Part shown: positions 1 to 47,923 of the stretch, piece by piece
How positions within the stretch are numbered: the stretch's first letter is position 1
How the letters are laid out: every line of letters begins with the position of its first letter
Virus record (IMG/VR): IMGVR_UViG_3300018080_000255
Span: 1 to 47,923 of that record
Reading direction: 5' to 3' (one strand)
Length of the DNA: 47,923 nt
Source of the DNA: a virus
Translations under genes and position numbers: made by a program
The notes under the pieces: generated by a model
The model's input: the letters and a program-made list of their open reading frames with translations, nothing else
The model's database searches: none
What the model was told of the DNA's origin: nothing

Positions 1-87
1 GCCGGGAAGCGGGGGCCCAAGGAAAGAACCTATTTTCCGCAAAATTTTCCTTATGTTTGGCATGGTATTTGCCCTGATTGTGTTTCC

Positions 88-375
88 CTAGAATATTCCC
101 CATGAAAAGCAACCGAACAACAACGCAAGCAACGCGGCAACGGCCAACCACTCTTGAACCGTTTCCGATTGACAAAGCTTGCGAACACTAGCAAAACGCT
201 TCAACCAACGCTTGACTTGGTTCACTTCTGTTTTGGTCACAATATAACGCTTGTATGTTGGGCAACCCGGGGCGTCATAAGCATAGGGGCAACCCCCCGC
301 GTGACCTTCTTCCATATAAGACATATAGCGGGGACAGACATGACAATCCGTTTCCCCTTCAATCTTGACCTTCAT
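88..375 (-). CDS. Small Cys-rich protein with C-terminal membrane segment
   Basis: 95 residues, function not recognised. The N-terminal part has four cysteines (C11, C14, C29, C38) spaced like a small zinc-binding site. A basic stretch (about 54-66) precedes a hydrophobic segment (about 76-95) that should anchor the C-terminus in the inner membrane. The ATG at 375 is preferred over the longer frame starting at 426 because AGAAAGGG lies just upstream, and the extension would run through the palindrome at 393-404 into csrA. It is the last gene of the leftward transcript. A tail-anchored topology with a cytoplasmic zinc module is inference. Confidence 0.7.
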   Translation of the reverse strand: MKVKIEGETDCHVCPRYMSYMEEGHAGGCPYAYDAPGCPTYKRYIVTKTEVNQVKRWLKRFASVRKLCQSETVQEWLAVAALLALLFGCFSWGIF

Positions 376-392
376 GACGTTTCCCTTTCTTT

Positions 393-404
393 GTTGTATA
401 CAAC
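393..404. promoter_or_regulatory. Palindrome GTTGTATACAAC, copy 1
   Basis: Perfect 12-bp palindrome in the gap between csrA and the 95-residue gene, 17 nt before the ATG at 375. On the minus strand it is preceded by GGGC and followed by AAAGAAAGGG, the same flanks as the other copies. Confidence 0.6.
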
Positions 405-422
405 GCCCAACGCTTTGACGCG

Positions 423-626
423 TCAAGACGCGGGTTGGTCTGTTGACCCTTGTTCCGTGTCCTTGGGTTTATTAGCTATCTCCAAGCGTACAACGGGGAC
501 GTCCGTTGGGGCTTCAATTCCAAGCTTGACAATCCCGTTGCGTGAACGGACCACTTTGACCCGTATGACGTTGGGGGTTTGGCCAATCAAAATTGATTCC
601 CCAATCTTTCTGGAAAGAAGAAGCAT
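423..626 (-). CDS. csrA: CsrA/RsmA-family RNA-binding regulator
   Basis: 67 residues, the usual length of this family. It opens with [15 protein letters not shown] and contains KLGIEAP and VPVVRLEI, matching the CsrA fold of five short beta strands. Two residues needed for RNA contact in Escherichia coli CsrA are kept: L4, and an arginine (R47) in the position of R44. CsrA dimers bind GGA motifs in hairpin loops of mRNA leaders and block or stabilise messages. Here it could act on phage or host mRNAs, which is inference. The start has AAAGGG 7 nt upstream. It lies 12 bp behind the glycosyltransferase-like gene and probably shares its transcript. Bacteriophage copies of csrA are known but uncommon. 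Confidence 0.92.
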
Positions 627-638
627 TGTGTTTCCCTT

Positions 639-1346
639 TCAAAGTTCTTTGTGAAGTCTTTTGACGCGTTGGAAATATTGGTCCGCCCAACGCAAGTCTT
701 TCCCAAGGTGGGAACGTGATTGGGCCCAACGCTTCGCAATGTCCCGCAAGTGTTCCGCGGGATTAGGTTTTTTCAACGCAAGCAATAGAACGGTCAAGCT
801 TGCAACGCTTCGGACGCTTGCCGATAGGAAGCGGTTGATTGGTTGGGCGTTGCTTGGGTCAACGTGTCCGTGATGGGCCAACCAATCCGCCTTGATAGCA
901 TTTCCCCGCAAAGCGTATTGAACGCAACCAAGGCGGGGCTTTCCGTTCCAACGGGACAAGACGTTGCGGTTGATTGTGCAAACCCCCGCCTTGATTCGGG
1001 CTTGTATCCAAAAGACAACGTCCGCTTTGGCGGGGTCAATCCATCGGACCAAGTCCGGGGACAAAATATCATCATCGTCAATAGGAACAACGGTCAAGTC
1101 ATTTGTCAACGCGTTCCCAATAGAAGCGTTGCGGACCGCGTCCCAAGATTCCCGGGCTATTGCGTGAAGCTTTGCCCGGAAATCGAAGAAGGACATTTTG
1201 AACGCTTCGGACCATACTTCCAACGCTTCGGATTGGATGAATTCTTCAATCCTTTTGGCTTTGCCTTCAAGTGGTTGGTTGACGAAGTCTTCAAGGGTCA
1301 ATCCGTCCCATTGAATGTTGGTCCGCGGATATATCAAGACGGTCAA
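639..1346 (-). CDS. Putative glycosyltransferase-like protein (DDDD motif)
   Basis: 235 residues. The clearest mark is VVPIDDDDILSPDLVRW at about residues 87-103, an acidic cluster like the metal- and sugar-nucleotide-binding DXD of GT-A transferases. It is seen in poorly described rhamnosyltransferase-like families. The C-terminal third has FLSASVRSVASLTVL followed by a basic helical tail. The start is a TTG at 1346 with an unusually good GGGAGG site 9 nt upstream, 3 bp after the stop of the gene above. The next gene is csrA. The acceptor is unknown. Other glycosyltransferase and sulfotransferase domains in the window make a surface-glycan role plausible. Assignment to a precise family is unsafe. 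Confidence 0.45.
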   Translation of the reverse strand: MTVLIYPRTNIQWDGLTLEDFVNQPLEGKAKRIEEFIQSEALEVWSEAFKMSFFDFRAKLHAIARESWDAVRNASIGNALTNDLTVVPIDDDDILSPDLVRWIDPAKADVVFWIQARIKAGVCTINRNVLSRWNGKPRLGCVQYALRGNAIKADWLAHHGHVDPSNAQPINRFLSASVRSVASLTVLLLALKKPNPAEHLRDIAKRWAQSRSHLGKDLRWADQYFQRVKRLHKEL

Positions 1347-1349
1347 TGG

Positions 1350-1859
1350 TCAATCCTCCCAAGGGTCAATTGCGTTGTCTTCAACGTTGAAGATAATACA
1401 ACATTGAACACAATTGATTGTGTCCGCTGTTGGGTTGAAGTCCAAGGGGCTTTCATAAAGCTTCCCGCATTCCGGACACTTGGCCCGGACCGCTTCACCT
1501 TGGGCTTGGTCCGTGAAGTGGAAGTTGTCCAACGTGGGAAGCTTTTGTTGCGTCAACGGCGGGTCTTCGGAAGACACTTGTTCTTCCAAAACTAAGCGTA
1601 TAAACGGACCAATCATGATTGACTGATTGAAGGGAAGCTTTGCCAATAGTCGGTGGATGATAAGTTCAAAAGCTTCAAGGTCCGCCAATCGCCAAGACGC
1701 GGTGTCTTCCCCGCGGACTTCGTCAATCAACCCGTTGGTCATTTGGGCTTTGAACTTTTCAACCGCCTTCATGACGTCCCGCAATTGGTGTTTGGTTGTG
1801 ACAAGCCCTTCAAGGTTGACAAGGTCTTCTAATAGCGTGATGAATTCAACGGTCTTCAT
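1350..1859 (-). CDS. Hypothetical protein with C-terminal zinc ribbon
   Basis: 169 residues. The first 100 are predicted helical and charged, with no motif I recognise. The C-terminal part has CPECGKLYESPLDF and then INCVQCC, a CxxC...CxxC zinc ribbon (about residues 128-155), followed by an acidic end. It starts with ATG preceded by AGAAAGGA. It sits between the primase-helicase and the glycosyltransferase-like gene in the leftward replication transcript, so a nucleic-acid role is possible but not shown. Confidence 0.65.
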   Translation of the reverse strand: MKTVEFITLLEDLVNLEGLVTTKHQLRDVMKAVEKFKAQMTNGLIDEVRGEDTASWRLADLEAFELIIHRLLAKLPFNQSIMIGPFIRLVLEEQVSSEDPPLTQQKLPTLDNFHFTDQAQGEAVRAKCPECGKLYESPLDFNPTADTINCVQCCIIFNVEDNAIDPWED

Positions 1860-1887
1860 GTCGTGTTTTTCCTTTCTGGAAAAGATT

Positions 1888-4077
1888 TCACTTCGTTTTC
1901 AATCCCGCCTTCCGCCAAAGGTCCCGAAGGGCGGGGACTAGTTGGAAAATGTGAAGGTGTCTTCCGCGGACACCGCTTTTGTTGGGCTTCTCGGTCCGTC
2001 TTATCATTTCCAATTCCATCATGTCCCGGCAATAGTTTTCAACCGTTGACTTGCCAAGGGACAACGTTGTTGACATTTGCTTGGTTGAAAGCCCGCCCTT
2101 GTATCGTATCAACAAGCGGACCATTTCAAATTGGAAACCAAAAGCGGTGTCTATTCCTACCTTGCGAAGCAACCGCAAACATTCCGCGTCAACCTTGGAC
2201 TTGCCCAAAGTGATTGCAAGACAGATTGCCATTTTCGTTAGTTGGGCGGTCAATCGTGTTGCCAGTTCAACGCGGGGACGATAGGCCAACTCTTGACGGT
2301 CCCGGACCACTTGGGCCCGACAAAATGAAATCACTTGGGCCAACGCGGAAATCTTTCCTTCAACGTCCGTTGGAACTTCAACGCGGGCGGTTGTCAATTG
2401 TTCCGTCTTCAAGTGGATAAGATACCCAATGGAAGCCCGTTTCAATGTTGTGAACTTGTCTTCCGTTTCTTTGTTTTCCAAATAGCCAAGGATTGAATTT
2501 GCGGTATTGTTGAACGCGGCTTGAAGGTATGGGGATTGGTCTTCATTACCTAACACTTCGCAATCAAGGAAGCGTTCCCCAAGGTGGGTCCGGTTCAAGT
2601 TGCGGATTTCATCAGTAGCACACAAAACAAAAGTCATCCGCAAATTTTCATAATCATGGGCAACCTTGTTCCGATAGGAAGCCCGGGACGTCCCGTCATA
2701 CAAGTCCCGAAGTTCCGCCAATATCTTGTCCCGGTTGGGAGCATTCAACAACGTGTCCCCGTCTTTGATAATTGTTGTTTTCATTTGCATCTTGGGAACC
2801 AAGCTTGCGTCAACCGCCCTTGCCTTGGCGGACCGTCCTTCCGTGAAGCCCGAATGAAGCCCCGTGATTGAAGACACGGGATAGATATATTGGCGGGCAG
2901 GGGAAAGACATTCCGCAAGCGTTGTCTTCCCGCTTCCGGGCGGACCAATCACCCGCAACCAAAGTTGTTCCCCGGGCAACTCGGTTGACACCATAGTTGA
3001 CAACATGATTGCCAACGTATCTTGAAGGATTGGGGTGAAGTGTAGAACGTTGTCAAAGTCCCGGCAAAGTTCCTTGAACGAAGACCGCGGCAACGGTTCC
3101 AACGTTGGTTCATCCGGGGACGGTTCTTTCCCAAGCTTCTTCCCGGCAAGTGAAACCTTGACCTTCTTCAAGTTGTCCCCAAGGAAGCCCAACGCCTTGG
3201 AAGGGCCCTTGTCCCGGATTAGGTCCCGGACGTCATATCCGTCAACAAGCCCCTTGGAATGCCCCGTCTTGCCCCAATACAAGCGTTCTATTGCCTTGGG
3301 TGATTCTCCGTTCCCGTCTTCGGACACAAGCTTCCCAATCCGCTTCATTCCATCCCAACCGGGACGGACCGTCTTCCCCGCGGGTGTCTTCCTTGGGTGG
3401 TCATTGTCAAAGACCAAGCGGACAGTCTTCCCGGCAAGCAACGGCAACCAACCCGTCTTGAAGGTATTTGCCCCCGGGACCGCAATGACCGCTTCCGTTG
3501 CTCCAAGACACTTCTTTGAATTGCGTGTTTTTATTAACTTTCCGCCCGGACCTTTACGGACCGATTGCAACGCGGACCACAATGACAAACCGTCCCACGG
3601 TCCTTCCGCAATCCAGACCGTTGATTGACCCTTCTTCAAGTTGTGAAGACCGAAGGGCCAAACATTCAACCCGGGCGTCCCAAAGGGTCTTTCCCCTTCC
3701 CACTTGTAAAGGTTGGCAAGCTTGCCCTTGTCATTGAACGCGGGAAGCAACCAATTCCCGTCAATGGGGTTCTTTGCAATTTGCCAAGCTTTGAACGCGG
3801 CGGGTTCAATGCCGCGGTCTTCGGACAGTTCTTCAAAGTCTTCCGCGGTTGTTTGTTCAATCGCAAGGGCAAGCAATCCGGAAAGAAACGTGTATATATT
3901 TCCGCCTTCCCCGCAAACCTTGCAATCCCATTGACCCGTTGTCTTGTTGACGAAAAAGTGGGCTTCCTTTCCACACAAAGGGCAATCCCCTTCCGCTTCC
4001 TTGCCCCCGGACCAAGCCAAGTCAAGCCCGTGAAAATAGAACGGTTTCAACTTCGCGGGTGTTTCTTTCTTTGTCAT
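1888..4077 (-). CDS. Primase-helicase-type replication protein (zinc finger, TOPRIM, ATPase, winged helix)
   Basis: 729 residues. In order: a CHC2-like zinc finger (C32, C35, C52, C55); a TOPRIM-like region with WIAEGPWDG (about 155-163) and LVFDNDHP (about 221-228); a P-loop ATPase with GPPGSGKTT (about 378-386) and a later FVLCATDEI strand; and a C-terminal winged-helix segment (KQMSTTLSLGKSTVENYCRD). This is the build of phage primases fused to an ATPase, which make primers and open the replication fork. The ATG at 4077 overlaps the polymerase stop as ATGA, so the two are translationally coupled. The longer start at 4104 lies inside the polymerase gene and is less likely. The ATPase resembles plasmid and phage DUF927/D5-like enzymes only loosely, so the helicase direction is open. 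Confidence 0.82.
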   Translation of the reverse strand: MTKKETPAKLKPFYFHGLDLAWSGGKEAEGDCPLCGKEAHFFVNKTTGQWDCKVCGEGGNIYTFLSGLLALAIEQTTAEDFEELSEDRGIEPAAFKAWQIAKNPIDGNWLLPAFNDKGKLANLYKWEGERPFGTPGLNVWPFGLHNLKKGQSTVWIAEGPWDGLSLWSALQSVRKGPGGKLIKTRNSKKCLGATEAVIAVPGANTFKTGWLPLLAGKTVRLVFDNDHPRKTPAGKTVRPGWDGMKRIGKLVSEDGNGESPKAIERLYWGKTGHSKGLVDGYDVRDLIRDKGPSKALGFLGDNLKKVKVSLAGKKLGKEPSPDEPTLEPLPRSSFKELCRDFDNVLHFTPILQDTLAIMLSTMVSTELPGEQLWLRVIGPPGSGKTTLAECLSPARQYIYPVSSITGLHSGFTEGRSAKARAVDASLVPKMQMKTTIIKDGDTLLNAPNRDKILAELRDLYDGTSRASYRNKVAHDYENLRMTFVLCATDEIRNLNRTHLGERFLDCEVLGNEDQSPYLQAAFNNTANSILGYLENKETEDKFTTLKRASIGYLIHLKTEQLTTARVEVPTDVEGKISALAQVISFCRAQVVRDRQELAYRPRVELATRLTAQLTKMAICLAITLGKSKVDAECLRLLRKVGIDTAFGFQFEMVRLLIRYKGGLSTKQMSTTLSLGKSTVENYCRDMMELEMIRRTEKPNKSGVRGRHLHIFQLVPALRDLWRKAGLKTK

Positions 4078-6023
4078 ACTGCCAACGCCTTTCCATTTGC
4101 CCAATTGGTTTCTATCTTGTCACAATCAACGGGGGTGGGAAGTCCCAAGACGTCCCCGCTTTCTTCCATCAACCTTGCAACCTTCCGGACCTTGGGAACG
4201 TTGCCCTTCCGCTTCGGGAAGTCCAAGACGATTTCATCGTGAACGGACATAATCATCCGGTATTCATCCCCCAAGCGTTCAAGGTATTCATCAACCTTTA
4301 TCATTGCGTGAATCAACGCCCAACCCGCGGACCCTTGAACATAGTAGTTGACCGCCGCATGGGGTTTGTCACGCGGGACTTGCAACTTGTATCCGCCAAT
4401 AGTTTTGATGAATCCGTTTTGTTTTGCTTCACGGTTCTTTGATTCCATGAACTTGTCAATCAACGGAAGTTGTTTCCGAATCCGTTGGTATGCGTTGGGA
4501 ACCCGATAGGTTGCATTGGCCCGGGCAATCCCCGCCCCGTATATCAAGGAAAAGTTTCCGTTCTTCACCCAACGGTATTGTTCTGTTTTGGTAAAACCTT
4601 CCGGGCCCAACTTTTTATATAGTTCCGGGTGAAGTTGTTCCGCTATAACCAAGTGAACGGAAAGTCCGCGTTCAAACGCTTCAATCAAACGCTTGTCCCC
4701 GGATTGGTAGGCAAAGATTCTAAGTTCAATATTGGCATAGTCCAACGCATACCAAACCCGCCCCGGCAACGGACCGAAGACTTGACGCAAGTTGAAGTCT
4801 TCCTTTTTGGAAATGTTTTGGGCGTTGGGGTCCGAAGATGAAAGACGCGTTGTCTTCGTTCCCGTTATGTTGAAACTAGAATGAAGCTTCAACCAAGACG
4901 GGGTCTTGCCTTTTCCGGGAAGAACTTCCGCCCCGTCCGTTCCGGCCCCTTCAAGCTTCAACCCAACCGCTTGGTATCCTTCAAGGTAGTCAACCGCCTT
5001 CCCGGACTTGCGGAACGCTTGAAGGTTTCGCATGAAGAAGAACGCTTTGGACTTCGTTGAAACGGTCAACTTCATTGCTTCCAAAGAATCGTTGTCCGTT
5101 GAAAAGCCCGTCTTTGTTTTCTTTGCGGGCTTGACCTTCATGTTGCCAAACAAGACGCCTTGAAGTTGCGGGTAAGATTTCAAGTTGTCAATCTTGCGGT
5201 TGGCAAAACGGAAACACTTCACTTCCGCCGCTTCTTCCATGTCAATGAAATCTTCAACCGCCTTCTTCAAATTGCTTGGGTTTATTGTGATTCCCCGTTG
5301 TTCCATTTTGAAAGTGATTGGAAGAAGTTTCTTCCGGGTTGCGTAGTGTTCAACCAATCCTTCTTCTTCAAGCCCTTCCTTGAACAACAACCAAAGACCC
5401 ATTGTCCTTTCCGCGTCAAGGTTTCCATAGGTTGACAACACGGTCCGCCAAGGGTGGTCTTTGTCATACTTGTCCGCCTTGGCAATAGCCCGCGGCAACC
5501 AATAGTCAAAGACACCCCAACCCACTTGACGCGGCGGTCTTTTCAAGTGGGGCCAATGCGGGTCTTCCGGACCGGCAATCCGCCAACCCTTCTTCTTTCC
5601 AATCCGTCTTGCCTTGGTCACTTCCGCTTTCAAGAAGTGTTCGTCTTCATCGTCAATATCAAGGAAGTCCAACGCAAGGTCTTTCAACTTGTGGCTTTCC
5701 GCGGAACAAAGACAATGGGACGCAATCAACGTTTCTTCACAAGTGGACAGAACGCGGACCGCTTCTTCATGCGTCAAGATTTCCGCCTTCAACAAACCGC
5801 GGACGTCAAACTTTGCATTGTGAAGAACAAGACGGTTGGGGAGGATAAGGGAACGAAGTTCTTTGACGTCCCGCTTGGGAATCTTGGGCTTCCGCGTCTT
5901 CGGGTTGACGTCCCATTCCCAAGACCAAAGGTCCCCGTCTTCGGAACACATTGAAACATAGAAAGGCAAGCAACCGTGATGAAGGGCCAAGCCCGTTGTT
6001 TCCGTATCAAGGGCAATGTCCAT
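4074..6023 (-). CDS. polA: Family A DNA polymerase with 3'-5' exonuclease
   Basis: 649 residues. The exonuclease domain shows DTETTGL at the N-terminus (D6, E8), HNAKFD, and a YGNLD Exo III-like motif. The polymerase domain shows motif A DYANIELR, motif B with KNGNFSLIYG, and motif C SVHDEIVLD (about 593-601). The position equivalent to Escherichia coli Pol I 762 is Phe (NFS), a type that surveys associate with virulent phages. I chose the ATG at 6023, directly before the first exonuclease strand. A TTG at 6044 would overlap the upstream stop. It replicates phage DNA together with the coupled primase-helicase downstream. Confidence 0.95.
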   Translation of the reverse strand: MDIALDTETTGLALHHGCLPFYVSMCSEDGDLWSWEWDVNPKTRKPKIPKRDVKELRSLILPNRLVLHNAKFDVRGLLKAEILTHEEAVRVLSTCEETLIASHCLCSAESHKLKDLALDFLDIDDEDEHFLKAEVTKARRIGKKKGWRIAGPEDPHWPHLKRPPRQVGWGVFDYWLPRAIAKADKYDKDHPWRTVLSTYGNLDAERTMGLWLLFKEGLEEEGLVEHYATRKKLLPITFKMEQRGITINPSNLKKAVEDFIDMEEAAEVKCFRFANRKIDNLKSYPQLQGVLFGNMKVKPAKKTKTGFSTDNDSLEAMKLTVSTKSKAFFFMRNLQAFRKSGKAVDYLEGYQAVGLKLEGAGTDGAEVLPGKGKTPSWLKLHSSFNITGTKTTRLSSSDPNAQNISKKEDFNLRQVFGPLPGRVWYALDYANIELRIFAYQSGDKRLIEAFERGLSVHLVIAEQLHPELYKKLGPEGFTKTEQYRWVKNGNFSLIYGAGIARANATYRVPNAYQRIRKQLPLIDKFMESKNREAKQNGFIKTIGGYKLQVPRDKPHAAVNYYVQGSAGWALIHAMIKVDEYLERLGDEYRMIMSVHDEIVLDFPKRKGNVPKVRKVARLMEESGDVLGLPTPVDCDKIETNWANGKALAV

Positions 6024-6040
6024 TGGTCTTTCTTTCTTCG

Positions 6041-6235
6041 TCAATCTTTGATTGGTTCCAAGTCATCCCGCGGAACGGAAACACGTTGCTTGGGATTATC
6101 GTTGGGAGATACAAGCCAACAACCCGCGTTGTCAACGTCTTCCCCAACCAAGACACCCAAGACGCGTTCCCGCTTTGGTCCGTTGTTCCGCGGGAAGCTT
6201 ACAGTTGCTCCAAAGTGGATTGGGTCAAGTGTCAT
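6041..6235 (-). CDS. Small hypothetical protein, 64 residues
   Basis: Compact, mostly beta-like sequence with alternating charged and hydrophobic residues, two Trp/Pro-rich turns and an acidic end (RDDLEPIKD). It looks like a small SH3/KOW-like barrel, but no motif settles that. Its ATG overlaps the stop of the nuclease gene upstream (ATGA at 6232-6235), and it ends 17 bp before the polymerase ATG. Coupling to both suggests a replication accessory role, which is inference. Confidence 0.6.
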   Translation of the reverse strand: MTLDPIHFGATVSFPRNNGPKRERVLGVLVGEDVDNAGCWLVSPNDNPKQRVSVPRDDLEPIKD

Positions 6236-6915
6236 GTCTTTCCCCTTCTGGCTTTCTTCATTGCCTTCCGCCGTTGCTCCAACAGTTCCAACGATTGACC
6301 GCGGTTGGCTTCAAGTTGTTCCGCTTCCCATTGACGCATGAAGTCCAACGGGGACATTGCGTTTTGTGGTTGGCGGAAAGGTGGCAAGGGGTCTTTGCCT
6401 TGAAGGTCAAAGCGATAATGGGAAGCGGTCTTGATACCAAGTTCCGCGTTGGGCCAAAGGGTTTCCATTGTCAACGCTTCCCGCTTCACAACCGCGGGCG
6501 TTGGCTTTTCCCAATGCTTTGAAAGATTCATTGCCCAAAACTTGGGCTTCCCTTTGTAGAAATCCCCAAAAGCCAACGTCAACGGCAACGGAAGGATTGG
6601 AAGGAACGCGGCCAACACTTGAAGATATTCTTTGGAAGGGACGTCCGGTTTGACTTCAATGAACCCGGGGAACGTTGACCATTGAAAGAAGAAGTCCGGG
6701 GTATACTCCCAACCTTGTTCTTTCAACTTGAACGTCTTGGGTTCATAGTGCCAATTGTCAATGTGTTCATACCAATCCAGAAGGACCGCCCAACGGGCTT
6801 CAAGACGGGACTTGAATTGCGTTCCGCGGTAAAGGGTTGGCTTGGCTTCAATGGTCTTCTTGGAACGCAAGGGACGCTTGCGGGACGCCCGCCGCTTGGC
6901 TTTCTTCTTTGCCAT
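6232..6915 (-). CDS. PD-(D/E)XK endonuclease-like protein
   Basis: 227 residues. After a very basic N-terminus (1-25) comes a nuclease core: YRGTQFKSRLEARW (E39), EYTPDF (D74) and GFIEVK (E87, K89). This is the order of catalytic residues in phage PD-(D/E)XK nucleases related to TnsA/DUF1064-type or resolvase-like enzymes. The C-terminal third is helical and charged. Such proteins cut phage DNA during recombination or branch resolution, but the substrate here is unknown. The ATG at 6915 has AAAGGCGG upstream, and a start at 6930 would abolish that site. A doubled GTAAACG element lies 17-33 nt upstream. Confidence 0.72.
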   Translation of the reverse strand: MAKKKAKRRASRKRPLRSKKTIEAKPTLYRGTQFKSRLEARWAVLLDWYEHIDNWHYEPKTFKLKEQGWEYTPDFFFQWSTFPGFIEVKPDVPSKEYLQVLAAFLPILPLPLTLAFGDFYKGKPKFWAMNLSKHWEKPTPAVVKREALTMETLWPNAELGIKTASHYRFDLQGKDPLPPFRQPQNAMSPLDFMRQWEAEQLEANRGQSLELLEQRRKAMKKARRGKT

Positions 6916-6931
6916 TGGACCGCCTTTCAAA

Positions 6932-6948
6932 GTAAACGTGTAAACGGG
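6932..6948 (-). promoter_or_regulatory. Doubled GTAAACGT/GTGTAAACG element
   Basis: Two GTAAACG units in direct repeat (6932-6948), 17-33 nt upstream of the ATG at 6915. This is the only place where the element is doubled. Confidence 0.5.
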
Positions 6949-6961
6949 TAGAAACGAAGAA

Positions 6962-7003
6962 GGGCCCCGGGGTTCATGGGGATGGACAATCCGCCCGGGG
7001 CCC
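6962..7003 (-). terminator. Hairpin terminator after SSB-like gene
   Basis: GGGCCCCGGG and its complement are separated by about 22 nt and followed on the minus strand by TTCTTCGTTTC. It lies 15 bp beyond the stop of the acidic protein gene. Confidence 0.65.
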
Positions 7004-7017
7004 CCGTCCCCTTGGAA

Positions 7018-7857
7018 CTAGTCCGCCCCTTCAAGCTTGTCCCAAGCAACTTTGGTGAACTTCTTCCCGTCTTCGGACCGGACAACCGTGACAGTCTTTG
7101 CCTTCTTGTTGACCGTCAAGACTTCCACTTCTTTGGGCTTGCCGCGGGGGCTTGCCTTATACAAATAGACGTCTTCTTTTTCCGGTTCCCAATCTTCATC
7201 ATCGTCAACGGGTTCTTCTTCTTCTTCGTCCCCGTCTTCATCGTCTTCCGTTTCTTCTTCATCTTCTTCGGGGTCTTCGTCTTCGTCCCCTTCTTCTTCT
7301 TCGTCTTCGTCTTCTTCTTCTTCTTCTTCTTCTTCTTCTTCTTCATCGTCTTCCGGTTCTTCTTCGTCCCCTTCTTCGGGTTCAAAGTCTTCCGCAAGAC
7401 CTTGGATGAAAACAAAAGTGTTCCCGTCATCCGGGGCCCAAGTGTTGAAGAAGAAGAACGGGGCTTCTTCAACCAACCCTTCAATGATTGCGGGAAGGTC
7501 GTCAATGTCGGATTCTTCAACCGTATCCGCCCCCAACAACTTCAAGTCCGAAACAAGCCCTTCCAACTTGTCTTCAACGGTCTTTGTGTCCGTTGCTTTG
7601 ATGAAGTGTTGGGCGGTTGCTTTGAGTCCGAAGAAATCGTCCGGTTCTTGAACCGTTCCCGTTAGGAAGACATACGGATTTCCCTTCTTGTCTTCGTCAA
7701 TCTTGAACGCGGACAATTGGGCAACGCCCCGGACAATCCCGCCCGGAAGTTGGCTTCCCTTTGCCTTGGCTTCCGTTTCCCGGGCATTCTTCCATGACCG
7801 CCCCGCCCGCTTGTTCAACTTGGCCATAACGTTGGACTTCGTCTTCTTCTTTGCCAT
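7018..7857 (-). CDS. Putative single-stranded DNA-binding protein with long acidic tract
   Basis: 279 residues. The N-terminal part (about 35-165) has strands such as YVFLTGTVQEPDDFF and FVFIQGLA, and resembles the DUF669-type proteins often encoded beside Sak4-like recombinases. A run of about 60 nearly pure Glu/Asp residues follows (about 167-225). A C-terminal segment, VYLYKASPRGKPKEVEVLTV...KTVTVVRSEDGKKF, looks like a small beta barrel. An acidic tail is typical of SSBs, where it recruits partners, but here it is internal, which is odd. The gene directly follows the Sak4-like NTPase. The start at 7857 has TTGAAAGGG upstream. Confidence 0.6.
   Translation of the reverse strand: MAKKKTKSNVMAKLNKRAGRSWKNARETEAKAKGSQLPGGIVRGVAQLSAFKIDEDKKGNPYVFLTGTVQEPDDFFGLKATAQHFIKATDTKTVEDKLEGLVSDLKLLGADTVEESDIDDLPAIIEGLVEEAPFFFFNTWAPDDGNTFVFIQGLAEDFEPEEGDEEEPEDDEEEEEEEEEEEDEDEEEEGDEDEDPEEDEEETEDDEDGDEEEEEPVDDDEDWEPEKEDVYLYKASPRGKPKEVEVLTVNKKAKTVTVVRSEDGKKFTKVAWDKLEGAD
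7311..7343. repeat. (GAA)n microsatellite in acidic tract
   Basis: Eleven uninterrupted CTT units on the plus strand encode a poly-Glu run. Flanking CTT/CGT-rich sequence extends the low-complexity zone to roughly 7205-7375. Confidence 0.95.
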
Positions 7858-7938
7858 TGTTCAAAACCCTTTCAATGATTGTCCCCGGTTGTGTTCATCC
7901 TGCCCGGGGGGACGTCCGGACAAGTTTGTTTCAAAACG

Positions 7939-7952
7939 CTTGGGTTTATTAA
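7939..7952 (+). repeat. TTGGGTTTATT element, after NTPase gene
   Basis: The TAA stop of the NTPase gene lies inside the element on the minus strand (TAATAAACCCAAG). It leads into the 91-bp gap before the SSB-like gene. Confidence 0.7.
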
Positions 7953-8833
7953 CGCTTGCGGGAACCCGCTTTCTTGAACGCCTTTTCAAATTCCTTGAAC
8001 GCTTCTTCCGAAGTGTCACCCGCGTCAATCACGGGGGCAAGGGAAAACCAATTCTTTGCGTCAAAAGCGGGGGCCCAATCTGTATATAAAATCCGCCCTT
8101 CCCCTTCTTGCTTTGCTTTGGTCCGCGGTCCTTTCTTTTTGGACAAGTCCAATTCAACGAGATAATTATAAAAGAAAACCCCTTGGGCCCATCGGTGGGT
8201 TGTTGCCCAAGTTTCCGGGTCACAATAACAAACAAACCTATCATAATCCGGACCTTCCGGATTGTTGTAGGGTTTGGTCCGTGAATGACCAATCACAATG
8301 ACGTTGATTCCCGCGGCCCGGACGTCTTCCAACCCGTCAATCAACCGGGGCCAATCAACCTTGGCCGCTTGCTTCGGTCCCTTTTGGTAACTGTAGAAAC
8401 CTTCCGTTGACCAATCCCCGTCAAAGTGTTCTTCACAATGATGAATGAAGCAAAGCTTTTCAAAGCCCGTCAAAGAATCAATGATAAGGGTTTGGCAATG
8501 GTAGTTGGTCCCCTTGGCAACGGAACCGCAAAGGGACAACGCGTCTTCAAAACTGTCCGCTTGTTCAATGAAAGCGGGTTCCGGGACTAGGTTGAATTCC
8601 GTCAACGTCCGGATTCCTTCTTCTTGCGGGTCAATGATGAATCCGGGGTTTGGGAATTGGGCACAAAACGAAGTCTTCCCAACCCCGCTTGGACCGTAAA
8701 GAAGAAGTTTCAACGGGGACTTTCCAAGGAAGCCCCGCCCTTCGGAAATCTTCTTCTTCTTCGTTGGCCGCGGTGTCTTCTTCTTCGGACGGGGACGTTT
8801 CTTCTTTGACGTTTGACGTTGCGTTGTTGCCAT
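7949..8833 (-). CDS. RecA-like NTPase (Sak4/AAA_24 type)
   Basis: 294 residues. A Lys/Arg-rich N-terminus (1-35) precedes a P-loop GPSGVGKTS (47-55). Then come FIIDPQEEG, a Walker B strand TLIIDSLTG, and VIVIGHSRT. This matches the AAA_24/Sak4 group of short RecA-like ATPases, which pair with phage SSBs to promote annealing and strand exchange. The ATG at 8833 has GAAAGGG upstream. The frame is open to 8851, but an earlier start there would overlap the upstream gene. Neighbours on both sides (SSB-like protein, nuclease) fit a recombination module. Confidence 0.85.
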   Translation of the reverse strand: MATTQRQTSKKKRPRPKKKTPRPTKKKKISEGRGFLGKSPLKLLLYGPSGVGKTSFCAQFPNPGFIIDPQEEGIRTLTEFNLVPEPAFIEQADSFEDALSLCGSVAKGTNYHCQTLIIDSLTGFEKLCFIHHCEEHFDGDWSTEGFYSYQKGPKQAAKVDWPRLIDGLEDVRAAGINVIVIGHSRTKPYNNPEGPDYDRFVCYCDPETWATTHRWAQGVFFYNYLVELDLSKKKGPRTKAKQEGEGRILYTDWAPAFDAKNWFSLAPVIDAGDTSEEAFKEFEKAFKKAGSRKR

Positions 8834-8847
8834 GATTGGCCCTTTCT

Positions 8848-9456
8848 TCAATGGTATCTTCTGTTGTTATGGGGGAAGACTTGGTCCGGTTGTTCTTCCC
8901 CAAGGAATTGACACAAATGTTTCCAACACAACCAACCGGGGTTGCCACAAAGGTTGACAACAAGCAACCGTCCGGGCTTATGTTTGAAGTAATCAATTAC
9001 GGACTTTGCTTGGCCCCGCATTATAGCACGGAAACGGGCTTCATGAAAGACAGACATTCCGAAGATTTCAAGGGTTGCTTTCCCGTGAATTCCTTTGCGG
9101 GGCTTTGCGTAGTGTTGCGAACAAGATTCAAGCCAAGTTTCCGTCTTCCGTGTTGTCAAGATGAACTTGGAACCCGGGAACGCTTTGTCCAGTTGTTCCC
9201 AATGTTGTTCCCCAAAGTTGGTCAACGCGTCCCAACGTTTCCCTTTGTGTTCTTCTGGAAAGAAGTATTGCCCCGCGTGAATCATTTCACGGAACCGCCG
9301 CGGGCAATGAAGGGATTGGAAGCCAAGCAATTCAAGGGCCGCGGCCAAGCTTGTTGTTCCCGTCTTCGGAAGACCAATCCCAAAGATACGGTTGAACGGT
9401 CTTCGTCTTTCAATCATTGTTTGGACTGCCCGGACCCCGGGAAGGATAATGCTCAT
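8848..9456 (-). CDS. Sulfotransferase-like protein
   Basis: 202 residues. The segment GIGLPKTGTTSLAAALELLG (about 28-47) is the 5'-phosphosulfate-binding loop of PAPS-dependent sulfotransferases. FILTTRKTETWLES further on has the placing of the 3'-phosphate site. These enzymes move sulfate from PAPS to hydroxyl or amino groups of sugars or proteins. Its ATG overlaps the stop of the nuclease gene (TAATG at 9454-9458), so it is translationally coupled to a DNA-processing gene, an unexpected partner. A longer frame to 9636 lies inside the nuclease gene. The acceptor is unknown. Confidence 0.8.
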   Translation of the reverse strand: MSIILPGVRAVQTMIERRRPFNRIFGIGLPKTGTTSLAAALELLGFQSLHCPRRFREMIHAGQYFFPEEHKGKRWDALTNFGEQHWEQLDKAFPGSKFILTTRKTETWLESCSQHYAKPRKGIHGKATLEIFGMSVFHEARFRAIMRGQAKSVIDYFKHKPGRLLVVNLCGNPGWLCWKHLCQFLGEEQPDQVFPHNNRRYH

Positions 9457-10787
9457 TATTCCAGTTCCGGAAATAGGGTTTGAATTGTGGTCAAGCGGTC
9501 CTTGCGTCCGCCCGTCATAAAATCGAAGTAAGAACCGCGGAACCCGGACGCCAATGAATTGTAGACACCCCAAGGGAAACGCCAATGAAAGGGGTTTGTC
9601 CAAGGGTTGAACGGGTCTTCCATCCCTTCCCACCAATCCAACAACCCTTCAAGGATTGGGTTGAAACATTCCCTTTTGAACCGTTCAACGTCCGCTTTGT
9701 ATACACGGGACTTCCAACGCATGAAGGAACGTTCCGGGTCCTTGGCAACGTCCCCCGCAACGCGTTGGAAGAATTGGTCTTCCGTTTCCGCCCCCTTCCT
9801 TATCTTCTTCGTCTTGGCCGCGTTCCACACAAGACGCCCCTTGCGTTGCTTTTGGGCGTGTTGGTCCGCAAGGGGACGTCTTATGACGTTGTATAGAACC
9901 CCGTGAATTGGGAACTTGGCCAACGCTTCCGCTTGTTCCTTGGTCAATCCTTCGGGAACGTGGGACGGGTCCTTCTTGACTTGTTCTTGGGCGGTCAACA
10001 AAGAAATCAAATAGGTCATGACTTGCAAGTTTTCATGAACCGTCTTGGTCAAACCTTCTTCGTCAATCTTTCCCTTGGTTTTGTTTTCTTGAAGCCAAGC
10101 GGTCTTCCCAAAGTGGAAGAACCCGTCCCACTTCCCGCGAAGAAGAACAACGCGTCCGCTTGGCAACGTGTAAGGAACGCGGAACGAGATTTCCGCAAGA
10201 ATGGGCTTCTTCCCCTTCTCGGTCTTGTCTTTCTTCCAACGCTTCAAATAGATTGGCCAAAGAAGACAACCAAGCTTGAACCACTTGTCAACGCTTTCCG
10301 CCCGGGGATAGGTTGCCCGAAGCTTCCCGGCATAAGCGGACATAGCTTTGATTGGGTCCGTTCCGTTGAAGAATGCTTCTTCCGCTTCATGCCACATTGA
10401 CCCAAATTCAATGGCCGCGTTGAACCCTTCATCTTCAACAAGACCTTCAACCACTTTCAACCGGAAGCGTTCCCGGCATTCAAGGAAGTTGGACAGAAGG
10501 GAAAAGCTTATCCCGTCCCCTTCAATCCCGGGACCTTTCCAAAGGGGCTTGGGTTTATTGGTCTTGACCTTGACCGTTCCGTCTTGTGGCAACGTCCCGG
10601 GTCTTCCAACGGTCAACTTCTTCCCGCCGCAATTGCCGCAAGTCTTTGGCTTGGTCTTCTTTGGATGAAATCGAAGTTGACCACAACCGCCGCAACGATA
10701 TTCCCAAGACGTCTTGGGGTTGCAAATGACGGACACTTTGTCCGGGTCAAAGGGCGGGTCCCCTTTTCTTCTGATTGGTTTCGGCAT
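9456..10787 (-). CDS. PD-(D/E)XK nuclease, Cas4/RecB-like, with N-terminal zinc ribbon
   Basis: 443 residues. The N-terminus carries CxxC pairs (C32, C35, C50, C53), a zinc ribbon. The nuclease core then shows FSLLSNFLECRERF, a helix with H133 (SMWHEAEEA), RGKWDGFF (D221) and QENKTK (E234, K236). This is the RecB/Cas4-type order of catalytic residues in phage exonucleases that process DNA ends before annealing. The usual iron-sulfur cysteines of Cas4 are not evident. It lies upstream of the Sak4-like NTPase and SSB-like genes. Its first eight residues, MPKPIRRK, are shared with the small gene at 20264-20587. Confidence 0.8.
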   Translation of the reverse strand: MPKPIRRKGDPPFDPDKVSVICNPKTSWEYRCGGCGQLRFHPKKTKPKTCGNCGGKKLTVGRPGTLPQDGTVKVKTNKPKPLWKGPGIEGDGISFSLLSNFLECRERFRLKVVEGLVEDEGFNAAIEFGSMWHEAEEAFFNGTDPIKAMSAYAGKLRATYPRAESVDKWFKLGCLLWPIYLKRWKKDKTEKGKKPILAEISFRVPYTLPSGRVVLLRGKWDGFFHFGKTAWLQENKTKGKIDEEGLTKTVHENLQVMTYLISLLTAQEQVKKDPSHVPEGLTKEQAEALAKFPIHGVLYNVIRRPLADQHAQKQRKGRLVWNAAKTKKIRKGAETEDQFFQRVAGDVAKDPERSFMRWKSRVYKADVERFKRECFNPILEGLLDWWEGMEDPFNPWTNPFHWRFPWGVYNSLASGFRGSYFDFMTGGRKDRLTTIQTLFPELE

Positions 10788-10790
10788 TGT

Positions 10791-11048
10791 TCAACCTTCT
10801 CCCCTTGCGTCATCCCAAGGCGGAAGCCCGGAACGCAATTCAAATTCTTCGGTTATGATTGCGGGTTCACCCGGAAAGAATGCCGCGGCGGATTCAACGT
10901 CCGGGAACAATAGGGCAAAGCCAACGGCCCCGTTGGGCATTTTGGAGAAGTCCAAAAGAACGGGTTCACATTGGTCCCCTTGGCAACAACTAAGTTGGAC
11001 AACAATTTGTTTGAAGCCAACGCAAGGAACAACAACAAGCTTCTTCAT
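10791..11048 (-). CDS. Hypothetical protein, 85 residues
   Basis: No family recognised. It begins MKKLVVVPCVGF and carries three further cysteines close together (SCCQGDQC), then a hydrophobic middle and an acidic, Pro-rich end. The ATG overlaps the stop of the uracil-DNA glycosylase gene (ATGA at 11045-11048), and the nuclease gene starts 3 bp after it ends. This tight packing supports a real gene in the DNA-metabolism transcript. Confidence 0.6.
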   Translation of the reverse strand: MKKLVVVPCVGFKQIVVQLSCCQGDQCEPVLLDFSKMPNGAVGFALLFPDVESAAAFFPGEPAIITEEFELRSGLPPWDDARGEG

Positions 11049-11674
11049 TGCGGTCCCCCTTCAATGACATGAAGTTGAAGAACGGTCCGGAAGACTTCCG
11101 CAAGGGTCAAGACTGCCCGTTTATATGGTAAGTTCTGTTGGTGGATTGGCTTCCGCAAAATGGCGGAAGGATGAATCAACGGGACGGGGTCAAGGTCTTT
11201 GGTGAACCGTTGGGCAACTTGACCAACCGCAACCACAACCTTGGGGTGGGCAAGTTCAACCAAGTCTTCAAGGCGGGGCTTGCAAGTGTTGACTTCTTCC
11301 TTGGTTGGTTCACGCAACTTCCCGCTTGACGGGTTGTCCGTGTCTTCCCGGGGAACACAACCAACAACGTTGGTGAACGCAACCGGGACGTCCCCGGGAT
11401 GAACCCCGCCTTTTTGAAACGCGTCCCCAATCATCTTGTCAAGCAAGTGTCCCGCTTCCCCAATGAAGGGAAGCCCTATTGCGTCTTCCGAAACCCCGGG
11501 GGCTTCCCCAACGAACAAGACGCGGGCAGGGATGGAACCGCGGACCAAGACAACCCGCTTGCGTCCCGCCAAGTCCGGGCAAGACTTGCAACCGTTCCAA
11601 GCCCCCTTGAACAAAACAAAGCGGTCCCAATAATCGTCTTCAATTTTCAACTTCCCTTTGTAGAATGTTTTCAC
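11045..11674 (-). CDS. Family 4 uracil-DNA glycosylase (4Fe-4S)
   Basis: 209 residues. The family 4 signature is complete: four cysteines for a 4Fe-4S cluster (C29, C32, C106, C131), GEAPG (56-60), GLPFIGEAG, and HPS (168-170). The enzyme removes uracil from DNA after cytosine deamination or dUTP incorporation. Its presence argues that phage DNA contains normal thymine rather than uracil. The start is GTG at 11674 with GAAAGGG upstream, and the palindrome GTTGTATACAAC ends 21 nt before it. It heads a run of coupled genes. Confidence 0.93.
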   Translation of the reverse strand: MKTFYKGKLKIEDDYWDRFVLFKGAWNGCKSCPDLAGRKRVVLVRGSIPARVLFVGEAPGVSEDAIGLPFIGEAGHLLDKMIGDAFQKGGVHPGDVPVAFTNVVGCVPREDTDNPSSGKLREPTKEEVNTCKPRLEDLVELAHPKVVVAVGQVAQRFTKDLDPVPLIHPSAILRKPIHQQNLPYKRAVLTLAEVFRTVLQLHVIEGGPQ

Positions 11675-11694
11675 GTTGGTCCCTTTCTTCTTTT

Positions 11695-11706
11695 GTTGTA
11701 TACAAC
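11695..11706. promoter_or_regulatory. Palindrome GTTGTATACAAC, copy 2
   Basis: Perfect palindrome in the 58-bp gap upstream of the glycosylase gene, 20 nt before the GTG start. It is flanked by an extra GTT on one side and AAC on the other. Confidence 0.65.
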
Positions 11707-11732
11707 AACGCCCGTTCCGGGGCGTCCGTTGG

Positions 11733-12014
11733 TCAAGTCGAGTGTTGAACCGTCCGGGGCTTCCGGGCCGCGGAACGGGGCTTCACGGGTCCTTGGTCCG
11801 GGAAGCGGTCAACGGTCCTTTCTTCAACCACAACTTCACGGTTGCGGGATTCAAGGTCCCGCTTTGCCTTCCGGGCTTGTTGGATTGTGGGGAAGTGTTT
11901 TGCCCGTTGAATTCTGTCCGTCCAAATGGGCCCTTCATCCATCAACCAAGAATTCACGGTCTTCCAACGCAAGACCCAACGCTTGACAAACCGGGGCTTT
12001 TCTTTCTTCTTCAT
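11733..12014 (-). CDS. Basic hypothetical protein, 93 residues
   Basis: Strongly basic, with many Lys and Arg spread over the length and predicted helices (RIQRAKHFPTIQQARKAKRDL), ending in a Pro/Arg-rich tail. It could bind nucleic acid, but no fold is recognised. The ATG at 12014 has GAAAGGG upstream. The longer frame to 12062 would read through the TTGGGTTTATT element. It lies at the start of the leftward early transcript. Confidence 0.6.
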   Translation of the reverse strand: MKKKEKPRFVKRWVLRWKTVNSWLMDEGPIWTDRIQRAKHFPTIQQARKAKRDLESRNREVVVEERTVDRFPDQGPVKPRSAARKPRTVQHST

Positions 12015-12033
12015 TGGTCCCTTTCTTCTATCT

Positions 12034-12048
12034 GTTGGGTTTATTAAC
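12034..12048 (+). repeat. TTGGGTTTATT element upstream of the 93-residue gene
   Basis: Lies 20 nt before the ATG at 12014. A second copy at 12107-12120 falls in the last codons of the next gene, 73 nt away. Confidence 0.7.
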
Positions 12049-12103
12049 TTACCCAAGAACACTATATATTCTTATTCCAGAGAATTGGAAACACGGTCCG
12101 GAA

Positions 12104-12364
12104 TCACTTGGGTTTATTAACTTTGAAGGATTGCAAAACGAGGGAAGGCGGTTTGTTGTCCGGTTCCCTCCAAACATGAACCTTCAATCCGCGGACGTCC
12201 GCCGCTTTGCGGGCGTTGTCATCCATCGTTGCCAATTCGCAATTGAAGTCCGTCCCCTTGACCAACCGTCTTGTCTTCCCGTCCAACCACTTGGCCCAAG
12301 GATATAGGGGACGCCTTCCCGCTTTCCGCTTCGGGGGTTTGAAGTCTTTCAAAATCTTTGCCAT
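12104..12364 (-). CDS. Small basic protein, 86 residues
   Basis: Contains GRRPLYPWAKWLDGKTRRLVKGTDF and then KAADVRGLKVHVWRE. The layout, a short YPW...WLDG turn followed by a basic helix and strand, is seen in small phage proteins thought to bind DNA, though the function of that group is unknown. It is the first gene behind the leftward promoter at 12495-12524. The ATG is preceded by TTGAAAGG. Confidence 0.6.
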   Translation of the reverse strand: MAKILKDFKPPKRKAGRRPLYPWAKWLDGKTRRLVKGTDFNCELATMDDNARKAADVRGLKVHVWREPDNKPPSLVLQSFKVNKPK

Positions 12365-12494
12365 TGGTTCAACCTTTCAATTCGCGGGAATTCAAAACAT
12401 GGGACCGCGGGTCCGGGCTTCCCGCCCGGGCGGAAATCCGTTGCCGCGGAAGGACGCCAATCCTTGGCAACAAAGACCCGCGGCCCCGTCATAT

Positions 12495-12524
12495 AGTATA
12501 GATGAAAATTGAACCGGACGTCAA
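12495..12524 (-). promoter_or_regulatory. Leftward sigma70-like promoter
   Basis: On the minus strand, TTGACG (12524-12519) and TATACT (12500-12495) are separated by 18 bp, both close to consensus. Transcription would begin near 12488 and enter the gene at 12364. The GTGTAAACG element lies about 18 bp upstream of the -35 box. Confidence 0.6.
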
Positions 12525-12541
12525 GGGGTGAAAATTGGACC

Positions 12542-12550
12542 GTGTAAACG
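12542..12550. promoter_or_regulatory. GTGTAAACG element in divergent region
   Basis: The flanks TTGGACC...GCGG match those of the copy at 44318. It lies just upstream of the leftward promoter rather than close to a start codon, unlike most copies. Confidence 0.45.
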
Positions 12551-12689
12551 CGGACATTTGACCAAGGGAAAAGTCTTCTGGAAAAAGAATAGTGAAAGGT
12601 ATTGCAAGGGTTTTCTTTTTCGGGTAAGCTTCAAAGTTGCGGGGGCATAATGGAAGCCCCGGACCAAGACCAATTGAAAGGGAAGAACA

Positions 12690-12866
12690 ATGGTCAAACA
12701 AGTTTCAACTTCTTTTGTTCCCCGGGAAGCTATGGAAGCAATTCCGGAAATCTTTGCTTGGAACGAACACAACACGGAAGACCCGGACGAAGTCCAAGCA
12801 ATGGAAGCGGACGTTGAAGAAGACGTCCCGTGTTCACCAACCCGGAAGGGTTTGCGGTTGTTGTAG
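12690..12866 (+). CDS. Small acidic protein, 58 residues
   Basis: Begins MVKQVSTSFVPREAMEAIPE, continues with a strongly acidic middle (about 30-47) and ends CSPTRKGLRLL. The codon use is that of the other genes (all Glu GAA, Gln CAA, Asp GAC). GAAAGGG lies 7 nt before the ATG, which supports a real gene despite its size. It is the first rightward gene, 43 bp before the DGQHR gene. A longer open frame through the same DNA in another phase has unlike codon use. Function unknown; an acidic early protein could be an inhibitor or DNA mimic, which is speculation. Confidence 0.65.
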   Translation: MVKQVSTSFVPREAMEAIPEIFAWNEHNTEDPDEVQAMEADVEEDVPCSPTRKGLRLL

Positions 12867-12909
12867 TGTTTCACGTTTCACAATTTTCTTTCTATTGAAA
12901 GGGGACGCA

Positions 12910-14271
12910 ATGTCCAAGATTAAATTTCCAAAGTTGGGTGTTGACCTTCAAACGTTGGGGGTTGAAGAAATGAAAGCCCTTCTCGGTTGGCAAGAAGAAC
13001 CGGAAGGCAAAGATTGGGGTGAAGACTTCTTGTTCAAGGTTGGCGGAACCAAGGTCCGTCTTGCGAACAACCCAACCAACCGTCCGTTCCGTATGACGTT
13101 GGCCAAGCGTTGGGGTTCTGAAATGTTGCGGGGCAAGTGGGAAATGAACGGGGAAGCGTTCATCATTGACCGCTTGGGACACGTCCAAGACGGGCAACAC
13201 CGCGGAACCGGATTGGTCTTGGCGGAACTTGAACGACAAGACAACAAGGAATATTGGGCGGAAGAATATGGAATCAAAGGTCCGATCAAAATTGACGCGT
13301 TGGTTGTGACCGGGATTTCCGAAAAGCCCAACGTTGTTGATACCTTGGGGCTTGGTCACAAGCGGTCCCTTGGGGACGTCATTTTCCGCCGCAAGGAATT
13401 TGAAGGGATTCCGGAACGGGATCAAAAGCGGTTGTCCAACGTTCTGTCCGGGGCCCTTCGGTTGGTTTGGTTGCGGACGGGCGGAAAGAAAGTTTCGGAC
13501 GCCCCTTGGTTCCCCCACTCGGAAGCGTTGGACTTCTTGGAAGCCCACCCGGACATTGTCAAAGCGGTTCAAGAAATCTTCAAGCTTGAAGGCGGAACCG
13601 GGGCGGACGGGAAGTTGATTTCCCGCAAGCTTTCCTTGGCTTATGCCGCGGGGCTTCTTTACCTTCAAGGGACTTGCGGAACGGACCCGGACAAGTTTGA
13701 AGACACGGGAAAGATTGACCGGAAGCATTGGGCCGCGGCCAAGAAGTTTTGGGCGGACTTTGCGGAACCGGATGAACTTGGGAAGGGTTCCCCAATCATG
13801 ACCGTCCGGAACGCCTTGGAACGGATTGACGCGTCCGGGGCAATGGGACGGGATGAAATCTTGGGAACGGTTGTCAAAGCGTTCAACCTTTACCTTGACA
13901 AGAAGAAGACGTCTTCCGTCAAAGACGTCAAGGTCAAGCGGACGAAGAACAAGACAACCGGCAAGATTGAACTTGGAGAAGAACCGCGGTTGGGCGGTCT
14001 TGACCGTGTTCCCCCGGAACCGGAACCGGCCCCGCAACCAAGCGAGAAGGGCAAGCGGTCCGGGCGGAAGAATTCCAAGACGTTGGGTTGGAAGGTTGGG
14101 GACACCGCTTGGGTTCTTGACAAGGAAGACCCGGACGGTTGTTGGTTTGGGACAATCAAAGAATTCTCCGAAGACAACAAAGTTGCCACCTTGACCGCCA
14201 AGGCGGACGGGAAGGACTGGGAAGCGGCGGTTGCTACACTGGCAACGGACAAGCCCGGAACGGACGATTGA
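12910..14271 (+). CDS. DGQHR-domain (ParB/sulfiredoxin-like) protein with C-terminal Tudor-like domain
   Basis: 453 residues. IIDRLGHVQDGQHRGTG (DGQHR at 94-98) and the following GLGHKRSLGDVI are the marks of a phage family related to the ParB/Srx fold. In that family the DGQHR arginine and histidine lie where ParB binds CTP or ATP. The middle is helical. After a Pro/Glu-rich linker (about 365-395) a C-terminal barrel (WKVGDTAWVLD...WFGTIKEF) looks like a Tudor or Agenet module. Its role is unknown; nucleotide-dependent DNA binding or host interference are both open. The ATG at 12910 has TTGAAAGGGG upstream, and a terminator follows the gene. Confidence 0.7.
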   Translation: MSKIKFPKLGVDLQTLGVEEMKALLGWQEEPEGKDWGEDFLFKVGGTKVRLANNPTNRPFRMTLAKRWGSEMLRGKWEMNGEAFIIDRLGHVQDGQHRGTGLVLAELERQDNKEYWAEEYGIKGPIKIDALVVTGISEKPNVVDTLGLGHKRSLGDVIFRRKEFEGIPERDQKRLSNVLSGALRLVWLRTGGKKVSDAPWFPHSEALDFLEAHPDIVKAVQEIFKLEGGTGADGKLISRKLSLAYAAGLLYLQGTCGTDPDKFEDTGKIDRKHWAAAKKFWADFAEPDELGKGSPIMTVRNALERIDASGAMGRDEILGTVVKAFNLYLDKKKTSSVKDVKVKRTKNKTTGKIELGEEPRLGGLDRVPPEPEPAPQPSEKGKRSGRKNSKTLGWKVGDTAWVLDKEDPDGCWFGTIKEFSEDNKVATLTAKADGKDWEAAVATLATDKPGTDD

Positions 14272-14310
14272 CGCCCGTTGATAATTCCGCCCCCTTCGGG
14301 GGGAAGGTCA

Positions 14311-14340
14311 AACCGGGGCCCTTCGGGGTTCCGGTTTTTT
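14311..14340 (+). terminator. Rho-independent terminator with TTCG loop
   Basis: AACCGG stem, then GGCCC-TTCG-GGGTT, closing CCGGTT and a six-T tail, 40 bp after the stop of the DGQHR gene. Confidence 0.85.
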
Positions 14341-14426
14341 CATGCACAAATGGGCAAGGGAAATTGGTCATGGGAATTTTCTTTGTGCCTATATGGGTTA
14401 TTTTCCGGAAAATTGGTAAAGAGTAA

Positions 14427-14455
14427 TTGACACCGTGTAAACGCCCGATTAAACT
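14427..14455 (+). promoter_or_regulatory. Rightward sigma70-like promoter with embedded GTGTAAACG
   Basis: TTGACA (14427-14432), a 17-bp spacer and TAAACT (14450-14455). The spacer contains GTGTAAACG at 14435-14443, so a protein bound there would block RNA polymerase. It drives the RHH-like gene and probably the genes behind it. Confidence 0.65.
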
Positions 14456-14470
14456 TGAACGTAGTTCAAG
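14454..14470. promoter_or_regulatory. Operator-like palindrome CTTGAAC-GTA-GTTCAAG
   Basis: Perfect 7-bp arms with a 3-bp centre, overlapping the end of the -10 box and the likely transcription start. This is a typical place for a repressor site. It is different in sequence from the GTTGTATACAAC family. Confidence 0.6.
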
Positions 14471-14627
14471 CGTGTTCTTTGACAATTCGGTTGTGACGCG
14501 GCCACGGAAGACCGCCCCCCGTTCCTCCCAAGCTTGTAGGGTGGGGACCGGAACAAAGCCCGGACGGGGAGTCAAGCAAAACGAGACAAACAAACAAAAC
14601 TTCAAAGCGTATAGAAAGGGAAAGACC

Positions 14628-14912
14628 ATGACCAAGAATCAAGAACGAAACAAGAAACGTGAAGCCAACTATAGAATGGTAAGACTACCCAAACAACTTG
14701 CGGAACGCGTTGACCGGATTGCGGCGGAAATGTTGGAAAGCTATGAAAGCGGACGCGGTTGTCAAGACGTCCCGTTGTCGGAACGCGGCGGGGAATGCTT
14801 CTTTTCACTGGCAACCGTGATTGAACGGGCGTTGGATGAACTTGAAGACCACAAAGCCCGTTCCAAGCGTTCCAACAAAAAGAAGACCCAAGACACCAAC
14901 CAAGACAATTGA
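14628..14912 (+). CDS. Ribbon-helix-helix-like regulator candidate
   Basis: 94 residues. YRMVRLPKQLAERVDRIAAEML (about 15-36) has the strand-helix pattern of an RHH domain. SLATVIERALDELEDH (about 64-79) could be the second helix, with an insertion of about 20 residues between them that is longer than usual. The C-terminus is Lys-rich. RHH dimers insert the paired strand into the major groove of short palindromes. The gene sits behind a promoter carrying two candidate operators, so it may regulate itself and the shared elements across the genome; this is inference. The ATG has GAAAGGG upstream. Confidence 0.5.
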   Translation: MTKNQERNKKREANYRMVRLPKQLAERVDRIAAEMLESYESGRGCQDVPLSERGGECFFSLATVIERALDELEDHKARSKRSNKKKTQDTNQDN

Positions 14913-14929
14913 AGCCCGATTGACGGGGC

Positions 14930-14941
14930 GTTGTATACAAC
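14930..14941. promoter_or_regulatory. Palindrome GTTGTATACAAC, copy 3
   Basis: Lies between the RHH-like gene and the SprT-like gene, 22 nt before the ATG at 14964. It is followed by ACAATTTTGAAAGGG. Confidence 0.65.
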
Positions 14942-14963
14942 ACAATTTTGAAAGGGAAAAGAC

Positions 14964-15551
14964 ATGACAGACACAAAGCAAAACATGACGCGGGAAGAAT
15001 GGTTGACTTCGGTTGCGAAGCTTGCGGAACCCATCTTCAATGAAGCGGACTTGACCTTCCCGGAACGTTGGCGGGTCACTTGCGGCTTTCCTTGCAAGAA
15101 CGCAACGGGGGCCAACAAGCGGCGGGTTGGGGAATGTCATTCTTCAAGAATGTCCGCGGACGGGTCCTTTGAAATGTTCGTCACCCCAATGGTTGCGGGC
15201 AACGCGGACGCAATCAAGATTCTTCTTCATGAAATGGTTCACGCTTGCGTTGGGACCGAACACGGACACCGCAAACCCTTCTCCCAAGCTTGCAAAGCTT
15301 TGGGGTTTGTTGGCAAGCCCACCCAAGCGGAACCCGGGGACGAAGATTGGAAGCCCTTCTTTGACCTTGCGGTTGAAAGCTTCGGGGAGTACCCCCACGC
15401 AAAGTTGGACGTTTCCAACATGAAGAAGCAATCAACCCGAATGGTCAAGGTTGCTTGCCCTTGCGGTTGTTCCTTGCGAATGACGCGGAAATGGATTGAC
15501 GAAGTTGGGACCCCAACTTGCGGTTGTGGGGAGCAAATGGAAGTTGCGTGA
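14964..15551 (+). CDS. SprT-like zinc metalloprotein
   Basis: 195 residues. HEMVH (H89, E90, H93) followed by TEHGHRKPF supplies the HExxH and third histidine of a zincin. At the C-terminus CPCGCSLRM...PTCGCG forms a zinc ribbon. This is the arrangement of SprT/Spartan-like proteins, whose eukaryotic members cut DNA-protein crosslinks. Phage copies are common and uncharacterised. Glu and His are all present, so catalysis is likely. Start at ATG 14964 with GAAAGGG; the second Met (residue 8) is less well placed. A strong terminator follows. Confidence 0.85.
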   Translation: MTDTKQNMTREEWLTSVAKLAEPIFNEADLTFPERWRVTCGFPCKNATGANKRRVGECHSSRMSADGSFEMFVTPMVAGNADAIKILLHEMVHACVGTEHGHRKPFSQACKALGFVGKPTQAEPGDEDWKPFFDLAVESFGEYPHAKLDVSNMKKQSTRMVKVACPCGCSLRMTRKWIDEVGTPTCGCGEQMEVA

Positions 15552-15567
15552 CACGGACCAAGCGGCG

Positions 15568-15592
15568 GGGCCCTTCGGGGCCCTTTTCTTTC
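15568..15592 (+). terminator. Rho-independent terminator, GGGCCC-TTCG-GGGCCC
   Basis: Six perfect G-C pairs around a TTCG tetraloop, followed by TTTTCTTTCT, 16 bp after the SprT-like stop codon. Confidence 0.88.
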
Positions 15593-15635
15593 TGGGAAGA
15601 ATTTGAAACCAAAACGAAGACAAAGGGAAACAAAC

Positions 15636-16175
15636 ATGAATATTCAAGTTGACGGACGGACACTAAAACCCCAACTTCATGAAGCGGTTCTTGCGTACAA
15701 TCGGGCGGTCCGGGCCCGTTCACGGGCTTGGGACGCAAGACGGAAAGCAAGTTACGGGCAGGAATCCCGGGACGCGGAAGAATGGGCCAACCGTTGCCAA
15801 GACCGCGTCAACGCGGCGGAACCCGCAATCAAGGTCTTGGAAACCTTGGGCTTGGTTTCGGTTGCGGACGTTGAAGGCGGTTGGTTGGCAACCCAAACGT
15901 TGGGAACCAAAGACGGTTGGGCGGTCAAACGAATCAAGGCGGGGGAATACCAAGTTGAAGGGCCCCGCGGGGTTTGGCTTGTTGAGAAGAAGGGCCCGGG
16001 TGAATGGGACCTATACGCGGAAGAATGGGACGGGAAGGTTTTCGGTTGTTCCTTTGACGGACCTTGCCCGGAATTTGAAGAAAGCTTTGACACCATGAAG
16101 GAAGCGGTTGACGGGGCAAAGAAGCTTGAAGCCAAGCGGACCGCCAAACATGAAGAAATGACCGCGGGACTTTGA
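15636..16175 (+). CDS. Hypothetical protein, 179 residues
   Basis: Not recognised. The N-terminal half is helical and rich in Arg, Ala and Glu (AVRARSRAWDARRKASYG). The middle has short strands around Trp and Gly (GGWLATQTLG, GVWLVEKKGPGEWDLY), and the end is helical. It may be a small alpha+beta binding module. Start at ATG 15636 with AAAGGG upstream; the frame extends to 15603 but without a ribosome site. It is followed after 13 bp by the next gene and shares its transcript. Confidence 0.65.
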   Translation: MNIQVDGRTLKPQLHEAVLAYNRAVRARSRAWDARRKASYGQESRDAEEWANRCQDRVNAAEPAIKVLETLGLVSVADVEGGWLATQTLGTKDGWAVKRIKAGEYQVEGPRGVWLVEKKGPGEWDLYAEEWDGKVFGCSFDGPCPEFEESFDTMKEAVDGAKKLEAKRTAKHEEMTAGL

Positions 16176-16188
16176 AAGGGAAAAGACA

Positions 16189-16653
16189 ATGACCAAAACA
16201 CTTGAAGAAATGAAGAAGACCTTTGATGAACGGAACGCGTTGATGAAGGTTTGGCAAGCCAACGCGGACAAGCTTTGGGATTCTGTCCGGTTGCCCTTGT
16301 TTGACCTTTACTTTGAAGGCAACGTCACCCGGGCCCAAGTCAACGCGGTCCGGAAGTTGTTCAACCGGGGCTTTGCCAAGGTTGCTTCCGAATACACGGA
16401 CGCGGCGGACCAAGCGGACGTTGTAGTTGATTTTGAAGTGAAGGTCTTGAACAAAACTTGGCGGAAGCCCGGAAAGGTTTCCGTTGTCCTTTACTTCAAC
16501 CGCAAAGGTTGGGAGGGGACATACGCTTCCATCTTTTGTGGGGCCCGGGGCCACTTCTTCATTGGTGTCCGCGGCGGGATTGAAGCTTGCCGAGGGAAGG
16601 GAAGCAAGAAAGACCTTCAACGGGCCCCGGAAATCTTCGGTTGGGAGAATTGA
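16189..16653 (+). CDS. Hypothetical protein, 154 residues
   Basis: Not recognised. A helical, charged N-terminus (MTKTLEEMKKTFDERNALMK) leads into mixed sequence. Strands VVVDFEVKVLNK and KVSVVLYFNRKG are followed by FFIGVRGGIEACRGKG. It could be a small alpha/beta protein acting with the gene before it. Start preceded by GAAAGGGAAAAG. A long hairpin follows the stop. Confidence 0.65.
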   Translation: MTKTLEEMKKTFDERNALMKVWQANADKLWDSVRLPLFDLYFEGNVTRAQVNAVRKLFNRGFAKVASEYTDAADQADVVVDFEVKVLNKTWRKPGKVSVVLYFNRKGWEGTYASIFCGARGHFFIGVRGGIEACRGKGSKKDLQRAPEIFGWEN

Positions 16654-16667
16654 CGCGGCAAAGCGGC

Positions 16668-16696
16668 GGGGCCCTTGGGACGCGTTCCCGGGGCCC
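16668..16696 (+). terminator. Long hairpin, probable terminator without T-run
   Basis: GGGCCCTTGGGA pairs with TTCCCGGGGCCC around a CGCG turn (two G-T pairs). No T-run follows, so it may act as an RNA-stability element rather than a true terminator. Confidence 0.5.
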
Positions 16697-16753
16697 TTCG
16701 GTCCGGAAGGTCTGTTGACACTTGAAACAAATTTGAAGCCCGGGTGTCCGGGC

Positions 16754-16765
16754 GTTGTATACAAC
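16754..16765. promoter_or_regulatory. Palindrome GTTGTATACAAC, copy 4
   Basis: Upstream of the UvrD-like helicase gene, 44 nt before the ATG, farther than usual because a TTGGGTTTATT element is inserted between it and the ribosome site. Confidence 0.65.
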
Positions 16766-16777
16766 ACTTTTGAAACC

Positions 16778-16791
16778 CTTGGGTTTATTAG
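16778..16791 (+). repeat. TTGGGTTTATT element upstream of helicase
   Basis: The only copy in front of a rightward gene, yet still plus-oriented. A 24-bp stretch beginning at 16768 is identical to one at 24615-24638 in front of a leftward gene, and includes the hairpin AAACCC-TT-GGGTTT. Confidence 0.75.
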
Positions 16792-16809
16792 GATTGAAAG
16801 GGAAAGACA

Positions 16810-18591
16810 ATGGCAAAGAAGATTGACTTTGGAAAAGCGTTGGCCAAGGCAAAGAAGAACCAAGCCAACTTGACGAAGAAGAAAGCGGCCCCGAAGAAAG
16901 CGGCCCCGAAGAAGACCGCCAAGCGGAAGACCCCCGCGGCCAAGCCCGGGTCCGCCGTGTTTCACGTTGCGGTTGACGCGTTGCCCGGAACGGGGAAGAC
17001 CTTCACGTTGGTTGTTGGGGTTGCTTGGATGTTTCGCCACTTGCCCGGAATCTGGGAAGCGGTTTGCGAATATCTCCGGAAGGAATTCAACAAGCCCGAA
17101 GGGTGGGAACCGGAACCAAGCCCGGAACAACGCAAGATATGGGACGCCATGACCGCGGGCAAGCTTCCCCGGTTTATAACCTATATGGCATACAACAAAA
17201 GCATTGTCAAAGACTTCGGGGCCAAGTGGGCTTTTCTTTGCGATATGCTGAAACAACACGGGATTGGGTTTGGGTTCCGGACTTGTCATTCAACGGGCTT
17301 TTCCGCGGTCTGTAAAGCGTACAACATTGGGATTGAAAACATTGACGAACACAAGACCAAGACGTTGATTGAAAACGAACTTGGACAAGACCTTCGGGAC
17401 TTTGCCAAGGCGGTTCCGGGCGGGGACACAATCATTTCCGCAACGGACAAGCTTGTTGAACAATGCAAGTTGAACGTTGTCAACCTTTGGGAAATGGATG
17501 AAGCCCAACAGCGGGAAGAACTTGACAAGCTTTGTATTGACTTTGACATTGACCTTGAAGGGATGGAAGACCGCGTCTTTGAATTGGTCCCCAAGATTCT
17601 TGACGCGTCCCGGGAAGAAACCCGCGTCATTGATTTCAATGACCAAGTTTGGTTGCCGGTTGTCAACAATCTTCCCGTCTTCGTCAATGACTTGACCTTG
17701 GGGGATGAAGCCCAAGATTGGAACAAAGCCCAACAACAAATTTTGTTGAAGGTTTCCAAGCCCAACAAGTGGAACAAAGCCCCGCGGTTGTTCGTTGTTG
17801 GGGACGTCAACCAATCCATATACGGTTGGGCGGGGGCGGACACGGATTCAATACCCCGCATGAAGGAAATTTTGAAGGCAACGCCCCAAGGGTTGCAATC
17901 CTTCAAGTTGACGGAAACCCGCCGTTGTTCCAAGGCAATTGTCAAGGACTGTCAAGAATTGATTCCGGAATTCAAAGCCCACCCGGACAACGCGGAAGGG
18001 TCCGTGTCCCGTGTTATGCTTCCGGAAATGTTCAACCGTCTTGGGGACGGGGACTTGGTATTGTGCCGAACAACGGCCCCTTTGGTTGCTTATGCTTTCC
18101 GCTTGGTCAAAATGGGAGTCAAGGCAAACATCAACGGGCGGAAGATTGGGGAAGCGTTGTTGTCCCTTATGAAACGGTTGAAGGGCAAGTCCGTTGAAGA
18201 CATGATTGAACGCTTGGACAAATGGCACGCAAAGGAAGCGGCCAAACTTCGGGCCAAGAAGTATGTTTCAGACAACGCCTTGATTGCCTTGAATGACAAG
18301 CGGGATTGTCTTGAAGCATTCACGGAAGGGGCCGAAACCTTGCAAGACGTCCGGGACGCAATCAACAAGGTATTTGACAACGCGGAAGCCCAAGGGCGGG
18401 AAGGTGTCTTGTTGTCCACTGTCCATAGGGCAAAGGGGATGGAAGCCCGGACAATGTATATTGTTCACCCGGAATTGATTCCCCACCCCGCGGCCAAGTC
18501 CGCCAAAGACTTGCGGGGAGAATTTTGCGTTGACGTTGTTGCAAGGTCCCGCGGTCTGGAAAACCTTGTCCGGGTTGACTGCCCGAAGTAA
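16810..18591 (+). CDS. UvrD/Rep-like superfamily 1 helicase
   Basis: 593 residues. After a Lys/Ala-rich N-terminus (1-48) come motif I GTGKT (60-64), ITYMAYNKSIVKDF, motif II DEAQDW, motif III VVGDVNQSIYGWAGA, LTETRRCSKAIV, and motif V VLLSTVHRAKGMEA. Motif VI, usually VALTRAK, is replaced by CVDVVARSRGLENLV, a notable change around the arginine finger. UvrD-like enzymes unwind DNA 3'-5' in repair and recombination and displace proteins. It starts at ATG 16810 with TTGAAAGGG upstream and is in its own control unit. Confidence 0.9.
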   Translation: MAKKIDFGKALAKAKKNQANLTKKKAAPKKAAPKKTAKRKTPAAKPGSAVFHVAVDALPGTGKTFTLVVGVAWMFRHLPGIWEAVCEYLRKEFNKPEGWEPEPSPEQRKIWDAMTAGKLPRFITYMAYNKSIVKDFGAKWAFLCDMLKQHGIGFGFRTCHSTGFSAVCKAYNIGIENIDEHKTKTLIENELGQDLRDFAKAVPGGDTIISATDKLVEQCKLNVVNLWEMDEAQQREELDKLCIDFDIDLEGMEDRVFELVPKILDASREETRVIDFNDQVWLPVVNNLPVFVNDLTLGDEAQDWNKAQQQILLKVSKPNKWNKAPRLFVVGDVNQSIYGWAGADTDSIPRMKEILKATPQGLQSFKLTETRRCSKAIVKDCQELIPEFKAHPDNAEGSVSRVMLPEMFNRLGDGDLVLCRTTAPLVAYAFRLVKMGVKANINGRKIGEALLSLMKRLKGKSVEDMIERLDKWHAKEAAKLRAKKYVSDNALIALNDKRDCLEAFTEGAETLQDVRDAINKVFDNAEAQGREGVLLSTVHRAKGMEARTMYIVHPELIPHPAAKSAKDLRGEFCVDVVARSRGLENLVRVDCPK

Positions 18592-18606
18592 GACGCGGAA
18601 GTTGGA

Positions 18607-18632
18607 GGGGCCCGGGGTTGTCCCGGGTCCCT
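18607..18632 (+). terminator. Hairpin after helicase gene
   Basis: A 12-bp stem (two G-T pairs) around a TTG turn, GGGGCCCGGGG...TCCCGGGTCCC. The short CTTGTTT that follows is a weak T-run. Confidence 0.6.
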
Positions 18633-18633
18633 T

Positions 18634-18641
18634 GTTTACAC
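18634..18641 (+). promoter_or_regulatory. GTTTACAC element before 179-residue gene
   Basis: Read with the gene, GTTTACACAACCACTT is identical to the minus-strand sequences at 33465-33480 and 36445-36460. It ends 24 nt before the GTG start. Confidence 0.5.
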
Positions 18642-18665
18642 AACCACTTTTTGAAAGGGAAGATT

Positions 18666-19205
18666 GTGTCATCCATTGAAATCTATTCAAGCCCCCAAAG
18701 CTTTGACCCCAACCTTTTGATTGTGAAGGGTGGGACGGTTCATGAAGCCCGGGAACGGGACGGGGAAGTATATCCGGCCCTTGCCAAACTTCATCCGGAC
18801 TTCAAGTTGGTCCGGTTTGACGAAGTCCAAAGCGGCGGGTTCCGCTTGTGGCTTATCCATTGGAACAACGGCCAACCGTTGGTCTTTGCCGCGGCCCGTT
18901 GCTTGTCCCGGATTGACAACGCGTTGGAAGAAGGGGCAATCCCCTTCAACTTGCCAACGCAAGACAACCACTTCCGAAGACGGACCAACTTTGACGCGGA
19001 CATTGAACACGGGACGGACAAGACGGACCCGCGTTGGAACGGGGTGAAGACCTTTGAAGTTGTCTTGTTGAAAGATAGCGGGTTGCGTTATGTTCGCCAA
19101 GAAGACTTGGGTTGTTCCAAGAATTGGGACACGGTTGACGATGAAGAAGCGGTCCGGTTGTTCCTTGCGGAACACGGTTGCCGGTTGGTTACTTGGAACG
19201 TTTGA
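18666..19205 (+). CDS. Hypothetical protein, 179 residues
   Basis: Not recognised. The N-terminus has short strands (SIEIYSSPQSF, NLLIVKGGTVHEA). The centre is mixed, with FRLWLIHWNNGQPLVFAA, and the end is acidic. The start is GTG at 18666 with TTGAAAGGG upstream. No ATG lies at a suitable distance, and the frame to 18618 would run into the hairpin. It is followed by the zinc-site gene after 29 bp. Confidence 0.6.
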   Translation: MSSIEIYSSPQSFDPNLLIVKGGTVHEARERDGEVYPALAKLHPDFKLVRFDEVQSGGFRLWLIHWNNGQPLVFAAARCLSRIDNALEEGAIPFNLPTQDNHFRRRTNFDADIEHGTDKTDPRWNGVKTFEVVLLKDSGLRYVRQEDLGCSKNWDTVDDEEAVRLFLAEHGCRLVTWNV

Positions 19206-19234
19206 CGTTGAACACTTTTTGAAAGGTTGAAGAA

Positions 19235-19933
19235 ATGCGAATTGAAGTAAAGAACGCGGACAACTTGGCAACGCTTGTCAAAGCTTTTCCGGAAGCAAAG
19301 GTCCGGGCCCTTATTACAAGACCTTCCGTTGATTGTTGGGCGGTTGAAATCCCGGACGCGGAACGCCCCCCGTTGACCCATCAAATTGAATGGGACACGG
19401 TTGAAAGCGGAAGGGGAACCGGGGACGCCCAACGGTTCATTGTCAATGCGGACTTTGCAACCGCTTGCAACTTGTTTGACGTCTTGCAAGAATCCCAAAC
19501 CGTTGCGGAAGTAAGACAACGCAAAATCCCCGGGCAGGATGAACCGCGGGAACCAAAGTTGACAACGCTTGGGGTTTCGGATTGCCCGCGTTGCGGTGTC
19601 CTTGTCAACGCGGCGGACGCGGCTTCCCATGTTTGCAAGCTTCCCGCGGAAAGTCCGGGGACCGCAACGGATGAAGAACTTGACGCAATGGGCCCGGACA
19701 TTTCAGAAGCGGAAGAAGTCTACATTGCCCGAAGGGAAGACGGGACGTTGAAGACTTGGGTTTTGTTTTCCAAAACCAAAGTCATTTGGGGAAAACCCAA
19801 AGAAACCAAGCGGGAAATCTTGAAGCGTTGGAAGAAAGACAACGGACCTTGGAAGACGTTGACGAAGTTCAAGGGGTTGTCCCGTCCGTCCGAACTTGCC
19901 GCGGCAATTGCCAGCCTACAAAGTGAAGATTGA
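19235..19933 (+). CDS. Hypothetical protein with central zinc-finger-like site
   Basis: 232 residues. In the middle, CPRCGVLVNAADAASHVC (about 114-131) has CxxC...H..C spacing, fitting a small zinc finger. An acidic linker follows, then a C-terminal part rich in Lys and Trp (VLFSKTKVIWGK, LKRWKKDNGPWKTL). It may recognise nucleic acid or a partner protein. ATG 19235 has GAAAGG upstream. It is the last rightward gene and a strong terminator follows. Confidence 0.65.
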   Translation: MRIEVKNADNLATLVKAFPEAKVRALITRPSVDCWAVEIPDAERPPLTHQIEWDTVESGRGTGDAQRFIVNADFATACNLFDVLQESQTVAEVRQRKIPGQDEPREPKLTTLGVSDCPRCGVLVNAADAASHVCKLPAESPGTATDEELDAMGPDISEAEEVYIARREDGTLKTWVLFSKTKVIWGKPKETKREILKRWKKDNGPWKTLTKFKGLSRPSELAAAIASLQSED

Positions 19934-19955
19934 AGAAGGTTTGTCTTTCCCTTGG

Positions 19956-19988
19956 CCCGGGTCCCTTGGAGGGGCCCGGGTCTTTTTG
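19956..19988 (+). terminator. Strong rho-independent terminator
   Basis: CCCGGGTCCCT pairs with AGGGGCCCGGG (one G-T pair) around TGG, followed by TCTTTTT. It closes the rightward gene block. Confidence 0.9.
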
Positions 19989-20026
19989 CATTAAAGACAG
20001 AAAGAATTGTCAAAATTAAAGTCCCC

Positions 20027-20035
20027 GTGTAAACG
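20027..20035. promoter_or_regulatory. GTGTAAACG element in convergent region
   Basis: Not close to any start codon, which sets it apart. It could belong to a promoter for an untranslated RNA in the GC-rich region. Confidence 0.35.
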
Positions 20036-20263
20036 GCGGACTTGTCAGAAGCCCGGACGCGGCCAAATAGGCGGGGGTTGCCCGGAAGGTCTAATCATAC
20101 CCGGAACCCCGCGGGACGCGGCGGACGGGGGCAAATTCGCGGGAATCCGGGGACGTCCGGGGCAAGGAAAAGACCCGCCCGGGCCCCGGGGCTTGACACC
20201 CCGCCAATGGGGAAGGGGACACAACCCCAAAGGTATGGGCCCGGGACGGGCAGGGGACGGGCT

Positions 20264-20587
20264 TCAATTCTCGTTGTCTTCGTCCTTCATCCGGGCCAAG
20301 ATTGCTTCCCGTTCCGCGGTCAATTCCTTCTTCAACAAGTCAACGCAAGTGTCAAAGTCTTCGGAAGGGAAGTCCCGCGTTTTCCAATTGACTTCAATGT
20401 GGTCCCCGTTGGGATGGAAGAATGCAACCGTCCAAGACCCCACTTCCGCCAAGGGTTCCAACATGGGAAGAAGGAACGCTTGAAGTTCAAGCAAGTCCGC
20501 GTCCCTTGATTTCATCCGGGACCCTTTCCGGATTGGCTTGGGTTTATTAGGTTTTCTTTTCTTCTTTCTTCTGATTGGTTTCGGCAT
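20264..20587 (-). CDS. Small protein with basic N-terminus, 107 residues
   Basis: Begins MPKPIRRKKKRKPNKPKPIRK. The remainder is acidic, with two helices and a short strand pair (WTVAFFHPNGDHIEVNW). The first eight residues equal those of the nuclease at 9456-10787, and a 23-nt stretch around the two starts is identical. The ATG overlaps the TAA stop of the glycosyltransferase-methyltransferase gene (TAATG), so it belongs to the glycan transcript by position. Function unknown. Confidence 0.6.
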   Translation of the reverse strand: MPKPIRRKKKRKPNKPKPIRKGSRMKSRDADLLELQAFLLPMLEPLAEVGSWTVAFFHPNGDHIEVNWKTRDFPSEDFDTCVDLLKKELTAEREAILARMKDEDNEN

Positions 20588-21900
20588 TATGTCCCCGCAA
20601 ATTTGAATGACTGTTGATTGGGAACTTTGACAAACCAAGTCATCCCGTCCCCGGTTTCAATTGGCAAGTTGTTGGCTTCCGCAAACTTGTCAACCGCCGC
20701 TTTGACCCCAAACCCTTTCCCTTCCTTCGGGCTTCCGTAATCATGACCGCCAATCCATCCCCCGGGCTTGACCTTGCGGATGAACTTCAAGTCTTGATTG
20801 ACAAAGGGTTCCGAATGGTTCCCGTCAATGAAGACCAAGTCAACAGAACGGTTCTTCACTTGACGCAACGCCTTGGAACTTTCTTTCCGGATAAGGTCAA
20901 CGCGTTCCCCAAGCGGACCAAGAAGTTTCCGGGCTTGGTTGAAGATATTGGGCCAACGCCCGCAAGGAATCTTTCCCTTTGCGTCCCCCGTCTTTGTGTA
21001 TACAACAGAAGACGCCCAAGGGTCAACGCCCGTATATTCAAGGTCACGGTTGGCCGATAGAAGAACGCGTCCGTTCAACCCGCGGAAGACCCCTATTTCA
21101 ATCATCCGGGCGGGACCTTCGGGAAGACGGTTCAAGATTTCTTGGGAGTACCAAGGGACCGCGGGGAACAACCGGAAAGCTTTCTGGAAAAGAAAGGTCA
21201 TGAAGGTCTTTCCCGTCAACAGTTCTTCCCGCGTTGCGTCTTTGAACGCGTCCGGAATCACGTTGGTCAAATGATACAAACAAGCGTTGGGGTTGAAGCG
21301 TTGGGTTTCATGTTGGAACGGGTGGGCTTGAACTTGAAAGACCTTCCGGGCTTTGTTCCATTTGATCGGATTCAAACGCCAATGTTCAAAGCGGCGGATT
21401 GACCCCACCTTGTCCCGGTTCAATGACGTCAAGACGTCAAGACTTGTCCCCGTATACGGAACCGCCTTCCCCGCCTTCAAGCGTTCAAGTCCCCGCTTGC
21501 AACGGACCAAACCTTCTTTGATTGTGGGGCTTCCCTTCCGGGCCCCGAAGGGGCAACCAATAACCCGCGGGGCGTTGCCCGCGTGACCAACGCAAGCCAA
21601 GTCAAAAGTCTTGCAAGCTTCAACAAAGCGGGGGTCAATAGGGGCAACAAAGACGCAATCCGAATCAACCCAAATTCCCCCGAAGTTATAGACCAACCAC
21701 AACCGGACAAGGTCCGCCCTTCGGAACAACGGAAGCCCTTCCGTCAACTTCAAGACTTCCCTTCCGCCCTTCATCTTCGCAACTTCCTTGGGTCCCACAA
21801 CTTCAAAGTCATTGTGTAAACGCATAGTTTCAAAGCAAAGCTTTTGAAACGGGGAAGTCTTTGTCCCTTTCTTATTTTCCCAGTAAGTCCAAACCTTCAT
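20587..21900 (-). CDS. GT32-like glycosyltransferase fused to class I methyltransferase
   Basis: 437 residues. Residues 1-230 resemble the DXD sugar transferases of capsule and mannosyl synthesis: FRRADLVRLWLVYNFGGIWVDSD, with D79 and D81 as the metal site. Residues 255-430 form a SAM-dependent methyltransferase: MIEIGVFRG (266-274), YTGVDPW, and DLVFIDGNHSEPF (354-366), as in the Methyltransf_24 group often linked to sugar methylation. One chain may add a sugar and methylate it, capping a glycan. The ATG overlaps the stop of the GT25/sulfotransferase gene as ATGA. Acceptor unknown. Confidence 0.85.
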   Translation of the reverse strand: MKVWTYWENKKGTKTSPFQKLCFETMRLHNDFEVVGPKEVAKMKGGREVLKLTEGLPLFRRADLVRLWLVYNFGGIWVDSDCVFVAPIDPRFVEACKTFDLACVGHAGNAPRVIGCPFGARKGSPTIKEGLVRCKRGLERLKAGKAVPYTGTSLDVLTSLNRDKVGSIRRFEHWRLNPIKWNKARKVFQVQAHPFQHETQRFNPNACLYHLTNVIPDAFKDATREELLTGKTFMTFLFQKAFRLFPAVPWYSQEILNRLPEGPARMIEIGVFRGLNGRVLLSANRDLEYTGVDPWASSVVYTKTGDAKGKIPCGRWPNIFNQARKLLGPLGERVDLIRKESSKALRQVKNRSVDLVFIDGNHSEPFVNQDLKFIRKVKPGGWIGGHDYGSPKEGKGFGVKAAVDKFAEANNLPIETGDGMTWFVKVPNQQSFKFAGT

Positions 21901-23255
21901 CTTTTCCCCTTCCTATATTGCGGCAAGTCCGGTTTGACATAGGCAACCGCTTTGTCAACTTGTTCCTTGGTTGGTTTCAGTTTCAAGAACTTCTTCAACT
22001 TTGTGACCACAACCCGCGGGTGGGAAAGAAGGGTTTCAAAGTTGACCGTCAACACTTGCTTTGACGGAAGGGATTCAATCAATTCTTCTTTCCCTTCCCA
22101 CAACCAACGTTGATGGGCTTCAACAGTTTCATCGGAACACTTGGGGTCTTCTTTGACGTCCGCCCGATTGACCATTGACTTGATTGAATGGGCAAGGGGC
22201 CGCTTTATATGAACCACCCGCAATTGGTCCCCGCAAATATTCCGCAATTGGTCCCCGCAACGGCAAAGTTGGGGATATTTGATTGCGGCGGTTGTTCCCT
22301 TGAAGAAAGCTTCCCGCCGCTTCTCGTTGATGAACGCTTTCAACTTGGCCCAAAGTTGACCCTTGGGAATTGCCAACTTGGTTGTTGGGAAGGGGATTGC
22401 TTCTTGGCAGATTGCCATAAGCCCAACCGCTTCAAACCCGCAATTTTGGTCCGGGTCCTTTCCCCAATATCCAAGCAATTCATTCCCCAAGTGTAGACCT
22501 AAATGATATAGAACGCCCGCCATTGCGGAAGACCCGGACGCATGAAGACCAAGGACCGCAACCAACGGGGTTGACTTCGGGTCAAAGCTTTCCAGTTGTT
22601 CCGCGGGGGCCCAAAAGCGTTCCGGGGGCGTCCGTCCGGAAATGTTTGATTGACCTTCCGCTTGACCAACCAACCATTCCCAAGGGCAGTAGATACGGCG
22701 GGACCGTTGTTGATGGAGTCTTCCCAAGTGGTGGTCAATGTGTTGGGCTTTGTGCCAATCATTGCGGTTCAAATGTTTGTAGACGGTCCGCAACATTTCC
22801 GTTGACCGTATCCCAAAGCAATGCGTCCGGTTGACGTTGAACGGTTGAAAGACCGCTTTGTTGATTTTCTTTGGGGCTTGCTTGTCAATCATCAAATGTT
22901 GACCGCCCAAATATATCATCTCCCAATCTTCCGGAAGGAATTGGAAGAAGCGTTCCACTTTGGCCCGAAAATCTTTGATGAAGATTGCATCATCTTCAAG
23001 GAACAAGACGCTTTGGTGTCCTTGTTGCAACGCGTCTTCTAAGATTCGCAAGTGGGACCGATAGCAACCCCAAGCCCCGCCCCCGGCTTTCCACCAATTG
23101 GGATGTTTTACTTTCTTCCCGTCCATTGCGTCAAAGCGTTCCACTTTGCGGAAAGGCCAATCCCGCGGGACGCGGTCTTTGAAATCTTCCCAACGGTCCG
23201 GACGCCTTTTCAAGTTGACGCAATAAACCTTGTCAAATGTCCCCTTCAAATTCAT
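21897..23255 (-). CDS. GT25-like glycosyltransferase fused to sulfotransferase
   Basis: 452 residues. The N-terminal half matches LPS/collagen-type GT25 enzymes: VYCVNLKRRPDRW (10-22), GAWGCYRSH (60-68), and VLFLEDDAIF (83-92) with the acidic metal site. From about 229 a second domain begins, LVAVLGLHASGSSAMAGVLYHLG, a PAPS-binding loop, with VVHIKRPLAHSIKSM later as the 3'-phosphate strand. Fusion of a hexosyltransferase to a sulfotransferase would let one protein add and sulfate a sugar. A 24-bp tandem duplication falls in the second domain. It starts 15 bp after the Ser-rich tail gene stop, with GGAAAGGGG upstream. Confidence 0.85.
   Translation of the reverse strand: MNLKGTFDKVYCVNLKRRPDRWEDFKDRVPRDWPFRKVERFDAMDGKKVKHPNWWKAGGGAWGCYRSHLRILEDALQQGHQSVLFLEDDAIFIKDFRAKVERFFQFLPEDWEMIYLGGQHLMIDKQAPKKINKAVFQPFNVNRTHCFGIRSTEMLRTVYKHLNRNDWHKAQHIDHHLGRLHQQRSRRIYCPWEWLVGQAEGQSNISGRTPPERFWAPAEQLESFDPKSTPLVAVLGLHASGSSAMAGVLYHLGLHLGNELLGYWGKDPDQNCGFEAVGLMAICQEAIPFPTTKLAIPKGQLWAKLKAFINEKRREAFFKGTTAAIKYPQLCRCGDQLRNICGDQLRVVHIKRPLAHSIKSMVNRADVKEDPKCSDETVEAHQRWLWEGKEELIESLPSKQVLTVNFETLLSHPRVVVTKLKKFLKLKPTKEQVDKAVAYVKPDLPQYRKGKR
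22218..22260. repeat. 24-bp tandem duplication in sulfotransferase domain
   Basis: A 19-nt block (CCGCAATTGGTCCCCGCAA) occurs twice, 24 nt apart, in frame, giving the repeated residues CGDQLR-NI-CGDQLR. It precedes the conserved RVVHIKRP strand, so it lengthens a surface loop without breaking the reading frame. Confidence 0.9.
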
Positions 23256-23270
23256 TGTCCCCTTTCCTTT

Positions 23271-24614
23271 CTAACTTAGAACTAGAATTCCCGAACAACC
23301 GCCTTGGGGCGTATACTCCCCGGTTGGTGGCACGGGCCCCGTATCAAACCGATAGAACAACGTTGACCCGCCCCCAAGGATTGTTGATACAACCCAACGG
23401 TCCGGACCCGCGTTCCACCAAAGGACCCAACTTTCCGCGTTGGTATAATAAGGTTTTCCCGCGAAGTCCCCCGCTTCATTATATCCGCCGTTGGCGGTGT
23501 CACATGGGAAGCCCGCCCCCGTTGCTACATAATCAAAAGCGGATGAAGGGGAACCGGACGCGGATGAAAGCTTGTTAGATATTGAAGGGCTTCCGGACGC
23601 GGACGGACTTGTTGAAGGACTGCCCGAAGGTGAACCCGGGGCCGCGGAAGAATCCGGACCCGCGGAAGAATCCGGGGGTTGGCTTGAATCCGGGGCCGCG
23701 GAACTTGTGGGACCTTGACCGGAACTTGCGGGGGCTTGGCTTGAACCCGCCGCGGAAGAAACGGGGGCTTGACTGGACACCGCCGCGGACGCGGACGCGG
23801 AACCTTCTCCGGAAGAAGAAGAACTTGAAGAACTTGACCCGGAATCTTTGGACGAAGAACTTTGACAAGTACAACAAAAGGTCAAGTCAACTTCTTCAAC
23901 GGGTCCTTCCGTTATACAAATTTGATTCCCTTGAATTGACAAATACCCAAGTTGAACCTTCAACCCGCAACCGTCCGCTTCAATGCCCATCACAACTTCC
24001 GGTTGGACACAAGAAGACGAAGACACGGGGGCGGATGAAGACCCGAAGCTTGAAGATTGGTAAGACGAAGACCGGGACGAAGACGGGGCGGAACTTGAAG
24101 CGGCGGACGATGAAAAAGAACCGGACGAAGATGAACAAGGGAAGGAACATTCCTTCACAATGTAAAGGTCCCCCCAAATATCAGACACCGCAAACAAAAG
24201 GGGTTCTTCACAACCAAGGTCCGCGTGACTTCCGGACTTGCAAGACGTTGACGGTTGGATTGTTTCCGGGCAAAGATTGAAAACCCGAACGTTTACACGG
24301 TCCCCGTTGTCATCCAACCGGGGAATCAATTCCGTTGAATTGACGGTTGATTCCGGGCGGATTGAATGGTCTTCGTCAAGCTTCTTTTCCCGTTCATATA
24401 CACAACAGATTCCGGACCCAAGAAAGACCTTCCCGCCAACCCTACGGGCCCCGGGAATCACTTGCTTGGGTGACACAACATAAGCTTTCAAGAAGTTCCA
24501 AGGACGGTCCGGGAATTCAACCCCGGTTCCCTTGATAGGGTTGGACCGTCTTTCCCGGGCAAACTTCTTCAAGGTCCGGGCGTCTTCAAGGTCATTGAAT
24601 CCGTATATTGCCAT
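23271..24614 (-). CDS. Ser-rich tail protein (putative tail tip or fibre)
   Basis: 447 residues. A structured N-terminus (1-155) is followed by a Ser-rich linker (about 160-203), a Cys-containing module (about 204-250, with CCTC), a long Ser/Ala/Pro/Gly linker (about 251-365), and a C-terminal domain with Trp/Tyr/Gly residues (ESWVLWWNAGPDRWVVST; GEYTPQGGCSG). Similar small C-terminal domains and Ser-rich spacers occur in environmental phage tail proteins. The linkers are ideal O-glycosylation targets, and the next two genes are glycosyltransferases. ATG 24614 uses AAGGG from the preceding repeat element as its ribosome site. Confidence 0.65.
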   Translation of the reverse strand: MAIYGFNDLEDARTLKKFARERRSNPIKGTGVEFPDRPWNFLKAYVVSPKQVIPGARRVGGKVFLGSGICCVYEREKKLDEDHSIRPESTVNSTELIPRLDDNGDRVNVRVFNLCPETIQPSTSCKSGSHADLGCEEPLLFAVSDIWGDLYIVKECSFPCSSSSGSFSSSAASSSAPSSSRSSSYQSSSFGSSSAPVSSSSCVQPEVVMGIEADGCGLKVQLGYLSIQGNQICITEGPVEEVDLTFCCTCQSSSSKDSGSSSSSSSSSGEGSASASAAVSSQAPVSSAAGSSQAPASSGQGPTSSAAPDSSQPPDSSAGPDSSAAPGSPSGSPSTSPSASGSPSISNKLSSASGSPSSAFDYVATGAGFPCDTANGGYNEAGDFAGKPYYTNAESWVLWWNAGPDRWVVSTILGGGSTLFYRFDTGPVPPTGEYTPQGGCSGILVLS

Positions 24615-24623
24615 TTTGAAACC

Positions 24624-24637
24624 CTTGGGTTTATTAG
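24624..24637 (+). repeat. TTGGGTTTATT element between tail genes
   Basis: Contains the TAA stop of the gene at 24634 and, on the minus strand, the AAGGG that serves the next start. Part of the 24-bp block shared with 16768-16791. Confidence 0.75.
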
Positions 24638-25533
24638 AAGGGGCCCAAGTTCAAGTTGTTGAAATTAACCTTTGGGTATCTGTTGAATTCTTTGTATTGG
24701 GGGTCAACGCCCGTTGCCAATTTCTTTCCCGTTCCATTTTCCAAAAAGACTTCCGCGGGGTTGCCCGTCTTGTCCGTGTAGATTTCCAACTTGCCCGCGT
24801 CATTCTTGAACTTGTGTCCAACGTGAAGAACCCGGGCTTTCCAAGTGTCCACTTGTTGAACGCCCGCAATCTTCCGAATCTTGAATTTTATACGATAGGT
24901 CACGCGGACATATTTGACGCCTTCAATTGTTTCTTCGTCCGCTTGGGGTGGCATCATTAACGCGGAACCAACGGGGGCCCCATAGAACGCGGTTGAATTT
25001 GTATGGTTCCCATAATCAAGAATGATGTTGGGGTCAAAGGGATAGAATTCATAACGCTTGACTTCCAAGATTGGGACGGGGGTTTGCGTTGTCACAATCA
25101 AGGTTTCTTCCGCGTCCGTCCGGATTGGGTCTTCCGTGACAAGGTCTTTTTCCAAGACTTCTTCTTCGGATTCACCATACCAACGAATAATGGGTGTCTT
25201 GGCTTCCGGGGGTTGGTCTTGGTCTTCGTCAACGTTGGAATCAAATTGGCAAGGGACTTCCCAAAGGATTGCGGGAATTCCCGTGTTGGGATGAATTATC
25301 CGCGTTGCTTCCTTCGGGTTTTGTGAAATGCAAAACGCCCCGGACAGATTGAAGAACAAGGGGGGAATCCCCGGGGCCAAAACTATATCGTCTTCGGTCT
25401 GGGATATGTTGTCCGATAGAACATAGTAAGTTCTTCGGAACGTCTTTCTTCGGGCCCAAAGCTTGTCTTGTCTTTCAAGCGTTAGGTTTGAAGAATGACT
25501 TGCGTTCTTGATTCCAATGACTTTGGGGGCCAT
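24634..25533 (-). CDS. Tail-associated structural protein
   Basis: 299 residues, mainly beta-like, without a motif I can name. It lies directly after the tape measure gene, where distal tail or baseplate proteins are encoded in siphophages. Notable stretches are TYYVLSDNISQTEDDIVLAPG, an acidic centre (about 100-140), and strands around FYPFDPNIILDYGNH and VRVTYRIKFKIRK. The ATG is 2 bp beyond the tape measure stop with CGGAG 8 nt upstream. A distal-tail role is by position only. Confidence 0.6.
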   Translation of the reverse strand: MAPKVIGIKNASHSSNLTLERQDKLWARRKTFRRTYYVLSDNISQTEDDIVLAPGIPPLFFNLSGAFCISQNPKEATRIIHPNTGIPAILWEVPCQFDSNVDEDQDQPPEAKTPIIRWYGESEEEVLEKDLVTEDPIRTDAEETLIVTTQTPVPILEVKRYEFYPFDPNIILDYGNHTNSTAFYGAPVGSALMMPPQADEETIEGVKYVRVTYRIKFKIRKIAGVQQVDTWKARVLHVGHKFKNDAGKLEIYTDKTGNPAEVFLENGTGKKLATGVDPQYKEFNRYPKVNFNNLNLGPF

Positions 25534-25535
25534 AG

Positions 25536-27971
25536 TTATACTCCGCGGAAGTTTTCTTCTATGTGTTGCAAGACCACAAGTTGGTCTTCAAGTTTGACGT
25601 TGGTTTCTTCGTTGGCTTCAAGAATCTTTTGTTGTGTTCCTTCACGGAATTGTATTTCCGCAATCTTTTGGGCCGCGGCAACGGACCCCGCTTCCAACGC
25701 TTGGCTTGGGGTAATGTTCACCCCGGGAAGACCCGTTGTTGCGGGACCGCCCTTCTTTGCCATTTCTTCCCGTTCTTCTTTGACTTGCTTGTCCGTTTCT
25801 TCCAAAGCTTTTTCCGCTTCCGTTGCGGACCGCTTGGCTTTGATGTTTTCCAACATTCTTTTCAAGTGTTGCTTTTCCGTGTTGATTGCGTCTTGTCTGC
25901 CCTTCTGATTGGCCCCAACCCTATCATTCCACTTGGCAAGATTCTTCCCCGCGTCAACCGCCGCTTGGTCAATCTTGTCATCAAAGCCCGCCCCGGTTTG
26001 GTCAATCGTGTCTTCCCAAGTGTCATTCAATTTCCCAAGTGAATTCTTCAAGTCCGCAATTTGGGCGTCAAGGTTTTGGATTGCGGAAGTTGGAACGGGG
26101 CGTCCCGCTTCCTTTTGACCCATCAACGCTTGCCTTTCATCTTGCAAAGTCCGCAAGCGGTTCCGCAATATCTGTTGACGTTGTTGTTCCAAGTCATCCG
26201 CTTTGGCTTTTGTTTCGGAAACGTCCGTCCCAATTATGACGTCCATTGCTTCCCCCAAGATTCCCGCGTCTTCCGCAAGACGAAGAATTCCGGTTGCAAT
26301 GGACTTCTGAATTGAAAACCAAGTTTGAAGGACCGCCATTTTGGCCCCTTCCCAAGCTTCAATGAAGAAGGTTGCAAACCCTTCCCAAGCGGAAGCCAAC
26401 GTGTCAACCACTTGAAGCCAAGTTGTTGTGATTCCTTGGCCCAAGATTTCCCAAGCGGCTTGAAGGTCACCAACCGCAATTGCGTCAATGATACCGGAAA
26501 AAGTGTCCGTGACTGTTGAAGCAATGCCCCCCAACTTCTCTGAAAAGAAACCCGCAATCCCGTCCATAATTTCCCGGGCTTCATCGGAAAACTTATACAA
26601 CGCAACACCAACGCCCGTGATTGCCAAGACCACAAGACCAAAGGGGGAAATCAAAACAAGAAGAAGACCTTTCAAGATTGTCAACGCGGTTCCCAAAACA
26701 CCAACACCAATTGCCGCAAGTTTGATTGCCGCGGCAACCGCAACCAATCCAAGACCAAGACCGCCAATTGCCGCAACACTTCCCACAATCGCAACAACAA
26801 GCCCTTGATTCTTTTCAATCCATTCCGCAAACCCGTTCAACATATTGACAACAAACTTGCCCATACCTTGAAGGGGCCCGGACAACGCTTCACCAATGGC
26901 AATCTTGACGCCTTCAACGGCGGACATTAACTTCCGGAAGGACCCGCCAAGCCCACTGTCCATAATTTCCGCGGTCTTCTTTGCTTCCCCTTGGCTTTCC
27001 TTCTCCAACTTGTTCAACAGTTCCAACGCGTCAACGGCCCCCCTTGCGGCCCCGGTTGCTTTTCCAAATTGACGGACACCAAACAAGATTGACAGAAGGT
27101 CCCCGCGTTCCGCGGTCCCAAGGTCTTTTGTTATCTCCCCAATTTCTTTCATAAGGTCAAGGGGCTTCCGCAAGTCCCCTTCCGCGTTGCGGAACTTGAC
27201 CGCGGACTTGCCCATCTTTTCCAAGCCCTTGTTGAACTTGCCCGTGAATTCCCCTTTTGACATTCGGGCAAGGAACGATTGAAGGGCGGTTCCGGATTCA
27301 CTTGCGGAAATGTTCAAGTTGGTCATTGAAGCCAACGTTGCGACCGTTTCTTCAAGGGACATTCCGAAGTCCGCGGACAACGGCCCCGCCTTGGACATTC
27401 CGTCAAGCAATCCTTCAAGACTGAAATTGGAATTGTTGACCGCGGTTGTGAAGACGTCCGCAATTCTTTGGGCTTCACTGGCTTCCATTTGGAACGCCCG
27501 CATAGTTCCGGAAATCAAGTCCGCGGACATGACCGCGTCTTCTTCCCCGCCTTCACCCGCGGCCCGGGCCAATGCCAAAACATCGTCCGTCATGTCTTTG
27601 ATTGCTTTGCGGTCAAAACCCTTTTGGGCAAGCTTGGCTTGAAGGTCCCCAACTTGGACCGCCGTGAATGAAGTTGTCCGCCCTAGTTCCTTGGCTTGAC
27701 TTCGCAATTCTTCCATTGATTGGGCGGTTCCATCGGAACGGGCTTCAACCTTCTTCAACGCGTCATCAAAGTCCGCAAAGCTTTTGACCGCAAAGCCAAC
27801 GGGAATCAATGCCGCAATGGACTTGGTCAACATTTGTTGACCCATTGATTGCATACGGTTTGCAAAACCTTTCATCTTTGCGGAAATACGTTTCATGACC
27901 ATTGCCGTTTTGTCAACGGCGGAAATCACAATGAACGCGTCCCCCGCTTTGACGCCCGCTTTGCTTGGCAT
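25536..27971 (-). CDS. Tail tape measure protein (TP901 family)
   Basis: 811 residues. The N-terminal 330 residues have the TP901 tape measure core: helical, with FDDALKKVEARSDGTAQSMEELRSQAKELG and ADVFTTAVNNSNFSLEGLLDGM. A strongly hydrophobic region follows (about 385-465: VVAIVGSVAAIGGLGLGLVAVAA, LLLVLISPFGLVVLAITGVG). The C-terminal third is coiled-coil-like and charged. It sets tail length and is ejected into the host envelope. By the usual 0.15 nm per residue the tail would be about 120 nm. The start at ATG 27971 has GGTGA upstream and an inverted GTTTACAC element next to it. Confidence 0.93.
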   Translation of the reverse strand: MPSKAGVKAGDAFIVISAVDKTAMVMKRISAKMKGFANRMQSMGQQMLTKSIAALIPVGFAVKSFADFDDALKKVEARSDGTAQSMEELRSQAKELGRTTSFTAVQVGDLQAKLAQKGFDRKAIKDMTDDVLALARAAGEGGEEDAVMSADLISGTMRAFQMEASEAQRIADVFTTAVNNSNFSLEGLLDGMSKAGPLSADFGMSLEETVATLASMTNLNISASESGTALQSFLARMSKGEFTGKFNKGLEKMGKSAVKFRNAEGDLRKPLDLMKEIGEITKDLGTAERGDLLSILFGVRQFGKATGAARGAVDALELLNKLEKESQGEAKKTAEIMDSGLGGSFRKLMSAVEGVKIAIGEALSGPLQGMGKFVVNMLNGFAEWIEKNQGLVVAIVGSVAAIGGLGLGLVAVAAAIKLAAIGVGVLGTALTILKGLLLVLISPFGLVVLAITGVGVALYKFSDEAREIMDGIAGFFSEKLGGIASTVTDTFSGIIDAIAVGDLQAAWEILGQGITTTWLQVVDTLASAWEGFATFFIEAWEGAKMAVLQTWFSIQKSIATGILRLAEDAGILGEAMDVIIGTDVSETKAKADDLEQQRQQILRNRLRTLQDERQALMGQKEAGRPVPTSAIQNLDAQIADLKNSLGKLNDTWEDTIDQTGAGFDDKIDQAAVDAGKNLAKWNDRVGANQKGRQDAINTEKQHLKRMLENIKAKRSATEAEKALEETDKQVKEEREEMAKKGGPATTGLPGVNITPSQALEAGSVAAAQKIAEIQFREGTQQKILEANEETNVKLEDQLVVLQHIEENFRGV

Positions 27972-27980
27972 AATATCACC

Positions 27981-27989
27981 CGTTTACAC
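27981..27989. promoter_or_regulatory. CGTTTACAC element before tape measure gene
   Basis: 9 nt before the start codon and in the opposite orientation to the copies in front of the other leftward genes. It is part of the near-palindrome CCCGTTTACACGG. Confidence 0.45.
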
Positions 27990-28010
27990 GGTTAAATTTT
28001 CTGGAAAGAA

Positions 28011-28256
28011 CTAGTGTTGGGAATCCGGGGGATTCACCATTCCCGGGCCGCGGTCCGGGTGGTTTTGAACGCAATTCATTTCAAGGTTGTGAATCCGTTG
28101 TCCGTGTTCTTGAACCCTATGGGAAATCCCGTTAGAAAGTTTGGTATCAATTGCGGTCAACTTGTTGGACACCCGGAACGCCCAAGGGATTGCGAACGTT
28201 GAAACAATCGTCAACACCGCCATGAAGACCGCAAGGATAATTTCCGCCGTTGTCAT
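28011..28256 (-). CDS. Small membrane protein with one transmembrane helix
   Basis: 81 residues. A hydrophobic helix at about 5-28 (EIILAVFMAVLTIVSTFAIPWAF) is followed by a predicted coiled coil (VSNKLTAIDTKLSNGISHRVQEHGQRIHNLE) and a polar tail. The layout resembles small phage holin-like or XhlA-type proteins. Position just before the tape measure gene would also suit a tail accessory role. Start at ATG 28256 with AGAAAGGA upstream. No second membrane protein lies beside it, so holin function is uncertain. Confidence 0.55.
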   Translation of the reverse strand: MTTAEIILAVFMAVLTIVSTFAIPWAFRVSNKLTAIDTKLSNGISHRVQEHGQRIHNLEMNCVQNHPDRGPGMVNPPDSQH

Positions 28257-28272
28257 TTTCAAAGCTTCCTTT

Positions 28273-28827
28273 CTATCGGTTCAAACTTCCCCGCCAAATT
28301 GCGGGAATCTTTGGCTTGGCCCGGACCCAAGCGGGTTCCATGAATTGACGTTTTGGAATCTTGACGGTCATTTTCTTTTTGCGGGGAATAGCAACCACCT
28401 TCCCGCCCCGCGTCTTGAAGTCCACCTTGGACCGCCGCTTCGCATACTTCCCGGACGTCTTCTTTGTGTGCTTGTGTAAGAACCCACCTTGTTCAAAGAC
28501 GGTCCGTCTTGCGGTCCCGCCGTGTTCATGAAGACCGGGGACTTGGTCTTTTGAAAAGCCAACCATTCCAATCATGACGGAAGACAGTTCCGGGATTGAA
28601 AAGATAAGCTTGAACGGGTCCCCCGGGGCCCGGGAACGCGGGGCTTTTGGGGGTGTCCGTGGACGGGTTGTCTTCTTCTTCGCGGGTCTTCCAATCTCGG
28701 AACGGGCGTTGCCCCGTACAATCATTCCAAAGCGGGACAAGGGATTCTTGGCTAGCTTCTTCCAATTACTTCGGACAACTTGACGTCCGAAGAAGTTGAT
28801 TTTGACTTTGGGTTTGATTGCTAACAT
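28273..28827 (-). CDS. Tail completion/minor tail protein, HK97 gp10-like candidate
   Basis: 184 residues, strongly basic. The pattern VMIGMVGFSKDQVPGLHEHGGT and, near the end, KIPKRQFMEPAW recalls the gp10/gpZ group, where a conserved RPFM.PA motif closes the fold and the protein joins tail to head. A basic Pro/Lys linker (about 45-70) is inserted. The ATG overlaps the stop of the chaperone gene (TAATG). Position after the tail chaperones rather than before the tube gene is unusual for gp10, so this is moderate. Confidence 0.5.
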   Translation of the reverse strand: MLAIKPKVKINFFGRQVVRSNWKKLAKNPLSRFGMIVRGNARSEIGRPAKKKTTRPRTPPKAPRSRAPGDPFKLIFSIPELSSVMIGMVGFSKDQVPGLHEHGGTARRTVFEQGGFLHKHTKKTSGKYAKRRSKVDFKTRGGKVVAIPRKKKMTVKIPKRQFMEPAWVRAKPKIPAIWRGSLNR

Positions 28828-29132
28828 TATCTAATACCCCGTGAAACCATAGCGTCCCCAATCTTCCGCAACATGAAGAAATTGTCTTGGGTAATTTGAA
28901 GACCGCGTTTCTTTGGTGGTTTCCTAAATGGGTGAAAGTCAAACATTGACTTTGGTGAAATCCGTTTCTTTGAAGCTAAGTTGTGAACCGTGATTGTAAG
29001 ATTGTGAAGCAACGCGGCAAGCGTTGAAGTATGGTCCCAAGTTGTGACAATCTTTGCGTCATAAGCTTGAATGACTTGTTTCAATGTCAACGGCCAAAGT
29101 TCCGAAGGGGGCCAACCCAAAACCCCAATCAT
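28827..29132 (-). CDS. Tail assembly chaperone, downstream (gpT-like) part
   Basis: As a separate gene, 101 residues from the ATG at 29132, which overlaps the upstream stop (ATGA), with GGGAAG in front. The frame is open further upstream in phase -1 relative to the first chaperone gene, and the residues there (IDKAWREVFQM) join smoothly to IGVLGWPPSELWPLTLKQVI. A Trp-rich start of this kind is typical of lambda gpT-like regions made by -1 frameshifting. It lies just before the tail-tape region, where G/GT pairs are found. Whether it is made by frameshift, by coupled initiation, or both is not settled by sequence. Confidence 0.65.
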   Translation of the reverse strand: MIGVLGWPPSELWPLTLKQVIQAYDAKIVTTWDHTSTLAALLHNLTITVHNLASKKRISPKSMFDFHPFRKPPKKRGLQITQDNFFMLRKIGDAMVSRGIR

Positions 29133-29698
29133 TTGGAAGACTTCCCGCCAAGCTTTGTCAATTCCTTTTTCATTTTCCCCACTTCCGCCGTCAATTGCTT
29201 CTCCATCAACTTGTCTATTTCCGGAAGAAGGTTCTTGATTTCCAGATTGACCCGGGCTTCCGTCTTCTTCATTTGTTGAAGAAAGGTCAACAACGCGGTC
29301 TTGTGGTCTTGGGTAAAATCCGCAAGCCCACCCCAAAAGGCTTCTTTGGCTTGGGTCAAAGTGGGACCGTCAATTCCGGACAAGAATTCAAGTTCCGCTT
29401 CATGGAACTTTTCCGGGCTTTCATCCGGGTCAATGTCCATGTTCTTTTTGCAACGGTCAAGGTTGCAAAGGAAAATGATGAAGAAGACCAACGAGGGGTT
29501 CCCCATGAATTCCATGAAAAGGGGTTTGTCCGGGGACAACAAGGAAAACTTCAAGTCCGTCAAGTTGTCCTTGTCTTGTCTGTCAACAATCAACGCCTTC
29601 TTCATGTTCAAGGAACAATCCCAAGTCCGCCCCTTTGCATCTTGGAACGTGAAGTCTTCCGCCGCTTTGGCTTCATCCGCTTTTGTCAATTCCGTCAT
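29129..29698 (-). CDS. Tail assembly chaperone, upstream (gpG-like)
   Basis: 189 residues. Acidic and helical, with DFTFQDAKGRTWDCSLNMKKALIVDR at the front and a Lys/Glu-rich coiled C-terminus. It corresponds in place and size to the first of the two tail chaperones that coat the tape measure protein before tube assembly. Start at ATG 29698 with GAAGGGGAC upstream. The start overlaps the end of the preceding gene by 26 bp. The string GGGGAAAATGAAAAAGG (29180-29164) close to its end offers sites for -1 slippage. Confidence 0.65.
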   Translation of the reverse strand: MTELTKADEAKAAEDFTFQDAKGRTWDCSLNMKKALIVDRQDKDNLTDLKFSLLSPDKPLFMEFMGNPSLVFFIIFLCNLDRCKKNMDIDPDESPEKFHEAELEFLSGIDGPTLTQAKEAFWGGLADFTQDHKTALLTFLQQMKKTEARVNLEIKNLLPEIDKLMEKQLTAEVGKMKKELTKLGGKSSK

Positions 29699-29936
29699 TT
29701 TCGTCCCCTTCAAGCGGCCCCGGGTCCGCAATAGAAATGTTGACCCCGCCAAGCTTGACCATTGCCAGAAGTTCCCGGGCTTCCGTTACAAGCTTGTCAA
29801 AGTTTTCAATTAACGCGTCAAGGTCTTCCGCGGTTTCCCGTTCCCTTATTTCTTCAAGGGTCTTCATTGCTTCCGCGGCAAGCTTGGAAAACCAAGCCCC
29901 CGCGTTGCCAAGATTCCGCAAGTTTTGACCAACCAT
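29673..29936 (-). CDS. Helical hypothetical protein, 87 residues
   Basis: A helix-rich protein: WFSKLAAEAMKTLEEIRERE, then TAEDLDALIENFDKLVTEARELLAMV, and an acidic Gly/Pro tail. No family recognised. Possibly a small tail assembly factor, by position. ATG 29936 has AAGGGG, which is supplied by the TTGGGTTTATT element in reverse. It overlaps the next gene by 26 bp. Confidence 0.55.
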   Translation of the reverse strand: MVGQNLRNLGNAGAWFSKLAAEAMKTLEEIRERETAEDLDALIENFDKLVTEARELLAMVKLGGVNISIADPGPLEGDENDGIDKSG

Positions 29937-29945
29937 TTTCAACCC

Positions 29946-29959
29946 CTTGGGTTTATTAA
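29946..29959 (+). repeat. TTGGGTTTATT element before 87-residue gene
   Basis: Includes the TAA stop of the peptidase gene and, on the minus strand, the AAGGGG ribosome site for the next start. AACCC-CTT-GGGTT can form a short hairpin. Confidence 0.7.
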
Positions 29960-30954
29960 AGTATTCCGGGTTCTATGTCCCCGGGTTCCCCTTCAAAATC
30001 AAAATACCCGTATATTTCAACGGACCCGGAACGGGCTTCTTTCGCAACGTCTTCCATCCGGTTCCAAGCCCCGCCGCGTCTTTCCCCGTTCAACGGGTCC
30101 CCATGAGCATTTGGCCCCCATTGGTTCCCGCGGTAGAACGCGGGGAAGGGGTCCCGCAAAACGTCCGTGAAATGCATTTGATGGGCCCAAGACCCGGACG
30201 GGTCAAAGGTATGGTGTCCCTTATACTCTGTCACGCGGAACCCTTGCATTGACGCAACCGTGAACATGATTCCCGCTTCAAGGGCTTCCGCAATCTTGTC
30301 AACGTCCTTCATCCGGACAATCTTGATTTTGTTGTCCGCGGCAACGGGGAAGAACTTTTCATATACGGGGTTGTTGACGTTGCGGCGGTTGCCCCAAGAA
30401 TCCGAAGTCCCCGCATAGGGCGGGACCCCTTCATCATCCGCAAACAAGACACCATATTGATTGACACCCTTTGCCCCCCAAGCCCCGGTTGAACCGGCCC
30501 CGGACATTCCCCCGCCAATTTGGTTCCGGGAAATCGCGTAAAGCCAAGGGGTGAACCAAGGGCGGATTCTTTCTTCTTCCTTGAACAATACGCGTTCAAT
30601 GATTGACCGTTGTTGCCCCGTCATTTCCAAACCCGCGGCAACACAATTCCCCGTGTCTTGAAGATGAATTGGGAACGGGGCGTCAAGGTCCCCCGCCGCA
30701 ACCGCTTCTTTTTCAAGGTCCCAAGTGAAGGGACGCTTTGAAGAACCAATCTTCTTCAAGCGTTGGGAAATCTGATTGTCCACAAGTCCCGAAACGTCCG
30801 TATAGTCAAACGCAACGCCCGCTTCAACGGCAACGTCAAAAGCAACTTGTTCCGCCAACGGTCCTTCCCAACCCATCAAATGAACGGGGGCTTGGTTTGC
30901 TTCCATGACAACCAAGGGACCGTCTTGCGGCCCGGGGAACTTTTGTTGAAACAT
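29956..30954 (-). CDS. Papain-like (C1-type) cysteine peptidase
   Basis: 332 residues. HLQDTGNCVAAGLEMTG gives the oxyanion Gln (about 99) and nucleophile Cys (about 104). SWAHQMHFTDV gives the catalytic His, and FYRGNQWGPNAHG gives the Asn, in the order of the papain family. No signal peptide is visible. Phage members may be virion enzymes that cut host envelope proteins or process virion proteins. Lying between tail chaperones and a group of exported proteins, it could serve entry or lysis; neither is shown. Start at ATG 30954 with AAAGGG upstream and a GTTGTATACAAC palindrome further up. Confidence 0.75.
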   Translation of the reverse strand: MFQQKFPGPQDGPLVVMEANQAPVHLMGWEGPLAEQVAFDVAVEAGVAFDYTDVSGLVDNQISQRLKKIGSSKRPFTWDLEKEAVAAGDLDAPFPIHLQDTGNCVAAGLEMTGQQRSIIERVLFKEEERIRPWFTPWLYAISRNQIGGGMSGAGSTGAWGAKGVNQYGVLFADDEGVPPYAGTSDSWGNRRNVNNPVYEKFFPVAADNKIKIVRMKDVDKIAEALEAGIMFTVASMQGFRVTEYKGHHTFDPSGSWAHQMHFTDVLRDPFPAFYRGNQWGPNAHGDPLNGERRGGAWNRMEDVAKEARSGSVEIYGYFDFEGEPGDIEPGIL

Positions 30955-30991
30955 CGTCAAGCCCTTTCATTTGATGGAGTCTTTGAAGGTT

Positions 30992-31003
30992 GTTGTATAC
31001 AAC
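30992..31003. promoter_or_regulatory. Palindrome GTTGTATACAAC, copy 5
   Basis: In front of the peptidase gene, 37 nt before the ATG at 30954. The only copy within the late (structural) region. Confidence 0.65.
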
Positions 31004-31009
31004 GGCGGT

Positions 31010-31318
31010 TCAAAAGCGGCGGACCCAACGGACCCGGGGAAAGAATAGTCCGCGGCGGACCGGGACCCAACGCGGGACCCTACGGGCCACAACCGGGGCG
31101 GGGCGGACCCAAACTTCAACCGGGACTTCAATGACGTCCCCGGGGACAATATCAACAACGTGGGGCCGCGGGATTGCCAAGGTTGGCATTGGGGCGGGAA
31201 TGACCACCCGGGACGGGCAGACTTCACAACCCCCGGGCGGACACTGTCCGGACGCGTCAACCGTCAAGACAAGGAAGAACGCAAGGACCGCGGCAACGTA
31301 AAGGAAAAAGTTGGACAT
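31010..31318 (-). CDS. Small exported protein, Pro/Arg-rich
   Basis: 102 residues. The N-terminus SNFFLYVAAVLAFFLVLTVDASGQ is a typical signal peptide or single anchor, with ASGQ as a likely cleavage point. Next comes a Cys cluster (CPPGGCEVC) and a Val/Pro/Arg-rich end. Function unknown; the place beside other exported proteins suggests an envelope role. Start at ATG 31318 with GAAGGGG upstream; the longer frame to 31381 overlaps the gene before. Confidence 0.65.
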   Translation of the reverse strand: MSNFFLYVAAVLAFFLVLTVDASGQCPPGGCEVCPSRVVIPAPMPTLAIPRPHVVDIVPGDVIEVPVEVWVRPAPVVARRVPRWVPVRRGLFFPRVRWVRRF

Positions 31319-31329
31319 AGTGTTCCCCT

Positions 31330-32190
31330 TCAATTCACAAGTTTCAACCCTTCCGCAATCTGCCCGTATAAACGGGCCCATTCGGAAAGGGGGACTTTGG
31401 ACAAGTCCGGGATTGAACGGCGGATATTTTCTTCAAGGGCGGAATCAAATTTGACGTCCCATTCCAACGCCCGGGCCCGTCCCTTGGTTTGGTCTTTGTA
31501 AAGGTCAACGAACGATTTCACATTGGCCGCTTTGACACTTGCCCGAAGTTCCGCGGGGGTTTTGTAAACGCCCGCGTTGTATGCGGAAACGGTTGCTTCC
31601 AACGCCCGGGACAACGCTTGGGCTTCTTGCTTGCGGTTTGGGTTGGTGATAAGTTTTTCCGCGTTGGTCTTTGTCCACTTGGCCCAACCTTCGGGTTCCG
31701 GTTGCGGCGGGTCCGGGTCCGGGTTGGGGTCCGGGTCCGGGGGAGGGTCCGGCCCCGGGTCCCCCTTGACCCGGACTTCTTTCAAGTTGTGTTTCCGTCC
31801 TTGGTAGTCAATCAGAACGATTGTCAACGTTGCGGGCTTATGGGATTGAAGCAACGCGGCGGGCGTCCGTCCCATAATGTCCCAAACAACATAGAAGACC
31901 CCTTGCGGTTTGGGGACGCAAAGAAGACCAATGTTGGGCGGGTCCGCGGTCAAGTCTTCAAGCTTGACCCCCTTGATTGTGAACATTGCCAATTGGCCCG
32001 TTGGGACTTCGTCCGGACCGTCAACGGAAATGTCCCCAATGGGACGCGGTATTTTCTGGAAAGAATCTTCCGCCGCGTTCAAGCGGTTGTCTTGGTCAAG
32101 CGGAAGCAAGTGTCCCGCAATCAAAAGGTAAGACGCAATGAACGCAAAGGAAAGACTTACAAGCCCCGCCAAGTGAAGACGCTTCTTCAT
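31330..32190 (-). CDS. Exported or membrane-anchored protein with Pro-Asp linker
   Basis: 286 residues. The N-terminus (RLHLAGLVSLSFAFIASYLLIAG) is a signal anchor. The domain at about 50-145 has beta-type sequence (ISVDGPDEVPTGQLAMFTIKGV; GVFYVVWDIMG), like immunoglobulin-type modules of exported bacterial proteins. Then follows a linker of repeated Pro-Asp (about 147-168) and a helical C-terminal domain. It may stay in the cell envelope and span the periplasm. A spanin-like role is thinkable but lacks direct signs. ATG 32190 has GAAAGGGG upstream. Confidence 0.65.
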   Translation of the reverse strand: MKKRLHLAGLVSLSFAFIASYLLIAGHLLPLDQDNRLNAAEDSFQKIPRPIGDISVDGPDEVPTGQLAMFTIKGVKLEDLTADPPNIGLLCVPKPQGVFYVVWDIMGRTPAALLQSHKPATLTIVLIDYQGRKHNLKEVRVKGDPGPDPPPDPDPNPDPDPPQPEPEGWAKWTKTNAEKLITNPNRKQEAQALSRALEATVSAYNAGVYKTPAELRASVKAANVKSFVDLYKDQTKGRARALEWDVKFDSALEENIRRSIPDLSKVPLSEWARLYGQIAEGLKLVN

Positions 32191-32211
32191 TGGTGTCCCC
32201 TTTCAAGAATG

Positions 32212-32224
32212 GTTGGGTTTATTG
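32212..32224 (+). repeat. TTGGGTTTATT element before exported-protein gene
   Basis: 22 nt before the ATG at 32190 and 12 nt after the stop of the preceding gene. Confidence 0.65.
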
Positions 32225-32236
32225 GAACGCCCGGGG

Positions 32237-32554
32237 TCAAGTGAAAATTGACATAAGGGCTTTGATGAATTCCAAAATCACTTCAAGGATTGCCCGCAAG
32301 TTTTCCGGGTCAATGGAAACGGATTCAACCGCGGCCAACCGCAAAACGGTTGTTGTGATTTCCGCGTCTTTCCGGGCCCCGCGGCGGAACCTTCGGGCAA
32401 CTTGACGGGGCCGCAAGTCCAGTTCTTCCGCCGCGGTATTGACAACGCGTTCCGCCGCGGCCAAACAAAGTTGGGCTTGTTCCATCGTCACGGGTTTTGG
32501 GGACGCGGCCATTGCGGCAACAACTTGGTTCAATGCGTCTTCTGTCTTTGACAT
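32237..32554 (-). CDS. Hypothetical protein with hydrophobic C-terminal helix
   Basis: 105 residues. Mostly helical. A basic patch (LRPRQVARRFRRGARK, about 46-61) precedes acidic strands, and the last 20 residues (LRAILEVILEFIKALMSIFT) are hydrophobic or amphipathic and may contact the membrane. It lies beside DUF1353 and the exported proteins, where lysis genes might be expected, but no known holin pattern is present. ATG preceded by GAAGGGG. Confidence 0.55.
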   Translation of the reverse strand: MSKTEDALNQVVAAMAASPKPVTMEQAQLCLAAAERVVNTAAEELDLRPRQVARRFRRGARKDAEITTTVLRLAAVESVSIDPENLRAILEVILEFIKALMSIFT

Positions 32555-32555
32555 T

Positions 32556-33053
32556 TCATTCCCCTTCTATATCTTCGGGTTGTGGCGGATTGGAACCAAA
32601 AGCGGACCGTCCGCCAAACCGGACCGCGTAAAACATGACAACGCGTTTCCAAAACGGGACCTTCAATTCTTTCATGACATAGCGGAAGATTGCGTCCGCA
32701 AGGAAGCGGTCAACAATCTTTCCGCGGTATAGCCAATCATGAAGGACCGCCGCTTTGTTGTGTCTTCCCCAAGGCGGGAAGATTGACCAAAGGGGAATCC
32801 CAATCCGGCCAACCCAACCCAACCAAGACGGAAGGGCAGTCTTGAACCACTTGGGAACCCAAGTCAAAGGGACACGTTTTGGGACGCTTGCGAAGTCCGT
32901 TAGAAACCCCGCGGGGACCGTGATTGACCAAGGGTCCCCGTTGATTCCAATGTCAACCGTGAAATCTTCTGTCAACTCAAAGACCGTCCGTCCCGTTGAC
33001 GGGTCAATCCCGCGGTCTTTCAAAAGAAGTTCACCAATTGAAATCCGTCCCAT
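32556..33053 (-). CDS. DUF1353-family phage protein
   Basis: 165 residues. PAGFLTDFASVPKRVP and KAAVLHDWLYRGK are the signature segments of the DUF1353 family, whose conserved Asp and His suggest a metal-binding enzyme, though none has a proven activity that I know of. Members are usually found in phage tail or lysis regions, as here. The start (ATG 33053) has GGGGAAG upstream and lies 8 bp after the preceding stop. Confidence 0.85.
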   Translation of the reverse strand: MGRISIGELLLKDRGIDPSTGRTVFELTEDFTVDIGINGDPWSITVPAGFLTDFASVPKRVPLTWVPKWFKTALPSWLGWVGRIGIPLWSIFPPWGRHNKAAVLHDWLYRGKIVDRFLADAIFRYVMKELKVPFWKRVVMFYAVRFGGRSAFGSNPPQPEDIEGE

Positions 33054-33061
33054 GACTTCCC

Positions 33062-33442
33062 CTAGTCTTCTTCGGGTTTGTCCTTCGGTTTCGGGGCGGG
33101 GGCCAACGGGGCTTTTCCGCCCGTCAATTGCTTCACTTGGAAAGCTTCCCCGTCAATGACTTCTTCAACGGTTTCAACTTCCGCCCCTTGCAATAGGGCT
33201 TCCAAGTCAACTTGGTCAACGAAGATTTCTTGGTCTTCGTCCATTTCTTCGGGCGTCCCCAAGCGGATACCTTGTCCGAACGCTTCCGCGTGGGAGTGGT
33301 CCGGACGGGCTTCAATGGCCGCTTTGATTTCACCAACGGAAATCCCAACCTTTTGATTGCGTTCAACAATCATCTTCTTGACGGGACCCTTGGGACGTCT
33401 TGCGGCAAGACGTTGTTTCAACGCTTCAAGTTTGCTTGACAC
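33062..33442 (-). CDS. Hypothetical protein after tail tube gene
   Basis: 126 residues from a GTG start at 33442 with AAAGGGGAAC upstream. The frame is open to 33457, but that would leave no ribosome site. It has a basic N-terminus (KLEALKQRLAARRPKG), a helical acidic middle (EEMDEDQEIFVDQVDLEALLQGAE) and a Pro/Lys-rich tail. Placing next to the tail tube gene suggests a tail-assembly role, but the chaperone-like pair lies elsewhere. No family recognised. Confidence 0.55.
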   Translation of the reverse strand: MSSKLEALKQRLAARRPKGPVKKMIVERNQKVGISVGEIKAAIEARPDHSHAEAFGQGIRLGTPEEMDEDQEIFVDQVDLEALLQGAEVETVEEVIDGEAFQVKQLTGGKAPLAPAPKPKDKPEED

Positions 33443-33472
33443 TTGTTCCCCTTTCAATTTTCAAAAGTGGTT

Positions 33473-33481
33473 GTGTAAACG
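33473..33481 (-). promoter_or_regulatory. GTGTAAACG element before GTG-start gene
   Basis: On the minus strand CGTTTACACAACCACTTTTGAAA, 30 nt upstream of the GTG start. The CACAACCACTT flank is shared with the copies at 18634 and 36453. Confidence 0.5.
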
Positions 33482-33496
33482 GACGGACGCGGGTTG

Positions 33497-33955
33497 CTAG
33501 GTCACGGACCAAGACGGGTCAATTTCCGTCCCCGCGGGTTCTTCCATATAGGCAACCGCCAAGCGGACGTCATGTCCGGACACTTCTTCAAGCGGTTGGT
33601 CCCAAGGGAATTGTTCAATCAACGCGGGAAGAAGAAGACCTTGGTTCCCGGAAACGGCAATGTCCGCGTTGAAGACTCCCCATTGCGTTGGGGTTCCCGC
33701 GAAGAATTCCGCAATCAAGGTTGCGAAGACCGCGGTTCCCAATCCGTGAATCATCCGGAATTCAACGGAAATGGATTGCATAAGGGTTGCCAGATTCTTT
33801 GTGAAATCGTTTGCCCTTCGTTTCAGTTCCGCAAGACCCATTGCAAGGTCCGGGATTGAAACGTCACCGATTTCCGAAACTTCTGTCCAGACCGGGACCG
33901 CAACGGTTCCCGTGTTCTGATACAACTTCATTTTGTGGCCAACGGTTGGCGGCAT
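33497..33955 (-). CDS. Major tail tube protein candidate
   Basis: 152 residues. The opening HKMKLYQNTGTVAVPVWTEVSEIGDVSIPD and the central VEFRMIHGLGTAVFATLIAEFFAGTPTQWGVFNADI are of the kind seen in siphophage tube subunits, which form hexameric rings. The length suits the TP901/lambda-type tube. It has the best ribosome site in the structural block (GGAGG, 9 nt before ATG 33955), consistent with strong expression. It follows a tail-terminator-like gene, as expected. Confidence 0.7.
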   Translation of the reverse strand: MPPTVGHKMKLYQNTGTVAVPVWTEVSEIGDVSIPDLAMGLAELKRRANDFTKNLATLMQSISVEFRMIHGLGTAVFATLIAEFFAGTPTQWGVFNADIAVSGNQGLLLPALIEQFPWDQPLEEVSGHDVRLAVAYMEEPAGTEIDPSWSVT

Positions 33956-33971
33956 TGTCTTTCCTCCAAGT

Positions 33972-33983
33972 CTTGGGTTTATT
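33972..33983 (+). repeat. TTGGGTTTATT element before tail tube gene
   Basis: Includes the TAA stop of the tail-terminator-like gene (33979-33981). Here the next gene uses a separate GGAGG ribosome site. Confidence 0.65.
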
Positions 33984-34455
33984 CAATTGCTACATTGAAA
34001 AAGGAAGTGAAATAGACTTCAAAGAAATTTCCTTCCCGAAGTCCCATGAATGAAAATGGGGTCCCGTTTTCGTCCGTCAAATATTCGGACCGCAACCAAG
34101 ACGCCCAATCAATTTCCGGGTCAACGTCCTTCCGGACCGTGTCCAACAATTGTTCCGTCAAAAGTTTCAACGCGTCAATGGTGTCCGTGTCCGTTGGCAA
34201 GACCGCCCGTTGGTATCCAATTTGGACGGGGATTTCCGTTGTTGCCGTGTTGGTCCGGGACTGCCCGCGTTGTTCATTGGCCCCCATTCCCACAATATAA
34301 AGTTTCCCCGCGGGGGGAAGTTCTTCAATCTTTTCTTTGGGCAAAGCTTCCCGGGCAACAACAAAATCGTTGACCTTATATTCCGCCGCGGCTTTCCGGG
34401 CGTTGATTGCGGCTTCAATCTGTTTTTCGATTGTGACCAACATTGCTTCCGCCAT
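33979..34455 (-). CDS. Tail terminator/completion-like protein
   Basis: 158 residues. ANEQRGQSRTNTATTEIPVQIGYQRAV and LLTEQLLDTVRKDVD fit the group of tail terminator proteins (lambda gpU-like), an alpha/beta fold that caps the tube. The N-terminus is helical. It lies between a decoration protein and the tube gene, the usual place. Start ATG 34455 with AGGGGAC upstream, 10 bp after the preceding stop. Sequence support is modest. Confidence 0.55.
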   Translation of the reverse strand: MAEAMLVTIEKQIEAAINARKAAAEYKVNDFVVAREALPKEKIEELPPAGKLYIVGMGANEQRGQSRTNTATTEIPVQIGYQRAVLPTDTDTIDALKLLTEQLLDTVRKDVDPEIDWASWLRSEYLTDENGTPFSFMGLREGNFFEVYFTSFFNVAIE

Positions 34456-34465
34456 AACGTGTCCC

Positions 34466-35398
34466 CTAGATTGAAACCTTGTTGGTTATTTGGTTTCCGT
34501 CCGTATCAAACAAATAAGCGGTCCCATGAAAGACGCCTTGAACCGCGGGGTTCCATTCCGCTTGGTCAACGTCCGCGTCAAGGGGCAAGACCCAAGACCC
34601 CGGACCAACCTTGACGTTGTCCCCGTCATCGGAATGAATGTCTTCAAACCCGGATAAGTATTGGTATCCGCCATTGGGCGGGGGGTCCCCGTAATATGCG
34701 AAGATTGCCGCGGTTGTGAATGCCCCGCGGTCAACGGAGAAATAAAACGCGGTTGTTGGTCCCACAAAACCGGATTCCGCCAAGTTGTCAACCAACAAGG
34801 GTGAATGATTCAAAGCAAAGGGGACGTCATTGACCTTTGCGGGAAGCGGGGAACCCGGGGCCGCAATGGTTCCGAATGAAGACCCGTTGTCTTGGGCGTC
34901 TTCGGGGGTTGGCCAACCTTCAAGGGCAATTCCCCAAGTATTGGCGGACGTCCCGCTTTGCGTGAATTCCAGTTCTTCCGCAAGGGTGAAGACCCATTCC
35001 CCCGCGGGCTTGGTCAAGGAAACGATTGCGGGAAGCGTTGTTTGGGCAAGCTTCAACAACTTCCCCAAAACAAAGTCATCGTCATCCGCGGCGGGTCTTT
35101 CACAAATAGCAATGGGGGCGTCCCCGGAAGCAACCGCGGAACCGGACGTCAAGTCCCATTCAATGACCGCCCCGTCTTCAAAGGTGACACCGCCCCCCGC
35201 TTCCTTTTTGAACTTATATATTCCTTGAACGTCCGCGGAACCAAGTTCCCCGGGTTCAAGGTCAAAGTTGACAACGCCCCACAACCAACCCGCGTCCGGG
35301 GTCCGGACTTGGACAACCGTTCCCGCGGCAACCGCAAGGGACGGAACCCAATCAATGTTCAATTGACTTCCATATTCAAAGACCGCTTGTTGTGTCAT
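34466..35398 (-). CDS. Extended decoration-like (DUF2190) protein
   Basis: 310 residues. Residues 1-115 match the smaller gene at 36536-36925 almost segment by segment (GVVNFDLEPGELGSADVQGIYKFK; GGGVTFEDGAVIEWDLTSG; ADDDDFVLGKLLKL), the DUF2190 type of capsid decoration or stabilising fold. Residues 116-310 are a second beta-rich part unlike the small one (DNLAESGFVGPTTAFYFSVDRG). It probably binds capsid or connector and carries an outer domain. ATG 35398 overlaps the preceding stop as ATGA. This looks like a duplication followed by fusion. Confidence 0.7.
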   Translation of the reverse strand: MTQQAVFEYGSQLNIDWVPSLAVAAGTVVQVRTPDAGWLWGVVNFDLEPGELGSADVQGIYKFKKEAGGGVTFEDGAVIEWDLTSGSAVASGDAPIAICERPAADDDDFVLGKLLKLAQTTLPAIVSLTKPAGEWVFTLAEELEFTQSGTSANTWGIALEGWPTPEDAQDNGSSFGTIAAPGSPLPAKVNDVPFALNHSPLLVDNLAESGFVGPTTAFYFSVDRGAFTTAAIFAYYGDPPPNGGYQYLSGFEDIHSDDGDNVKVGPGSWVLPLDADVDQAEWNPAVQGVFHGTAYLFDTDGNQITNKVSI

Positions 35399-36438
35399 GA
35401 CAGTCCCCAACGTTGTTCAAGGTATTCAATCAAGGCTTCACGGTCCGTCCCGGCAATGTTTCCATTGTAGAACAAGACTTCCCCAATGTTCGCGTTGCAA
35501 TTGGTGCTTCCGCTTGTTGCCCCGAAGGTCAACGGTCCGGTTGGGTTCCGGTTTCCCGCGTCCCCAACTTCAACGGTTCCGCTTTGGTCAATCTCGGAAA
35601 AGTTATCATTGAACAAGAACCGCAAAATGTTGGGGTCCGTGTTCGCAACAATGGAAGATACAAATTGCGTTGGGGCGTCAATTACCCAATATTCCGTGTC
35701 CGCTTGAACTTGACAGAATATGGTTTGACTATCAATTTGGAACAAGCGGGAAAGATTCCCGGAAACAAAGTTGAAGAATTCAAGAACCGCAAAACAAGTG
35801 TAAGGTTGAACCAATGGTAAAGCGGGGGTTTCCATTTGGTTGCGTTGGTCATGGACACCAAAAGCCAACGCGTTCCGTCCGTTCAACAAACCCATGAACG
35901 GTTGACGGGAACCAAGGGCTTGGGTCAAGTGATAATCATTTCCGGACTTGTCATCCCATTGGGAAACATAACCCCCAACTTCCGTGATTGTGGAAAGGTC
36001 TTGACCGTCAAACCAAGCAACCAACCCGGGAATATCTTCCGGGGTGACAACCGGAATGGGTTCTATCGTCCCCATCAACTCCGTGAAGACACGGATTCTT
36101 TTCCGGGAAGAAGTTGTGTATTTGAAAGGCGGGTCTTCCGCCCCGCGGGAAACCAAGCGGTATTGATTGCCTTGGAAGGTGACATAGTCACCAACAAGGG
36201 GCTTCACTTCTCCGGAACCAAAGTCAACCGCGTCCGCGTCAATTGCAAAGTCTTGGAATTCAACTTGTGTAATTGCAACGCCCGGGATGAATTCCTGCCC
36301 TTCCGCAAGGATAGGGGCAAGGGTGATTGGGTCAATGGTTCCAACACCCGGGCGGACATACGTTCCCGCAACCCCGTTCACTGTCTTATGACGGGGGCCC
36401 AACAAGTCAAGGCGGTCTTGGAAGTTGTATGGGGACAT
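35395..36438 (-). CDS. Connector-like N-terminus fused to LamG-like domain
   Basis: 347 residues. The first 120 (GDYVTFQGNQYRLVSRG, then KRIRVFTELMG) resemble small head-tail stopper proteins. From about 133 a concanavalin/LamG-like domain follows: PGLVAWFDGQDLSTITEVGGYVSQWDDKSG, NGRNALAFG, and the ending IGEVLFYNGNIAGTDREALIEYLEQRW. Such domains bind sugars, so the virion may carry a glycan-binding part at the neck or head. A GTGTAAACG element lies 14 nt before the ATG at 36438, but no clear ribosome site is present. Confidence 0.65.
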   Translation of the reverse strand: MSPYNFQDRLDLLGPRHKTVNGVAGTYVRPGVGTIDPITLAPILAEGQEFIPGVAITQVEFQDFAIDADAVDFGSGEVKPLVGDYVTFQGNQYRLVSRGAEDPPFKYTTSSRKRIRVFTELMGTIEPIPVVTPEDIPGLVAWFDGQDLSTITEVGGYVSQWDDKSGNDYHLTQALGSRQPFMGLLNGRNALAFGVHDQRNQMETPALPLVQPYTCFAVLEFFNFVSGNLSRLFQIDSQTIFCQVQADTEYWVIDAPTQFVSSIVANTDPNILRFLFNDNFSEIDQSGTVEVGDAGNRNPTGPLTFGATSGSTNCNANIGEVLFYNGNIAGTDREALIEYLEQRWGLS

Positions 36439-36452
36439 TTGCGGAAGTGGTT

Positions 36453-36461
36453 GTGTAAACG
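36453..36461 (-). promoter_or_regulatory. GTGTAAACG element before connector-LamG gene
   Basis: Minus strand reads CGTTTACACAACCACTTCCG. The expected TTGAAAGGG ribosome site is missing here, which suggests a leader cut short or another start. Confidence 0.45.
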
Positions 36462-36476
36462 TTCAAGTTTAGAAAG

Positions 36477-36510
36477 AACCCCGGGACCCGGACCAAGGGG
36501 CCCCGGGGTT
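36477..36510 (-). terminator. Hairpin terminator after small decoration gene
   Basis: AACCCCGGG and its complement with a short GC-rich middle, followed on the minus strand by TTCTTTCT. Confidence 0.65.
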
Positions 36511-36535
36511 GACGAAGAAAGGGAAGCTTCTTTGA

Positions 36536-36925
36536 CTAGGTGTTGACGGGTTGGACCGCTTGGAGAAGAAGCCCAATGACAAAGTCATCATCGTCCGCCG
36601 CGTCAACGAGACAGACCGCAACGGGCCAAGCCCCCACGGTTCCGGACGCAACGGCGGTTGCCCCGGCATAGTCCCAATCAATTTCTTCTCCGTTGGTGAA
36701 GGTGACACCGCCCCCGGCTTCCTTCTTGAACTTGTAAATTCCGCGGACGTCCGCGGCCCCAAGTTCATCCGCTTCAAGGGCGGAAGGAATAACCCCGGAC
36801 ATGACGTTGTCAGAACCGTCATCCAAAACCTTGACCACCTTTCCCGCAACGGTTGCCGCGGCGGGCGTATAGTCAATGTTCAATTGGTCCCCTTGATAGA
36901 AGACCGCGTCTTCGTTTTGTGCCAT
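36536..36925 (-). CDS. Capsid decoration protein (DUF2190-like)
   Basis: 129 residues. The features shared with the paralogue at 34466-35398 are QLNIDYTPAAATVAGKVVKV, LGAADVRGIYKFKKEAGGGV and AADDDDFVIGLLLQA. These match the DUF2190 group of small trimeric proteins that stabilise capsids. It follows the capsid gene after a terminator and a repeat element, so it is likely made from its own start. The ATG has GAAAGG upstream. Confidence 0.78.
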   Translation of the reverse strand: MAQNEDAVFYQGDQLNIDYTPAAATVAGKVVKVLDDGSDNVMSGVIPSALEADELGAADVRGIYKFKKEAGGGVTFTNGEEIDWDYAGATAVASGTVGAWPVAVCLVDAADDDDFVIGLLLQAVQPVNT

Positions 36926-36969
36926 TGTTCAAAACCTTTCAAAAGCTTTGTTGACTGTTGTTTGGAAAC

Positions 36970-36982
36970 GTTGGGTTTATTG
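36970..36982 (+). repeat. TTGGGTTTATT element before decoration gene
   Basis: Lies between the capsid terminator and the decoration gene, 44 nt before its ATG. Confidence 0.65.
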
Positions 36983-36992
36983 GAAAAGTAAA

Positions 36993-37041
36993 AAGGGCCC
37001 CGGGTAGTTCCGGCATAGGGAAGACAAGCCCCGGGGCCCTT
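36993..37041 (-). terminator. Strong terminator after capsid gene
   Basis: AAGGGCCCCGGG and its exact complement, 25 nt apart, followed on the minus strand by TTTTTACTTTT. It starts 15 bp beyond the capsid stop. Confidence 0.85.
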
Positions 37042-37056
37042 CTGTCGGGTCCGGGC

Positions 37057-39417
37057 TTATTTGCCCGCGTTCTTGATTGCTCCCATTGGTTCATTTTCGG
37101 CAACGCCCCAATCGTGGTAGGAACGCCATTTCATGCCGAGGGTTTCAAAGTCCGCGTCCGTGCTTTCAATCACGGGGGTTGTGTTCCCGTTCAAGAAGCC
37201 CACAACAAAAGCGGCCAAGACCGCGGGGTTGGCGAACATATACCATTGGTCCCCGTCTTGGCCCGTGAAGGCGGTCTTGTCCATTTTCAAAACCGCCGTG
37301 TTGTTGACAACGGGCGAAACAATCGGGGTGAACTTGTTGACATGGGGATTGCGGGCAATCACCCTTTCCGTTGCGGACGCGTCATCCAACCAAGCAACGT
37401 TGGTTTCTTGGAACAAGTCCCGGGCGTTGACTTCGTCTTGGGTTCCAACCAAGATTCTGTCCGGGGAAACCAAGACGGGTTTGTCATCATGGACTTGGTC
37501 ACGGAAGGCGGTTTGACTTCCCGTCAACCCGTCAATGGTCAAGTCACTTCCGGCCCCCGTCAAAAGGTTGCCGTTGGCAAGGTCAAAGAACCCGGACGTT
37601 TCCGCGTTCAAGACAAGTTCCAAGACCGCAAATTCAATCGCCAACGCGGCCAAGCGGCCAAGGGCGGTTGGAATCTGTTGGAACGCGTCTAAGTCATCGT
37701 TGACCATATCCTTGCGGGTCAACGCAAGAATCATCCCGTAGGTGTCACCTTGGACCGTATACTTTTGGTCCGCGAATTCACCGTGTTTCAGTTCACCGGC
37801 TTTCCCAACTTGTTGGTATCCGCCCGTGACCGTCAACCGATAGGATGAATGGGGTTTGAAGTCCGTCAAGTTGCGTCGGCCCGTGATAAGATTCCAGACC
37901 GTTTCTTGGGCCGAATAGGAAGCAAGAAGGGTCTTGTTCGCAACATTCTCCAGAATGTTGGAAGCGGCCATTGTGGAGAAGCCCCCGGACGCTTTCAATT
38001 CGCGGTCCGCGTGAAGGAACGTCTTGATATAATCATCCGATTTCCGGGACCCGTGATAGGTCTTTCCCGCGGCTTGAATGTTCAAGTCCATGAGATACTG
38101 AAGACCAATGTTCCGGTATTGGCGGGCGTCCGCCGCTTCCAAGACTTCGGGCTTATACCAAGTTTCCAAACCGTATTCGTTGCCGGTTTGGTCTTTGGTC
38201 TTGGCCCGGATTGGAAGGTCCGGGTTGATGGACCGAAGAATTGCCACTTCCAACGCTTCCGCTTGAATGTCCGTGTTTTCCATCCGGACGCCTTTGAAGT
38301 TGGAGGGGGTGGGATAGCTTGCCCGGCGGCAAGCAAGTTCAAGGTCATCCGGGGACGAACCGTTGCGGATTGCGTTCTTCTTGGCGGACGCAAGTTTCAT
38401 TTCTTTCCCGTCCCAAGTGACAACGTCAACGTCATCCTTGAACTTGGCAAAGACAGACTTGATTCCGTCAACGCGGTCTTCTTCGTCCGCTTCCGCTTCC
38501 CGCTTGGCTTGCAAAGCAACGGCGGGGTCAACGGGGTCCGGTTTGGTTGCCGGTTGGTTGTTGTTCGGAAGCGGCGGGGGCGTCTTCTTCCCGGCTTCCA
38601 AAATCTTGTGGGCGTCATAATGGGCCCGAAGCTTTTTCTTTTGGTCTTCGGACAATGCGTCCGGGTCAAGACCCATAGCTTTGACAAATTCTTCAAACAT
38701 CGTCTTAATTCCTCCAATGGAAGTTGTGGAATGGTTGGCGGCAATCTTGGCGGAAGTCCGATTGTCCGCCCCAAGAACCGTGATAGTCAATTCCCGGATA
38801 ATAGACTTTTCGGCAACAATTAACGGGCCCCGCCAAGTCCGCCCGTTGACTTCAACGCTTTCACCTTCTTCAACAATGGAACCTTGAACAATCCCCGCCC
38901 CCAAGGACACTTGAAACGGGAAGCCCCGCTTTGCGTCTTCAACATAGGTTTGGGCGGATTCACTTGAAGAAGAAACAATCCCCGCCGCGGCAACCAAAGG
39001 TCCGTTGCGTTGTTTGCCGTTGACCTTTGCGGAACCGCCCGCGGGGATGATTGCTTGTTCTGTTGTGTGGCCAATACGCAACGTCGTGTCATGGTCTTGA
39101 ACAACGGGCGTTCTTCGTTGGTCAAACTTAGCCCCCGCCAAGTCTACAATGACCGGATAGATGAATCCCCGGACGTCCATTGGGCGTCCCGTATTGGCCG
39201 ATAGATAAAAAGACGGGGTCTTGCCTTCCCCGCCTTCCGGGTCCGCCTTGGCTTCAAAGAAGTCCACTTCCCCGTTGGCTTCAATGTTGAACGCAAAGGG
39301 GTCAAGGGCAAGTTCCGCGGACGGGTCAAGAACGGATTCAATGTCAATCAGTTCCCGGGAAGCTTTCAAGGGAAGTTCCCCAAGCGGACCCAAGTTCAAC
39401 GGTTTGCGGTTCTTCAT
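37057..39417 (-). CDS. Prohead protease fused to major capsid protein
   Basis: 786 residues. The N-terminal 220 hold a maturation protease: VVQDHDTTLRIGHT (H109) and PFQVSLGA (S171), the His and Ser of the HK97-type (S78/U35-like) enzymes. A charged, Pro-rich segment (about 235-330) should act as internal scaffold. The remaining 400 residues are the HK97-fold capsid subunit, with RNIGLQYLMDLNIQAAGKTYH, AFAVLEL-type helices and a C-terminal FETLGMKWRSYHDWG. Protease-scaffold-capsid in one chain is known but not common. The start (ATG 39417) has GAAGGGG and a TTTACAC element 23 nt upstream. Confidence 0.85.
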   Translation of the reverse strand: MKNRKPLNLGPLGELPLKASRELIDIESVLDPSAELALDPFAFNIEANGEVDFFEAKADPEGGEGKTPSFYLSANTGRPMDVRGFIYPVIVDLAGAKFDQRRTPVVQDHDTTLRIGHTTEQAIIPAGGSAKVNGKQRNGPLVAAAGIVSSSSESAQTYVEDAKRGFPFQVSLGAGIVQGSIVEEGESVEVNGRTWRGPLIVAEKSIIRELTITVLGADNRTSAKIAANHSTTSIGGIKTMFEEFVKAMGLDPDALSEDQKKKLRAHYDAHKILEAGKKTPPPLPNNNQPATKPDPVDPAVALQAKREAEADEEDRVDGIKSVFAKFKDDVDVVTWDGKEMKLASAKKNAIRNGSSPDDLELACRRASYPTPSNFKGVRMENTDIQAEALEVAILRSINPDLPIRAKTKDQTGNEYGLETWYKPEVLEAADARQYRNIGLQYLMDLNIQAAGKTYHGSRKSDDYIKTFLHADRELKASGGFSTMAASNILENVANKTLLASYSAQETVWNLITGRRNLTDFKPHSSYRLTVTGGYQQVGKAGELKHGEFADQKYTVQGDTYGMILALTRKDMVNDDLDAFQQIPTALGRLAALAIEFAVLELVLNAETSGFFDLANGNLLTGAGSDLTIDGLTGSQTAFRDQVHDDKPVLVSPDRILVGTQDEVNARDLFQETNVAWLDDASATERVIARNPHVNKFTPIVSPVVNNTAVLKMDKTAFTGQDGDQWYMFANPAVLAAFVVGFLNGNTTPVIESTDADFETLGMKWRSYHDWGVAENEPMGAIKNAGK

Positions 39418-39440
39418 GTTCGGACCCCTTCAATTTCAAC

Positions 39441-39448
39441 GTGTAAAC
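39441..39448 (-). promoter_or_regulatory. GTGTAAAC element before capsid gene
   Basis: On the minus strand GTTGTTTACACGTTGAAATTGAAGGGG, 23 nt from the capsid ATG. Confidence 0.5.
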
Positions 39449-39507
39449 AACAAGTTTGAATCAACCTTCATTGTCCCCTTTTCTGGGAAAGGGTTCAAGG
39501 TTTCCCG

Positions 39508-39530
39508 CTTGCTAGCCCCTATAAAATCCC
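39508..39530 (-). promoter_or_regulatory. 22-bp repeat GATTTTATAGGGGCTAGC, copy 1
   Basis: Minus-strand GGATTTTATAGGGGCTAGCA(AG). It lies just behind the portal stop and about 90 bp before the capsid start, in one of the few longer gaps of the late region, and ends in the palindrome GCTAGC. A late promoter or RNA processing site is likely. Confidence 0.55.
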
Positions 39531-39534
39531 GGAC

Positions 39535-41109
39535 CTATTCTTCGGATTCTTCGTCCGGAACGGAAGAAACGGACGGGGCCGCTTGGGTTCCCGTTGGCAG
39601 TCCCAACCGTTCACGGATTTCCAAACCTTCTTGAACTTCTTCCGCCCAATCATCAACGTCCCGATTGAAATAGGTTTCTTGAATGTCTCGGTCCGTCATG
39701 ATTCCATCCCCGCGTTGTTCAACAATTGCCTTGGCAACCTTCAACGGGTCCGTATGGTCAAGACCAACCTTGGGCCAACGGTATTCATGTTCCGGGATAA
39801 ATTCCCGAAGGGACGGATTGTTTACAAACATGGACTTTTCCGGGGACAATTCTTCATCAAGATACCCGGGCAACAACTTGGCTTCATCCCACCAAAGTTC
39901 CGTCATTGTGTCCAAGACGTCTTCTTCCGCGGTTGTCCGTTCTTCCTTGATTCCGTCTTGATACAAGTGTTCATCAACAACGGCGGACGCCATGTTGGAA
40001 CCGCTTGAAGTTCCGGAACCAACGTTGAAGGGAACGAGAAGGGGCCGCAAGATTTCACGCAAGATTATGTCAACAAACTTGTCAAACATTGCCCCGGGTT
40101 GTTCTGCCCGCATTTGTTTTAGGGTGGTTCCCCAAGGCAAAGAAGTAATCATCCCATATTCAATTGGGAAGACGTCAAAGGGGTCATCAACAAGCGGGTT
40201 GCCGTTTCCGTCCGTCCAAGCGTTCATGTTGGGCGGACCTTCGGATTCAATGACCGCGGAAAAGTCCGCGGCGGTTTCCGCGGCCCGTAGAACCGCAAGG
40301 GTATATCTTCGCAAGATTGCACACAAAGGAAGGGACGCGGTTGTTTCAGGAATGCCCCGCAACCAACCGCGGTCTTGGCGGAACCAATGGACAACAAACT
40401 TGGAATCAATCCAGTCCCCGCCAACCTTTGACGCAAAGAAGTTGTATAGGGCGGACCCGCCCGGATGAAGATTCAACAAGTGATATTCAAGCGGGACGTC
40501 ATATTCATCAAAGCGGACCCCGTCCACTTCGTTGACATTGTCTTTCGGTTTGACTTCGGGGAACATTGTTTCCGAAGAAACGCGGTCCGCTTCCACACAA
40601 AAGAAGTTCAACTTGACGCGGTCCCGGTTTCGCAAGTCTTGGTAACCAAAAGCAAACCCTTCCCCGTCAACCCGCTTGGCAAGGGCCAACCGCCAAAGCT
40701 TCTTCCGTCCCTTGATTGCTTTGAACCAATTCCGCCAACGTCTTTCAATCGTTTTCTTTTGGGTCTTGGACAACCGCGGGTCCGTAATCTTCAACGTTGG
40801 TCCCGTCTTGACCGTGTCCCCAACCAACGTCAACAAGACGCCTTTCAAATACGGATTGTTTTCAATCGTTTCATATCGGGACCGGGACCGAAGCTTGCGG
40901 CGGACCGTCAAGGAATTTGCGGAATTGGGGTCAAGGTTGTCCGCTTGGGCCCAATGGTTTTCATTGCCCGTAAAGGTTTGGGCGGAATCATACTTGGCCT
41001 TGATTATCTGTTGACGCAAGGAACGGATTTCATTCCGCAACGCTTGGTCTTGGGATGAAAGAAGCGGGTTCCCGTGTTGGTCAACAAGACCCTTCTTGAT
41101 TGCAACCAT
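39535..41109 (-). CDS. Portal protein (lambda gpB-like)
   Basis: 524 residues. ENNPYLKGVLLTLVGDTVKTGPTLKI, KLNFFCVEADRVSSE, EYHLLNLHPGG, and VVHWFRQDRGWLRGIPET follow the lambda portal family from the N-terminal wing to the stem. The C-terminus is acidic, as usual for the crown. It forms the dodecameric DNA gate and docks the terminase. The ATG at 41109 overlaps the stop of the sulfotransferase gene (TAATG). A frame open to 41136 would start within that gene. Confidence 0.92.
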   Translation of the reverse strand: MVAIKKGLVDQHGNPLLSSQDQALRNEIRSLRQQIIKAKYDSAQTFTGNENHWAQADNLDPNSANSLTVRRKLRSRSRYETIENNPYLKGVLLTLVGDTVKTGPTLKITDPRLSKTQKKTIERRWRNWFKAIKGRKKLWRLALAKRVDGEGFAFGYQDLRNRDRVKLNFFCVEADRVSSETMFPEVKPKDNVNEVDGVRFDEYDVPLEYHLLNLHPGGSALYNFFASKVGGDWIDSKFVVHWFRQDRGWLRGIPETTASLPLCAILRRYTLAVLRAAETAADFSAVIESEGPPNMNAWTDGNGNPLVDDPFDVFPIEYGMITSLPWGTTLKQMRAEQPGAMFDKFVDIILREILRPLLVPFNVGSGTSSGSNMASAVVDEHLYQDGIKEERTTAEEDVLDTMTELWWDEAKLLPGYLDEELSPEKSMFVNNPSLREFIPEHEYRWPKVGLDHTDPLKVAKAIVEQRGDGIMTDRDIQETYFNRDVDDWAEEVQEGLEIRERLGLPTGTQAAPSVSSVPDEESEE

Positions 41110-41855
41110 TATTCCTTTGCCTTTCTTCCTTCCCAATTGGCGGACCTATACCAAGGGACGGGTTTGAAATCTTGTTCACTGTCCATCCCTTCCCAACTAT
41201 GTATTTCCGTTTCATATTCGGGAAGAAGATTGACCAACGCTTCATTCATTGGCCGATATTGACAAGCCAGTTGTTGACGCAATTCTTTCCACTTGGGACC
41301 CTGCCCGGACTTGCGGTCCCGGTTTATTCGTTCCACTTCAAAGGGTTCCACCCCAAGGAAGTGGAAGACCTTTTGAAGTTCTTCAACCGTGTTGTTTCGC
41401 AAATGTTCCGTGAACGTGATATTGACTTGTGAACGGTCCCAAAGGTTGAAGATATGTTGAAGTTGGGGAGTGTAACAACCCCGCCAAAATGAATCCGCCC
41501 AAAACTTGTGTCCGCGTCTTCGGTCAAAGGTCTTGCAACTAAGGAAGCGGAAGACGGGGTCCCGAAGTATGACAAGCAACTTGACGTCCGGACAAAGCTT
41601 CTTCATGAGACACATTGACCAAGGGTCCGCCATATAACGCGGGGACTTTTCCCCCGTGACCGGGGCGGGATTGTCAAACAATCCTTGATACCACTTCAAC
41701 CCCTTTTGGAACTTCTTTGGGTTGTCAAAGAAATGGACTTCCCCAAACTTGTGTTGAACGGGTTTGACTTGCGGGTGTTGCCCAATCATCTTGTGAAAGA
41801 CGGTTGTTCCCGCCTTCATTGCTCCAACCAAGATATAGTCCGGGTTTCTTCCCAT
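41109..41855 (-). CDS. Sulfotransferase, heparan-N-sulfotransferase-like
   Basis: 248 residues. Signs are the best of the three in the window: ILVGAMKAGTTVFHKMIGQHPQV (PAPS loop, 9-31), GEKSPRYM, and KLLVILRDPVFRFLS (3'-phosphate site). It fits the Sulfotransfer_1 domain of polysaccharide sulfotransferases. It lies inside the head operon, directly coupled to the portal gene (TAATG) and 3 bp from the gene before it, so it should be made late. It could modify a virion glycan, a surface polymer, or small molecules. Acceptor unknown. Confidence 0.88.
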   Translation of the reverse strand: MGRNPDYILVGAMKAGTTVFHKMIGQHPQVKPVQHKFGEVHFFDNPKKFQKGLKWYQGLFDNPAPVTGEKSPRYMADPWSMCLMKKLCPDVKLLVILRDPVFRFLSCKTFDRRRGHKFWADSFWRGCYTPQLQHIFNLWDRSQVNITFTEHLRNNTVEELQKVFHFLGVEPFEVERINRDRKSGQGPKWKELRQQLACQYRPMNEALVNLLPEYETEIHSWEGMDSEQDFKPVPWYRSANWEGRKAKE

Positions 41856-41858
41856 TGC

Positions 41859-42236
41859 CTAATCTTCCATGACCAAGACTTGAACGAGACAATCCGCGGT
41901 GTCCGCTTTCAAGTGAACGGTCTTGCCCGGGGACAACCGGAAACAAGCGGGTTCACCCGGACCCATTCTTCCATAGGGATGAAAGACCGCGGCAACTTCG
42001 GGCCCGTGTTCAACAAAGTTGTCCGCGTCAAGGTTTTGGAAACGGGCCCAACCTTCCGTCCCTAGTTCGGACAAGTCCAGATTGACACCCGCAACCGGAA
42101 CCGTGACCGTTCCCGGGACCCCGCCCCCGTCATTGTTTTGGGTGAACGTTTCCCGCCGTTGGCCCGTGTTCCCGGAATCCCAACCCGTTTCATCGTTCTT
42201 GGCTTGGAGGGAACAAGTTGTCAAAATACTTCCCAT
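41859..42236 (-). CDS. Small structural protein, 125 residues
   Basis: Beta-rich. VPVAGVNLDLSELGTEGWARFQNLDADNFVEHGP leads to GEPACFRLSPGKTVHLKADTADCLVQVLVMED, a pattern of small jelly-roll-like proteins in phage head and fibre regions. It probably decorates the virion. ATG 42236 has TTGAAAGGG upstream. The next gene begins 3 bp after its stop. Confidence 0.6.
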   Translation of the reverse strand: MGSILTTCSLQAKNDETGWDSGNTGQRRETFTQNNDGGGVPGTVTVPVAGVNLDLSELGTEGWARFQNLDADNFVEHGPEVAAVFHPYGRMGPGEPACFRLSPGKTVHLKADTADCLVQVLVMED

Positions 42237-42246
42237 TGCTTCCCTT

Positions 42247-42591
42247 TCAATCTGATTGTATAAACGTCAAGTTTTCAACCGTGAAGGTTGGACCCATGAC
42301 CGCGTCAATATGCTTCCAAAGTGGGACCCCGTTTTCTTCGCGGGCAAGGAAGTTCCGAAAAGACGGAAAGCCCCAACGTCCGTCCGGAAGTTCTTCAACG
42401 TCCGCCCAATGTTCCGTAGGTTGTTTGGAAGGGTCCGCGGGTGTCCCGTCCGCCGCGTTCTGTCCAACCAAGTTTCCGTCCCGGTTGACGATGAAGCCCA
42501 TAAGTTCCGCAAGGTCCCGCATACCTTCTTCCGCTTGGGATAGGGCAAGGAACGCGTCCGCTTCATCTTCAAAGATATAGTATTCCGCCAT
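42247..42591 (-). CDS. Hypothetical protein, 114 residues
   Basis: Begins MAEYYIFEDEADAFLALSQAEEGMRD and contains a Trp-rich middle (HWADVEELPDGRWGFPSFRNF). Mixed alpha/beta, acidic, soluble. It lies amid small structural genes and may be a chaperone or accessory head protein. No family recognised. ATG 42591 is preceded by GGTGAACC. Confidence 0.55.
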   Translation of the reverse strand: MAEYYIFEDEADAFLALSQAEEGMRDLAELMGFIVNRDGNLVGQNAADGTPADPSKQPTEHWADVEELPDGRWGFPSFRNFLAREENGVPLWKHIDAVMGPTFTVENLTFIQSD

Positions 42592-42599
42592 TGGTTCAC

Positions 42600-43487
42600 C
42601 TACGGGGGATCAAAACCCCATTGTCCGCAAGACCACTTTGCGTCAAGGTAGTCTTCAATATCCGCCGCTTCTTGTGAATAGTTAATATCAAATATTTGGT
42701 CAAAGATTAGAAGTTCCGCAATGTCACCCCGCCAACGGTTTGTATTGCTTCCAAAGAAAGAAATCTTTGACCAAATAGGAAAAGGGTCATTGGCCCCGCT
42801 TCCGCCATTGGCCCGGGGCGTTGATTGGTAAATGTTGTTACGGTTGGCGGTCTTGTCATAACGGGCCCTATACATTGACCATTGGTCCCCACTTCCCGCG
42901 ACAATGTAAGAACCGCCCGCCCCTTGACCCGGACCATACCCCTTGTTGATATAGAAAGAAGGATTGTGTTCCGAAGGTGGAAAGCGGTTGGTGAAACCAA
43001 CGCGGATATGTCGCAACGTTTCCAACGGGTTTTGGTGTTGGTCAATAAACCAACCCCGGGCCGCAACTCCGTCAATGGAACCTTGTTCCGCGTATCCATA
43101 ACGGGCAACCGCCCAAATTTCCCCTTCCCAATCATTGACCCGAACTTCCGGCCCCGCAATCAAACCGCGGCAACCTTCCCCGGACAGTTGCAAGAAGGGA
43201 CGATTGTTCCGAAGTCCCCAATATGTATTTTCCGGATTCTCTGTTGTGGCAATGTCGAAAGTGGAACCGTCCGTCCCGCGGTTTGTCCAACCCGTCAAGC
43301 GGCCCCCGTTCCATTGGGCCCCAAGTTCATCCAACCAAATGGAAGCGGACGCCATGATTGCGGGGGCTATTGGTTGCGGTGGGGGCGTTGGCGGATTGGG
43401 CAACGGTTCAACCGCGGGTTCTTCAATCAATGACCGCCGCGGACCCATGACGGGATTGACCGTTGGTTTGAATCTTTCACTTCGCAT
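42600..43487 (-). CDS. LamG-like (concanavalin-type) virion protein candidate
   Basis: 295 residues. After a Pro-rich N-terminus (about 20-43) a beta-sandwich begins: SASIWLDELGAQWNGGRLTGWTNRGTDG, with FIDQHQNPLETLRH and the closing WRGDIAELLIFDQIF...DIEDYLDAKW, as in the gene at 35395-36438. The pattern points to a glycan-binding domain on the virion surface. It is the second LamG-like protein in the head region. ATG 43487 has AGGGAAAAC upstream. Confidence 0.6.
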   Translation of the reverse strand: MRSERFKPTVNPVMGPRRSLIEEPAVEPLPNPPTPPPQPIAPAIMASASIWLDELGAQWNGGRLTGWTNRGTDGSTFDIATTENPENTYWGLRNNRPFLQLSGEGCRGLIAGPEVRVNDWEGEIWAVARYGYAEQGSIDGVAARGWFIDQHQNPLETLRHIRVGFTNRFPPSEHNPSFYINKGYGPGQGAGGSYIVAGSGDQWSMYRARYDKTANRNNIYQSTPRANGGSGANDPFPIWSKISFFGSNTNRWRGDIAELLIFDQIFDINYSQEAADIEDYLDAKWSCGQWGFDPP

Positions 43488-43495
43488 TGTTTTCC

Positions 43496-44293
43496 CTAAT
43501 CCGTGACAACGTGCCCTTGTGCCATCATTGTGAACCCGTCAAGTCCCGTCAAATCGTCTTGGACAAGAAGTTCAAGCTTTTCACTGAAACCAAGGCGGAT
43601 AACAACCCCGTGTTTGGATTGTCCGCCATAAGTATTACGGAAGCGGAACCCGTTCAAACCCGCGGGGGCTTTGTCCGCATATTGGGCGTCAAAAGCCAAC
43701 AACGCAATTTCCCCGTTGGACTTCACGTTCCAAATGTTTGTCATGTCCCCATTGTTGGCCCGAAGAACAATCCCATTGGTCAACGCGGACCCGCCCCCAA
43801 ACTTTCCGTCATCCATTGCGGTTGCGTCCAATATGTTTCCCATAATGCGGACAATGTCAACTTCAATGTTGGTTCCCACGGGGCCAATCTGGAAAATTTG
43901 CGGGGAAGCCAATGAACCCAAGACATTCAAGTTGGTGGAAGCAAAGACAACCGCGGACGTTGCGGCGGGGTATGTCTTGTCAATGGGAGTGTCAAGTGTA
44001 ATGACGTTAACCGCAATGACCAAGATTCTTCCAAAGTAAACGTTCCCCGTCCCGCTTGGTATAACGACTTGTTGGCCAACAACCATTCCCACGGAACTTG
44101 TGACGTTGATTGTTGTGTCCCCGGGGCTTGCGTCCGCGGTCAACGTTGTTTGACCTTGCGGTTGGGCAAACCACAAGTCTAACGCTTGGGACGTTTGGTC
44201 TTGGACATTGACGGGGATTCCGCCGTTGGATTCAAGCGGCCCCGTCACTTCAACGGGTTGGGGTGACGCGGGACTTGCGGGGGAAACTTTCAT
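43496..44293 (-). CDS. Beta-rich structural protein
   Basis: 265 residues. Repeated strands and turns (TTLTADASPGDTTINVTSSVGMVVGQQVVIPSG; IVLRANNGDMTNIWNVKSNGE; GFRFRNTYGGQSKHGVVIRLGF). The N-terminus is Pro/Ser-rich. The style matches fibre or decoration proteins, and the second domain might assemble into trimers. Function by position only. The start (ATG 44293) has TTGAAAGGG upstream and a GTGTAAACG element 24 nt further. Confidence 0.55.
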   Translation of the reverse strand: MKVSPASPASPQPVEVTGPLESNGGIPVNVQDQTSQALDLWFAQPQGQTTLTADASPGDTTINVTSSVGMVVGQQVVIPSGTGNVYFGRILVIAVNVITLDTPIDKTYPAATSAVVFASTNLNVLGSLASPQIFQIGPVGTNIEVDIVRIMGNILDATAMDDGKFGGGSALTNGIVLRANNGDMTNIWNVKSNGEIALLAFDAQYADKAPAGLNGFRFRNTYGGQSKHGVVIRLGFSEKLELLVQDDLTGLDGFTMMAQGHVVTD

Positions 44294-44317
44294 GGGACCG
44301 CCCTTTCAAGTTGGACC

Positions 44318-44326
44318 GTGTAAACG
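44318..44326 (-). promoter_or_regulatory. GTGTAAACG element before beta-rich gene
   Basis: 24 nt before ATG 44293. On the plus strand its flank TTGGACC is the same as at 12535. Confidence 0.5.
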
Positions 44327-44333
44327 GGCGGAA

Positions 44334-44648
44334 TCAATACCCGTAATATGAAACGTTCAAGACCGCGGACGCGGCTTGTTCAATGAACTTGACCGCGTCA
44401 AGATTGCCGATATACCAAACCGTTGCCCCGTCCGCCAATGGCATTCCAACGGAAGCGGTTGGGTCCGTTCCATCGTCCCGCCAACGAACGTCCGCCCCTT
44501 CGGGACTTATCAACGCGAATTGTGCTTTTTCCGGAACGTTCAAACCTTCCGCGGATGATAGGTCCGCGATTTTCTCAAAGCCCCGGGGCGTCAACGGTTC
44601 ATCCGCAACCCGCATGGATTGAACGGGGGTTCTTTCTTCTCCGGCCAT
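44334..44648 (-). CDS. Small phage structural protein, 104 residues
   Basis: AQFALISPEGADVRWRDDGTDPTASVGMPLADGATVWYIGNL and ending VLNVSYYGY make a short beta-sandwich of a type met in many phages near neck or fibre genes, with no assigned role. ATG 44648 has TTTGAAAGG upstream. The open frame to 44747 overlaps the element-rich gap and is rejected. Confidence 0.7.
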   Translation of the reverse strand: MAGEERTPVQSMRVADEPLTPRGFEKIADLSSAEGLNVPEKAQFALISPEGADVRWRDDGTDPTASVGMPLADGATVWYIGNLDAVKFIEQAASAVLNVSYYGY

Positions 44649-44670
44649 TTTGAAACCTTTCAAAGTCTTT

Positions 44671-44679
44671 GTGTAAACG
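44671..44679 (-). promoter_or_regulatory. GTGTAAACG element next to a TTGGGTTTATT element
   Basis: 22 nt before ATG 44648. It is directly joined to the plus-oriented 11-mer at 44681, the only place where both elements abut. Confidence 0.55.
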
Positions 44680-44692
44680 GTTGGGTTTATTA
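44680..44692 (+). repeat. TTGGGTTTATT element behind small head gene
   Basis: Immediately upstream (in the leftward sense) of the GTGTAAACG element, 6 bp beyond the stop of the 64-residue gene. Confidence 0.65.
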
Positions 44693-44698
44693 GCGGGA

Positions 44699-44893
44699 CT
44701 ATCCCAACGCGGACGGGGGCTTGCCCTTGGCAATCTTCAAACCCCAAGGGACCGCTTGAAGATTCTTTCCCGCCGTGTATTGGTCAAGTTTGATAATGTC
44801 ATCCGCGTCCCGTTCTCGGATTGTGGCTTCATCCGTCTTGGTCATGACGGGGGCCCCCGCCAACGCGTCAAGTTCTTCTTCTGACAATGCCAT
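44699..44893 (-). CDS. Head-tail joining (gpW-like) candidate, 64 residues
   Basis: ALSEEELDALAGAPVMTKTDEATIRERDADDIIKLDQYTAGKN combines a helix, a hairpin containing the basic RERDADD turn, and a second helix. This is the order of lambda gpW, a 68-residue protein that adds to the portal. It lies upstream of the portal in the head region. ATG 44893 has GAAGGG upstream. Assignment rests on size, pattern and place, so it is tentative. Confidence 0.45.
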   Translation of the reverse strand: MALSEEELDALAGAPVMTKTDEATIRERDADDIIKLDQYTAGKNLQAVPWGLKIAKGKPPSALG

Positions 44894-44968
44894 TGGTTTT
44901 CCCTTCAAGAAATGAAAACGGTTCCCCTTCATTATATGAAATCCGGGGAACCCTTGAAACGTCCGGGG

Positions 44969-44990
44969 CTTGCTAGCCCCTATAAAATCC
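44969..44990 (-). promoter_or_regulatory. 22-bp repeat GATTTTATAGGGGCTAGC, copy 2
   Basis: Identical over at least 22 bp to the copy at 39508. It overlaps the last codons and stop region of the zinc-ribbon gene (stop at 44992) and lies about 75 bp before ATG 44893. Confidence 0.55.
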
Positions 44991-44991
44991 G

Positions 44992-45258
44992 TCAAGGAAG
45001 AAAGGGATTCTTTGGGCCCGGGGGCGTTTCTTCTGGGAAAGAATCTTCCCCTTGGTCCGGGTCCGCGGTTGCGGGTGGGTTGTCTTCTGGCTTGTCTTCT
45101 TCAATCGTTTCAATTGTGTGGAAGGTCATTCCGCAATTGCGACAACGTCTTCGTCTTCGGACGGTCCTTTTGATTTTCCCCCGCCAAGGTATTTCCCGGG
45201 TATAGGTATTGGTTGCGGGGCAATGTTTGCAACCGCAAGATTGGCATTCAATGGCCAT
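44992..45258 (-). CDS. NrdR-type zinc ribbon protein without ATP-cone
   Basis: 88 residues. CQSCGCKHCPATNTYTRE, then IKRTVRRRRRCRNCGMTFHTIETIEE, is the zinc ribbon of NrdR, with the Arg-rich strand and FxTxE. The ATP-cone that follows in true NrdR is absent and replaced by an acidic Pro-rich tail. It may bind DNA as a small transcription factor, similar in idea to the Ogr/Delta late activators, which are also zinc proteins. It begins 3 bp after the terminase stop. A role in late expression or packaging is inference. Confidence 0.72.
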   Translation of the reverse strand: MAIECQSCGCKHCPATNTYTREIPWRGKIKRTVRRRRRCRNCGMTFHTIETIEEDKPEDNPPATADPDQGEDSFPEETPPGPKNPFLP

Positions 45259-45261
45259 TGG

Positions 45262-47841
45262 TCAACGTCCCTTTCTTTTCTTTGCGTATTGTTCCGATAG
45301 ACTTCTCCGTTTCCGTCTTGGGGCGGGCTTTGCCTTTCCATCGGAACGGACGCAAGCCCCTTGGAACGAAGACACAACAACGCAACCAACACAACAGTCA
45401 AGCCAATCATTGTCCGGGCGTCCTTCCCGTTCCATCCACATGTCTTTTGACAACCCGCGGGCAAGGACCGTTTCCGGATATTCGGAATTACAAAGGTGAT
45501 TGCAAAACATGGAATGAGATTGAGGCGGGGCGTCAAACAATACAAAGCTTCCCGGGCTTCCGTAGGGTGAAGAAAAGCGAGAATGAAGAAACGTCTTCAC
45601 GCGGTTGACGTCCGCGGTCAAGTGGTATTGCCCTATGGGGTCCGGTTTGTATACCCAACAAACTTCTTTGACTTCCGGGTTGACTTGGTCTTCAAACAAC
45701 CAACCGCGGGTCCGGGTGAATTCTTCAAATTGCTTCCGCGTTGGTGGCATTGGTTGCCCGTAGTATGGGAGAAGTTCCGGACGTCCGCTTTCACGGATGA
45801 AGCGTTTCGTTGTTTCGGACGCCTTTCCCCAACGGGTGTCAATCGCAAGCTTGGGAATCCGTTCCGGGGTTTGGTGTCCGTCTTCCCGGATGAAGTCTTT
45901 GGAAAGAAGAAAGTTGGTTCCCATTGTCAACGCGTGATATATCTTGGCTTCAAAGGGGGCTTGGTATTTCCCGGACTTGTTCTTGACCGCCTTTCCTTTT
46001 TGTTCCGGATAAGCCCGGAAGAATTCACGCGTTAGAAGTCCCCAACCTTGGGTCTGATATTTCTGGAAATAAATTGAATTCACTTCGGGCCAAGTTCCGT
46101 AGTCAATGAAATAGCCGTTGAAGTTTCTTTCACAAGCAAGAACCGCCCAAAACAGTATTTCATCTTGGACGTCCATGAAGGCGGACAAGATAGAACAATC
46201 CGCGGGGATATGGCCGCGGGTCAACTTGACGGTCTTTTCCGCCAATTGGTCCGCGGTCAACATTGTGGTCAAACCTTCTTCCCCTGCCCGTCTTGGTTTG
46301 TTTTGGTATTCCGCAACAAAGGTCAACGGGTTCATGAACCGCAAGTTGAACGCGTGTTGTTGGGCGGAAATCTCGGTCTTCTTGTTGAAGCGTTGGTCCC
46401 ATGAAACAATGAACCCTTCATCCATTATCTTTTGGTGTTTCTTATACAACTCCGTTGCCAACCGCAAGTCTTTGTATAAACGAAGACTTTGCTTTCTTTG
46501 TTCCGCATATTCGTTCCACAACTTCCCCGCTTCGGTGTCCAAAGAAATGTCGTTGTCCGTGATTCCATCGGGCCAACGTTGAACCATTGAACAACGTTCC
46601 CCCCTCCATTCCGGTTTCAATGTTTGGTCAAGATAAGTGTCTGAAACGTCCCCTTCCCGAATCACGGTCATTGGCATGATTGCCGCAATGGTTTCCCCCG
46701 GACCGGCCAAACCTTGGACCGCCCCGTCAATCAACCTAATAGTCTTTTCACAAGCGGCGGGACTTTCCGCCCGTTGGTCTTTTTGAATATCGTCAAGCAA
46801 GACAACGTCCGGGCGGGGTTGTTCCAACAACACGGGATGAACTTCCGCTTCCCCGCGGATGGAACCTTCAATCCCGGACGTTGTCACAACCGTCCCCGCG
46901 GACTTCGGAATATAGCTTTGGAATTCTTCAAGGTATGTCATGAATTCCGGACAATGTTTCAAATAGGGTTGGGCGTCTTCTTCCGGAAGCAATACGCAAG
47001 GATACCGGATTGAATCACTTCCCCATTCAACGTGGGTTGGTTCCCCAAGATACAATTGACCCTTGGCAAGTTGGAATCTATTTTCAAGACGCTTGAAGGG
47101 GTATCCGATTTCCGGGAAGTCTTGTTGAAGAAGGTTGGAACGGAACCAATAGGTTTTGACAAAATCCAAAGTTTGGACCGCCTTTTGTTGTTGGCTTCCA
47201 ACGAAGAACGGGAAGCGGCGGTGTCCATAAGCGGTCCCCCACAACATGGAGGAACGGCAAAGGGCAGTCTTGCCCCCGCCCCGCGGCATAGCCAAGGCAA
47301 ACATTCCGCCTTCAATGAAGACGGTTTGGATTGTGTTGATACAACGGGTTTGGTCTTCGGACCATGAAAGATAGAAGACGGGGGCAAGGTATGTTTCACA
47401 AAACTTTTTCAAGTCATGTTGGCAAGCCAAGCGGCGGTCCCAATCAATGTCTTCCACTGGCAAAGGGGCAATGTCCCGGGCAGTCTGGGAAACCCGTTGC
47501 TTGTATACGTTGGAACGTTCCCGCTTCTTCTCCCCTGCCCGAAGGTCTTTGACCTTGTCCCGCTTCTTCGGACGGACCTTGGCCGCTTTCTTTTTGGCTT
47601 CCGTTGCTATCTTGTCCGCCGCTTCCTTGGGTCCCTTCGGGACCTTCTGGGAAGAACTAGCCCGCTTCTTCTTTTTGGCGGTCTTCGTCTTGGCCCCGGA
47701 CGCCCGTTTCCCGGGCCCCTTGGTCTTGGGCGTCTTCTTTGTGGGCTTCTTCTTCGGGGCCCGTTTCCGCTTGCGTCCGGGCTTGGAACCGCCCTTCCCG
47801 TCCGTGTTTCCCGGAAGTTCCGTGTTCAATAGGTTGGACAT
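45262..47841 (-). CDS. Terminase large subunit (gpA-like)
   Basis: 859 residues. The first 115 are a very Lys/Arg/Pro-rich extension that probably binds DNA. From about 135 the packaging ATPase begins: FYLSWSEDQTRCINTI, FALAMPRGGGKTAL (Walker A, 185-193), and later PDVVLLDDIQKD (Walker B). The nuclease part starts near SILSAFMDVQDEILFW and ends with GRPDNDWLDCCVGC. The family is that of lambda gpA, which makes staggered cuts at cos. No small subunit is evident; the extension may replace it. ATG 47841 has AGGAAAA upstream, and a TTG at 47850 is an alternative. Confidence 0.92.
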   Translation of the reverse strand: MSNLLNTELPGNTDGKGGSKPGRKRKRAPKKKPTKKTPKTKGPGKRASGAKTKTAKKKKRASSSQKVPKGPKEAADKIATEAKKKAAKVRPKKRDKVKDLRAGEKKRERSNVYKQRVSQTARDIAPLPVEDIDWDRRLACQHDLKKFCETYLAPVFYLSWSEDQTRCINTIQTVFIEGGMFALAMPRGGGKTALCRSSMLWGTAYGHRRFPFFVGSQQQKAVQTLDFVKTYWFRSNLLQQDFPEIGYPFKRLENRFQLAKGQLYLGEPTHVEWGSDSIRYPCVLLPEEDAQPYLKHCPEFMTYLEEFQSYIPKSAGTVVTTSGIEGSIRGEAEVHPVLLEQPRPDVVLLDDIQKDQRAESPAACEKTIRLIDGAVQGLAGPGETIAAIMPMTVIREGDVSDTYLDQTLKPEWRGERCSMVQRWPDGITDNDISLDTEAGKLWNEYAEQRKQSLRLYKDLRLATELYKKHQKIMDEGFIVSWDQRFNKKTEISAQQHAFNLRFMNPLTFVAEYQNKPRRAGEEGLTTMLTADQLAEKTVKLTRGHIPADCSILSAFMDVQDEILFWAVLACERNFNGYFIDYGTWPEVNSIYFQKYQTQGWGLLTREFFRAYPEQKGKAVKNKSGKYQAPFEAKIYHALTMGTNFLLSKDFIREDGHQTPERIPKLAIDTRWGKASETTKRFIRESGRPELLPYYGQPMPPTRKQFEEFTRTRGWLFEDQVNPEVKEVCWVYKPDPIGQYHLTADVNRVKTFLHSRFSSPYGSPGSFVLFDAPPQSHSMFCNHLCNSEYPETVLARGLSKDMWMEREGRPDNDWLDCCVGCVVVSSFQGACVRSDGKAKPAPRRKRRSLSEQYAKKRKGR

Positions 47842-47923
47842 TATTGACAAATTTTCCTGTTATTATTGGGGATTATCAAGAACCCCCCAAGAGGGGTGGG
47901 ACAACTTTCATAGCAAAATGCAC
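47842..47923. other. Right-end region upstream of terminase
   Basis: 82 bp without a gene. It holds the terminase ribosome site, an AT-rich stretch (AATTTTCCTGTTATTATTGGGG) and a small hairpin CCCC-CCAAGA-GGGG (47884-47897). If the genome is circularised, it joins the 87-bp gap at the left end, giving about 170 bp between the last and first genes of the leftward transcript. That is where a cos site or the late promoter could be. Confidence 0.4.

What the first reader, a model, noticed from the sequence alone, without database searches (positions are those of the whole stretch)
20264..24614. Coupled glycan cassette behind a Ser-rich tail protein: possible phage-encoded glycosylation and sulfation of its own tail
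A Ser-rich, linker-bearing tail protein (23271-24614) is followed in the same transcript by a GT25-like/sulfotransferase fusion (21897-23255) and a GT32-like/methyltransferase fusion (20587-21900). The three downstream genes overlap as ATGA or TAATG. The Ser/Ala/Pro/Gly linkers are the kind of sequence that protein glycosyltransferases act on. The order suggests one protein acceptor and enzymes that add, sulfate and methyl-cap sugars. The domains are recognised from motifs; the link to the tail protein is inference. I do not know a described phage system with this set of activities.
Basis: partly seen in the sequence, partly recalled or inferred. Interest (0 to 1): 0.85.

Follow-up and report, generated by a model that had tools for sequence, protein, structure and literature searches.

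The report
Phage genes that likely sugar-coat its tail
An uncultured phage, probably of planctomycete bacteria, carries a serine-rich tail protein followed by fused sugar-transfer, sulfate-transfer-like and methyl-transfer enzymes, and because such enzymes and serine-rich stretches come and go together across many phages, the virus most likely decorates its own tail with modified sugars.

Summary
In detail: genes, coordinates, ATGA/TAATG overlaps and all four enzyme domains check out. AlphaFold models and PDB comparison give GT25 (nearest: human collagen galactosyltransferase COLGALT1) fused to a sulfotransferase fold (nearest: tyrosylprotein sulfotransferases), and a GT32/YeGT-like glycosyltransferase fused to a sugar-type O-methyltransferase. 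The gene order recurs in at least five other phages. Key test: 24 distinct phages sampled by a tail gene, not by the enzymes. Ser-rich tail proteins occurred only with GT25 (13 of 16 GT25+ phages, 0 of 8 GT25-; Fisher p=2e-4). One GT25-less phage has a poly-Thr tail protein followed by GT2 enzymes, an apparent swap of acceptor residue and enzyme. The window's linkers hold 66 Ser to 1 Thr. In planctomycete genomes, relatives also lie beside Ser-rich proteins. Phage-encoded O-glycosylation of the Ser-rich tail protein is the best explanation (0.72). Weak point: in the window's clade the sulfotransferase P-loop has lost its Arg, so sulfation by this phage is doubtful. Virion self-glycosylation is known (mycobacteriophages); this acceptor and enzyme set is, as far as I could search, undescribed: a new variant of a known kind. 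No biochemical evidence exists.

The parts
24634..25533 (-). 299-aa tail protein between tape measure and Ser-rich gene (Dit position); used as the enzyme-independent bait A4
   Evidence: 72-80% identical in three relatives; no Pfam or PHROG family at a convincing score
23271..24614 (-). Ser-rich tail protein, 447 aa: conserved N-terminal domain (about aa 1-157), Ser-rich linker, small Cys-containing bead, Ser-rich linkers, C-terminal bead
   Evidence: no relative in the phages collection; N-terminal domain conserved in L002-L004, L010-L012
24009..24143 (-). Ser-rich linker 1 (aa 158-202, 27 Ser), likely O-glycan acceptor
   Evidence: acceptor role inferred
23742..23864 (-). Ser-rich linker 2 (aa 251-291, 22 Ser), likely O-glycan acceptor
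23547..23663 (-). Ser-rich linker 3 (aa 318-356, 16 Ser), likely O-glycan acceptor
22611..23255 (-). GT25 glycosyltransferase half (aa 1-215) of the 452-aa fusion
   Evidence: Pfam GT25 1.4e-10; COLGALT1 Z 19.6, 193 residues, 2.9 A, hmmsearch 1.6e-11; EDD motif aa 87-89 invariant in 27 relatives
21918..22583 (-). Sulfotransferase-fold half (aa 225-446)
   Evidence: TPST1/2 Z about 15.5, 191-199 residues; profile hits CurM ST 1e-5 and TPST1 0.008; E275, K326, R352, S357, S360 invariant but P-loop Arg is Ala here
21259..21900 (-). GT32/YeGT-like glycosyltransferase half (aa 1-214) of the 437-aa fusion, DxD aa 79-81
   Evidence: Gly_transf_sug 2e-4; YeGT Z 15.1 over 1-214; DxD invariant
20611..21153 (-). 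SAM O-methyltransferase half (aa 250-430)
   Evidence: Methyltransf_24 3.7e-17; MeT1 Z 16.6, MycF 16.2, SpnH 15.7, NovP 15.5, sugar O-methyltransferases by their PDB titles or from own knowledge
20264..20587 (-). 107-aa conserved companion protein (ATG 20587), function unknown
   Evidence: TAATG junction; conserved next to the pair in L002-L004, L010, L011

Best explanation
The cassette is a phage-encoded O-glycosylation module for the phage's own Ser-rich tail protein. In the infected cell, the GT25 half most likely transfers the first sugar from a nucleotide sugar onto Ser residues of the linkers; the GT32-like half extends the glycan; the fused methyltransferase O-methylates a sugar; the fused sulfotransferase fold would sulfate it where active. 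The result is a stalk of beads joined by glycosylated Ser strings at the tail tip. Shown: genes, domains, synteny, presence/absence matching of GT25 and Ser-rich segments. Inferred: the acceptor, order of steps, sugars, virion location and a planctomycete host. Doubtful in this phage: sulfation.
For: Operon with ATGA/TAATG overlaps. Four domains supported by profile and fold. Nearest solved GT25 relatives include a protein-modifying enzyme and a viral one (COLGALT1; mimivirus R655); mimivirus L230 glucosylates collagen-like proteins (PMC4691112). Sampling by tail genes: Ser-rich in 13/16 GT25+ versus 0/8 GT25- phages (p=2.2e-4), with both states within each of three tail lineages. L250: poly-Thr (84% Thr) tail protein, no GT25, followed by two GT2 proteins, one with a rhamnosyl-O-methyltransferase-like region. 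Linkers 66 Ser:1 Thr versus 28:18 in the rest of the protein; similar in 15 other proteins. Fused GT25-ST: 25/31 with a same-strand Ser-rich neighbour. One planctomycete genome has four copies, three behind a 68-70% Ser protein. Purifying selection, dN below dS in every domain.
Against: No biochemical or mass data. Virion presence of the Ser-rich protein rests on gene position. Exceptions: L251 and L213 have the fusion without a Ser-rich neighbour; 20 of 30 GT25-only proteins have none. Bait tail proteins were taken from GT25-positive phages, and the phages are related, so the p-value overstates independence. The Ser threshold was chosen after seeing data, though 0.24, 0.30 and 0.40 all hold. 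P-loop Arg lost in the window clade.
Confidence: 0.72

Rival explanations
1. The enzymes remodel a host surface glycan (superinfection exclusion or receptor change) and sit beside the tail gene because both concern the cell surface.
For: GT25 is classically an LPS-type family (Pfam name); phage GTs doing this are well known (cited in PMC4691112). In some genome contigs relatives lie near genes that look like polysaccharide or nucleotide-sugar genes (L208, L210, read by eye).
Against: Does not predict that GT25 tracks Ser content of the tail protein across three tail lineages, nor the Thr/GT2 swap, nor pairing with Ser-rich proteins in genomes. No flippase or O-antigen-type gene was recognised next to the cassette among the genes scanned.
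Confidence: 0.1
2. The cassette glycosylates a virion protein, but on another acceptor (bead domains, 299-aa protein or capsid); Ser strings are only flexible spacers.
For: Bead domains lie between linkers; mycobacteriophage glycans are on capsid and tail-tube C-termini (Freeman 2023, as cited in PMC12619734).
Against: Spacers would tolerate Thr; linkers are almost pure Ser among hydroxyl residues, and phages with related tail genes but no Ser-rich part lack GT25 (L085, L237, L244).
Confidence: 0.12
3. The glycosyltransferases hypermodify phage DNA.
For: PHROG 2675, hit by the methyltransferase half, is labelled DNA methyltransferase; phage DNA glycosylation is common.
Against: Genes sit in the tail operon, folds match protein- or sugar-modifying enzymes, and no modified-base synthesis gene was recognised among the proteins scanned. 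The PHROG label rests on the same Rossmann methyltransferase region.
Confidence: 0.02

Closest known systems
Mycobacteriophage virion glycosylation (Che8 and others; Freeman et al. 2023, as cited in PMC12619734, PMC12691614, PMC11256854)
   Same: Phage-encoded glycosyltransferases modify the phage's own structural proteins.
   Different: There glycans sit on capsid and tail-tube C-termini. Here the proposed acceptor is a Ser-rich tail protein, and the enzymes are GT25-sulfotransferase and GT32-methyltransferase fusions.
Serine-rich repeat glycoprotein (SRRP) adhesins of Gram-positive bacteria (PMC5207161, PMC6973325)
   Same: A Ser-rich adhesive protein O-glycosylated inside the cell by glycosyltransferases encoded beside it.
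   Different: No GtfA/GtfB or accessory Sec genes were recognised here; different GT families; phage tail rather than cell surface.
GT25 collagen glucosyl/galactosyltransferases (COLGALT1; mimivirus L230 and R655)
   Same: Same fold and family, closest solved relatives; mimivirus L230 glucosylates viral collagen-like proteins (PMC4691112).
   Different: Those act on hydroxylysine in collagen; here no collagen or lysyl hydroxylase was recognised, and the proposed acceptor is Ser.
Tyrosylprotein sulfotransferases and bacterial PAPS sulfotransferases (CurM ST, Stf1)
   Same: Same fold; catalytic-type Glu and Lys and the Arg/Ser 3'-phosphate motif kept.
   Different: Fused to GT25; P-loop Arg missing in the window's clade; substrate unknown.

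Membership tests
GT25 family | GT25 profile match and fold with metal-binding acidic motif | tested here: met
   Pfam 41.9 bits over cut-off 24; COLGALT1 Z 19.6; EDD invariant in 27
PAPS sulfotransferase superfamily | Fold and 3'-phosphate-binding Arg/Ser | tested here: met
   Z about 15.5 to TPST1/2; R352, S357 and S360 invariant
PAPS sulfotransferase superfamily | Basic residue in the 5'-phosphosulfate P-loop | tested here: not met
   Ala in the window, Ala/Ser in 8 of 27; Arg in the other 19
GT32 family (DxD sugar-binding) | Gly_transf_sug profile and DxD | tested here: inconclusive
   22.5 bits, cut-off 23; DxD invariant; YeGT fold Z 15.1
Methyltransf_24 SAM methyltransferases | Profile over cut-off and Rossmann fold | tested here: met
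   63.6 bits over cut-off 26.3; Z 16.6 MeT1
Phage virion glycosylation systems | Phage-encoded GTs linked to a structural gene | tested here: met
   structural role of the Ser-rich gene inferred from position
Phage virion glycosylation systems | Glycan present on a virion protein | not testable with these tools
   needs mass spectrometry
SRRP / accessory Sec glycosylation systems | GtfA/GtfB and SecA2/SecY2 beside the Ser-rich gene | tested here: inconclusive
   none recognised among window proteins scanned with Pfam, PHROGs and NCBIfam; not every window ORF was scanned

The most novel reading that the evidence does not exclude
GT25-sulfotransferase fusions are the initiating O-glycosyltransferases of a Ser-string protein glycosylation system of Planctomycetota and their phages, each fusion paired with its own Ser-rich protein, with swappable partner enzymes (GT32-, GT8-like- or GT34-methyltransferase, Stealth/GT61, GT2 for Thr), so that phages carry diversifying glycan-coated tail stalks, some sulfated.
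Probability: 0.45. Interest if true: 0.82.

Novelty: new variant of a known kind. Interest (0 to 1): 0.7.

Why it matters
If true, phages of a poorly cultivated phylum make mucin-like tails with their own multi-step glycosylation enzymes, which would extend virion self-glycosylation from capsid and tail-tube additions to Ser-string tail stalks. It would give GT25 enzymes a Ser acceptor, suggest a way phages imitate or engage planctomycete surface glycoproteins, and supply compact enzyme-acceptor pairs for protein glycoengineering. It is directly testable by co-expression and mass spectrometry.

Tried and rejected
Single-protein search for GT32-MT relatives gave none; the profile search did. 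A poly-Ser DNA scan (TCN x10) meant to sample Ser-rich proteins without any bait mostly returned simple repeats (5 of 120 loci had a gene with 40% Ser; none with GT25), so it is not evidence either way. Phages collection: no record covers 80% of either enzyme, none matches the Ser-rich protein. The small Cys-motif domain beside many GT25 genes was not found in the window. Profile A4 in 294 genomes drawn from the phylum of G001 gave one weak partial hit, so the window's host is inferred only from GT25 relatives. No terminal repeat; genome completeness unknown. DNA modification considered and rejected. The primary mycobacteriophage paper is not held. Literature searches found no phage sulfotransferase-GT tail cassette, in an open-licence library only.

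Full report
WHAT IS THERE. The window is an IMG/VR virus record of 47,923 bases with portal, protease/major-capsid fusion, terminase, DNA polymerase, primase and tape-measure genes: a tailed phage. On the minus strand the late genes run tape measure (25536-27971), a 299-aa protein, the Ser-rich protein (23271-24614), the 452-aa fusion (21897-23255), the 437-aa fusion (20587-21900) and a small protein that most likely starts at ATG 20587. The ATGA and TAATG junctions and the 15-nt gap were read directly.

DOMAINS. Pfam finds GT25 and Methyltransf_24 above their cut-offs, and Sulfotransfer_1, Sulfotransfer_3 and Gly_transf_sug below theirs. AlphaFold2 models are confident (mean pLDDT 92.4 and 89.1). 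The first half of the 452-aa protein aligns to the GT25 domain of human COLGALT1 (Z 19.6, 193 residues, 2.9 A) and to mimivirus R655 (Z 16.5); the second half aligns to tyrosylprotein sulfotransferases (Z 15.5), with sequence-level support for COLGALT1 (E 1.6e-11) and CurM sulfotransferase (E 1e-5). The 437-aa protein has a YeGT-like glycosyltransferase half (Z 15.1) and a methyltransferase half nearest to MeT1, with MycF, SpnH and NovP close behind and tied with many other methyltransferases; several of these are sugar O-methyltransferases by their titles or by my own knowledge. A shared fold does not prove activity.

A CAVEAT ON SULFATION. In 27 fusions the Glu, Lys and 3'-phosphate Arg/Ser positions are invariant, but the P-loop reads GxHRSGSS in 19 and GxH[A/S]SGSS in 8, the window among them. 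The basic P-loop residue matters in known sulfotransferases (own knowledge). The half is still constrained (63-67% identity, dN about 0.3 against dS 1.2-1.5), so it is kept, but sulfation by this phage is not supported.

RELATIVES. Three IMG/VR phages carry the same six genes in the same order, and L010 and L011 do too; L012 is cut off within the GT32 gene. A profile scan found 67 GT25 loci. Of 20 hits in the genome collection, 16 record titles name planctomycete taxa, 3 verrucomicrobial taxa and 1 only 'bacterium', which suggests a planctomycete host for the window; that is inference. Partner enzymes vary: GT32-methyltransferase (window clade), methyltransferase with a GT8-like front read by eye (L023, L206; only the methyltransferase half is a Pfam hit), GT32 plus a weak GT8 hit (L013), methyltransferase-GT34 (L044), Stealth/GT61 (L038), Stealth (L221).

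THE TEST OF THE LINK. To avoid choosing loci by the enzymes, I collected phages by the tail gene upstream of the Ser-rich gene, in three families, and asked which have GT25 downstream and which have a Ser-rich protein. Among 24 distinct phages with at least 4.8 kb downstream: GT25+ and Ser-rich 13, GT25+ not Ser-rich 3, GT25- and Ser-rich 0, GT25- not Ser-rich 8 (Fisher p=2.2e-4; 1.8e-4 and 1.7e-3 at other thresholds). Two of the three GT25+ exceptions have 26% Ser; L251 is a real exception. L085 keeps a relative of the window's tail protein without Ser linkers and has no GT25. Limits: the baits came from GT25+ loci, the window itself is not counted, and phages are not independent.

THE SWAP. 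L250, GT25-negative, has a tail protein with poly-Thr (84% Thr in 50 residues; a weak, sub-threshold mucin match) followed by two GT2 proteins, the first with a rhamnosyl-O-methyltransferase-like region just below cut-off. It is a single case, but it fits an acceptor/enzyme pairing better than spacer function.

COMPOSITION. In the window's linkers Ser:Thr is 66:1, against 28:18 in the rest of the protein; 15 other Ser-rich proteins behave alike, and nearly all use both Ser codon families. Selection at the amino-acid level for Ser is the simplest reading.

HOST GENOMES. L211 encodes a GT25-sulfotransferase divergent from a 2,937-aa surface-type protein with a weak planctomycete extracellular motif and Ser-rich stretches. 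One planctomycete genome (G224) has four fusions, three behind a 68-70% Ser protein. So the pairing may not be peculiar to phage tails; whether those copies lie in prophages was not settled. Among 31 distinct fusions 25 have a same-strand Ser-rich gene within 5 kb; L213 is the clear exception.

KNOWN OR NEW. Virion glycosylation by phage enzymes is known in mycobacteriophages (cited in PMC12619734, PMC12691614, PMC11256854). Ser-rich adhesins glycosylated by neighbouring enzymes are known in Gram-positive bacteria (PMC5207161, PMC6973325; abstracts), and mimivirus L230 glucosylates its collagen-like proteins (PMC4691112). I found no description of this combination in phages, but the library holds open-licence papers only. 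Hence: a new variant of a known kind. What is shown is genetic coupling; the chemistry is inferred.

Noticed in passing
L250:8762-13853: Poly-Thr tail protein with Cys-rich beads, followed by GT2 and GT2/methyltransferase-like proteins and no GT25: apparent Thr version of the Ser system.
   Followed up: partly
L010, L011, L013, L025, L027, L034, L044, L251 and others (40 loci): Small domain (GTELKKLL...C.C...MN..G...C) encoded beside or fused to the N-terminus of GT25; no Pfam hit for the one tested (L034). Not found in the window. Possibly an adaptor.
   Followed up: partly
window 23271-23540 and L073:6588-7991: C-terminal bead of the Ser-rich protein (G.YN..G..NGKPYYT..WVLWW...RWV.S..LGG) resembles by eye the beads repeated between Ser linkers in L073; no Pfam family for the L073 protein.
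   Followed up: no
L262, L267, L269, L270 (genome G224): One planctomycete genome carries four GT25-sulfotransferase fusions, three of them behind a 68-70% Ser protein.
   Followed up: partly
L013:7923-9485: GT25-sulfotransferase of L013 holds in-frame repeated inserts (RQPAGSIPSPASGW) in the sulfotransferase half, as if a short repeat element had inserted.
   Followed up: no
window 37057-39417: Prohead protease and major capsid protein are encoded as one fused protein (NCBIfam NF045541, below cut-off; PHROG 4523).
   Followed up: no
window 16810-18591: Rep/UvrD-like helicase on the opposite strand; a similar gene lies downstream of the cassette in L002 and L004.
   Followed up: no

Follow-up and report, generated by a model that had tools for sequence, protein, structure and literature searches.

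Our analysis showed that the viral DNA investigated here, a stretch of 47,923 nucleotides (IMG/VR record IMGVR_UViG_3300018080_000255, positions 1 to 47,923; hereafter the window), encodes a genuine two-domain protein in which a GT25 glycosyltransferase domain is joined to a sulfotransferase-like domain, and that this protein belongs to a widespread family. The best explanation, which we regard as evenly poised between right and wrong, is that the fusion of Planctomycetota tailed phages and prophages builds a sugar, probably a sulfated one, on a serine-rich virion protein. The gene and its start signal are as follows.

21897..23255, minus strand: GT25–sulfotransferase-fold fusion, 452 aa (from the ORF, Pfam, relatives and fold)
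23259..23270, minus strand: ribosome binding site aaaggaaagggg before the fusion ATG (read from the sequence)

The preliminary description of this DNA had placed one open frame at 21897–23255. The coordinates and the 452-aa length are right, but the strand is minus: read from 23255 to 21897, the frame is uninterrupted from ATG to TGA, and stops interrupt the plus strand across the same interval. The ATG is preceded by aaaggaaagggg, rated a good ribosome binding site, which comes immediately behind the stop codon of the gene upstream. At the other end, the TGA shares the sequence ATGA with the start codon of the downstream gene. GC content by codon position is alike in the GT25 half and the sulfotransferase half.

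A sequencing frameshift joining two genes had been named as something that would undo the fusion. Nothing was found for such an assembly or frameshift artefact, to which we attach virtually no probability, and split or broken copies exist in two other genomes, with the GT25 and sulfotransferase parts in separate frames (L205, ORFs starting at 10105 and 10946; L186, ORFs starting at 2351 and 2891). Against it, a single ORF encodes both domains in 64 viral contigs and at 52 genome-contig loci; these independent contigs rule the artefact out, and dN/dS is low on either side of the junction. Full-length relatives with 67–73% identity and the same surrounding gene order were found in three viral contigs. 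A profile-guided scan of viral contigs gave 67 loci, 36 fused and 31 with GT25 only. When the sulfotransferase half alone was used for the scan, 64 contigs matched and all 64 had GT25 in the same ORF; 59 of these were newly fetched, all of them fused, and five had been recognised as fusions before.

The fusion was also present in bacterial genomes, where the preliminary description had suggested looking for it. The genome-contig scan, which confirms its hits against the fusion L099 and thus favours the L099 subfamily, found 77 loci. Of these, 52 were fused: 48 in Planctomycetota, three in Pseudomonadota MAG contigs and one in another bacterium. The remaining 25 had no sulfotransferase in the GT25 ORF (17 Planctomycetota, some of them cut by contig ends, seven Verrucomicrobiota and one other). 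In an earlier genome-contig scan 59 stretches matched and none was confirmed, a failure probably due to peptide patterns drawn from very close relatives. The fusion, which had been thought new in phages, is therefore not confined to the phage of the window but occurs widely among uncultivated phages and in the genomes of planctomycetes. The phage probably infects planctomycete bacteria; this host assignment comes from the gene family, given the 48 planctomycete loci among the 52, and not from other genes of the window. The 299-aa neighbour described below gave one weak match in 294 Planctomycetota genomes.

The distribution of the fusion is sporadic. Only four of the 294 sampled Planctomycetota genomes matched the sulfotransferase profile at E 1e-10: two were already known carriers, one had the gene cut by a contig end, and one gave a weak match without GT25. 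In the class of genome G003, two of 98 genomes matched this profile, one of them G003. Four copies of the fusion are present in Rhodopirellula rubra. G206 was considered as a standalone sulfotransferase and set aside as uninformative, as its contig ends inside the gene. The frame in G064 had a weaker sulfotransferase match (E 1.7e-12) and no GT25 match, which indicates that distant sulfotransferases without GT25 do occur outside viral contigs.

Among 50,697 records of isolated phages, no match covered 80% of the window protein or of the Arg-type L099 fusion, and a search for isolated-phage relatives found no DNA-level match to positions 22000–27900. Plasmid matches were to the GT25 part only (two records). 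NCBIfam had no family for six proteins. The best 50 matches listed from the viral structure library had mostly GT25 or other glycosyltransferase names and no sulfotransferase name. Other architectures were also seen. An 882-aa ORF in a Phycisphaera MAG (L188:8999-11647) contains Capsule_synth, GT25 and sulfotransferase domains. GT25 proteins of Schlesneria and related planctomycetes (L197–L204) are about 570–680 aa long with a long C-terminal part, for which no Pfam match was found in the two that were scanned (L199 and L202).

The dN/dS values of seven pairs, which are rough since some dS exceed 1, were 0.055–0.192 for the GT half and 0.085–0.213 for the ST half. Judged by these substitution rates, both halves are under purifying selection. 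The distances of the two halves were correlated (r 0.78; none of 1000 permutations was as high), as expected if the halves travel together.

The features of the N-terminal half are:

22611..23255, minus strand: GT25 domain, about residues 1–215 (Pfam, COLGALT1 fold match, standalone homologues)
22989..22997, minus strand: E87-D88-D89, DXD-type motif of the GT25 domain (64 of 64 non-redundant fusions)

The half is a glycosyltransferase domain of the GT25 family, and its acidic motif is intact. The sequence FLEDDA is present exactly at residues 85–90, and the DXD-type transferase proposed from it was borne out by Pfam, motif and fold. Pfam GT25 (PF01755) matched the window protein above its cut-off (E 1.4e-10, 41.9 bits against a cut-off of 24) and matched all 23 members of the 23-sequence alignment with E up to 0.01. 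COLGALT1 aligned with model residues 2–208 (Z 19.8, rmsd 3.0, 200 aligned; GT-A fold), and the COLGALT1-like fold region is given as residues 2–212 of the fusion. Standalone GT25 homologues of 206–212 aa exist, which shows the N-terminal half to be complete in itself. Its predicted activity is hexose transfer from a UDP-sugar.

The features of the C-terminal half are:

21897..22589, minus strand: sulfotransferase-fold domain, residues 223–452 (fold matches, PDB profile search)
22524..22550, minus strand: 5′-phosphosulfate loop GLHASGSSA, residues 236–244, with Ala at 239 (sequence, alignment)
22431..22433, minus strand: E275, candidate catalytic base (64 of 64 fusions; role by likeness to the TPST/NST/HS3ST type)
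22164..22202, minus strand: 3′-phosphate-binding motif R352...S360...R364 (R352 and S360 in 63 of 64 fusions, R364 in 61 of 64)

The two Pfam sulfotransferase families scored just below their cut-offs for the window protein (Sulfotransfer_1, PF00685, E 1.8e-4, 21.5 against 22 bits; Sulfotransfer_3, PF13469, E 6e-4, 20.6 against 27 bits), and the PF13469 cut-off was passed by the relatives L187 (27.3) and L188 (29.5). The AlphaFold2 model was built from 23 sequences (pLDDT 91.1, pTM 0.81) and replaced a first, poor model from four sequences only (pLDDT 48.7). In this model, residues 224–448 matched TPST1 (Z 15.5, rmsd 3.9, 192 aligned), and residues 223–449 also matched Stf1 (Z 14.7), the sulfotransferase domain of a Synechococcus olefin synthase (14.4) and NDST1 (12.2). 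Adenylate kinases reached Z 12 too, as is expected of P-loop folds, and the sulfotransferases scored about 3 higher. A search of PDB sequences with a profile of the C-terminal half gave 17 matches, to sulfotransferases only, the best being CurM (E 2.2e-4); 2zq5 and 4gox were among these matches, and both are named sulfotransferases in the structure comparison.

Could the C-terminal half sulfate the protein itself, on Tyr or Ser as TPST does, so that the two halves act on separate sites? TPST1 and TPST2 rank near the top of the fold matches for residues 223–449, but the TPST fold does not tell the acceptor, and heparan sulfotransferases match too (Z about 12). Tyr sulfation is also unlikely because the S/T-rich stretches of the neighbouring proteins hold few Tyr (three of 223 residues in the window; 0–12 per protein in the 16 proteins counted). 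We regard protein sulfation as very improbable.

For residue conservation, 147 fused ORFs, many of them repeat fetches of one contig, were reduced to 64 at 90% identity; in an earlier residue alignment three partial rows out of 31 had been left out. E87, D88, D89, G241 and E275 were invariant in the 64 non-redundant fusions, and K326, R352 and S360 were each kept in 63. The PAPS-binding loop GLHASGSSA, proposed at residues 236–244, is present exactly there and is Gly/Ser-rich, but its basic residue is missing. Position 239 was Arg in 45 fusions, Ser in 17, Glu in one and Ala in one, the window protein alone. The non-Arg state arose by at least three changes on the tree and marks a supported clade of 15 rows that includes the window (SH-aLRT 95).

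A passage of PMC11625862 defines sulfotransferases by a Lys or Arg in the loop together with a Ser of the helix; it also gives a Glu base for NST and HS3ST and likens TPSTs to them. The window protein has no basic residue in the loop (Ala 239) by this measure, and the conserved Ser and Arg of the 3′-phosphate-binding helix are present (S360 and R352). By strict membership, the window protein thus falls short in the Pfam cut-off and the basic residue of the loop; the fold and the other residues stand. Absence of the active-site residues had been listed as an outcome that would tell against the enzyme, and the result is divided: Ala stands at 239, whereas E275, K326, R352 and S360 are present.

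In the clade of the window, the sulfotransferase-like half may have lost sulfotransfer and serve as a binding or structural module for GT25, so that only a sugar is added. We hold this unlikely, though deserving of serious attention. The replacement of the loop Arg throughout a supported clade and the Pfam scores just below both cut-offs speak for it. However, E275, K326, R352 and S360 are kept in nearly all fusions, the non-Arg clade included, and the half is still constrained in that clade (dN/dS 0.21 for the window and L001, 0.15 for L011 and L078). Purifying selection on both halves extends to that clade. We therefore take the C-terminal half to be sulfotransferase-like, probably with that predicted activity. 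The activity is plausible in the window half since those four residues remain, and the sulfation step is the weakest link since the loop Arg is replaced in this clade (by Ser, here by Ala). The bifunctional add-and-sulfate enzyme proposed earlier thus holds in that both domains are recognised by sequence, fold and conservation, but not in the loop Arg, which is absent in the window; we consider such activity likely in the family at large but are less sure of it in the window member.

The window is a tailed-phage genome, with terminase, portal, head protein and tape measure present. A 786-aa protein at 37057–39417 (minus strand) matches both the head maturation protease and the "major head and protease protein" families and looks like a protease–capsid fusion. 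Base composition is strongly skewed locally at positions 7001–8000 (AT skew −0.335, GC skew −0.203). The neighbours of the fusion, in their minus-strand order with the fusion between the last two, are:

25536..27971, minus strand: tape measure protein, 811 aa (phrog_28, E 1.2e-79)
24634..25533, minus strand: 299-aa tail-module protein, conserved, no family match (comparison with relatives)
23271..24614, minus strand: serine-rich protein, 447 aa, candidate acceptor (composition; N-terminal part conserved)
20587..21900, minus strand: GT32-like (DXD) domain plus Methyltransf_24, 437 aa (ATGA overlap with the fusion)

The serine-rich protein has 223 residues in S/T-rich sequence windows, 78 of them Ser. 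The downstream protein matched Methyltransf_24 (E 3.7e-17) and, just below the cut-off, Gly_transf_sug (E 2e-4). This gene order, including the GT32-like/Methyltransf_24 fusion, is kept in five relatives (L007–L011). Loci of the Rhodopirellula type have a tape measure (E 3e-80 in R. rubra L150), a 263-aa protein, an S/T-rich protein of 700–980 aa whose S+T fraction reaches 0.92 over 60 residues, often an ORF of about 190 aa, and the fusion. In L080, which is related by the 299-aa protein, the order of tape measure, 299-aa protein and serine-rich protein is kept and the slot of the fusion holds a GT2 enzyme whose C-terminus shows weak likeness to a methyltransferase. In L044, Methyltransf_24 is joined to GT34. 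A protein with a lectin-like Laminin_G_3 domain occupies the serine-rich slot in two loci (L020:3690-5996 and L032:2273-5725), which would fit an adhesin-type tail protein.

S/T-rich ORFs made up 13 of 72 ORFs within three places upstream of the GT25 gene and none of 157 elsewhere (p 1.3e-7), counted on one representative for each of 24 GT25 clusters with an arbitrary cut-off of 0.45. A serine-rich neighbour specific to fused GT25 was considered and rejected: it was found in nine of 22 fused-only and four of 12 unfused-only clusters (Fisher p 0.73), a comparison that leaves out two mixed clusters, loci with less than 3.5 kb of upstream sequence and ORFs truncated at a contig end. L015, L020 and others have the fusion without a serine-rich neighbour, and in L039 this neighbour is downstream of the fusion.

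In the preferred reading, the GT25 half would transfer a hexose, either directly onto a protein or onto a sugar that the protein already bears, and the sulfotransferase half would sulfate that sugar with PAPS, which would be supplied by the host. The GT32-methyltransferase, the next protein, would add a methylated sugar. The acceptor would be the serine-rich tail-region protein encoded just upstream, and the phage tail would thereby acquire a charged coat of O-glycans. We infer this acceptor from genome context, in which its position is strong and not specific to the fusion. The short glycan of the preliminary description was guesswork; the gene surroundings favour glycosylation of this serine-rich protein. 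Alternatively, the target of the enzyme may be the surface of the host (its capsule, an LPS-like glycan or the S-layer) and not the virion; one purpose could be the prevention of reinfection. Pfam names GT25 for LPS biosynthesis and the homologue L188 has a capsule synthesis domain in the same ORF, but in the window as in R. rubra L150 the gene belongs to the tail module and follows the tape measure, a position at which late expression is expected, and S/T-rich genes are positioned just upstream. Modification of the host surface seems to us improbable.

PMC5088730 reports a methylated O-glycan on a planctomycete S-layer protein, which would fit, as a hypothesis, a phage glycan that mimics the host. 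A more specific form of the preferred reading, which we put forward tentatively and rather doubt, is that the serine-rich tail protein bears a coat of mucin-like O-glycans, sulfated and methylated, that mimics methylated O-glycans of the host surface. Its fused "add-and-cap" enzymes, encoded behind that protein, would be, with the same doubt over the whole, the GT25–sulfotransferase and the GT32-methyltransferase, with GT2 and GT34 carrying methyltransferase domains in relatives.

Both halves are of known kinds. No precedent was found in the literature searched, with subscription papers and preprints outside the search, for a GT25–sulfotransferase fusion, its spread in planctomycete phages or fused glycosyltransferase-tailoring enzymes behind serine-rich tail genes. 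To our knowledge, few systems of virion glycosylation in phages have been described and planctomycete phages have hardly been studied. If true, a conserved GT-sulfotransferase fusion encoded next to a serine-rich protein of the tail region would give bacteria and their viruses a ready-made system for making sulfated glycoproteins. The claim can be tested with Rhodopirellula and Rubripirellula strains available in culture. The natural occurrence of Arg, Ser or Ala at a single position of the loop also offers a direct test of how far a sulfotransferase depends on that residue.

Virion glycans of mycobacteriophages have been described on capsid and tail tube subunits (Freeman 2023, as cited in PMC12619734). 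Phage glycosyltransferases are involved there, as proposed for the window; the mycobacteriophage passage in PMC12619734 mentions no sulfotransferase fusion or serine-rich acceptor. Known GT25 proteins (COLGALT1/GLT25D1, mimivirus R655, bacterial LPS GT25 and phage PHROG 2835/854) share the fold, the EDD motif and the profile with the window protein, which differs from them in the sulfotransferase-fold domain fused on. PAPS-dependent sulfotransferases (TPST1/2, mycobacterial Stf1, CurM, StaL and NDST1) share with residues 223–449 the fold, the Gly/Ser-rich loop, the Glu, the Arg and the Ser; unlike them, the window protein is fused to GT25, has Ala in place of the loop Arg and scores just below the Pfam cut-offs. 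NDST (N-deacetylase/N-sulfotransferase) likewise combines a sugar-modifying domain and a sulfotransferase domain in one polypeptide, but its partner domain is a deacetylase, not a glycosyltransferase, and it acts in animal heparan sulfate.
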